A stretch of 64,000 nt of DNA from Daphnia pulex. Its lineage: Eukaryota; Arthropoda; Branchiopoda; Diplostraca; Daphniidae. The position numbers and the translations under genes were made by a program. Shown one piece after another: positions 1 to 64,000 of the stretch. Each line of letters begins with the position of its first letter. Within the stretch, counting starts at the first letter, position 1. The stretch spans positions 6,904,501-6,968,500 of the forward strand of contig NC_060028.1 in the NCBI RefSeq assembly GCF_021134715.1, given 5' to 3'. The notes under the pieces are model-generated. The model made no database searches. It saw only the letters and a list, made by a program, of their open reading frames with translations, and was not told where the DNA came from.

Positions 1-1453
1 TTCACATCCCATTTGATGGCCAATTCCATGACATTTGGATGGTGATCCAAAACCGATTCACCCTCTGGGAGCAAACGGACAACCGTCCGTTTGGTGCAAG
101 AGGTTGGTCCCTTGGCTTTGGTCGTCTCTACAGTCATGGCCGACGCTTCCGGACCTTTCCAGTTGCGCGGAATGAGCACATCCCTTGACTCCAGCATCAA
201 ATCCGGCAGTGGTCGGTGGTTTTTCTGCCGGGCGGCCAGCACGATGGCCGCCTTTCGCGGATTATCCGGAAGCATTGATGACGGAAGGCTTAGCGGTTTC
301 AAAACTTGCAGATGATTTTGGTCACCTCCACTCGTCACGTCGTTTTCTCCGCTCTCCTCATCTTCTTCGCGTAGCTCCTGCTCGATCCCGACTAGCGGCT
401 GGATTTTTCGGGACGATGTCGCTTCGTTAATGGCACCCGTTGACTGGTTGGCCGGCTGGTTACCTTTAATGCTTACCCTGATTGGTTTGGTCGTATTTAC
501 TGCCGATCCAGCGATGAAAAGCTGATTGGATTTCGGCAGGGGTGCGCTCTACCAAAATCAGAAATATGTAATTTCTTAATTAATTACCTTTTTTCATCTC
601 ATTATCTTAATTTTACCTGGAATCTTAGATGGTGGTTGTTGTTCTTCCGACCGCTGGATGGGTGGCCATTGGCTATAAAGTGTCCGCTATCATCAGCAAC
701 CGTCCGCGTACCGCCCAGCCGAATCCGCGGCCGTTCTTGAAAATTTTTCGGAATTTGCCAATTGCCCAGTCGCTGCGGTGCGTAGGCATCTTCAAACTAC
801 ACGTAGATGTAAGGACATTTTTTTTTTTAAGTTTTCTTCTTCACAGTAATAAATAAAAGGGGGTATCTCTTTTTGCACGAGAATGGATTTCGGAAACGTC
901 TGGTCGGCACGACTGTAACGGTCACAAAGTTCTAGGACCCGGATACCGGCACCTGCGACTCGCTTTTTTAGCTGACAAATTCAATCGAGATATCCCATCT
1001 GTCTCTCTGCTATCCGGCTAGGAGGGGAGAGAAAAGGAGTACAAGACGAAGAAAAATGTGCCCCATGAGACGCGATGGATTTTCCATCCACCCATCGTAA
1101 CTACAACAAAAAGGCGGGAATCGAGTGAGACAAAAAAAATATACTGTTATCCACTTAATCCCTTCAATCGCTCGCATAAATGCCCCGAGAAATTACTCAA
1201 ACTGGTCGAACGAGGGACACTTCTACCTACTGGATATCCTTACTAAAAGTAATAGCTATAATCAACTACGGTCGTCGCGTGGGCTGCTGCTTGCTACCGT
1301 TGAAGCTTTCTACAACTTGCCTAAAACCTAGAAATTTGTTTTAAGTTACTCGAATAGTGAAAAGTAAATTTTTACCTGATTCGCACTGAAGTGCAGCGAC
1401 ATGAGCGTTTCTCCGGCTGGCCGAATGTGAATTAAAACACCAAATGCATACAA
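1..1453 (-). CDS. Unidentified protein-coding gene, partial (runs off left edge)
   Basis: Three exons read in one phase on the minus strand: 1453-1376 (26 codons), 796-617 (60 codons) and 548-1 (182 codons, continuing out of the window). Each junction is phase 0 with AG acceptors and GT donors (donors GTAAAA at both internal junctions). The exons are free of stops and the joined reading is polar, low in hydrophobics and rich in Asn, Ser, Arg and Pro, with an acidic patch near position 370. I see no signal peptide, membrane segment or catalytic motif and I do not recognise the family. The true start is unclear: an ATG lies inside the first listed exon (rc near 1417), but that exon is preceded by an acceptor-like CACTAG, so a further 5' exon may exist. 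The gene lies 3' of UFC1 on the same strand. Exon structure is moderately secure; function is unknown. Confidence 0.6.
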
Positions 1454-1846
1454 CTAGTGTGCGGTGAAGAACAACTTCGATCTATTGGACCCATCAAGCG
1501 TTCCGTTGTCATGGAGACATAAAGCAGGCGGTAAATGGGGGGGGGGGAGGGTTGAACGTATGAACAAGACAGACGGTTTTTTGTGTAGAGGGTGGAATAT
1601 GTATATGTATATATATATATCTAAGGTAGGGGGAAGAGCTGGGATTTTATTTTACAATTGCATGCCTATGCAACGCAGTTAGTTGAATCGATAAAATTAA
1701 TCAATGCATATGACCCATCGCGTAACAAAACGCCACTGGATTGTATTCTTTTTCCGTGGCTCTTTCATGGAGTACAGTACATTCATAAATTCGTTCATTT
1801 TGTTTTTCTCGAATATTTTTTTTGCAATAAAAATCTGAAATAAAGA
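1454..1846. repeat. Gene-free spacer with G-run and TA microsatellite
   Basis: This spacer lies between UFC1 and the unidentified gene. It holds a run of about nine to ten G (near 1540-1550) and a short TATATG/TATA tract (1599-1620). I see no convincing exon; it may carry the UFC1 3' UTR and the promoter or 5' UTR of the downstream gene. Confidence 0.5.
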
Positions 1847-2555
1847 TTATGTTGCTCTACTTTTGTCGTTATACACGATGATACCTTTCTGGATAAGATC
1901 TGGAATTTCTACCGCCAACCAGGGTCCCAACTGTAACAAGATAAGAACACATTAGAATGTTAAACAATATAGCTTTTTAACTGGAATTTTAAATTTCTAA
2001 ATTATAATTGTACTCACCCCAAGAGCCATAGCATGAGCAATTCCAAATTTGGGTACATTTCTCGCCCACAGTGGTTTGAAGTGATCTGTCAGGCAAATTT
2101 TTCCTCCTCGATACATCTTGGCAGTTTTACCATCTAGTTCTGGCAAAGCGATTTCTGGTGCTGTAGTAGGGTATGTGACTGGAATCTTCAATTGAGAAAA
2201 ACTGTTATTGTTACATTGCAAGTACTGTCAACACATTTTATTGATGCTGATTTACACAGCACAACATAGTGGATTGGCTTCGAAAAAAGATAGAACTTAC
2301 ATCAAATTCCACATCGAACTCATATTTCAGCAGGTCTTGAATGTACCAGCATTTTCCAAACCACCTGGTGCCTTCTTTATTAGATTCGAGTCGGAACCAG
2401 TCATTATCCTGGTGCTTGTTCGTCTCGACATACTTGATGAGGGCCTGGAATTCTTCTTTCAACCGCTGAACCCAAAGCTCTTTATCACGAGGGCCAGCTT
2501 TGGTTTTGAGTAGAGGGATCCCGCTCAAACTTTTGCGAGTTGCTTCGTCAACCAT
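1847..2555 (-). CDS. Ufc1: Ubiquitin-fold modifier-conjugating enzyme 1 (UFC1)
   Basis: UFC1 is the E2 enzyme of the UFM1 pathway. It receives UFM1 from the E1 UBA5 as a thioester and passes it on with the E3 UFL1, mainly at the endoplasmic reticulum. Three coding exons are visible on the minus strand: 2555-2301, 2185-2018 and 1930-1847, giving 168 residues (human 167). The N-terminal block ends at EYEFD-type sequence before donor GTAAGT, and junctions are all phase 0. The active-site motif [10 protein letters not shown] is present with the catalytic Cys at residue 116, the same number as in human UFC1, and the TYPTTAPEI segment before it is intact. The start is chosen because MVDEATRK matches the family N terminus. 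The gene sits about 2.4 kb from KMO and is divergently transcribed from it. No oddities; complete and probably functional. Confidence 0.96.
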
Positions 2556-2984
2556 TTCTAAAGATTTCGTTCAATGTATTGCTCGCTGCGTTAGTATACT
2601 TTCACCATTTCCATGCGTTCAATGTGACACTTTTTCGTCTGTAATCTGACACGTCAATATTAGTTTTCGCCATCTCTTGGAGATGTTATGAAATACATTA
2701 AACTTGAGCGATTGAAATTTAAATCGCGTTGAAATGTCAGCTACCTGGGCTGCGTTAGCAAGGGCTGTTAGCCTGTAACTGTTAGTGATTTGTTTTCCAT
2801 TTAAAAAAAAATAGAATATGTCCTATCTCCTACTGCAATTAGGATGACTCTGATTTCGTTGAGAATAAATTCTAACCTATTTATGGTTTCGCTTCTACTT
2901 TAATTTTCTTGTAGGGCAAGGGCAACCTCGATTCTTAGCAGTGAAGCGAAAATAATTGAAGTAGTGAATGCAACAAACTCTTCG
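2556..2984. other. Intergenic, UFC1 upstream region
   Basis: No gene is recognisable. The stretch next to 2555 should hold the UFC1 promoter, but I see no clear TATA box. Confidence 0.4.
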
Positions 2985-3056
2985 ACGGGAATCGAACCCT
3001 GGACTCTTGCGTACTATTTCAAGACTTTACCACTAGGCTACTAGGTAATGAGAAAT
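2985..3056 (-). repeat. tRNA-like sequence (degenerate; SINE head or tRNA pseudogene)
   Basis: Read on the minus strand it has a good Pol III A box (TAGCCTAGTGG) and B box (GGTTCGATTCC) at tRNA spacing. A TCTTG/CAAGA stem sits where the anticodon arm should be, but its loop is 10 nt instead of 7, and the acceptor and part of the T stem do not pair. It is therefore not a working tRNA gene. It looks tRNA-derived, either a SINE head or a decayed tRNA. Confidence 0.55.
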
Positions 3057-3138
3057 ATAAATGACATATTTTCAGATATTCTCAACCAATACTTTTTTAG
3101 GATATGATCTACTTCCGGATATAGTTTGATCAGGATAT

Positions 3139-3396
3139 GCGACCATGGTATAATGGTTATAGCATCTAGCGTTGTACGTAGATGTCCCGTGTTCGATTCC
3201 CACTTCCGCCACAATGTCTACCACTAATGTTCCCCATGTCGCCCTGTATAAAACTATATATGTACTAACTCAACTAACAACTAACAACTAACTACTAACT
3301 TACTAAAACTAACCAACAACTAATTACTAACTGCTAACTTACTAAAACTAAACAACTTCTAACTCTACTACTAACCAACACCAACTACTAACAACT
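3139..3396 (+). mobile_element. tRNA-derived SINE-like element with AACTAAC-type tail
   Basis: The head (3139-3207) has an A box TGGTATAATGG at 3146 and a B box close to GTTCGATTCC at 3191. A CATCT/AGATG stem encloses an oversized loop. A short unrelated body follows to about 3255, then a long degenerate simple tail of ACTAACAACT-like units to about 3396. Pol III promoter head, body and simple-repeat tail is the SINE plan. I did not find clear target-site duplications. Confidence 0.55.
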
Positions 3397-5010
3397 GATA
3401 TGCGCGGCATATATAAAAAAAAAAAACCTTGAGATACATTCGTTGGGGCAGGTCAGATCGATTATCATCGTAAGACGTGGGACATTCTTGTACGCAGTAG
3501 TACTCGAAGGTTGGCTACTGCTGTAATAGACCGGTATGAGAGACGGCGAACCCTGAACGAAAAAACCTTTTGAATTCCAATTTTTTTTTAACCACATTAA
3601 TGCCCTTTAACTAACTTGGCAGAGGAGATGCGCTGCGAAGAGTTTAATGATGAATAAACGACGCTAAAGGCTGGCGAAAGAAGAGTTCGACACCTTGTCC
3701 CATCAATTTCTTCGGGGAAAATACGAACAAGCCCGAACAAGATACATATCTCGAACACAAAAGAGCAACAAGTTAGGCTATAGGTCTTCTCTTCTGTCTG
3801 CTTGGGAGCGCTTGGGAGAGAGACGAGGAGGGCGACATACCTGTGGGAAGTGGGATATATTCGACTGAAGTCAGGTCGTTATTATCAAAATCGGAGAGAA
3901 AAGAGCACGACGGGAGCACGGCAATAAAAATAGCTGAAACCTACATTTAAACCTTTTTAAATTTAATAACCAATTCTAATTTAAACCAACAAGTGTTGTC
4001 CGGTGTTGTCTGGGTGGCAAGTTTTTAAATCCACTCATTACAATGGACTTTTTCGGTACGCCACTGTGTGACCCATACGCGGTGCCCTATCGTATGGCGA
4101 TAGTGCATGGCGACTTGGATAACTAACTCTTTTTATGCCTTTAACATTAAAGACATTTTATTTTATTTTTGCTTGAATGACCAATTAGCGCTAGATGGCT
4201 ATAGTTGTAAAGATCATCTAGTGAGACTATCGACAACTAATCCATCCTATTAAACCCTTCGGAATTGAAAAACCACTTTTCACGCAACAGGAGTATGAGT
4301 CTTGACTCTTGAGTTTTGATAAATAAATTGATTGAAATTGTATTGGTAGGGGAACAATTTAATGAAAAAAATATTTAAATGAATAATCCAATTTTAATTA
4401 GGAGAAAACTTCGAAAGTAGGCTACTGTCCTATCTATCCTACTAAAGCCTAGTAGAATTAGATATCTCAGTTGCATGTTGCCCAAAGCTAACATTACCAA
4501 GTTAAGAGTCTATACGTATAGTAATCTTTAAGTAGCTAGTAGTCTTATACCAGCTACCTTTCCTCATGTCACCATAAAATAATAGTATTGAAGATCACAT
4601 TTCATACATCAAGAATAGGAGCACTTTTCCGACTTCTTATTTCCGTATTTTACGTGTATATGTTTTCTCATTTTCTGTTGCATCCTAAAATGTTTGTATT
4701 CTTTTTAAAAAAAAAGCTTTTCATAAATATTGTTTTACGCCCTTGGGCTATTTTTCTGGAAAAAAGCGACAGAATAAATACAAGTTGCTACGCAGTCGGC
4801 CTTGCGCAGTCGTCGTTCGATCGCAGCTCGCTACACGTTAGACTAGTGAGTGTCTGCTACTCTGCTTTCATCAAAAAAAGTTCTCTTTCTTGTCAATTCA
4901 TTGAAGTAAGCAGTTGATTACAAAATTTGCCATTTTAATTATTTCTAAAACCTTAGAGAATTCCGATTTGATTACAATTTAGTTATAACCGAAAAGGGAT
5001 TTGAATCAAA
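3397..5010. other. Intergenic, upstream of KMO
   Basis: AT-rich sequence without a supportable gene. A 109-codon open frame at 4588-4917 has no recognisable features and probably lies in KMO 5' flanking or untranslated DNA. The KMO promoter should be in the last few hundred bases. Confidence 0.4.
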
Positions 5011-7705
<2,695 letters not shown>

Positions 7706-7832
7706 ATCACCTTTTGCATTGTCCAACTCAAATAGTCTTTAGTAGCTCTCGTTCGACAGGTATATTTTTGTCACGCATTTTTATTACTGGGTGAAAGACT
7801 TTTGCGGTACGACAAAATCTCTGTATTGTGAA

Positions 7833-7838
7833 AATAAA
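7833..7838 (+). terminator. AATAAA polyadenylation signal for KMO
   Basis: A canonical AATAAA lies 128 bp after the KMO stop codon and is followed by T-rich sequence. It falls in the 219-bp gap between the convergent KMO and CLN3 genes, so the two transcripts probably overlap or end very close together. Confidence 0.6.
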
Positions 7839-7924
7839 TGAAATGAAAGTCAATTTGTCTTTTATCGTTCGAAATTAAAAAGAACTGACAATAAAATTTC
7901 CGGATAAATGGAAAATCCTTTCAT

Positions 7925-9889
7925 TCACCATTTGGTGGTTCGATGAATTATCGGCAAAGAACAGAGATATTGATGAAAAGGCACAGCTAAAGCTCCGGCG
8001 GTTGAAACTCCGACACTTCCAGCGAGCGAGGTGATTCCCATGGCAAACGCTTTTTCTTGGGGAATGGTCTGAAGTGGATGTGAGACAAAATTGGTAGCAA
8101 AAACAGATTGAATTTAGTAAAAGAAAATAAGTACTTTAAAATTTAAAATTTTACCTCGAAGGCCACTCGGTAAAATGTATTTACATAGGCAGCTCCAGCC
8201 AGGAGTCCTTCCCTATAAAATGAAAATAATTAAAAGAAGTTATTTTTTTTTTTAATTATTATTATCCAACGCGCAACAAACCAAAAAACTATTGTAAAGA
8301 CAATCCAAATGGAAGGTATATACAAGAAAACAGCTTCTGTCGTCAACAGGATTACATTTACAAACTGGAAATTATTTAAAAAATAAATAAATATTTTTGT
8401 GGCGATTATTGAACGTAACATTAATTAAAATTTTACTTGCAAGACAGCTAAGAACCAAACAGCATTAATTCGGAATAGGTTTACGGAAGAGCGAGATAGG
8501 AAAACACCGAGCTGATAATCCACTTGAAGCCATCTGTATTGGCTGTGGTGATCCAACCATATGTTTTCAAAATATATCAATTCAAACTGATGGTAAATGC
8601 AAATAAGAAGAATGTAGTAGTTATAAGAAGTAAATTATTATTTTTCCCTAATAATTACCACTCCTTGGTTGATAAAATATTCAAACAGATAAACTGATCC
8701 CAGAGGAACAATAAAACGAGCCATCCGTGGTAACATTCGACATTTGGACCGCATGCTTATAGGAGCAATATGACCCTTAAAACTAGGTTGATTCTCCTCC
8801 ATCAAGGGTTCGGTATCAGCATCACTAGAAGAGAAAACAAAAATTAAAATCGATTTTAAAGGTTACTTGAAAATGATAGAAACCTGTCATTTGTTTTAAC
8901 TCGTCGTTTCTCATGGTCTAATATAAAGAAAAACGTGATTGCCATCAACGCAGGAATTACCAACATCAAGAGGACAGTTTTTCGAGCGCTAAGGCCGGCG
9001 GTAGTTAAGGCAGCAAATGATAATGCACCAAACAGTCCGGATCCACCTGTACCGGACGACCAAGTTGAAACTACATCCCTATAACAAAAAAAAAAAAACA
9101 ATTCACAGGTTAAACAAGATGAATATGCTAGTATGCTGGATGAAAGACATTTACTTATCATAGTGAGAAGAGTACTGCAAAAATGTAACCTCTCCAAGTC
9201 CACCACTAATGGCAGCAAATACAACCCCCAAAAAGGCTTGCCATTGTGCAGTGCTGAATGAAACCATCAGGAAACTTGCACTGCTTAATAGTATGACAAT
9301 TAAGACCCTTAGTCTGTAAATAACACAAAACAAACAGAATTACTTCTTTAGTTTTCTGTAGTGAACTTATTCATCTGAACCTGATGTGTGTTAAGAGGAA
9401 TGGCATAGTAAGTTTCATTGCAAGACTGGGTAGGACATCAGCAAGTAAAATGGCTCCTGTCGAAACAGGATTGCAGTCCCTCGTGTTATTTGTTACAGGA
9501 CTTGGAGTGGGAACAGTACTCTATAATTTTTAAGAAAAATTACACATCCTTTTATTTAACAAGTGAAAAAGTGAAAATTTACATTTCCCTGGAAGTCTTC
9601 ACTGAGAATGTCATGAGCAGCGCTCAACATTATGACATAGGCATAATTGTTGCATAGACCCAAGAGCCAGTATGCAATCAGATTACGGGGTTTTTCCTTT
9701 GGACTGGATATTTCAGCTTCATCTAAAACAAAGCAATCAAAAACTGAAATAATAACTAAAAGATGAATTCAAAAGGTTTGTGGTAAATGGTAATGCGTAA
9801 ATAAGAACCACAGGAACGAAGTGAACTTTTAAATATGAACCTTCATACGGCGTACTCTGTTCTATTTCATCGGCATATGCGACACTCAT
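7925..9889 (-). CDS. Cln3: Battenin / CLN3 lysosomal membrane protein
   Basis: CLN3 is a multi-pass lysosomal and endosomal membrane protein of the MFS-like fold; loss of the human gene causes juvenile neuronal ceroid lipofuscinosis. Ten coding exons are read on the minus strand: 9889-9841, 9722-9583, 9520-9381, 9313-9155, 9078-8884, 8824-8659, 8586-8437, 8364-8282, 8212-8155 and 8068-7925, giving 427 residues (human 438). Diagnostic blocks are present: [55 protein letters not shown] and GAAYVNTF. The hydrophobic profile suggests about ten or more membrane segments. All exon junctions stay in phase. The donors of introns 1 and 3 are non-optimal (GTTCAT and GTTCAG), so those two ends are slightly less certain. 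Start ATG at 9889 gives a short polar N terminus as in the family. Confidence 0.95.
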
Positions 9890-10638
9890 TGGAAATAACT
9901 TTGGACAAAATTATAAGAGTGTGTTAACGGAAATGTTCAGATTTACAACTAATAAGATCACAGATTTCAATTAGGATGTGGCGAACTGGAGCTGGGGGAG
10001 TGAAAATTCGGATGGGAGAGGAGTGAAATCAAAACATAAACATTGCGGGGTTGCCATCTATCGTCGTTGCGCAAACCACAAAAGAGAGACTGAATTTTGC
10101 AATCGCATCTCGTTTAGCGTTTAGGCTTTTTAACTTTTGATCTTTGAGAAATATTTGAGATTATATAGCATGTTGCACAGCTAATTTGCATGACACGGTA
10201 TATCGATTATTACAAGATAAATAGTCGGGTACAGCTCTGAACTGAACATAAGCTTGTTGATAGCGTTGATAGCGGTTGATAGTTACACTGGTTACATGCT
10301 TGAATTTTTTGTTGCATCCGGCAGTAAAGCTCAAACGGAAGCTCTAAATATTTATTTTTACCAGTTCATAAAACACATAATTTCTTCTTGAACAATGTTC
10401 TTAAAATATGACTCAATAAAACTTTAGCGATTTTTCAATTATTTTGGTAGTTGGAAATATCAAAATACACTAAATAGAAAGAAAATTTGTGATTGCAAAT
10501 TATGTCATGGTAGCCAAATAGCATATAAGGACACGATATTTCTCCAACATCTGTCAATTATCGAGAAAGTGAACCACCACTGTAAAAATCGATAAATCTA
10601 AGAGATCTAAAGACTACATAGAAAAGCCAGAAGTAAAA
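9890..10638. promoter_or_regulatory. Divergent intergenic region between CLN3 and the lectin-like gene
   Basis: About 750 bp separate two start codons that point away from each other, so the stretch must hold both promoters. I see no clear TATA box and no other gene. Confidence 0.4.
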
Positions 10639-11772
10639 ATGGAAGAAGCTAAGAAAAAAACTTGTTTCTGTGTTTTGGCTGGAGCAATTGTGGCTCTTTT
10701 GCTAATCGCTACCGTGTCTCTCCTAGTGGCATTGGCTTTACCCCGAATGCTTAACGATGGTGAATACGGCGATATACCCGACTATCAAACCGATGAAGTG
10801 TACGCACTACTTCATGTACCTCATCTAATATTCAACGCTGCCAGAATGAAAGATGCCTTAGCTTTGACACCCGAAAATGATTCCGACAAAGTCCCAACGT
10901 TAGCGACCGATACGTCGATGACTGTAAAACCGAAACTAACCAATTCGGCAGTCAAACCGTCTGATGTCACAGATTTGATTCCCCGTTTGAATGAATTTTA
11001 TCTGACTCTACCGGACGTCGGAAACACTTTTGATACATCGATAATTAATTTGCCAGAGAAATCCGATGAGGTCACAGAGCCCTTAGCGCCCACTACAGAA
11101 AATGAGGATAAAGAAATCATTAGTGCCCAAACAGTTTCGCCACCACCACTCGTGACAAACTCAGTAAGCACAGTTCCATTGGTTACCTTACCGGATTTTG
11201 TGTTTCCCGAAAGTCAAAAGCGTCCAAATCGACCGGCTGTCGTTGTCGAAAAAGTTTCGAGCCAACACAGTTACGACTTTTTCATGGAAAACGTCAATTT
11301 CGCCACGAGCGTTGAAATTTGCCGCCAAATCAACCGAGGCTCTCGTCTAATTTCCATCGAATCGTCCTATGAAAAACGCATCGTTGACAATTACGTGAGA
11401 TCTCACCAGCTAGACATTTTCGGATACAAGGAAGATTACCTACGATACGTTTGGACGGGTGGCTATTTTGACCTGGATTCCAATCAGCCACACGCGTTGC
11501 GCTGGGTCGATCATCCAACGCCAATGGAGGCTTTTGAGTACCAGCCATTTTGTCCAGAGTCTAAAGACATCCACTCCATCATCGACCAGGCTTTATCCGA
11601 ACTGAAAACGCAAACTTTCGGTTTGACGAATTTGAGTCCCTACAATCGACGCTGGGCCCACGTCGTTATCGACTTCACAGGTCGTCGAATCGGTGGGAGT
11701 TGTTGGCAGGTGTATGTGAGAGACGTTCTATCACCTGACGGTTTGAGATTGCCATTCATTTGTAAAAGGTAG
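10639..11772 (+). CDS. Type II membrane protein with C-type-lectin-like domain
   Basis: A single uninterrupted exon encodes 377 residues. A short cytosolic tail (MEEAKKKTCF) is followed by one hydrophobic segment (about residues 10-34) with no cleavage-site look, so a type II orientation is likely. Residues about 35-200 form a Thr/Pro/Val-rich, low-complexity stalk. From about residue 209 to the end there is a C-type-lectin-like fold: an ATSVEICRQINRGSRLISIES block, a VWTGGYFDL block, a WVDHPTPMEAFEYQPFCPE block, and terminal Cys pairs ending PFICKR. The Ca2+/sugar-binding EPN/QPD and WND motifs are not obvious, so sugar binding is doubtful. The start ATG has A at -3. Two AATAAA signals follow within 40 bp of the stop. 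The lack of introns contrasts with its neighbours. Exact family and ligand are unknown. Confidence 0.85.
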   Translation: MEEAKKKTCFCVLAGAIVALLLIATVSLLVALALPRMLNDGEYGDIPDYQTDEVYALLHVPHLIFNAARMKDALALTPENDSDKVPTLATDTSMTVKPKLTNSAVKPSDVTDLIPRLNEFYLTLPDVGNTFDTSIINLPEKSDEVTEPLAPTTENEDKEIISAQTVSPPPLVTNSVSTVPLVTLPDFVFPESQKRPNRPAVVVEKVSSQHSYDFFMENVNFATSVEICRQINRGSRLISIESSYEKRIVDNYVRSHQLDIFGYKEDYLRYVWTGGYFDLDSNQPHALRWVDHPTPMEAFEYQPFCPESKDIHSIIDQALSELKTQTFGLTNLSPYNRRWAHVVIDFTGRRIGGSCWQVYVRDVLSPDGLRLPFICKR

Positions 11773-11798
11773 CGCGATCTTTTTCTTCACACTTTCGC

Positions 11799-11804
11799 AA
11801 TAAA
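11799..11804 (+). terminator. AATAAA polyadenylation signal for the lectin-like gene
   Basis: AATAAA occurs 27 bp after the stop codon, and a second overlapping CCAATAAAATAA follows a few bases later. Confidence 0.65.
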
Positions 11805-11943
11805 CCAATAAAATAAGAGTTGCTGTTTGTAAGCATGCATACAATGAAATGAATACAACGCCATTTGGAAAGCACCCTCATGGGAGACCTCCATCAGTCT
11901 TTGAAAAATTAATAATGCATAATGATTTTATTAGGATAATAAC

Positions 11944-12439
11944 CAGGGTTGTTAATATCGCCGCGATGAACGATGAAATCGTCATCGGAAATGAAATTTT
12001 TTGTTCGAGCGATTATCGCGCGATAGGTTTCAAAATGAGTATCGATCGATAATCGCGTTTTCATCGCCGATGACGCGATAGCGATAGTTTTTTTTTTTAC
12101 TGCAGACTGCTTAAAAGCAGCATTAAGTTACAGCTGAAAATGGATGAGCACTACAGTGGTGTATTCGCTCATCCAAGTTTTTTTTAATACCACGTCCGAA
12201 CTGGAAAACAAAGGATATTGTTAATATAGTTTTTCTTCTTTTGAAAAAAATCTGCAGAAAAATATTTTATAAATTTTTTTTTTAATTTTGCAACGTTGTA
12301 AAAAGTATCGGCGACTATCGGCGATTATCGCACCGATACTTTTTTGAAACTTCATCGTTCGATAGTCGGCAATAAAAAAAAACACCAATATCGCTATCGC
12401 AATCGGAAATACTTATTTTTTGCGATATTAACAACCCTG
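11944..12439. mobile_element. Non-autonomous hAT-type DNA element (MITE) with 8-bp TSD
   Basis: The element starts CAGGGTTGTTAATATCGC and ends with the exact reverse complement, giving an 18-bp perfect terminal inverted repeat over 496 bp. It is flanked on both sides by ATAATAAC (11936-11943 and 12440-12447), a perfect 8-bp target-site duplication. A CAGGG terminus with 8-bp duplication is the signature of the hAT superfamily. The inside is rich in CGATA/TATCG words and A/T runs and has no transposase frame. A perfect TSD suggests a fairly young insertion. Confidence 0.9.
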
Positions 12440-12447
12440 ATAATAAC

Positions 12448-13207
12448 AGACTTGAAAACTCGTGTGCGTATGCAAGGGATCGGATTTCCAGGGTTTCTCA
12501 ACTAAAAGGTAATCCCAACATTATTAGATAAACAGAACAGATAGGGATCACCACTGTTCAGCCTAATAATGTCATTTTGAAGTATGAATTAAAAAAAATT
12601 AATAAAAGGGGATGCGTAGTGCGTACACAGTACAAATAAAGGTCTGCATAAATCGAACGTTATTTATTATGCTTTTATTTTATAAAAACAGCAACACAAT
12701 TCTACAGATTATAGTTTATACTTAATAGTTGAAGTAAAGTGATTGTTGACCATCACAGATATACTGATTAAAAGAATAGCATATTTAGGGAGTTCTTTGA
12801 CTGACTATCCATCACTACACCGGTCAGCAGGAGTTGACTGGGTTGACTTACAATCAATTACAAAGAAGATTTAATATGGAGTTACATTGTTTTTAAAAAT
12901 TAAGCTTGTTAGTAAATCACCGAGACACGAACGGATAATGTGCAACGGATAAACAACTTAAAGAATATAAAATGTAACGCGACTAGGTCTATACTGCCAA
13001 TTTTGCACGGTTTGTGAAAATAGCGATAGGCCTTTTAAAAAACAAGAGGTTCCCTCCGGGTTCGCCTTAGAATGCAAAAACCCTTGAAAAGAACCCAGAA
13101 AAAATTTTGCATCACTATAAGGTATGGTAAAAAACAAACAATTATAATTAATACTAATTTTTTTTATCATTATATAAGATTATGTAGTGACCTCTTTTAG
13201 GTCTTTA
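12448..13207. other. Intergenic / 3' flank of the receptor gene
   Basis: AT-rich sequence with no supportable gene. An AATAAA on the minus strand (13209-13204) overlaps the stop codon of the receptor gene, and the real 3' UTR may extend further into this stretch. Confidence 0.4.
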
Positions 13208-14653
13208 TTAATTAGTTTTAGTTACGACGATCGCGAAACTAACATTGCCTTCATCTTCGTTATATGAATCAATGCTAATGGAAGAAAACTGCGCTCCTGG
13301 CGAACCTTCAATATTGATACTGCTTTCACTTCTCCGGAATTCAGAAAGATCAATTTCAACACCTTGATAAATCCCTGGATTAGCGTTGCTGATGTTTACT
13401 GTTTCTCCTGGGTGCAAAAGCCGATTCGAAGCTGATGACGGGTCAGTAGAATCGTCTGATTCCCCATCTGAAGAGTAATCAGGGGCGGTAGACGACCCAA
13501 CAACGTGATTTATCGCTTCCGGAAATCCGGGTGTCTGATTAAAATTTGGATTGAAGGGAGGAGGGTTGTCGTTACTGGTAGACTTTTGACGGCGAAAAAA
13601 ATCTAAAATAAAACAATAAAAACATACTCACGATATAAAGATATGCCATATGCCAGTCTTTTATTATATACACAATCCCAAATAGTGAACGTACGTACCT
13701 CGAAGATGTTTTCTTTTCCAAAAAGCGCCCACAGCCGCGGCCACAATCACAATGGTGGTGATCGCCGTTATCACCCAGTAGGTGACAGAAGTTTCGATTA
13801 CAGGAGTCGACAAATTGCCAATTGGTTTGCAATAAATGGATTTCCCCCCTCCTACTAGGTCTTCTGCTTCCGTTCTAATTAAAAAACAAAAACAAAAAAA
13901 CAATCACATCATGATTAGCAAACAAAGAAATAAAAATTAAAATAAGCTTGTGACTTACCCCGGAAGACAGGGACCACAGTTTTTTATTTCTTTGACGCAG
14001 CTGTTAGCAGATTCCTCTCGTCGGAATAACTGGCACTTAACGCAATCTCCTTCGCAAAATCCGTTAGAGCAGAAAGTACTGAAAGAGCAATCGGCATCTT
14101 CAAGGCACTATAGCAGCAATTCAGCGTCAATTGAAAATAACAAAGACAAAATGGAGGTTATTGCAATAAAAACAAACACAAATTTTTTTTAAAATAAGGC
14201 TTTTCTGGTTGCATTTGATTTAATTTTTTTTTCTGACTAGACAACGTTAGAAACAACTTGAATAAGCTCTGAAATTTGGTTAGTTGAGTCGTCTGGCTCA
14301 TGCCTCCATATCTCTGGCCGTTTTTGGCTATGACGCATCGATAAAATTATTTGTGTTGCATTGCACCACGATTGAATTGCATCAGTATTTCGAAATTTCG
14401 ATACGAAATTCAAAGATACGTATGTGAATGTGAATGTCTCAGAATATCGAATTTGAAATAATTCGAGTTTTGAATTAGGAATTACAGTCTCAGTTAAATC
14501 TTACAATGATTTGTTATATTTGTATTATTAAATGCCAATTTTTAAAAAGCCTACCTTTTCACGCCCGTTGGCGTTTCCAAGAACAACGAGGACCAAAACC
14601 AGAATTACACGAAGCTTGGCGAAAGATCTCCTCTGCTGTTTTCGTGAATACAT
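13208..14653 (-). CDS. Single-pass membrane receptor with TNFR-like cysteine-rich ectodomain
   Basis: Four coding exons on the minus strand, all in phase: 14653-14555, 14107-13959, 13874-13699 and 13602-13208, giving 272 residues. Residues 1-30 are a clear signal peptide (VILVLVLVVLGNANG). Residues 34-82 hold nine closely spaced cysteines ending in CGPCLPG, which resembles a TNF-receptor cysteine-rich repeat. A membrane segment (YWVITAITTIVIVAAAV) covers about 115-135 and is followed by basic WKRKHLR. The cytoplasmic part (about 135 residues) is Ser/Asp/Asn-rich with no death domain; a conserved-looking block GVEIDLSEFRR lies near the C terminus. Arthropod TNF receptors such as Wengen and Grindelwald also lack a death domain, so this could be such a receptor, but I cannot prove orthology. 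It is divergently paired with the kinase-caspase gene, 570 bp away. Confidence 0.75.
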
Positions 14654-15223
14654 TTCACGTGGATAATCGGTCAGCGCAATTTATGAGTCAAGGTGAATCT
14701 TAGTTACAACACACAAAATGGTCGGTGTCGGTGTCGGCCCGCTGAACTGCAGCTGGAGGATTTGTAATCGTGGCCTAATATCGTGCCTATCTTGATCAAA
14801 GGCTGTCCCATGTTATCATCCATTCATTTGACAATCAAAGAAACTCTGTTGATCATTAAAAAAACTGTTCATTAATGTGTCTCGGAAATTTTTTTAAAAT
14901 ATTGCACATATAGTAGAATATATTATTCTTTATATTTTCTAAATAATGTCATGCGTATTTTCACCTGCTGGTTTATTTTTGTTTCGGAATATCGTTTTAT
15001 TTATTTCGATCTAACTACTACATAAATAGATATGATCGCATTACGTCGCATTACGTATAGATAAGTGGGGGTCTGTACAAGCCACTCATTCCTTCTCACA
15101 CTCCGCGACGTCGCTTAGATAAGCAGTCGACATTTTGATTTCGAACGTTTCAAATTGAATGCGACCATTTTAAGGTTTTCCTAGTCTTTTTAGTGCAGAT
15201 CAGGACGACAGAAAGACAATAAA
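14654..15223. promoter_or_regulatory. Shared divergent promoter region of receptor and kinase-caspase genes
   Basis: Only 570 bp separate the two start codons, so both 5' UTRs and core promoters must lie here. The region is AT-rich. A GATAAG-containing stretch occurs near 15058 and again near 15118; these are possible GATA-type sites but are short enough to occur by chance. Confidence 0.45.
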
Positions 15224-18200
15224 ATGACACTGTCTCTGTTGGTTGATATAAACGCATCTTCAAGTGCCGATTCCGCTTTAGGTTCGATAGAATTGGGTAG
15301 CAGTAACACCACGAAGGAAAGCGCAAGTAACGTTTCCAATGATGTGTTATCCGAAGGAAACAAGACTCCTTGTCGTCAAATACGGATTACTATAACAGCC
15401 CCCGACGAAGTTTACAGGTATTAATGAAAAACCTCAATTTTCTGAATAAGGGAGAGCGAACCCAGAGTCCCAGATTAAACCAAAACATTCTTTTTTTTTC
15501 CAAAACTCCAAAATAATAACAATTGGGAAAAACAGTTTTGATTCCCAATTTCCCAATTTTTGCTAAATGCAAATAAATGCATGTAAAAGCCAATAGCAAT
15601 CCTTCTTAAAAAAAAAAAAAAAAACGTTATTTTTAAGCTCCGTATTTCCCACAATTTGGCCAGGTGGCCGCAAGAGCGGGAATAGGGAATAGCCTATTAA
15701 CATTTCTTCCATCTTTATTTCTTGTTATAAACTTTACGCACTACTTACCCTAAAAAATATTATTGGCAATCATTTATAACTGATGGGCAGGTTTGATAAG
15801 ATGCCCGTCACTGTTGAAGAAAAATGTTTTTGTTACTTCTCTAGTAGCTGCGGTTTTCCGTTACACGCGCATTTCTGGGTTCGTTCTCCCTTAATCCTAA
15901 TTCCTAATTCCTTTTGTATCTACTGTTTAACCATTTCAATATTCAGTCAACTTTGGCAGGCGACCCAGAAGCATCCGGCTCTAAATGTAGTGGAACTCAA
16001 GATTGTCCCGAATGAGATTGCCTCTAAGAGTGGTATGTATACAACTACACATAACAGTTAACATATGTTACTCTATTACCATGCTGAGTGAAACACAAAA
16101 AACTAACACGATAAGAAAAATATAACAATTACATTAGCTAATAAATTCGAAAAAAAAAATGTGTTTAAAAGTTCACAAATCGTTATTCATTTTATTTCGT
16201 TTTTTACAAAAACTCTTTCACAGGTAGGGCTTGGGTTCGAAGAGGAGGTAAATTGAGTTATGATTGCAAATGGTCCCAAGAGAAGGGAGTTCGTAAGTGT
16301 GAGCCCAGAACTCTTTTAAACTCTCCGCGACAGGCGTCCAACAATAAGCGAAAAATTTTCCAAGGATTTCACGAATATAACATTGACGTGGCCATTGAAA
16401 AAATAGAAATGAGGGACGATCTAATTATTGAAATAGAACGCGAGTTTCGAATCCTCCGAGAACTGGATATCCACGAAAATTTCATTCGCTATTTCAGCTA
16501 CGAAACGGACGAAAGAAATGATTTTGTGTAAGAGACAGCAGAATTTAATAAAATTTTTATCAAAGACATATTTTAATTATAATACAAATAATTGACAGGT
16601 ACATAGCAACAGAGCTCTGCCTGTGTTCGGTTGCTGACCTATTCCAGCAAAACTCCGAAGATCATAAGACTAAAGCGGCAGAGATATTATCATCCTTATC
16701 GGCAAAAGGAATCCTGTTCCAGGCGACAAGGGGACTTGACTACCTCCACCAAAATCATTTCGTCCACCGCAACGTCAAGCCAAGCAGTTTCCTTATCAAG
16801 GAAATTCAATCAAGCAACAGTTCCAATCGTTACGCAGTCAAAATAACTGATTTTCGACTCAGCCGACAGCTCGATCAGGGAAAAGATTTATCTGGAACTG
16901 TCGCATCGGAAGGCTGGGAAGCTCCTGAAAGTCGTCGTGAGAAGCAACCACTTCACCAATCGCTCGACGTATTCATTCTCGGTTGCTTCTACCATTACGT
17001 CTTGACTGGAACGGATGACGGCGTCGATTCCAGCCCAACTCATCCGTTTGGCAATACCGAAATGGCGCGTCTCGTAAACATCCCCAATACCAAAAATGAG
17101 GTTTATCAAAAGACTTGGATTCCAAAGGGCATAAGTAATAGAAAGGCTACTGATCTAATCAAGCGAATGATTCAATTCAACGAAAAAGATCGACCGACCC
17201 TGTCACAAATCCTAGAAGATGCTTATTTTCAACCGGCGACAAAGGAGGTCTATCCCATATACACGTACGATAAGCCCGGCCTCTGCGTTATTTTTAATCA
17301 GGAGTTGTTCACAAAGGTATATAATAAATCGTCGAAAAAATTTATTTTAACTTAATAATAATATATTTTATTTTGTATTAGCTATCGCATCGTGCAGGAA
17401 CTGCACAGGATTGGAAGCGACTCAGATTTGTCTTCGAGAAATTGGGTTTCCAAGTTGTGATTCATCATAACTTAATGTCATTCGATATCCGAGGCGAAAT
17501 GAAAAAACTGGCAAACGAAGATTTTTCAAAGTACGGCTGTCTGGTCGTTTGTCTCTTGTCGCACGGCATCGAAAACGCCATCGCCGGTGCGGATGGTCTC
17601 TATGTCAACGTCAACAAACTCAAGTACAAGTTCTCATACAACAACTGTCCCAGCCTCTACGGGAAACCCAAAATCTTTATCGTCCAAGCTTGCCAGGGAG
17701 TGCTGGAACAAAATGAGAGAAACATTGTACCGCTTACCCTCTTATCACCAGGTGCTGTTTGAATTTTCTTTAGAAAATAAATTCAACTTCTTGCTCTAAG
17801 TTTTAGGAATAATAAATTACGTTTGACTTTTTCTTGCAGATAAAAGTACCGGTGAAAGCAAAGAATCCACAGTGCAACTAAGCACGTCTTCAGCAGCGAT
17901 TAAATACATGACGAATTGTTTTCATTCTCTAAATTATAAAGACGGCGCGCCTAACCGAAATCCCCCGATTATGGATTTCATAACCATCAAATCAACAATT
18001 CCAGGATTCGTTTCTATGCGAAATGCTCAAACAGGCAAGTAAAAGTATATAGGCTCACAATTAAGAGCTTCCAAGCACGAAAATAACCTGCATGTCTGAT
18101 GGATCTTTATTTTTTCAAACTCTTAAAATCATGTCGTGCTTCGTTTTGCTGTCAACATTCAGGTACATATTTTATTCAAGCGCTATGTCAGAAAATGGAG

Positions 18201-18509
18201 GAAGAATATTTAATCAACACGAAGGCCAGCTCAGAGATGAATGGCGAGAACAAATGTGATTTGGAGGAGATTCTAAGAGGAGAAAATGGTGTCCAGTCCA
18301 TTATGAACAACAAAATACAGAACAGAGAATACAGACAAACTGTATCCTGGGAAACTTATCTAGGCAAATATGTCGTATTTCGCAGTTGCAGCAACCAAGA
18401 CATACTTCCTTACCGTGATGAGACAGACGTCGATGATGGATCAAACGCCCACTGTTTGGCGGAAAAATACAATTTCTTTGTTAGCCCTACTGACGACCAT
18501 CACGAGTAA
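15224..18509 (+). CDS. IRE1/RNase L-like kinase domain fused to a caspase domain
   Basis: Seven coding exons keep one frame: 15224-15417, 15947-16032, 16224-16527, 16599-17316, 17382-17751, 17840-18034 and 18163-18509, giving 737 residues. Residues 1-130 show no signal peptide or membrane segment. Residues about 135-405 are a kinase domain of IRE1/RNase L type (IATELCLCSVADLF, GLDYLHQNHFVHRNVKPSSF, DVFILGC, DRPTLSQIL). The catalytic HRD is HRN (251-253) and DFG is DFR (279-281), so it is probably a pseudokinase. From residue 420 (KPGLCVIF) a caspase domain follows with S1 Arg438, catalytic His495 in LLSHG, Cys538 in QACQG, and a small-subunit block GFVSMRNAQTG with Arg618. The kinase end and first caspase strand are in the same exon, so the fusion is not an annotation artefact. 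The usual KEN RNase domain is absent. The intron after 18034 uses a GC donor. Likely a cytosolic stress or death effector; substrates are unknown. Confidence 0.9.
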
Positions 18510-19196
18510 GAAGCATTATTGAAAGACCCCGTTCCCCAACCCATCTCATTCTGAGCCAAACTGAGAAATAATTAAATGTTTTTATTTGTTCAATTCAAGC
18601 CCTAATTTAGTCCACGAACAAATTTATAGCAAAACTTATAGTATGTATAACTTCGGTTTGAAACCTTTTAATGGCACATCTTTCATAAAATTTCTTTTCT
18701 TTGTAACATTCAGTTCAGACCCATGGAATACAATGAATCTTAAAAAAGTGAAATTATTTGATTATTTGTTGATCGTAAGATGACTATGAAAAGTGGTCGA
18801 ATTGAAAGAATAGCAATATTTTAAAAATTAATCAAAACTAAAATATTTGAAAGAGATAAGAGTTGCAGATTCGCACCTTTTCTGCAAAGCGAATTTTTTG
18901 TCCCACTCAATCGCGCGCTAAAAATGGGAAAATTTAGCCGGGTATTTAAATAATTTTAACCGTAAAATAAACATTCAGCACGTGACAATCAGCGCATTTG
19001 TAAAACTTATAGAAATACTTGACGCGCATTTCCCCCCGATCCTCGCGCATTTAAGCAAATTCACGCGCACCCACGCAAAAAATAAATAAAAATGTAAGCA
19101 CTTTTTAGTTTTATGCGCGCAAACGTGGTTCTGAGTAACACGCCCGAGCTGCTCTGATAACATTCTGAATTAAACGTTCATGGTCCTCGGGGTACT
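18510..19196. other. Intergenic, 3' of the kinase-caspase gene
   Basis: No gene is recognisable. The first part is presumably the 3' UTR. Around 18910-19080 there are several GCGC/CGCGCA words in otherwise AT-rich DNA. Confidence 0.35.
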
Positions 19197-19440
19197 AGCA
19201 TTCGGAAAAATTCTATAAAACTAAAATGATAAAACTAAACAAATTTTATTACTAAGAAAACTTGATTGGTCTTATACCCTGCACTGTGTATTGTTACGAT
19301 GACTTGAAAATCACACATCAATTTACTGATTGTTTAACTTTTTATAAACAAATGTCATACCCCATATTTGTAACAGTAATAAAGGCTTGAATAAAGGGGA
19401 ACATTAGATAGACTATTGACTGGTTTGAAACTTCAAAAAA
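19197..19440. repeat. Second copy of the DGAT2 3'-flank segment (other copy 48053-48291)
   Basis: This stretch matches 48053-48291 almost base for base in the same orientation, from AGCATTCGGAAAAATTC to GAAACTTCAAAAAA. It differs by a few substitutions, an extra GCTTGAATAAA-type unit here, and an extra 9-bp TAGATAGTA-type unit in the other copy. The other copy lies at and beyond the stop codon of the DGAT2-like gene and includes its AATAAA. The similarity ends exactly where the foldback element at 19441 begins. Confidence 0.85.
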
Positions 19441-19867
19441 CTGCTGCCGGGTCTACTGAATTGCTTACTCTCCCCCGTCAGTCCCTACTACCAGAGCCAT
19501 AGATGTATGGTTTAACCACTTATATGGAAAGGCCTTCCATTGCCTTTTCCCCCTGGAAGTGTTCTGGCCAGACCTTAGTTGCAGAGCCACAGCGGGTGTG
19601 TTGGGAAACACATTGTTTTTTTCCAGTACCAAAATGAACAAAGTTTCAGTAGATGGCCGCTGTTGGCGCTGACAATAAGGTCTAAATCGATACTTAAGCC
19701 CATTTTCCCACTTTCGATTCGCGATATTGGCTGCAACTTTGGGAAAAATTTCCGAGAGGAAAATTTAACAGGCAGTGGTTCTACCATACATCTATAACTC
19801 TGCTACTACCCCTTTGTTTCAGAAAAACGTGGGGGTAGAGTAAGCAATTCCGTAGACCCGGCAGCAG
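19441..19867. mobile_element. Foldback TIR element, 427 bp
   Basis: The ends are inverted repeats of about 36 bp beginning CTGCTGCCGGGTCTAC (19441) and ending with its near-exact complement (19831-19867). Pairing continues inside: CATAGATGTATGG near 19499 matches CCATACATCTAT near 19783. There is no coding frame. I found no target-site duplication, so the superfamily is not assigned. Confidence 0.75.
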
Positions 19868-20013
19868 TGCATGGCTCTCATAATCGGAGATGTGAACGAA
19901 ATCAATTTTGAGGGTGGGTAGGGCAGAGATAAGGAGATGGGTCACTCTGTGTAGAGTCCAGCAGTCGACATTTTGCCCCCTCCCCCTCCTCAGACGACGA
20001 ATTCGACTGCGCT

Positions 20014-20114
20014 GCTCCTTTCGGCGAGCTCCGGAAGCTTTGCCTTACTTGACGGTAGGAGAACTGAAGGGGGAGAACTACTGGGTAATGCTTCCGGAGC
20101 TCACCGAAAGGAGC
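20014..20114. repeat. Small inverted repeat (hairpin)
   Basis: GCTCCTTTCGGCGAGCTCC at 20014 is matched by the reverse complement GGAGCTCACCGAAAGGAGC ending at 20114, with one or two mismatches and about 50 bp between the arms. It may be a short MITE; no function can be assigned. Confidence 0.6.
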
Positions 20115-20462
20115 ATTTAAAATTCAATAAAAAATTAGGGTTGTTCCTGGCACCCGAGAGAACCTACGAAAAAATTTTCATTCAAATCGAATGAAAATAT
20201 TACCACTTTTTCGCCTTGCGAAAACAGCGGTTTCCCATAAGGTTTTCTTGGGTGTCCGGACACTTTTGGTGCCCACTGTATCTTTCTACTAGGACAACTG
20301 GGGTCCCAAGATGAGTTGGTAATTTAACCCCAACAAGCAAAAGGAAACGCAAAAATTTGGGGAAAAAATGTTACCTTGGTTAATTTCCAAATTTTTTAGC
20401 AAGAAATTTCAATAAAACACAATGTTTAAACTATCTTATTTGAAGTAAAACGCGCATATACT

Positions 20463-20715
20463 AGGGATGTTCGACATCTTTCTTGAAATTTGTTGCCATC
20501 ACGGCAACGCAGCATTTTGGTTAAGATGATGTCTGCTACAATTAGCCTTATCTGACCAATTGACGTAGGTCACATGACGTCAGATTTTGTCTGACTTTGC
20601 CTGACGTCATCTGACCCTCGTCAGTTGGTCAGACAAAGCCAGACAAGGCAGGGCGGACAATTGTAGCAGACATAATCTTGTGCCAATGGGCAAACGAAAT
20701 AGTATGGATCGCCCA
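20463..20715. mobile_element. Degenerate MITE related to the element at 46549
   Basis: The left end AGGGATGTTCGACATCTT and the following CGGCAACGCAGCA closely resemble the left end of the 46549-46829 element. An inner inverted repeat ATGTCTGCTACAATT / AATTGTAGCAGACAT (about 20527 and 20658) encloses a CTGAC-rich core. The outer right end is not found, so the copy is truncated or diverged; the right limit is approximate. Confidence 0.5.
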
Positions 20716-20899
20716 AGCTGAATTCCCTCAAACTTTCTATACCTCCCTTAATGAGATATCGACGGTCAAACGTGCTTTACATAAAATCTCTATGATTTAT
20801 TCTACTTTTTTGGAGCATAGAGACGGACATCTTCTTGGAATTAAACAAAAACCCAAGAAATTCTCTTTTCAGCGCGGCCACACCCACCGATTTCTCCCA

Positions 20900-22720
20900 G
20901 TTAATCAAAAACCAAATTTTCTTGTATTTCTACTACATGCACAAAATAGCGCTCTGTCTCCTCCTTGGCTTGGTTAAGGATGAGAAAATCATCCAAGTAG
21001 ACAACGATTCGGATCCCCCGCTTTCTTAGCAAGGCCACCACCAGTTTAAGGATCTTTGTGATGGTCCATGGGTCAGACAAAAAGCCGAAACAAAGGCGTG
21101 ATAATTGCAAAAGTGACCCCTCCCACATGAACAGGAAAACTTCCTATCGTTCAAATGGATGGAAATGGTAAGATAGGCGTCTAAAAAGGTCTATTTTTGT
21201 AAAATAAACCTTCCTCCTTCATTACCTTCATTACGCTGACACCCTCCATTTGAAAATGTAACTATTCTACAAATTATTTAACCCTTTTAGATTAAATATT
21301 GGCCTAAAGCCATCGAATCTTTTTGGGATCACAAAAATGCCGTTGCAAAAATGCCGCATCGGTTCTCGAGCGGAAGTCTTTCCACTGTCCCTTTTTCTAC
21401 CAACGAATTAAATGCGCCTGACAGATCACTGCTGCCAACAACTACGGGCTAAAGGACATATTCTTCCCGGAGCGGCCCTGAAATAGGATTCTGGTAAAAA
21501 TAATTCTAACCCCCACCGAAATGGTAAAAAGGAAGCAAATTGTCACACTCTTCCCCCAACCATACTGAGTACCACGGGTGGGCGTACAAAAAATGGCGTA
21601 GCAAGTATTTTCGAAGAAACTGACATTGAATTCCTGTTGAAAGAACCCTTGGCGCCTCTTTTGTTGAAACTGCCGTGCAGGTTGAAGCCGGAATCGGATC
21701 CTGATCTCCCGCCTTTCACGCCATGGATGCTGACCTTGCCGTGTCTGATAGATGTGGTAGTGAACGGCTGTCCTCCAGGACGTCCTAAGGCTAAAACTTC
21801 TGGTAATCGGAAGCGTCCTTCACCATGCCTCTGTGAAAGGTACGGCCGAAGAGAAGGGCACATTCCTTCGGTTTGAATAGGGTGGATTCCGGCAACAGCA
21901 ACTCAAAACTTCCGTCTGTCGCAAGATGTTCTCTCTCCTCTGAATGGTGATGTTGTGGAAGGCGTGGCCCCAAGCAAGGCAAGGCTGATTAGACCACGTT
22001 TACCATAAGGGGGTCGACTACGGCTGCTGTATCTACACTTCCCCACACGTACAGGAGCGGCTTGCGATGTCCAAAATCTTGTATTGAGCCGTGGCCAGGG
22101 ACTTCTCTTTCGCCTCCACTTTTTCTGGCCTCTCCTCCTCTTACTTCTTTTGGTCTTCGAGCCATGGATGGGTCCAGTCTTGGAACTTGCAAGTCAAACG
22201 AGCTCTTCTCAAAGGAAGGAATACTATTCTGTATTCTCTCGTTTCGACCTGTTTCGACTTCGCCGATTTCTGAGGTGTAGTAAGTAATAAATGTCCTGAG
22301 TTCCTTTGAGCGACATTTGTGGAAACTCTTCAGTAGAAGTGGCTCCTGCTAAATAGGTATAGAAATAACAGTCGTATCACTTGCCTCTTGATCCGACTCG
22401 GCGCTTTCAGGGAGCGCCGGATCTTCTCGCTAACTTCGGCCGCGGACTGCTGAACGACTTCGAGTGCTGTCCACTTAACGGCTACGGTTGTGACTCACCG
22501 AACAGCTGCGTTTCCGGTAGCAACTGCGGTTATTTCCCAAATCTGCTAAATTTTCCCGGCCACGTGTCGCTGAAGTGCTACGCGAGTCGCTACGGCTATC
22601 GCTTCCACACCGTCCTTGGTGGTCCAAATCACGTTCCGCGTTTCTTCCTCTTTCCTGGGGGTAGCTACGCGGGCTGTGCCGACGATACGGGTGGATGCCC
22701 TCAAATCAGAATCTGAATTT
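20900..22720 (-). pseudogene. Decayed DIRS-like retrotransposon (reverse transcriptase relic)
   Basis: On the minus strand the catalytic RT motif reads RIVVYLDDFLIL (near 21030-21000), and upstream, near 21330-21290, GFRPIFNLKGLN matches the earlier RT fingers motif. Frames are broken by stops and shifts between them. Further 5' (22700-22380) a Ser/Arg-rich stretch in broken frames resembles the first ORF of such elements. The order (basic first ORF, then RT) and the FRPIFNLKGLN wording suggest the DIRS group, but no recombinase or terminal repeats were seen, so this is tentative. No intact protein remains. Confidence 0.55.
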
Positions 22721-22894
22721 GATGAACTAAAAGACGAAGACTTGTTGTCACTTTGAAAACTGAAAAAGGTATTAGGGCGTTGGCTTTAGTTGGTTGTCTC
22801 TATTTCGTTTTTCTTGTTTTTTCTTTGAAAATCAGCAGATGCCATCCAAGGGCAACGCCGTTTAGATACAGGTAGAGTCACTTTTACAACAATT

Positions 22895-23122
22895 GTGCGT
22901 TACATAAGCACATGGTGCTCTTTGCTGTTGTTGTTTTTATATGTTTCAACCAGCTTCCCATCATCAGAGGAATTTGATAGGCATTCTCACATCGATGAAG
23001 ATTATTTTGCAGAGCAGGAACAACTAGATTTGGCTTCAATAGCCGATACAAATTTCAAAGCTGCTACAGATATGCTTACAGGTATGATAAAAATTACCCT
23101 TCATGGCCCCAAATCTATGTGA
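22895..23122 (+). CDS. Possible first exon of a secreted protein (uncertain)
   Basis: A 75-codon frame starts with a signal-peptide-like stretch (WCSLLLLFLYVSTSFPSS) followed by an acidic segment (EEFDRHSHIDEDYFAEQEQ). A potential donor (ACAGGTATGA) occurs near 23078, so the last codons may be intronic. I do not recognise the family, and no convincing next exon was found. It may be a remnant exon in the pseudogene-rich zone. Confidence 0.35.
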   Translation: MRYISTWCSLLLLFLYVSTSFPSSEEFDRHSHIDEDYFAEQEQLDLASIADTNFKAATDMLTGMIKITLHGPKSM

Positions 23123-23303
23123 AAAAAGTCAGTTGTTTTGTCAATCTTAACATACTACATGCATGTATTATGGACTCCCATTGTGCTCTTACTCTTAATC
23201 CAAACTTGGTTTGGCCTAAAAATATAGAAGATGGGCGCAAAGGTAATACAAATCTGAAACAATTAAAGTTAACAAAAGTAAATTTCCTTCGTTTTACATT
23301 CAG

Positions 23304-23409
23304 AGTTTTAGGTAATTTGGAGCAGGCAGCCCACGACCTTCGTTTGGCATGCCAAATACACCATGATAAGGAAGCTGGCGACTGGTTACGAGAAGTAACT
23401 AAGATATAA
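23304..23409 (+). pseudogene. Fragment of an ST13/HIP (Hsc70-interacting protein)-like exon
   Basis: After an acceptor-like TTACATTCAG the frame reads VLGNLEQAAHDLRLACQI and then HHDKEAGDWLREV, then stops. This matches the third TPR repeat region of ST13/HIP (LLGHWEEAAHDLALACKLD in vertebrates). No other ST13 exons are seen nearby, so this is an isolated, probably non-functional fragment. Confidence 0.6.
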
Positions 23410-26400
23410 GGTTCTTACTAGCTTAGAGCTAACATACTCAACGAAGAAAGCAGTATTTCGCCCTTGTTACCAGCGTTTTGGACATCTAGAGGACGCTTTT
23501 CTCGGTATTCAATTGAAATTAATTTTAAACACTACCTAGTAACTTAACTATAACTTATAAATTGGGAACATAACATATGAGGCTTGGCGGCTGAGATGTC
23601 TTTCGACGCTTCTCCGTTCCGTCCTCCGAGCACCTTGTCAGAACTTAAAAGCGTCTTAGTCTGTAATAACTCCCTTGGTGTGTGGAATACAAGTTTCACA
23701 AGTTCCTAAAAATTTTTCCAAGAGAATTGCAAACCCTTGTCGACGCCTTCGCCAAAAAACAAAAGGCAAATGGACACTAGTTTCCTTTGGCAGTAAGTTA
23801 CTTTTTTCATGGCTATAACTTAAAACTTATGTATTATTAGGTTAGCAGAATTTAATTAAATACCATTTCTTTACTAGTACTACGAGATAGTGAAATTGAG
23901 GAACCCCCCCGAAGAATATGCTACAACAAATATTCCCCATTCTTCTTCATACTCCCGATGTCATAGGAGACTTTTTCGAGTCGATATTAGTGGGATTCAA
24001 CAACAACAAGTCAACATGGATTCAGAATTTTCGATTAGAACTTTCCGATCTATTATGACCCCGTTCATGAACTAAACATTTGGTTAGAATAACTTTCGAA
24101 ATTTTACAAGCATTTAAGTAACTGTGCTTTACTTTAGTCAACGCAAGGATTGGGGCTTCCGAAGTCTTAAAGCAAATCGAAGATGTCGTAATTGAAGGAC
24201 CTGAACCGTTAGAAAAAATGTTCCAAACAACCGTAAAGTTTAAGGCATTAACTTTTAAATGAGTCAGTGTTACGAATAACGCGTCCGTTAATGTAGCTGC
24301 ATTATTTGCATTTACAAAAATGAAATAATTCTTAAGTCGTATTAATAAGAAAATCTCCGTTCACGTTTTTCCTACAGATGATCATCCTTTTCGAAATTTA
24401 CTTATCTTTTTAGAAATCGTCTTTTGAAAGAATTACATACAAGTCAAATGCGTTGTAGAAATATTCATAAAACTAATGCTCATGCAGCTTTTATATAAAT
24501 AAATATGGCTACCAAAAGAGTATAGTTCTGATTTCAATTTCTGCTTCATATTCATAAAACTCTAACTTTTTTGGAAACGTGTGTTAGGTAAGATAAGTGT
24601 AACCAAAAGAAAAAAATCAATCTGTTTTTACCTTTTGACAAAATTTAATCTTTGAGGTGGCATGTCCGAAGCAGTTGTATGAAGAATAAATTGTCAAAAA
24701 CAAAAACAAAGCAGTTTATAAAAAATTAAAGAAGTACTTAAAAATATAAGAAAATGGAGCAAAGACGCAACCATTAACTTTAAATGAATGACTTATGAAC
24801 ACACAGATGAATTACATATTCCATGAAAAATAAAACATCAACGATGGATTGAAATGGGAGTCTTGATAAGGCAACTTTAGCATAAACTAAGCAAACTTCT
24901 GATTGTGGACTGCCGTAGACTCAGAGGACAGCTGAGACTTGGGACTAGCTCACCTCAGCAGTTCAGAGACCAAATAAAAACTCGACGTGCCAAGAGTGAT
25001 GAACCATTTAATGTCAACGGTTTTTCTTTTGATGTAGAAAGAGTTCCACGAGGCTATGTGTACCAAATAGCTCGCCAAATAGCCTGTCGGGAAAACGAAT
25101 CAAATATACTTCCACCCTACCCCATTATGCAATCGAGGCTTTTTGCCTTTTTTAACCTCAACATTTTCGAAATTAGAATTCCAAATAGAACAGTTCGAGC
25201 GTTTTAAACGTAACACAGTTGGTTTCTCTATAATGAACTGTGACGATCAAAAGAGGCAATGGTTTTGCAAATAAGTTCGATTACATTTTTAAAAATTACT
25301 AACACGGGTACCAACATAACGATCATGCTTTAATAAAATTAACAGCTACCCGAACTTAAAAAAAAATTACCAAAATGTTACAGAATAGTCTGCATAAAAC
25401 CAGCTAAGGATGGGAGAGAAACGCGGTCGAGAAAAAAATGTTGGGGTCTCTTCCTTTCGCTAAAAGAGTGAAAAACTCGAAAAACCTAATTTGCATACTT
25501 GTAAAGGAAAAATATGTAGCCCGAAAAAGGATGAAAGTGTAGGAATGTGTTCGGACGCCATAACAACTAGGTCATTGACATCTGTTGATAAACGAAAACT
25601 GTAGAAATGAACTTTCTAGCTGTCCTAACCAAATCAGTTGTACTGTGTTATTAGCGTGACTTGGTTTTTACTCTGAAAAATAATCATATTAATTTTCTAA
25701 AAAAAATTACTAAAAAAAATCCAATTTCATAATACAGGCCTTTAAATTTTTTGAGTGTTATGGCGAGTAGGTTAGCAATAAATAAGATTTTTTTTTAAAT
25801 TCTGAATTATGTACTACATGATTTCGTAATAATAAAAGACGGAAGACCTTCGTGAAAATCTAACCTTTCTTTTCCGTCAGTTTCTTACCATTAACGACAC
25901 TGATTAACTCAAGACTCAAGATCTCGAATTTGGAATAAAGTGAAGAAAAGTTTAAGATTGTCATATTTATCACCAATATTTCAATGCTGAAAGACGCGGA
26001 TTCAATATTCAACATCTTACGATTGCAACTTATCGTACAATAAAAATACACAATTTATTACCTATAGACATGAATAGCGTTATGGATGTGATCGTTCAAC
26101 GTATCCTGCTTTGCTATTTTCTGTCTCGAATCTTTCGGTGGATGCTTTGCTGGACAAGTGGTCATTTCATTGTGCCAAGAATGAATCCATAAACGATTTT
26201 TTGTACCTATAGATGATATTCAGGTGAAGCATACAACAAAAAATAAACAAACAATCTTAATATGTACATATTTTTTTATCAACTGTTGCAACAGCTTGTT
26301 TTTAATGTTTTGTCATTAAATATAATGGCATCTAACACGATCTAAACAGACTAGATCATTGGTGAATAGACAGGTTACTTTTCACGAATTCATACTTTAC

Positions 26401-26696
26401 TAGTAGTTACTAAATTTGAGAATCCCCATATTCTATTCAGCCTAATGTGAAGAAGAAATCAGCCTTCAAAAAGAAATCGCCATCACTTATAGTGAGCCAA
26501 CTGTAACGACAAGGCTCTTTAGTCGGAGAGCAAAGGGGGAAGAATTAGCACAATGTGTTTAATTGACTATACCTTTGATGAATAGTGTCTATTGTTGCAA
26601 TAGCTCCCACTTCCGAAAAAAAAGAAGCAGAAATAAACATTTTACGATCTGTATAGCGGGTGAAATGGTAACAGAAATAGGACCTGCTATATAGTT
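23410..26696. other. AT-rich region with no recognisable gene
   Basis: Several short frames occur (for example 24905-25207, which reads LRGQLRLGTSSPQQFRDQIK, and 24136-24260), but none has recognisable domains, partners or splice continuity. Decayed exons are likely. Confidence 0.35.
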
Positions 26697-27840
26697 TCAA
26701 AGGAACTCGAGGTAGATTCTAAAGTCCAAGAGTCCTAGAGCGATGTCTGATACAAGAGCTAATTTCAGACAAGTTAAGTTCATACCCAAAAGGATCCACA
26801 TTGTTGAAATCAATTCGGCTAGGTGAAACGGGTGAGATGGAAACTCCTTCAGATTTGACTGTAGAACAATTGGTAGGCATACTTGACCTGACCGCATCAA
26901 AAGTGGAAAGGCTCACACTTGAACGAACCCAAACAGACGGTGGTGGATTTACCTTTTTCTCAAAAGGAGAATGGTCCGTTCAACTATTAATTTTGTATGC
27001 ATTATTTATGAGATTCTTGTATGCATTACTATTCATTTGTGTATGCATTATTTCTTGGAAATCACATTGCTCTTTTACTCAAAGACTATTCTAAGACAAA
27101 GACTATTATTTGGAGAGAACAGATTCCAGAATTACGGTAGTAGGCGGGGATTTTTACTCCCTACAACCATCACATCCAAATTGCAACATTGGAACACGAT
27201 AAATTTGTATGTCTGATGGTTAAAAAAAACTTTTGTTAAAATTCGTTGGAAATTTTAAAAACAGTTTTCCATTTTGTTGTTATTTAGGGAAAAGAGGGGA
27301 CCTTATCATCAAACGAACCTTATCATCACGTCGATCGACCCTTGCATCAGAGATGTCGAACAGTGATGAAGAGTGATCCATTGAACACGTTGTAAATAGC
27401 ATCCATCAGAAATATTCCAGAAAGAGATGTTTATCGAAAAGTAATGGTCGAAAACAGGGTGGAAGTGTTTCTTTACATCAAACTGGAAGTCTGGGACATC
27501 AGCAAGGTGGAAAAATTGGTCGATAACCCGTCAACTTTTACGCAGATGGAGTAAATAACAAATTCGGTGAGGTGCCTAGCGAAAACTTCTTGCTAAATGA
27601 ACGGCAATGTACACATGTTTGGAAACCCACAATTTAAAATTGATTTGCGTCCAGGCGGATGAGTAAGTATTTTAGAAATTGATAATTTATTTCCTGAAAA
27701 TTCAACATTTTTATTTTTATGTTCAGAAATGGTTTATCGCATCAAGTATACGGACACTTGAATTACCACATTTCCGCAAGACAACTTATTGCAAACTATA
27801 TAGAGGAGAATGATGATTTCTTCAAAGATAATTGAAATTT
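26697..27840. other. Degenerate coding-like fragments, unidentified
   Basis: Frames on both strands at 26700-26950 look codon-like (minus: FNNVDPFGYELNLSEISSC; plus: SDLTVEQLVGILDLTASK). At 27590-27830 a frame interrupted by stops reads NGNVHMFGNPQFKIDLRPGG and, after an intron-like gap, NGLSHQVYGHLNYHISARQL. The stops and gaps point to decayed exons. I cannot name the parent genes. Confidence 0.3.
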
Positions 27841-30800
27841 TTAAAAATTGTATTTGCAATCAATTTAAACAATTTTGAACAAACCTAGCTTACATTTCAC
27901 CTTTTGGTGTAGAAAAATATTCTCTTCTCGAGTTACAATCACCATCGGCACAATTTGTTGTGATCTAATGATTTAATTTGTGTTAATATAATTCTAAGAG
28001 CCCAGCTCCAAAAGTAGGGTGATCCATGACCATGGAAGAAATTTACGTTCATGATTGTTTATTTAATTGATTGTTCTTTTTGTCCAATCAAATCATTTCC
28101 TACTATAAATTCTATCCCCAATTACTGTTCTATTTTGTTTTGTCTTTTTTCTTCGTGACCTCGGTCCCTTTTTCTTAACGGGCCGATGTGAACCGTGTTT
28201 GAGCATTATGAAAACTCTGATTTCTTTGTCTTTGGCACGATGTGAAGTTTTGGCGGCCGACGAGCCAATAATAAAACATGCAAAGCCAAGCTACAAGCAA
28301 GAGAGCTCTTTACATTTGTCTTTTTTTTTCTATTTCTTGGAAACGCAGCAGCCGATGTCACTACGCAAGACAGAAGGAGAAGTGCACGAAGTTCCTCCCC
28401 CTAACGGTTGTCAACCTTGCTGTCCCCTTTCGCGTAATTTTCATTGGCTGACAGCTTCGTGCTGTGGCATTGGCAGCTGCGTTACCAAGTATCTGGTAAA
28501 TAGAAAAACAACTGTAAATATCCCTATTAGCACGGTTATAAGGGCTGTAACCCAGGCCATGATTACCCAGTCCACTGCCCGATTTCAAGGAAAAAAAAAC
28601 AAAAATGTGAACAAACAGGGGTATTTTTTTACGAGGCGTATCGCTGGGTCCGCGGGCTAACTGGAGCTGTATCGCCGTCTAGTATTCACACAGAGAAGCT
28701 CGTTTTGCAATATGACTGTGGCCTCAAGAAAGACGAAAAAATGAACAACTAAAAAAATTGTCATTGACAAAGACGTCCAGGAGTGTTAAGAAAACAGCAT
28801 TGACGTCTGACGTCTCACTGCTAGAAGAAGAAGATTATTAAAAATTTTGGGAATTTTTTAAAGTTATTTCAATGCTCTTGTTCAATGAGATAAAAGTTGA
28901 GGAGGATTTTTTAAATTTCAATAACATTTTCAAGTTTCTTTTATCAATACTCTTTTGACTAAGTATAGAAATACAATTTGTAAACGTTATGCATGATCGA
29001 TTTAGAAATAGTAGCCTGGTATACTTTTTGTGTTCCGTTGGGATGACCATGAAAGGGTCACTTTTCGCTTTTTGCACATACCGATCAAACCCATGCTTTA
29101 AAAAACCCATCTATTCAACCCATGTAAAAAAACCCGTTCATTAAGCTTTGCGTTACAGCCCTAACGGTTATTATTTTATTATTGTATTACCATGCTATTA
29201 GAGTTTTCTGTGGGTATTTTGCAAACATGTGCAACTATTTCGTTCGTTTCTCACTCCATCGCATCACTCCTAAGACCATCTATCCAGTAACAGATAGCTA
29301 AATAGGCAGCACTAAAAAAAATCCCTCTCGGTTTTTTCTCTCACATTAAATTTCACATCTTGATTAGCAGCCTTTCGAACGTCAATAGAAAACAACTCTA
29401 GGGTGAACTTATCCATCGTTACTTTTTTACACTAATTATCGATAATGTTTCACGCTTATTCACTGTTTGGCTCAGTCTAAAGTCCGTCTACTTCATCGAT
29501 ACCTAACGACTTTGATCCCAACAGAAACGATAACGTTTCCCGTTTATTTGGTGTTTCGATTCACTACCTTTTGTAAGTGGAACCTTTGTGCAACAGGAAC
29601 AATTATATCGTAGTTGATCGTTAGCTTTCTTTTGCCTTTTATGGTTTCTCAAACACAAATTTTTGATGGATGCCTTAGATTGTTCCAAAGCCACATGCAC
29701 CAGTTTTTGAAAGAGGCTATCTCAAATTAGGAAACAAAACAAATTTAGGAAGTTATTTAAAGTCGTCGTTGTTATTTATGGAGTAGAGCTTTGAGATATT
29801 GGGGTGATTTCATTATTTTGAAAGCGTCTTAAGAAGTTCGTCAGAATCAAAATCTTTGGAAAAAAATCTCGATTATACGAAAATGTTTAACTTTTAAAGT
29901 AGAAAATACAGAAAATCAGTTCGTGAATAACAGACCTGGTGTAGAACTGTACCTAACGCAATTAGATAGATTGACACCATTTCCGGGCCTCCGTAGCTAC
30001 AGCATCTGATTAGAGTGATTTCAATCCAAACTTTTGACGTTCAATTGTAAATGTTTTTAACTTACTTTGCAAGTCCGAAAGATTTTTACCAAACGCTGAG
30101 ATAACTCCGGATGTAATATGTATTTGTCTTTATTGGTCCGTGGCATGAAGTGGATGCAAGTTTTGGTGTCCATGAAGATGTAAAAACGACGTCGTGGAAG
30201 GGTCGGTGGATAGGGTTATGGATATAAGTGTGTATCCATTGATAAATTTAGTAGAGAACGGCGTTGTGGATTGGAGATTGCGTTGAGGAGACCGAGCAAA
30301 TCTATCAAAACCCAGCTAAGAAAAGAAATTGGAGTGGATATTAAAGAATACCACCACTCAAGAAAATCCAGAATCAGAAATTGTGCTGCTGATGGATTAC
30401 TAATAGGAGGGTTCTGATGTCAACATGTAATTTTGTAGAAGGTGATTGTCGACTAACGTAGAAAGAAGTAATTTTATTTTTTGTTGTTGAATCCTAACAT
30501 GTTAGTGTATATCTACCATGTACATCTTGTATATCTTGGTAGATCTTGTATATCTTGTGTATATCTTACCATTTGCCATTTCTCTTTTCGAGTTCAACCT
30601 TGGAATCTTCTTTGACTTATCTCCAATTTTCCTTCCATTGACAGTCTTCTTATTGATTTCTTCATCATTCATTCGTTTATTTGTTCTCCTTCCCTTTTTT
30701 ATGGGGTTTTGTAATCGTCACAAAAGTTTTCATTCACTTGGTCATGTTTTTGACACATGCTGGACGGAGTAATGGAAAGCTCACATGAAGTGCTTCCAAA

Positions 30801-32359
30801 TAATCCACCAGAGTTTGAAAAATCACTCACTTTATGAGGAACAAGACATTGACACGTTGATGTAATAACAGTGTCTTGTGACGAAATTCTGTGTGGTTTA
30901 TCTAAAATTGGTTTTCGTTCCATAAGTTTTGAATTATTAGAAAACTTAGTTTCCATTGTTTACCTGGCTTCAGCTTGCTCAATTTTGTAGATTTAGGAAC
31001 GGTGGGTTTTGATAGCTTTTTTTTTTACTGCATTGTTGTCACTTGTTGATAATGTATCATCATTACTTTCAGCATAATTTATCACTTTTTACTACTTATA
31101 GTTTGAAGAACATTATCCATGGAATTGATTCGAAGATCTAAAAATTAAATGTTCTTTTCTAATTTCATCTTAATTATGCAAGACGAAAAAAGTTTCAATT
31201 TTAAAACGACGAAAGAATTCCTACTTACCTTAGTCTACCAAGGTTTTCACAAAATTCAATATTATTTGATTTTAATTTATTATTTTACAGATCGCCATCG
31301 AGATATCAGTCAAATTCTGAGTGCTGCCGTTCAGGACATAGTGAATGACGTCATGCATGAAGTTGTTCATGATGCCGCGCATGATAATGTGCGTTACTTG
31401 TGTGGTGCAAACTTCAAAGGTGGATGATGCCGTGGAAAAGAAGGTTATTACCCCAATTAAAAAGGTTAAACTGTTGTTTTTCTTGGTGATTATCCATTCG
31501 AGAATAAATGTTGTATTAAAGAAATCTATTCAATATGAGGTTTCATTAAAAAAGCCTTCAAAATACAAAACAGAATTTTTGAAGGCTTGGTTGAAGTTTA
31601 AAAAGGTTACGAGAAAAATCTGTTCTTTCAAAGACAGTAAAAAGGCAACTTGGCTAAAAGTAAATGCAGATTAATAGAAATAAATAGCATTAAAAACTTT
31701 CGAACAAAGTTTAAAAGGAATATTTGCATTTTGATTGAGATGTGCTATTGTTGGGGTACTTGTCATGCAACGCGAATCCTATTTGGACGACGCAAGACGA
31801 TTTTTCAACAAAATGTTACAGAGGGATTATTCTGATAGGAGTGGCTCCACATCGCCTGGGAAAATAATTGCCACGTTTCCTCGTCGTTCAACCACAAAAG
31901 GCACTTCACGATGTTGGATGTATTTTGTGTTGTATTAGGCGTCGTCGATTTCCGAAAAATTTTTTTGGCTGAAGACAGTTTTGCATATGGTTCGAAACCA
32001 TGCCATCAGAGGGGGGAAATCTTTAATGCTCGGACTGTTTTTGGATTCGTTTCTGTAGATGACCAAGATAAGATGAATTTCAATGGGGATGGGTAACTTG
32101 GATAAGAATGGATGGAATTCTTGAACGATACTTTTTTGCTGTGGATAAAACCGATTATTTTCGCTTAAGATGAAAAATTTTCAGCATCTGCACATCTTGT
32201 CAAGTAAATGAATCTCTCTTTATTGTCAATAATGTCATTCCTTCCCCTGAGGCAGATATCATCATCGCCTAAAAAATTTGCTCCACCAACTCCTCCATTC
32301 CTCCTGCATGCGTGAAGTAACCCCGAAAGCCGAAAGTTAGATTGACCAAGCAATTTACA
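27841..32359. other. AT-rich region with no supportable gene
   Basis: A 153-codon frame at 28199-28660 has no recognisable features. Opposite it, the minus strand near 28560-28490 reads a membrane-segment-like AWVTALITVLIGIFTVVFLF before a GT. Near 30520-30570 there is a short array of TCTTGTATA/TATCTTG words. At 31553-31672 a basic, Lys-rich frame (KYKTEFLKAWLKFKKVTRK) occurs. None can be assigned to a gene. Confidence 0.3.
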
Positions 32360-34740
32360 ATGGCGGACTGGCTGGCAAGGAAAAGTAAGCCACATAATCC
32401 CGATGTATATTCCGTGCAGATATCTGTTCATCAGTACGTTTTACTGAGGCCCCATGAGTTCATCGGGTCAGTTCAGCCTGTTAAAGAAGTTTCGGCAAAA
32501 AAATGGATTTGCCGAATTGGATTTGCCGAATCGACATAATGCCGAAATGGTATTGTCGATTCGGCAAAACTTGCCGAAGATTTTTCGTATAAATGCCCGT
32601 AGTATGCCTCGAATTTCTATCATTCTAATCTGTATCACTCAAATCATCCTTATCGTCATCAAAATTAAAAGCATCATTCAATTCATTATTGTTACTATAC
32701 ACTTCCGCAACTTCTTTTAATAATTTTTTACAACTGATTTTATCTGGGCATGACTCCCACAATTCGATTAACTTTGCATTGACACAAGCCGTAATTTTAC
32801 GACAACGTTTTTTTATCTTATTCTGGCACAGCAATTTGTTATTTAGGGGAATCATTTTAGCTTCTTGGTGTAACATAGGTACTAAGACATAAAAATTCTT
32901 TTGGCATTCATTCTGCCATTGACCCTGTTATGCCAACCTTCGGCGTCATTATTCGTTCTTATAGGCTGATGAAAAACTGACCACTTAATTGGTGGCCAGA
33001 CAGAGCCTACTATCCAATTATTACTTAGCCTACCACCTAACTGTACTTTTTAGACACTTCATTTGATTCATTTGATTGCTCTTCTGTCATAAAAATTAAG
33101 TGACGCTTGCTTCCCACCTTTACTTCCCCTCTAAAAAAAATTTCCATTGCACAAATAACACAGATATTTCCCGCCATTGCAAGAAAAAAGGAATAACAGC
33201 AAGAATAACCTTCTTAAGTGAAAGCAGAGAAACAACTGACTGAAATACCGCTAAAAATTACATAGTTGCCGAATCGACATATAAATTTGCCGAAATGACT
33301 TAATTTAGGTACCATTTCGGCGATGTTGCCGAATCGACAATCAGTGATTCGCCGAAACGGCAATTTGCCGAATCGACATGGAATCCATGTGGGTCTATGA
33401 GGAAAATCCTGGAATGATCCAGAGAGAAATTACTTACGTACCCGGAATGTACAAAATATTTGACAGCATTATTGTCAATGCTGCAGACAACAAAGTCAGA
33501 GATCCCAAGATGAATGTCATTAAAGTCTACATTGATGAGTAAGCTTGGGAATTTACTGCATGGTGTGTTATCAGTTTTCTAAAACATGGTTTTTGCTTCT
33601 CACAGGGAGAATAATGTAATTACGATCTACAATAATGGAAAAAGCATTCCTGTTGTAGAAGACACAGTAGAAAAGGAGTATGTCCCCTCTCTGATCTTTG
33701 GACATGTTTTTCTTGACAGCAACTTTAATGAAAAACAGAACAAATTAACTGATTTTGGGGGGAAGATGTGCAACACCTTCAGCACTTCATTTCATTTGGA
33801 AACAGCATCTGAAGAGGGGCGGCTAAAGTTCAAGCAGACCTGGACTGCTAACATGACAAAAGCTGGAACTCTCAAGATCGTAAACTACACAAAAAAGGAT
33901 TTCACACAAATTACTTTCTCGCCTGATCTGGCAAGATTCAAAGTAAACATCTTTGCAAAATTTTATTCCTGTAAAAAAAATACATTCAATGTGTTTTGCT
34001 AGATGGATTCGCTGGATAAGGACGCAGTTGCTCTTCTGTCTCGCCGTGCTTTCGATATTGCCGCTTCAACTCGTGGCGTTAAAGTTTTCCTAAACGGCAA
34101 GCGTATTCCTATCAATAATTTCAAGGACTACGTTGATCTCTGTCTGAAGGTGTTGTTGATTCATCTTTATTGATTATTTAAAAAAACAAGCTTATGGTAA
34201 TTTTCAATCTAGGGTAAAGAAGATGATGATGGAGCTCAGCTTAAATGCGTTTATGAAGCAGTAAGTGAAAACTGGGAAATCGCTGTTGCTTTTTCTGATG
34301 ATGGATTTCAACAAGTTTCATTCGTAAACTCAATCGCAACTACTAGAGGAGGTCTACATGTCAACTATGTTACTAAAAAAGTAACAAAAACATTTGCAAG
34401 AATCTCTGAAGAGACAAAACATCAAAATGAAATTTCGTGATATAAAAAATCACCTGTGGATTTTCGTCAACTGTTTAATCGTCAACTGTTTAATCGTCAA
34501 CTCAACTTTCGATTCTCAAACAAAGGAAAACATGACTCTCCAGGCCAAAAGCTTTGGTTCCACTTGCAAACCTAGCAAAAAAAAATTTTCCGAGGTATGT
34601 TTCAATAATAATTGAAGTTATTTCTCTTAACATATAATTTGTTAATATTCGTTGCAGCTCAAAAATTCTGGTGTGATTGAAAGTCTAATTACTCGGGCAA
34701 AGTTTAAGGCGCAAACTGAATTGAACAAGATTGAATTGAA
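32360..34740 (+). pseudogene. DNA topoisomerase II pseudogene (5' part)
   Basis: Recognisable blocks of the topoisomerase II ATPase domain appear in order: VLLRPHEFIGSVQPVKE (to 32488), then after an inserted TIR element WVYEENPGMIQREITYVPG and VNAADNKVRDPKM (33381-33540), a retained intron-like gap, then a long exon to about 33940, SLDKDAVALLSRRAFDIA (34003-), and the QTKENMTLQAKSFGSTC block (34510-). Breaks: the insertion at 32489-33380, loss of the GGRNGYGAK ATP-binding loop (the sequence reads LTDFGGKMCN near 33755), a stop after the VNSIATTRGG exon, a frameshift before the KNHLWIFVN block, and a 15-bp tandem duplication at 34465-34494. The copy ends after FKAQTELNK. Retained GT...AG gaps mean a DNA-level duplicate, not a retrocopy. 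Confidence 0.85.
32489..33380. mobile_element. TIR element inserted in the topoisomerase II pseudogene
   Basis: Both ends carry repeated TTGCCGAATCGACA words in opposite orientation (left near 32527 and 32553, right near 33264, 33324 and 33364). The topoisomerase II reading stops at GAA (32486-32488) and resumes at GAA (33381-33383), consistent with a 3-bp target duplication and exact insertion into an exon. Inside, a minus-strand frame at 32876-32625 (LIELWESCPDKISCKKLLKE) is Lys/Asp-rich and unidentified. About 892 bp; probably non-autonomous. Confidence 0.65.
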
Positions 34741-34937
34741 AAGAATCCTCACACTAGTTTTCATTATAATTCCGTCAACCAATTCATCACCTTTGCTAGG
34801 CCCTTTTTTGTATTTATAGTCGTTGTTTGGTTGTGGTTTGTTTTCATACAAAATTTTTGGAAAACTTGTTAAACAAAGAGCAATTGGATTTTGATATCGC
34901 AATAATGTACTGCGTAAAAGCACAAAAATTTGTTTTT

Positions 34938-35165
34938 CTATGTAACAAAATTCCACCACCCCCACTCCTCTTCCGCGATTTCATCTGTTACCGCTGTGTA
35001 GAGGAAGTATTCGTATTTTGCCGTCTCGATGTATCTTTGCTTCATGTGTTCTTTTAAAGATGTCCATTTCTTTATGGCGTCCCGTATTAATTGTGGAATG
35101 ATAGTGCGCCACGGAAATTCAACAAGTATGTGGACATCCCCTCTGAAATCAGCGCACATAGACCT
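34938..35165 (-). CDS. Possible orphan 3' exon, unidentified
   Basis: After an acceptor-like TTTCTTTTAG the minus strand reads about 75 codons to a stop: it includes FRGDVHILVEFPWRTIIPQL and KWTSLKEHMKQRYIETAKYE, ending EEEWGWWNFVT. Composition is protein-like and the acceptor is good, but no upstream exon was found, so it may be part of a decayed gene. Confidence 0.3.
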   Translation of the reverse strand, partial: RSMCADFRGDVHILVEFPWRTIIPQLIRDAIKKWTSLKEHMKQRYIETAKYEYFLYTAVTDEIAEEEWGWWNFVT

Positions 35166-37559
35166 AAAAGAAACATTTATGTAAACGTTAAGTTTTTTTG
35201 AGTTTTTAGACGTCTATGCTAAAAAATTCATAAAATGCTATCTAAAGAAAACTGTGCTTTCTGGTGTTTTGATACTGTATCACCAATACATTCTCTGTCT
35301 TTTTCGTATCGTGAGCCGATACGATACGCCGATACGTTCTTATAACTTGTTCATTGACGAAGTTCATTAACGAAGTTCATTAACTTCATTCATTGACGAG
35401 CCGATGGCACCCGCCAATAAGTGGAGCATTCCAAGAACAAATGTATACAAGACTCGGCCAAAAAGAGATGAGAGTATATAACCTGCATAACCCCCATCAA
35501 TTAAATATAAGATTAGAAAAAAGGACATGAACTTGTGCACTGTTGAAAAGAAAAACTTTAACTGAGCATACAGTAATCATCAAGTCAGGCGTAAAATCGA
35601 TATAGATTGTATGGCGCAATAACTGGGATGTTTTAAAGTGGGGGCATCTTTTATAACGCTTCTTGTTCCTTAACCTTTTTGCGTTCCAACTTTTTTTTAA
35701 TCTTTGGAAAGTGATACATCTTTTCCTTAAGTAGGTCACCACATTCTACTCATCGCAGCCAAAGTACGTATGTAAAACCCTTAGAACTATAAACACTCCT
35801 GGAGGTGCACATAAAGCTTACATGTGAAAAGAAAATTGGAACTACTGAAATTGGATATTGCTTTCATAAGCGAATACAAGAGCGCCAATGAAAAGGTTAA
35901 GAGACATTCAGATTTGACTGTGTAAATATAGATTTCCAGAGCTGAACGGGGGAGAACTATTTCTATGTAATTGGAAAAGTCAAGAAATTTAGGTTGTGAA
36001 CCTAACATGCTGTCTTTATCTTCCCCAAAAATGGCCTTTCTTATTTCCGAATCGATTGTCTTAGCGAAGTTGTGGGATCATCAGAAGGACCATCTGCTTT
36101 AGGAGAACAATTTTCAACGACATTTCGTGAACGACCCCGTCCTCCTCCTCCTAAGGTGGTTTTAAGCAACAGTTTTCGGTTGTTTAAGGGATTTTTTCTT
36201 GCTATTCGTCTTTTCTTTCGACGTAAATAATGGAAATTGGTCAAATGGCGTCTATCTCTTTCTTCACTGAAACACTCCTTTGTTTACCTTTTGGTGAGAA
36301 CGTTGCTATTTTTATTTCAAGGTTTCCCTTTAGATTAAATGGATTTAGTGTGCCTAGTAGTTATGAAAAAATTATTATTGCTGTGGCGAGGATAAATAAG
36401 GAAAGCCAACTGATAGGAGGCCTCGGGAAAAAATAGCTTCAACTAACAGGCAAAGGATTGCGTTTTTCGTATTTTTTACATCTTCACATAAAACTATCAA
36501 CGAACGAATAACGACCTGCAGTAAGCGACTTCCAAAAGAATTTCAGTAAAAAAGCCAAAGTTTGAATTATTTAGAAGATTAGAACTGTCGAGTTTAGAAC
36601 ATTTCTGTTATACACTGGACCAGTCTTGAAAGGCGTTCTTCCTGAGGAGCAGTCTGAAAAACTTTTTAGATTTTGACACGGCTATTAGAATTCTTTGTTC
36701 ACCTTCGTCCACGGAAAGTCAGATTAATTATGCCGATCAATGCTTAAAATGCTTTTCTTAACAATTCGTTATTCTTTACGGGCGATACCAATTAATTTAT
36801 AACGTCCACACCCTGAGTCACTGGAAAAATGAATGTAGAAAGTTAAAAGGTTAAAATTCCATTTGTAAATTTTTTCGGAAAATTAAAGTTCTGATGCGCG
36901 GAACCAGAAGGCCATTGGCTCAATTTAAAAAAATGTTTGTCCGAAATCGATAATTTTGACAATTTCGTTCAGGGTGATGTTACAAAACATCATTATGGCC
37001 CATATTCAATTCATTTTGAATCAATTAAACCAATGCCAGCTTACTCTTTTGTTATTAGTATAACGAATGTCGGGTCCTGAAGATGGAGGCAAAGACAAAA
37101 TAATTTATTTATTTAAAAGAATATCGCTTGAAAGACGAACGCGTCAATTTCATTAATTTGTATGAATTTCCAATTAAGGCTCATAAACTTCTACATGAAT
37201 TTTTATGCCAATGGCTGATTGTAGGGATGTTGTGAAATGTTTTTTGTTCAAATTACGAAAACAGCCTTTTTTTCCACATATTCACAGCCTATGATTTCAT
37301 TTTGAACACTTTTTTTTAATTCACGCAACGAAATTGTTTTAAATTATTATCTCAGATGGGTTCGCTTTTGGTAACAATATTCTACTAGAGCAGCACTTTT
37401 AAAAAATGATGTACACTATGAATACACCATGGTTCATTTCACGTTAGTTTTAAATTTTTTAGGCAATTATGTATGGTGTGTCCATTTGACATGTGAATAA
37501 TTATGTTAAACAAAAGTATATTATTTATTAGATGTATATTTTCTATTTGAAACTGATGT
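35166..37559. other. AT-rich region with no recognisable gene
   Basis: No gene can be supported. Near 35347-35400 there is a short tandem of ACGAAGTTCATTA units. A basic minus-strand frame at 36244-36041 (RKKRRIARKNPLNNRKLLLK) has no recognisable family. Confidence 0.35.
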
Positions 37560-38140
37560 TATGTCAAAAATAGTATATAAATTAAATGTCAACTATTTTA
37601 AAGAGGAAATCGATGTCAATTTTTATTCTAAAAATGATATAAAAATATAATATCAAAAGCATGTTCTTTTCTTATTGGAAATATAATGTCAATATTAGTA
37701 TACCAAATTTATGTCAATTCAACATTATGAAAACTATATTGGAAAACGGTATATCATAAACGGTAATATGTTTTCATGAAAATTGATATCGAATTTTACA
37801 CTTCATTTTTACATGTTTTTAATTATCGCCAAATTATTCAATGTCAAATTCAAATGATTTGCATAAAAATTGATGTCAATTTTTTTACACTAAATAATAG
37901 GAGGAGCCTACATAAAAAATTTCAGAAAAAAGATAAGAATTTTTCATCAAATAATGTTATTATATACATCATTCATTATATCATATACCTAATCCATTTC
38001 GTATCACCCATTGGATGTCAACTAATTTATGAAAAATTCATATCAATTTCTTGTCAACAAAATGACAAAAATGTCAAAATGACGTAGAAATATCAAATCG
38101 AAATCTCAATGACATCCAATGCTACCTGGGATGTCAAGTT
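37560..38140. repeat. AT-rich stretch with recurrent ATGTCAA words
   Basis: The word TGTCAA, usually as ATGTCAAT or ATGTCAAC, recurs about ten times (for example near 37562, 37588, 37615, 37688, 37712, 37842, 37874, 38016, 38052 and 38072) in otherwise low-complexity DNA. The spacing is irregular. It may be a decayed tandem repeat or the interior of a DNA element. Confidence 0.45.
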
Positions 38141-38289
38141 GTCCAACCCATCTTACTGCATTGCATTTCTAATGAAATTGTTCGAACTGCTTCTAGATCT
38201 TGATCATAAGCCTGCCTGTGACTGAAACGACAGTCCTTCATGTCAAAATCTTTCGACCCACTCCACTGCCCTGGAGGTGTGTCTCTTCC

Positions 38290-41270
38290 CTAATCTTCCA
38301 TATTTAAAGACTACGGAGCAGCCAAAGTTAAAATTAGACGGCAAAATATTTATCCCGATCCCGTGGTTAAAACTACTTCGCCGGCTAGTGGAACCCCGCC
38401 CGATGTGTGGTACAGACTTTTTTTTACCTGAAGAGACTATAAAAAACTGGTCGTATTCTGCTCTGCAGCTACAGACTATAAATTTTTGCTATCAGCAGCA
38501 TGAATGATTTTTGCCAGATGGCTCACGTTCTGGTTTCCTCATCGGAGACGGAGCTTGTATAGGAAAAAGACGGTTGATGGCTGGAATAATTCTTGGGAAT
38601 GATCTGCAAGGGCGGAAAAGGCTATTTGGATCTCAGTCTCGAGTTAACTTAAAAACGACGTCGAACGTGACTTAAGAAACTTCGGAGCTGGAGCTATCCC
38701 CGTTCATGCCCTAAACAAAACCAAGTATATCAAAGTTTCGTCGGATGCCATCAGCTGAAAATGTTTGCTTCGTACTTTTCTCTGAGTGGAGAGTCATTCG
38801 TGGATGGGACAAACAGGACAAGTCTAAATCAACTACTTCGATTGTGTAGTACTGATTTTTATTGTGTATTTGACGAATCCATCGCGCTAAGAATCTTGTT
38901 CCTGTTGGCTCCACAAAACCATAATCCAAAACGGCAAAACATGATAAAACATTCTAGAACTCCAAAATAAATTGCCGAATGCGAGAATTGTATACGTTTC
39001 GGCAACCTTTGCAACAGAACCCCGCATTACGGCTTACATGATACGATAAGAACTATGGGGACAAGGGACCTCATAAAAAGGTAAAGGACTTCTTTTGGTT
39101 GGTTTTGGTTTTTATTTGGGTTATTTATTAAAATTTTTTGTCTAATTATTTTATCTGTGTTTATTAAGATTTCCCCATTTTCCAGTCTTTAATGGAAGAG
39201 AGGGGACTTGTCCAAATTGAACTTCTGTCGCTGGAGATGAAATCGCGTGGTTTTCTATGTGGCACGCCAATTAAGTTTTGAAAATGTGACAGTTGAAGTA
39301 AAAAAAGTTCTCCTTTCCCCAAACTTTTTCCAATAATATAACTATTCCATTAGTTTGTGGATAAAGCTACGTAGTGCCTTTACCAACGCCAAGGCAATGG
39401 TTGATTTTTTAGGGAAGGATGCAGTTATTATTTAGGAGTTTGATTGTTGCCTCGAAAGTCAAATTCGCAGCCAAGGTAACCGGTAACCCGCGAGGCTCTT
39501 CGGCATTGATCATTCGTTTTAATTGCTCTGCAATCCACAGGAGAGACAGGGCAACTCAACTTCTTTGAAAACGAAGGTGAAATGAATAACTTTTTTTCAA
39601 CAACTTAAGGTTTAGTACAATCCCTTGTTGCAAAATATTTCCTGTTCGGAATCCCCGAGAGGAAAACAAAGAAGTATCTCTTCTTAATCTGAACGAAGAA
39701 CTCGAGAAAAAGCTTCCCTTAAAATCCTTTGGATGAGATAACTCGCGAATTGGGCAGGTTGGAAAAGGTGGCTTATTTGACTGGTAGAAAGAAAAGTGTC
39801 ATTAAAACTGAAGAGGGAAAGGTATCCAAGCTCTAAATCATAAATATTTATTACATTTTCTCATTTTCTTTTTATCCCAACCATTTATTTTTAGGTCAAA
39901 TATGGGAATCGCTTAGAAGTTGGTTCGTTTGAGGATCTAATTCTTCGCGAGAGAACACATAGCTGGAAATAAACTTGTGGCTTTAATTTCTGAAGTTTCA
40001 AGTACTGGCATTTCTCTCCAGGTTTTTCAAACCTAAAAACAAATATTTAACGAAATCTAGTTAATATTTCTTTAACAATTTTGTTTCAAGGCTGATCAAG
40101 GATGCGGAAATCATCGAATACGGGTTCATATAAACTTATATATTATATATATTAACCTTGAATTCACATATCCTGCTACTGATCGGACCCGTTTCCAGAT
40201 AAGCGCTCCTGCCTACATCTTGATGATCTCGGAGTTAGCCGGAGAGCAAAAAATTTTGTCTACCGTCGCAAACCGTCTTGAAATCTTGAGTGCCAAACAC
40301 ACGGTGATGAAAGAGTTGGTACCACGTCAGATCTCCGTCAATTTAGCATTGATTCAAATTTGAGTAAAAAGGCCATTGAAAATGTGCTGAACATTATCAC
40401 CGGAGTTAAACTCTCTTCAACACTTCCTTCTAATGATGAAGGTAACTTTATCAAAGGTACATTTGAACGTTTTCTATGTTTGTTTGTTGTTTTAAATTAT
40501 TTTCATGCTATATCTTTGGCAAATATATGTTTAGATACTGCTAATGCAATCGAAAGTAATTTGACTAATCTAGAAGAAGAAAACTGTCGTGTTATCTTTC
40601 CTTAAAGAATAGCTAAGTGTTCCTCGATTCCTGGATAGAATGCTGTGCATTCCTATCCAACTTCAAAATACATTGCTTGATTTTTCTCTGCAACACTGAA
40701 AAGCACTACTTCTCTCAATGCTAATCTATACAGCGATTATGATCAGAACGACGTCGATCTTACCTCTGATCTAGGTGCCGTTCGTTTCGTTCAAACCAAA
40801 ACTTATAGCGATTCTGTCAAAAGAGTTGTGCTGCATGTTTTCGGAAAAGACCCTGCTGTTGGTTGGGATGAAGTCCTTGAAAGGGAAAAGGTTTTTTAAA
40901 AAAACATAAAGGGTTCTACGTTTCTAAAAAGACTTTTGACAACTAAATATTATCGGTAATCGCTGTAATAAGTCACTTTTTTGTATTTTCATATTTCTTA
41001 GATCCACCTGTGAAGCCGGTTTCGCTTTTCTTCGCCAGAACTGATGGTGATTTCTCGAAACTCTATACGTCTTAAGACCTAATACAGGTTTTCAGTTTCA
41101 CAAATTAAAATTGGCTCAAGTGGTGAAGGAATGTAACAAGGTGGAAGCACAGAATATTAATCAAATTTGATCGACATTTAAAACTCATTGAAGTAAAAAT
41201 GCGTGCATTCCATAAGATATCCAAAGTGCAGCTTTGCCAATGCTGGGGAACAATGTAGCAGAAAAAAAAA
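38290..41270 (+). pseudogene. Strawberry notch (SBNO) helicase pseudogene
   Basis: Blocks of the strawberry-notch protein appear in order: LPEETIKNWSYSALQLQT (38425-), [20 protein letters not shown] with the Walker A-like loop (38508-), ARIVYVSAT (near 38980), MEERGLVQIELLSLEMKSRG (39193-), LDEITRELGRLEKVAYLTGR (39730-), KYGNRLEVGSFEDLIL (39900-), VALISEVSSTGISLQ, SAPAYILMISELAGEQKIL (40205-), LSKKAIENVLNIITG (40357-) and RPNTGFQFHKLKLAQVV (41080-). Frames are broken many times. An intron-like gap (GTATCC...TTTTAG, 39833-39894) is retained, so this is a duplicated gene copy and not a retrocopy. SBNO is a nuclear co-regulator with an SF2-type helicase domain. The copy is clearly dead and runs up to the transposon at 41275. 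Confidence 0.85.
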
Positions 41271-41274
41271 GGAA

Positions 41275-41916
41275 TCAATCCAGCCGAAATCAACCAATCG
41301 TTGGCGCGCTCATATTTTATAATTTAGCGAAATTTGGACAGTAGGTTTATACTGTCGAAAATAACTTATGTTCCACATTTCGTCCATTTTGGACGATTAG
41401 TTTTTAAACTAAGGCAAAATGAAAATTAGTTTTTTTTCATTTTGCCGTAGTCCATTTTTCCCGTGCGTTTTTTGTTTTTTCAATTTGTAGACCCATTGTT
41501 TGCAAAACTATGTTTTTTAAATACATCATTTTTAATCAGTTTTTCACGGGCTATCTTTTGGTTTTATTTTTATTTTTTTTAATTTTAGTTTAAGGTTACT
41601 ATTTTCAGGGCAAAGTTTTTATACCCTCCCCTCTTCAAAAATCAATATCTCCCCTGGCTGCAAAAATTTTAACAAGCCGTTTTGACAATTATATAGAGGA
41701 GATATTCTTTTATATTATATATACAAATGAGAGAGGTGTTATCTCTCGTTGCTTTGATTTAATTAGTTTAGTTTTAAGGTTTTTGACGAAAAATGGCGTC
41801 ATTTCAGTCCCTTTCGACCTTGAGGGGCGGAGCTTCAGCTCTTTCCTGTCGCCGCTCTCAACCCCTTTATTCCCCCAGGCTAACGAGGGGAGCTTTCCTC
41901 TCCGCGCGACTTTCAA
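41275..41916. repeat. Left terminal inverted repeat
   Basis: Matches the complement of 44746-45386. It contains a TTTTGCCGTAGT...ACTACGGCAAAA-like internal palindrome near 41413-41452 and ends at TCCGCGCGACTTTCAA. Confidence 0.88.
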
Positions 41917-41965
41917 GCACTCAGTTTCATTTATAGATCATAGTGTTACGCATTCATTAAGAAAA

Positions 41966-44639
41966 ATGGCAGTGAATAGTTCAAACAAGTGCTCGGTTGG
42001 CATTTTTATTCAGGACGAGTGCTTTCTTTCTTCTTTTGTGCCAGTTAATTGCTCTATCAAATCTATTGATAGCTTAAGCGAAGATTTAAGAAAAACCATT
42101 TGTTACAGAACTAACATGACGACAATACCCTCGATATGTAGACATCATTTAGTGGCGTTCTCATCGCGTTTTTCTAAATTCAGACAATCAACAAAGTGCT
42201 CAAATCCTTTAAGTATTCATTGCGTCGACGGTGTTAAATCTCGAAATATTCCCAAGGCTGGGAAAAAATCAATTTCTCTGGAATCATGTGAGGCTATAAA
42301 GTGTCATCGTCCTGACCTTCACGTTTATCCTGGACAAAAACTTTGCACTACATGTATTAAAGAGTTAGTGACATTAAAAACCAAGGAAATTATGAAGAAA
42401 TCTAACAACTCAGAGTCTGAGTTAGAGGACATGGAAGAGGCATTTGCTAACGAATTCAGTGATAACAACGATGTTTTTTCACCGATGAGACCCATGTCTC
42501 GGTCACTTCAAGTTACATCTACGCTAGAAGTAACACCCGTCAACCTCGATCAACAAAAGATCCAAAAAAAGGCAATCAGATGTGATTATTCAGAAGGCAG
42601 AAAAAGTTAAAAATGCGTTTCTCCAACTTCACGAACCTCTTATAGGTGAAGAACTGTTGCTTAGTTCGAATTCCAACATTGGTAATTGCGATTTTAGATC
42701 GGCTGATTATGAAAAACTCATGGATGGCATAAAGCAAAAATGTCAAGACCTGAAAATGAAACCGGAGTCTTCTATTGAGATCATTTCTCTTTTAACCCTT
42801 GCACCAGTTTCGTGGAGCCGGCAACAAATATCTACCTTCTTTGGCGTATCAGATCATCTAGTCAGAAGATCATTAATATTGAAAAGGAAAAAAGGACTGC
42901 TGGCGAAACCGGATAAAAAGCAAGGTCGACCAATAACAGAAGATGAAAAAGAAATTGTGTGTGATTTTTACTTGTGTGACGAAAATTCAAGACAACTACC
43001 TGGAATGAAAGACTACATCTCTGTTCGTACAAGAAAAGGTGAAAAAACCTAAAAGTGCAAAAACAATTTCTTCTAATGAACATCAATGAACTTTACGTGA
43101 AGTATAAAGAATACTGTGAGCATACTTTATATTTAAAATCCTGTGGACGTTCAACATTTTTCATGCTTAGACCCTGTAATGTGATTGAGGTTGGTGCTAG
43201 CGGATCGCACAATGTTTGTTGTTTGTGAGAAACATCAGAATGTTCATTTAATGGTCGACACAATTTGTGGCAGCAACAAAGAAAAACTGTTATTGGTGGA
43301 TAAAGTTGTTTGTGATATTTTAAATCAAGAATGTATGTTGAAGCGTTGCCCTAGATGTCCCGGTACGGAACCACTTAAAACCTTTTTAACAAACACTGTT
43401 GCAAACATTCCTGTTATAAAGTTTAATCAGTGGGAGACCACAGACCGTTCTATGCTTGTACAAAAAGAGTTGCGGAATAATGATTTTGTTGAAGAACTTG
43501 CTAAAAAATTTGACACCCTTACTAGCCATCATATCATTTCAAAGAAGCAAGGGAAATACTGTAAAGAGTTGAAGGCTAGATTGTTGGAAAATGAGTGTAT
43601 CTTACAGGGTGATTTTTCACAAAATTACTCGATGATAGCGCAAGATTCAACACAATCTTCTTACTTCAATCCTGCTTCTCAGGCAACCATCCACACTTAT
43701 CTTGCAATTTTAAATGTTGCTGGTAAAATCAGTAATCATAGTATTTGCGTAATTTCGGACTACATGGGGCATAATACTGTTGCTGTATTTTCATTTTTAA
43801 AAATTGTGATTAACTACATCAAAGAAATTAATCCAAATGTCAACAAGATCATTCATTTCACAGATGGTGCCGCTAGCCAGTATAAAAATTACAAAAATTT
43901 CCTTAACTTGGCTTATCATAAAAATGACTTTGGTATTTCTGCGGAGTGGCATTTTTTCGCCACCAGTCATGGCAAAGGCCCGTGTGATGGCATTGGGGGT
44001 ACTCTTAAAAGATTGGCTAGACGTGCAAGTTTGCAGAATAGGATAGGTGGCGTAGTAATTCAAACCCCTGAATCGTTGTACGATTGGTGTTCTCGCAACG
44101 TCCATAACATTAAATCGTTTTTTGTTTCTCAAATTGATGTTCAAAGAAATGAGGATATGCTTGAAGAGCGATTTAAGTTTGGTAAACGGATTCCAGGCAC
44201 TCAGTCATTTCATTCATTCATTCCCATTGACGGAAATAGAGTAGAAGCAAGGTTTCTATCAATTAGTAATGAATCGAAGATATTTACTGTAAATTCCCAA
44301 ATCGCTCAAACCGCAAATTATGTTGAATATAATGATTGTGTGATTGGTTCCAAAATTGCATGTGTATATGATTTTGATGGATTGTGGTATATTGGTGAAA
44401 TTGTTGAAAAAATTGATATTGATTGTGATTTGAAAATTGAGTTTCTCAAACCAGATGGTTATGAGGCTCAAAAAAGAGGTTTTATGTCATCTAACAAAGA
44501 TGTTGCTTTTGTTAATATTTCTCATGTAATCAAAATTGTAAAAACTTTGAAAAGTAAATCAAAAGCTGGGAGAAACTTTCAAATAAATCTTTCTGAAAGA
44601 AAGGAAATTGAAAAAATATACAGCGCAATGATGTCGTAA
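41966..44639 (+). pseudogene. Frameshifted transposase-like gene of the long-TIR transposon
   Basis: The start AAAATGG at 41966 opens a frame to 42610 with a Cys-rich zinc-binding-like block (SCEAIKCHRPD, KLCTTCIKEL). The sense continues in another frame (about 42570-43052) with an HTH-like block (SRQQISTFFGVSDHLVRRSL), then in a third (about 43056-43205) and finally in 43185-44639. The last part holds an RNase H-like core: GDFSQNYSM, ISDYMGHNT, HFTDGAASQYKN, AEWHFFATSHGKGPCDGIGG. The shifts fall at or near A-runs (A7 at 42563-42569, A6 near 43042) and near 43205. Either the copy has recently died or homopolymer sequencing errors break it. The DGAASQYKN and SHGKGPCDG wording is found in uncharacterised arthropod and cnidarian proteins; a DDE-type catalytic role is inferred. 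Confidence 0.75.
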
Positions 44640-44745
44640 TACACTGTCAAACTTCGAAATTCACACATCGATTAATATCGTATACATTTTACATTTTAAT
44701 GGGTTTATTTATTTAATTTTGAAGCTTTAGCTATCCTAAACTGTT

Positions 44746-45386
44746 TTGAAAGTCGCGCGGAGAGGAAAGCTCCCCTCGTTAGCCTGGGGGAATAAAGGGG
44801 TTGAGAGCGGCGACAGGAAAGAGCTGAAGCTCCGCCCCTCAAGGTCGAAAGGGACTGAAATGACGCCATTTTTCGTCAAAAACCTTAAAACTAAACTAAT
44901 TAAATCAAAGCAACGAGAGATAACACCTCTCTCATTTGTATATATAATATAAAAGAATATCTCCTCTATATAATTGTCAAAACGGCTTGTTAAAATTTTT
45001 GCAGCCGGGGGAGATATTGATTTTTGAAGAGGGGAGGGTATAAAAACTTTGCCCTGAAAATAGTAACCTTAAACTAAAATTAAAAAAAATAAAAATAAAA
45101 CCAAAAGATAGCCCGTGAAAAACTGATTAAAAATGATGTATTTAAAAAACATAGTTTTGCAAACAATGGGTCTACAAATTGAAAAAACAAAAAACGCACG
45201 GGAAAAATGGACTACGGCAAAATGAAAAAAACGAATTTTCATTTTGCCGTAGTTTAAAAACTAATCGTCCAAAATGGACGAAATTTGGAACATAAGTTAT
45301 TTTCGACAGTATAAACCTACTGTCCAAATTTCGCTAAATTATAAAATATGAGCGCGCCAACGATTGGTTGATTTCGGCTGGATTGA
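44746..45386. repeat. Right terminal inverted repeat
   Basis: Complement of the left repeat at 41275-41916, ending GGCTGGATTGA. Beyond it the sequence (about 45430-45480, frame APKEKLQVYWLRP) may continue the strawberry-notch pseudogene. Confidence 0.88.
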
Positions 45387-45920
45387 CCCGGTTATATAGG
45401 TTCCACATTCTAACAGGATGCCTTTCTTCCTTCCTTGGGGAGAATGGAGGCTCCTAAAGAAAAATTGCAGGTATATTGGTTGAGACCTTCTAACTATAAC
45501 TGATTGTGTAACAATTTTATTATCAACGGTAGGTTATTATACGGAGGACGAATAGTGAAGTACTTGTGGCTGGTGTACTACTTCCCAGTAATGACTTAGG
45601 ACATTATTTAAAAGAGCTGGAAACACCTCATGCGTATTAATGATACCCAGTCATCGTTTTCTTTTTTGCTTCGATATCGCTCTTTTTTCGTCCCCCACAG
45701 TTTATGAGTCTCCATAGTTTCGGGTTCGGCCACGGAGGAAGAGATGAAGGAGGAACATCGACTAGTTACAAAAGTGACTACCCCAGTGTCCCTTTCTAAA
45801 AAGTTGCCAGATTTCGGGAACTGGACCTGAGACCCCACATTGCGAGTTATAAGAAACGACGTTTTGGTGAAAGTCCCCGAACATCACAAAGCAGACGATT
45901 GTCGTCATGGAAACATTAAA
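45387..45920. other. Spacer, possibly the tail of the strawberry-notch pseudogene
   Basis: A short frame (EAPKEKLQVYWLRP) near 45440 could be the SBNO segment following the point where the transposon inserted. The rest is not recognisable. Confidence 0.3.
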
Positions 45921-46065
45921 GTCCTTAAAATGTGATAAATTTTGCTCTTTTTCCCCCCCTTTTCACCCTTTTTCGTGCTGCCTATACCCCCTCTTTTGCC
46001 CTTAGGGCCGAAAGGCGAAAGACGAAAAGGGTGAAAAGGGGGGAAATTTATCACATTTTAAGGAC
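45921..46065. mobile_element. Small foldback MITE, 145 bp
   Basis: GTCCTTAAAATGTGATAAAT at 45921 is matched by its complement ending at 46065. Pairing extends inward through CCCCCC/GGGGGG and TTTTCACCC/GGGTGAAAA tracts, leaving only a short loop. No coding frame. Target duplication not clear. Confidence 0.75.
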
Positions 46066-46548
46066 CGCCCACCAAAAATGGCGTGGGGTCCGTTTTAAAA
46101 TAGGGGGAAAACTCAACTTTGAAGTGAGATAACGGGGGGAAATTATTATTTTAAAAATATAAAAATATACCATGAGAATCAGCGTGAAAAACTGATTCTA
46201 ATGATATTTTTTTTCAATAGAATCCCTTATTCATACAAGGACGCTATTATTATCTTAAGTATTTATGTAGATAAATATAAAAATTTTAGGACAACCCCAT
46301 TACTAGATCTAATGAATTTACGGAGGGACTATTCTATCCGCCATAAGGTCCCTTGTAAACACCTTTTGGTGACTCGATGAAATTTAAGGTCATTTTCATG
46401 CAAAAAAATATCAAACATTTTGCCGTGAATTTAAAAGAACGACGACTTTCTTACTTTTTGCATTTTCTGGAATTAATTATTTGTTTCTACTGAAGCTAGA
46501 GTTACCATCTTTGGTGTACTAGATATGTAAGACTATAATAATCCGTAA
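46066..46548. other. Intergenic, nothing recognised
   Basis: AT-rich sequence without gene, repeat structure or motif that I can support. Confidence 0.35.
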
Positions 46549-46829
46549 AGGGCTGTTCGACATCTTTTTTAACATTTGTATTTTAACAATTGCGGCAACG
46601 CAGCAGTCGTTGGAATTCATCATCTGCTAGAGAGCCTCACGCATTGTGCCCCACTTTGTCTGACCCATCCGATCCAACCCCCCACCCATCTCATCCTCAA
46701 CCTCCATTCAAAACACACCCAGACAAAGCGAGGAAGAATATGCCTCAGGCTCTCTAGCACATAATAAATTCCAACGACGGCTCAGTTGCCTGATGAAAAC
46801 AAATGTCAAAAAAGATGTCGAACAGCCCT
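46549..46829. mobile_element. MITE, 281 bp, TIR AGGGCTGTTCGACATC
   Basis: The ends are inverted repeats: AGGGCTGTTCGACATCTTTT at 46549 and its complement ending at 46829. A second inner inverted repeat (TCGTTGGAATT / AATTCCAACGA and CTAGAGAGCCT / AGGCTCTCTAG) encloses a C-rich core. The left end resembles that at 20463, so this is a family with at least two copies in the window. Confidence 0.75.
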
Positions 46830-47426
46830 ATTAACAAGCGATTCGCCACTCAAAGAGACCGTTTTGGGGTTTTTTGATTTAGCGGAAATCGTCGCTGGGG
46901 GTTCTAAAAATTAAAAAGTAGATGGGTTTTGTGCAAAATTTTTCGCTAAGTCGATTGGTAAAAACCACAATTGCCTAGCTTTTGTCATTTGGGAGGTATT
47001 TAAAAAAACTGAGAGGGGGTAGCCGAAATTTGGACTTTTTTTCGGTTATTTTGCAGCAGTTTTCTCGTCAACTGCTGCACCTAGAAATATTCTAATTGTT
47101 TCAAAATGATGGGATAGCCCACCTCTTCAAACCATTTTCATGTTTTTTCGATACTCGGCTCAGAAGCCGAGATATTAACAATTGAAATTTTGGAAAAAAT
47201 TCCTACAAATTTCTTCGTTTTTTTGGCCATGCCGGGCTTCATCCTATAAGCCACCTAGCGCTCGCGAAAACAACATTTCCCCCTCTTTGCCTTTAGGGTC
47301 TGTTGGGGGTGGTCTCCCTCATAACGTCAGCCTACACCTATCGAGAGGGGGTGGACAGGCAGACGGTTCTCGAACAAAGGATTGGGCCTACGCTAAGTGT
47401 CAAGCGTAATAACAATCTTAGTTCTG
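46830..47426. other. Intergenic, nothing recognised
   Basis: No gene. The 5-bp TTCTG just before 47427 is half of the target duplication of the next element. Confidence 0.35.
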
Positions 47427-47960
47427 CCATGGTAGAAGAGGGGATGGTATGTTCACGCACTAGAATTTTCCCATAAGGCTTGATCCCAGGTTGCCCCGGT
47501 ATATGGAGTGACAAGCGGATTTTCTCCAGAACTATGTCTGAACACTTTTTTTTTCTATGTCCTAGCGAAAGAAAACCAATTAGGATTTTGTTTAAAAAAA
47601 TGTGAAAAAACTCGCATTTTTTACAGAATCTATGTATTCTATCAATTTCGCTTTAAAAATATAGAAAAAAGGGAAAAAAAATATGAATGCTGATTTGAAT
47701 CTGCGTCGTCTCACATGGGTAATCGACGCTCTTTCAACTTGGCTACCAATTGCTTACAGTTTTTAAAAAATGCCAATAATAATAAACCCTTTTTGGAAGC
47801 ACAATTCAAGAAAACACGATTCAGTAACGCTACGCTAGGTGGCAGCACAATTTACCAGGGCCAAGGACTTTGAAAAAAAACTGAAAAACCGAGGATCTAC
47901 CGATCTAGCCTTGTGGGAAAATTCTAGTGCGTGAAGATACCACCCCCTCTTCTACCATGG
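47427..47960. mobile_element. TIR element, 534 bp, with 5-bp target duplication
   Basis: CCATGGTAGAAGAGG at 47427 is matched by its complement ending at 47960. The inverted repeats run about 58 bp (through CACGCACTAGAATTTTCCCA) with a few mismatches. TTCTG flanks both sides (47422-47426 and 47961-47965). No coding frame inside. Confidence 0.75.
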
Positions 47961-48052
47961 TTCTGCTATCGGCCGCTGTGGTGCGCATCGGCGTAAACTG
48001 CGCACGACTTTTTGGCATGTTACTACTTTTTCATCGGAATAACATCTATACC

Positions 48053-48291
48053 AGCATTCGGAAAAATTCTATAAAACTAAAATGATAAAACTAAACAAAT
48101 TTTATTACTAAGAAAACTTGATTAGTTTTATACCCTGCACTGTGTATTGTTACGATGACTTGAAAATCACACATCAATTAACTGACTGTTTAACTTTTTA
48201 TAAACAAATGGCATACCCCATATTTGTAACAGTAATAAAGGGGAACATTAGATAGTAGATAGACTATTGACTGGTTTGAAACTTCAAAAAA
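48053..48291. repeat. Duplicated segment in the DGAT2 3' flank (other copy 19197-19440)
   Basis: The segment begins at the last bases of the DGAT2-like coding region and covers its putative 3' UTR, including the AATAAA. It continues about 48 bp past that signal, with no poly-A tract in either copy. This argues for DNA-level copying and against retroposition. Confidence 0.85.
48101..48106 (-). terminator. AATAAA polyadenylation signal for the DGAT2-like gene
   Basis: TTTATT on the plus strand reads AATAAA on the minus strand, about 180 bp after the stop codon. It lies inside the duplicated segment. Confidence 0.55.
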
Positions 48292-49513
48292 TTTTCAACT
48301 TGATATTGGATGGGTAGTATTTATTTTTGTGTCGATCAAAGAGAGCCACTAGTTCTTCCATATATCTTGCGTGTAACTCATCGACTTGCTCTTCCGTAGG
48401 ATTACCTGTCCTCTCCACTAGAATGGGTTTACCCACTAAAATTTTTAAAAAAGGGAGAATGAAGATGAAGGTACTATTTTTTGACACTTCACTCACCAAC
48501 AGTTGTGATCGGTCTGCGGTATGGAATGATTCCAAAGGAATACTGAAATATTCCTCTTCCCTTAATTATAACTGGTGCTAGTCCAATCATCTTCTGAAGG
48601 TAATCTTGAATATTTCTTAGTCTGGATCCGCGAGGGTTGTCAACTTGATCGTAGACTTCACTTTCCCCAAAAGAAAATGATGGAACTAAGTGAGCACTAC
48701 AATGGCATGCAGAGATGATACTAGAATCGATCCAGCAATATCTTAATTTACATATTAATAACTGCTAACCCATGTTTCAGTGCCAGCCGAATAAAACCCT
48801 TCCTTGGTTTCAGAATCAGAGAGATGTTTTCAAGATTGGGATGAGTGTCTAGAGATTCTGGTGCCCCTCCAACAACCAGCACTACAGCATTTCCTCCACT
48901 ACTACTTCCTAAGATGTAATTAATGCTATTTTTGGAAGCAGTGACTGCTCCACTAGTCATGAAAAATTCCCTGTAGAAGGGCATCACAAATTGGCAGCTC
49001 AAAGTGGTAAGTGTAAAGGTAATCCCAGGGAAGACTTGTGAGACATTTGTCCCTTCCGTAGCAAAGTTGCAAAAGGCTCCAGAACACAAAATTCCATGGG
49101 GATGAGAACCAACAAAGTAGTTAAACTGAGGATCTAGCTCTGCTTCTTTCACCAACGTAACAGGAAAATAGGATGCATAATCTTTCCACAGTGACCATTT
49201 TCGTACCCAATTCCATCTATGGTAGGAAAAACATCACTTTATTAAATCATAAACAAGGGATCTTCTAAAATTTAGTTAAGTTAAGTTACCTCCTGCCTCC
49301 AGTCTCAGCTGTTTTCCAGTCAGCTACATACCAGGCAATGTATAGTAAGGGGAAAAAGTAGAAACTTGTGTAAAAGAACATGTATAAGAGACCCAAAACA
49401 CCAATAGGTCCCATGAAGAAGAAGGATCCAATCCAAACAAACACGGCCCATGTTTGTTTTCGTCTTTCCAAAGGAACCAACAACGGGGCATATTCAATGC
49501 CGAAAATTCTCAT
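48284..49513 (-). CDS. Diacylglycerol/monoacylglycerol acyltransferase, DGAT2 family
   Basis: DGAT2-family enzymes add a fatty acyl chain from acyl-CoA to diacylglycerol or monoacylglycerol at the ER membrane and lipid droplets. Four coding exons on the minus strand: 49513-49290, 49216-48770, 48696-48497 and 48435-48284, giving 340 residues, the normal family length. The N terminus has two adjacent hydrophobic segments (about 22-65). The YFP motif is at 91-93 and the catalytic HPHG at 113-116. Downstream lie [33 protein letters not shown] and [17 protein letters not shown], all hallmarks of the family. Phases agree at every junction. DGAT2 and MOGAT cannot be separated by eye. It is divergent from NF1, 1.2 kb away. 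Complete and probably active. Confidence 0.95.
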
Positions 49514-50731
49514 TACAATTTTATGTCTGGTCTAGTCAACGTGCTCAACTCGTACTAAAGGCTATCTAATTATGGACTCGTTAGTAGAGAAAGTCCAATA
49601 TGTTTTGTGTTCAAAATACGACTTAGATTTTTGGGCTGCGGCAAACAACAACAAATCAGTAGGAGTATTTTTTTACAATCAAGTTCAAGATATTGCGATT
49701 GATTAGAGTCTTTCGAGATAATAAGATTGTTACCTCGTGCCTTTTTCCTATACCCCCTTCATACCCGTTCGATACGATAGAAGCACTGGTGTTCGGTGGT
49801 AGTGGTTTTATCGTAAACAACACCGTTCAGAGTCATCTGTTAGTCAAATTGTCACCTCGTCAATTGCCATCAGTAAAATCCATGTGCCGCGATGGGCGAC
49901 TCCTGACTCGGTGACTGACAACAATAATAACTTAAAAGATAAGTTATATGACTGTTCAAGCGAATTTCTGTTTATTGTTAATACTAATATTGGACTATTG
50001 GTGATACTGTTACCCAGCTGTAACCTGTTTCTTGTACATTGTTCTTTCTTTTTCAAAATGAAATAATTCGAAAATTTTCTGCTTTTTTAAGTAACCTCTT
50101 GCAGCGAAAACATATTTTCATTCCAGAAAATGTTTTCATCGGATTTTTCAAAAAGATTTCCTCCAATTGAATCAGAAAAATATGAAAGAGTATGATCAAC
50201 AACTTTTAAAAAGACCGCCATCAGAATGCCATATGATTCGAACAGCCTGAAGCGTCCATCAGACTCCAGAGTCCAGACTCAATGTATTCTTATTTTAAAA
50301 TGTTTAAAACAGACAATGCGAGTGAAACAATAACATTCAGACTATTATCACCTTGTTATATTTGCTGATAAATAATAATATGCTAAACATAAATGATAAT
50401 GTAGCGTCAATAAGCTTTACAAAAACACCCGCCCAAAATTTTCTTCGACATGGACCAACCTTTAAGTTAACTTCTTAAAAACGAGATGTGTTAATTGCAC
50501 TTATGTATTTTTTTTATATCTTTATTTTTTTTTTCATCCGTTTTCTGTCTGTGTGGGCATTTAAGTATTTAACTACTGAACGGGTAGCGAAAGCGCCGCA
50601 CAACAAGCAGGACTCGCGTTTCCATGGAATGCTATGTTGTTGACGATACCTCCGATAGGTGGCTGCTATTGGAAGAAAGATGGTTTGACAAGACAATTGT
50701 GTTGTGGAAAGAAAAAAAAATTTCAACGGAA
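49514..50731. promoter_or_regulatory. Divergent intergenic region between DGAT2-like gene and NF1
   Basis: Both genes start outward from this 1.2-kb AT-rich region, so it holds both promoters and the NF1 5' UTR. No TATA box or other gene is clear. An upstream ATG at 50624 is in frame with NF1. Confidence 0.4.
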
Positions 50732-62000
<11,269 letters not shown>

Positions 62001-63076
62001 TGGAACATTTTATCAAAAGAAAAGAAACCCTAGCTCGCCAAAAATGCCAACGAAAAAGAAGTAAACTCAAACACGTTTGCCACTTCCGCCAATCGATTGT
62101 TCTCAGTCTATATACCTTTCCTTCGCTCTCTGATGGAAACGATTCCAGCATTTCACCACGTTCAAAAGTCAGTGTTACAAAAGACATTGTGGGTCCCCCG
62201 ATGTGTGCGTGTTTGCCCTTATTATTGTACAGTCTTTCTTAATTGACCGTTCCTTCTTTTCTCTGTGTTTCACGGCTTGGCTGTGTGTATGTATCATTGT
62301 ATCCCACTCCCACCTCCGTCTCTTTCTAGCCAGCTTTGATGCATCCTTCGTTACTCGTTGATTTGTTTCGTTTTCAACAAAAATAATAAGAAAAAAAAAC
62401 AAGAAAAAAAAGTAGGGAAGAATAACATCAACAAACCCACAAATGAAAATCCTCACATTTGATTGCAAAGTTGAGGCAGGGTCCGTGGCGTGTTTCCCGC
62501 GCTTCCGATACATATACAGAGGTTATGTATACATGTATGAACAATTCTGTTGTGTGTGAGTGATGCGAATCGAGGCTAGAAGAGGTGATTGTTTCGACGT
62601 ACAGCTATTGTTATATTTACGAATTGTGCTGGAAAATAGGGAAGGGTGATCGGAAGAATCCGAATATCGCACGCATTCACACACACGTACACATGCGCGC
62701 ACGCTACTGTTGTCCGTTTGATCTCGCTGTTTGAAGGAAAACAAAATTTATTTATAAACAAAACTCCCCTGTACACTCACACAACCACGTACACATGAAG
62801 ACGTCGAATGTTTTCTTTCTTTTTTTTACGGGAAAAACAATTCCTTTTCCAAATGCGCTCTCTTTCGTCCGCCCCCCCCCCCATTTTATTTTTGGTTTTT
62901 ATTCCCCTCTAGTATCTCGTCTTCGATATTTAACTCTCCGTCTTTCGTCATTGTAAAGTCGTTGGTTTAAATATAATCACAGTGCTACTTAAAACATGAA
63001 CGTGCGTTTATTAACTATTAATTAAGTGTCTTTTTTAGTACAAAGTAACGTCAGCCATAGTAGAAATAATACAAAT
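62001..63076. other. 3' UTR / spacer between convergent NF1 and zinc-finger genes
   Basis: The stretch holds CA/TG-rich and poly-C low-complexity runs (ACACACACG near 62680, a C-run of about 11 near 62870). No gene is seen. Most is probably NF1 3' UTR, but I found no canonical AATAAA on the plus strand. Confidence 0.45.
63007..63012 (-). terminator. AATAAA polyadenylation signal for the zinc-finger gene
   Basis: TTTATT on the plus strand reads AATAAA on the minus strand, about 65 bp after the zinc-finger stop codon. Confidence 0.55.
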
Positions 63077-63997
63077 TCATTTGCGTTTATGGGTACGAAT
63101 GTGTCGTTGGAGATCGTGCTTCTGGGCGAATTTCTTCTCGCACATCTCGCATTGATATGGCCGTGAATTTGCGTGCGTTGCTTTGACGTGGCGGTTCAAT
63201 GTGCCGACTTTCATGAACCGCATGCCGCACTGGTCGCAAGCGAAAGGTTTGGCATTTAAGTGAGTGTCTCGGTGAGCTATCAATTCCTGTGTCGTGACGA
63301 AATGTTCGGCGCAAAGCGCACACATATACCGCTTTTCTTCGACTGCGACCTGTTGAGCTACAGCTGTAGTGCTTACTGTCGATACGCAGCTGTTTTTTTG
63401 CAAATCTAGAGCTGTATATTGTTGACTGCTGCAGGATGTTGGAGTTAGAGATTGTGTTATTGACAAGGGTAGAGGCAGAGAAGATGCTGGTGGCAAGGGC
63501 TGTTGCTGCTGGTGAAGCATAGCCAGATCTATCATGTTGGATGTCTCAGATTCAGATCCCCCTTGATGGCAGGTCAAGTTCAATATATCACATCCTGTAC
63601 AAGCATCCAGGTTGAGACTGTGGGAAGCTGAGAGGTCAACAGTTGAATTGTCATACTGCAATTCTTGTCCTGTAAGTGACAGATCAAGACTCTGAGCTGA
63701 TAAATCCAAGGTCTGGGGACAGTAAGTCAAATTTAAGGAAGTAGCATCATCCATGTAAATGTGAGTTCTCAGATCCTGAAGTTCATGCATTCCAAGGAAA
63801 TCTGGTGCAACAAAAACTTGAGAAGATCTTGGTGGATCACTAAATGGGTAAGAGTAGTTGCAGAATTGCTGTCTCTGTCGTAATCTTCTATTAATTTCAT
63901 CTTCTCTGGCTTTCCCAGTTAAATTAAGAGGAAGTTCATCTTCAATTTGTTGTCGATCACAAGCTTTTGAAGACGAAAGAAGTAAACTTAGATCCAT
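63077..63997 (-). CDS. C2H2 zinc-finger protein with three C-terminal fingers (5' end may be cut)
   Basis: One open frame of 306 codons reaches the right edge of the window. Residues 1-220 are low-complexity, with repeated short LDLS/LNLT/IDLA motifs and Gln/Pro/Ser runs. Three classical fingers follow at about 224-246, 252-275 and 281-303: CALCAEHF...HRDTH, CDQCGMRF...HVKATH (with H-x4-H) and CEMCEKKF...HIRTH, ending in KRK. The linkers (LNAKP, ANSRP) are not the TGEKP type. The ATG at 63997 is only 3 bases from the edge, so the true start may be outside. The LDLS-like motifs could be corepressor contacts, but that is speculation. It is probably a nuclear DNA-binding regulator; the target is unknown. 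Confidence 0.85.
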   Translation of the reverse strand: MDLSLLLSSSKACDRQQIEDELPLNLTGKAREDEINRRLRQRQQFCNYSYPFSDPPRSSQVFVAPDFLGMHELQDLRTHIYMDDATSLNLTYCPQTLDLSAQSLDLSLTGQELQYDNSTVDLSASHSLNLDACTGCDILNLTCHQGGSESETSNMIDLAMLHQQQQPLPPASSLPLPLSITQSLTPTSCSSQQYTALDLQKNSCVSTVSTTAVAQQVAVEEKRYMCALCAEHFVTTQELIAHRDTHLNAKPFACDQCGMRFMKVGTLNRHVKATHANSRPYQCEMCEKKFAQKHDLQRHIRTHKRK

Positions 63998-64000
63998 ACA

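Follow-up and report, generated by a model that had tools for sequence, protein, structure and literature searches.

Here we describe a gene of Daphnia pulex whose product joins a kinase domain of the IRE1 type to a caspase domain in one continuous reading, an architecture that is real, conserved and apparently undescribed. The gene lies in a stretch of 64,000 nucleotides (hereafter the window, whose numbering is used throughout) from an assembly of 133,188,837 bases in 13 contigs. No description of an animal kinase-caspase fusion was found in the titles and opening parts of abstracts of the open-access literature searched, a body of work that leaves most subscription journals outside. A sequence-only reading of the window had proposed this fusion and assigned it to no described family; the absence of a description stands in our search, but the protein is not a lone one, and a Daphnia family of such proteins is already present in the databases under misleading names.

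Gene structure and domain content

A search over splice choices yielded an open reading of 737 amino acids across seven exons. Among the splice combinations tested 32 stay open, and the best-scoring eight of these encode 725-737 amino acids and differ near splice sites only. Five of the introns are of the GT-AG type and the sixth requires a GC donor (gcaagt from 18035), which is the reason why none of the tested combinations restricted to GT donors stayed open. The acceptors at 18163 and 18181 for exon 7 tied in a crude score; the first retains GTYFIQALC, also present in the related proteins P0001 and P0002 (see below). The features of the gene are the following:

15224..18509, plus strand: entire fusion coding region, seven exons, 737 amino acids
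15224..15417, plus strand: exon 1, N-terminal region without a Pfam match
15947..16032, plus strand: exon 2, other ends possible
16224..16527, plus strand: exon 3, linker and kinase N-lobe
16376..17229, plus strand: protein kinase domain (Pfam PF00069, amino acids 145-405), one intron within
16397..16399, plus strand: Glu152, at the place of the VAIK lysine
16466..16489, plus strand: kinase-domain segment
16599..17316, plus strand: exon 4, kinase hinge and C-lobe, then first caspase strand (the joint)
16765..16773, plus strand: HRN replacing HRD, catalytic Asp lost
16849..16857, plus strand: DFR replacing DFG
17278..18209, plus strand: caspase domain (Pfam PF00656, amino acids 422-638), three introns within
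17382..17751, plus strand: exon 5, bulk of caspase p20
17562..17564, plus strand: catalytic His, in LLSHG
17691..17693, plus strand: catalytic Cys, in QACQG
17840..18034, plus strand: exon 6, intersubunit linker and beginning of p10, with the GC donor after it
18163..18509, plus strand: exon 7, remaining p10, C-terminal tail and stop codon

The Pfam scan of the 737-residue product, a check that the sequence-only reading had put forward, returned a kinase followed by a caspase: Pkinase (PF00069) at 112 bits (cut-off 31.7) and Peptidase_C14 (PF00656) at 137 bits (cut-off 21.4), the sole other match with E ≤ 1 being PK_Tyr_Ser-Thr, which overlaps the kinase. About 130 N-terminal residues are without a Pfam match. 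Exon 4 runs, as had been claimed, from the hinge through the end of the C-lobe and into the caspase strand KPGLCVIF, and with both domains in one reading and joined homologues elsewhere the proposed fusion is borne out. The two Pfam matches are separated by 16 residues, and the caspase therefore sits roughly at the position of the RNase in IRE1. Neither a KEN RNase domain nor DED, CARD or ankyrin repeats were matched by Pfam in the protein, and a genome-wide search with KEN (PF06479) gave three matches, none of them at the fusion locus, so that the earlier view of a caspase taking the place of the RNase agrees with what follows the C-lobe. In five proteins scanned (P0001, P0023, P0028, P0031 and that of the window) neither DED nor CARD was matched with E ≤ 1. 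No lumenal domain was matched by Pfam across amino acids 1-144, and the hydropathy scan detected no transmembrane segment, its top 19-residue value (1.42, at amino acid 486) falling within the caspase.

A Daphnia family with one shared history

A first protein search returned 26 rows, with both domains in 22, and a second search based on an alignment returned 58 rows, 24 of them with both domains and four of these new, making 26 database proteins with a Pfam kinase followed by a caspase. They do not amount to 26 genes, several D. magna records coming from different annotations. A species is given for 22 of the 26 and in every case it is a Daphnia (magna, carinata, sinensis, galeata or pulex); in this word-based and limited search no named protein from outside Daphnia was found to carry both domains. 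The orthologue search suggested beforehand has hence recovered the same domain order in five named species, under the names caspase 8, MAPK4, ire-1, Dronc and uncharacterised. P0001 shows 67% identity over 99% of the fusion protein and aligns through all six exon junctions, and P0002 (D. carinata) shows 66% identity over 95% and aligns through the junctions too, gaps near the second being the exception. In P0001 a frame of 745 codons fits on a contig of 2,381 bases, whereas the 737 codons of the D. pulex gene are spread over 3.3 kb; P0001 thus resembles a spliced transcript and, read in this way, speaks against the kinase and caspase parts being separate mRNAs.

In the genome of D. pulex, six more loci with a kinase and a caspase region on the same strand were identified among twenty 10-kb stretches examined by tblastn, L012 and L013 holding two each and L014 and L015 one each; their kinase matches came up again in an exon-by-exon search of the genome. 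In L013 and in L014 an open frame runs from the kinase into the caspase motif KPGxCVI, with the joint as in the window. Among the 16 stretches L016-L031, L023 gave no match and the other 15 matched the caspase but gave no kinase match of its own kind; in L024 one alignment reaches upstream by about 60 residues, with 23% identity. The database entry P0028 (D. pulex LOC124198235) is a paralogue of the fusion gene. The sequence-only reading had named, as grounds for abandoning the fusion, a lack of joined homologues together with an assembly error at 17000-17400; six paralogue loci and 26 proteins were found instead. The paralogues of L012, of L013 and of L014/L015 form tandem pairs. Some 40 kb separate L014 from L015, which have near-identical kinase and histone-H3-like stretches and are therefore likely products of a recent segmental duplication; of the two, L015 is possibly damaged, with a break perhaps in its kinase C-lobe. 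P0003 (Daphnia sinensis, 1194 amino acids) contains two kinase-caspase units in series, the first caspase being cut short; either gene models were merged in this record or the protein is truly double.

We compared the histories of both halves in 20 members, comprising the window protein and the 19 of the 24 rows of alignment A3 with at least 250 amino acids in both halves; the same members formed the family rows of the two trees. Pairwise distances in the kinase half and in the caspase half were strongly correlated (r = 0.91, with 0 of 5000 permutations as high), mean identities being 56% and 52%, respectively. Each half formed one supported group (100/99 for the kinase and 96/88 for the caspase) against the outgroups retained (11 of 18 kinases and 18 of 19 caspases tried), and both trees placed the window gene with P0001 and D. 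carinata P0002, apart from 15 proteins of D. magna, sinensis and carinata. Judged from these sequence comparisons, the kinase and caspase halves share one history, the fusion having been inherited whole in Daphnia.

A pseudokinase of the IRE1 type and an intact-looking caspase

The IRE1 character of the kinase, also part of the initial reading, is strongly supported. In the profile search 16 IRE1 sequences scored 135-146 bits and the next kinase 71, IRE1 was the closest solved relative by sequence and by fold, and a 25-row kinase tree joined the fusion kinases to yeast and Daphnia IRE1 (98/97), the kinase-half tree described above likewise joining them to IRE1. RNase L was absent among the 60 solved-relative matches listed and may stand lower. 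The model of the full fusion protein was weak (mean pLDDT 62.6, pTM 0.46) and its structure lists were filled by caspases, and we therefore folded the kinase-only member P0022 (mean pLDDT 70.0, pTM 0.72) for the kinase fold search. The 25-row tree omits the stand-alone kinase L039 (HLD for HRD), represents the other stand-alone kinases by one exon or by two exon pieces put together, and represents IRE1 by pieces. IRE1 is likewise the top solved relative of L036, a stand-alone kinase (108.6 bits, the next being EGFR with 89.9), and likeness to IRE1 alone therefore does not set the fusions apart. The exon-by-exon search of the genome brought up no IRE1 exons, its top kinases outside the family being stand-alone; D. 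pulex does have a normal IRE1, with VAVK, HRD, DFG and a KEN domain (contig 1, 1.957 Mb). An origin of the fusions from stand-alone Daphnia kinases was considered and rejected, the 25-row tree placing the fusions with IRE1 and apart from seven stand-alone kinases.

The catalytic motifs of this kinase have been lost throughout the family. HRD has become HRN and DFG has become DFR in 24 of 24 rows of A3, an alignment that leaves out P0003, P0021 (whose gene model skips the HRD stretch) and P0022; both replacements are also invariant in A4 (25 rows, including P0022) and in A1 (20 rows, including P0003). The VAIK lysine is missing in all 20 rows that cover its position. In the seven fusion loci of D. 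pulex HRN is present in 7/7, with DFR in five and DFS in two (L014 and L015). The sharing of HRN across the family is a conserved loss and not random decay, and the motif losses make it well supported that the fusion kinase is a pseudokinase, probably without kinase activity. Of the kinase proposed at the outset what holds is the IRE1-type fold, but probably not an active enzyme, every scored row having lost the Asp of HRD, the Lys of VAIK and the Gly of DFG.

The caspase half retains its catalytic His and Cys in 24 of 24 rows and both substrate-pocket Arg in 20 of 20, all of them also present in the window protein, and by these residues it appears to be intact, with a complete catalytic set. 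Its top solved relatives by sequence are caspase-3, caspase-7 and insect caspase-1.

Models of activation and possible immune role

IRE1 and RNase L are the textbook examples of kinase-fold dimerisers that drive an RNase, and an Arg at the place equivalent to R627 of IRE1 may occur in other kinases too. The RNase of IRE1 is set up when its kinase domains dimerise back to back, with D620 of one chain paired to R627 of its partner (PMC4536996 and PMC7736581). The counterpart of R627 is Arg in 18 of the 19 scored family rows (Gln in P0005), that of D620 is acidic in 16 of 19 (Asn in P0002, Lys in P0028 and Arg in P0017), and the window protein has Asp and Arg at these two positions. The stand-alone kinases L033, L034 and L036, aligned by eye, have Leu and Lys there. 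The kept interface Arg and its mostly acidic partner make a dimerisation-driven caspase somewhat likelier. That the pseudokinase is a dimerising prodomain that switches on the caspase by proximity is in our judgement the likeliest mechanism, although it is about as likely as not to be right. On this reading the protein is a caspase-family protease, probably cytosolic, with an IRE1-derived pseudokinase as its prodomain. The pseudokinase would keep the back-to-back dimer or oligomer of IRE1, which a ligand, a partner or another kinase that phosphorylates it would favour; a pair of caspase domains, joined just past the C-lobe where IRE1 bears its dimerising RNase, would be brought together and activated through proximity, and would then cut downstream proteins involved in immune signalling or cell death. 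Dimerisation can activate caspases that are fused to inducible dimerisers, as stated in PMC2575513. The fusion protein itself is probably not a sensor of the ER lumen because it presents no transmembrane segment by hydropathy and no lumenal domain in Pfam, and nucleotide sensing by it is doubtful. For the stress or nucleotide sensor suggested at first, neither ER-lumen nor nucleotide sensing is supported.

MLKL offers an analogous case in which a pseudokinase receiver or lock is coupled to a death effector, that effector being a membrane-acting helical bundle and not a protease. In the same manner, the Daphnia pseudokinase could be bound or phosphorylated by a partner or by another kinase (IRE1 or a stand-alone HRD kinase) that frees the caspase, dimerisation not being the primary switch. 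The conservation of the dead-kinase motifs fits this possibility and candidate upstream kinases exist, HRD being present in seven and DFG in eight of the eight stand-alone loci read (L033-L040). However, no sequence link from such kinases to the fusion was shown, and the kept interface arginine would be unneeded for a mere docking site; we consider this alternative unlikely, though far from negligible. It is rather improbable that the kinase-like part merely targets the protein or recruits substrates, as a long prodomain that is cut off, the caspase being an ordinary executioner processed by other caspases. Asp residues close to the joint and in the intersubunit linker, together with caspase-3, caspase-7 and insect caspase-1 as top solved relatives, would agree with it, but the halves evolve in step and at a similar pace (56%, 52% and r of 0.91 as above), kinase-specific positions are invariant beyond what a discarded leader needs, and those best non-family matches of the family profile that bear a caspase name are mostly caspase-8. 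Unusual active kinases exist and the Asp of DFG is kept here, yet a true kinase-protease, active despite HRN and the missing VAIK lysine, is highly improbable in a family that has lost the VAIK Lys (20/20), the HRD Asp (24/24) and the DFG Gly (24/24). Finally, two adjacent genes joined by misassembly or gene prediction are barely credible and this artefact was rejected: although some relatives look merged or broken (P0003 with its two units and P0021 without the HRD stretch), the joint lies within one exon here and within one open frame at two paralogue loci, and it recurs in other species (five named ones counting D. pulex) and in the transcript-like P0001.

Placing the proposed dimerising pseudokinase-caspase among known systems, RNase L resembles it in outline as a kinase-fold dimeriser driving an enzyme, but the fusion protein has neither its ankyrin repeats nor its KEN domain. 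With IRE1 it shares the kinase domain, the mostly kept interface Arg and an effector directly past the C-lobe, whereas no KEN RNase, lumenal domain or membrane helix was found in it, its catalytic kinase motifs are lost and its effector is a caspase. With initiators of the caspase-8/Dredd type it shares a long prodomain followed by a caspase domain, several family members being indeed named caspase 8, but in place of the DED its prodomain holds a pseudokinase. The TNFR-caspase and LRR-caspase proteins of amphioxus (PMC2575513) are likewise lineage-specific shortcut fusions of an upstream module to a caspase, although that module is a receptor or repeat module and not a kinase. With the kinase fold kept, catalysis apparently ended and a caspase in the place of the RNase, the family provides a natural test of whether the IRE1 kinase fold serves as a proximity switch in general. 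It also offers, in an animal used as an ecological model, a way of activating caspases that involves no death-fold domain.

A 2009 survey reports eight D. pulex caspases and excludes their prodomains, which varied too much to be aligned (PMC2685406), and in annotation of this kind a fusion family could hide. In Table 1 of a 2015 survey Daphnia is assigned one IMD, one FADD, no DREDD and no PGRP (PMC4833078), and on those tabulated counts a stand-in initiator caspase is therefore an attractive idea. A tentative extension, to which we give a minor share of our confidence, is that the expanded and partly tandem pseudokinase-caspases are a class of Daphnia innate-immune receptors that would sense infection or damage within the cell, would directly activate their caspase output by dimerisation and would stand in for DED-based initiators. 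If true, this would be an inflammasome-like switch made from a kinase of the unfolded-protein response.

The DED search of the genome gave one match, perhaps FADD, at L032 (contig 3, 13.09 Mb) with 26.9 bits, below the cut-off of 35.9, and the CARD search gave none; the controls of both searches gave no match in any genome, and absence is therefore not implied by either result. In the exon-by-exon search, 37 of 67 matches were kinase-only places outside the fusion loci, on contigs 3, 10, 11, 12 and others, and D. pulex apparently has a large set of stand-alone IRE1-like kinases as against the three KEN matches in the genome. Head-to-head with the fusion gene, their start codons about 570 bp apart, lies a small gene on the minus strand (window 13208-14653), its model encoding a type I membrane protein of 272 amino acids with a signal peptide, an ectodomain rich in Cys, a single transmembrane helix and a tail. 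A TNF receptor identity for this neighbour was considered and is not claimed, Pfam giving sub-threshold chance matches only and the PDB search none. Another uncommon caspase prodomain was observed in P0032 (eukprot, 1127 amino acids), which has ankyrin repeats and caspase domains, each twice.
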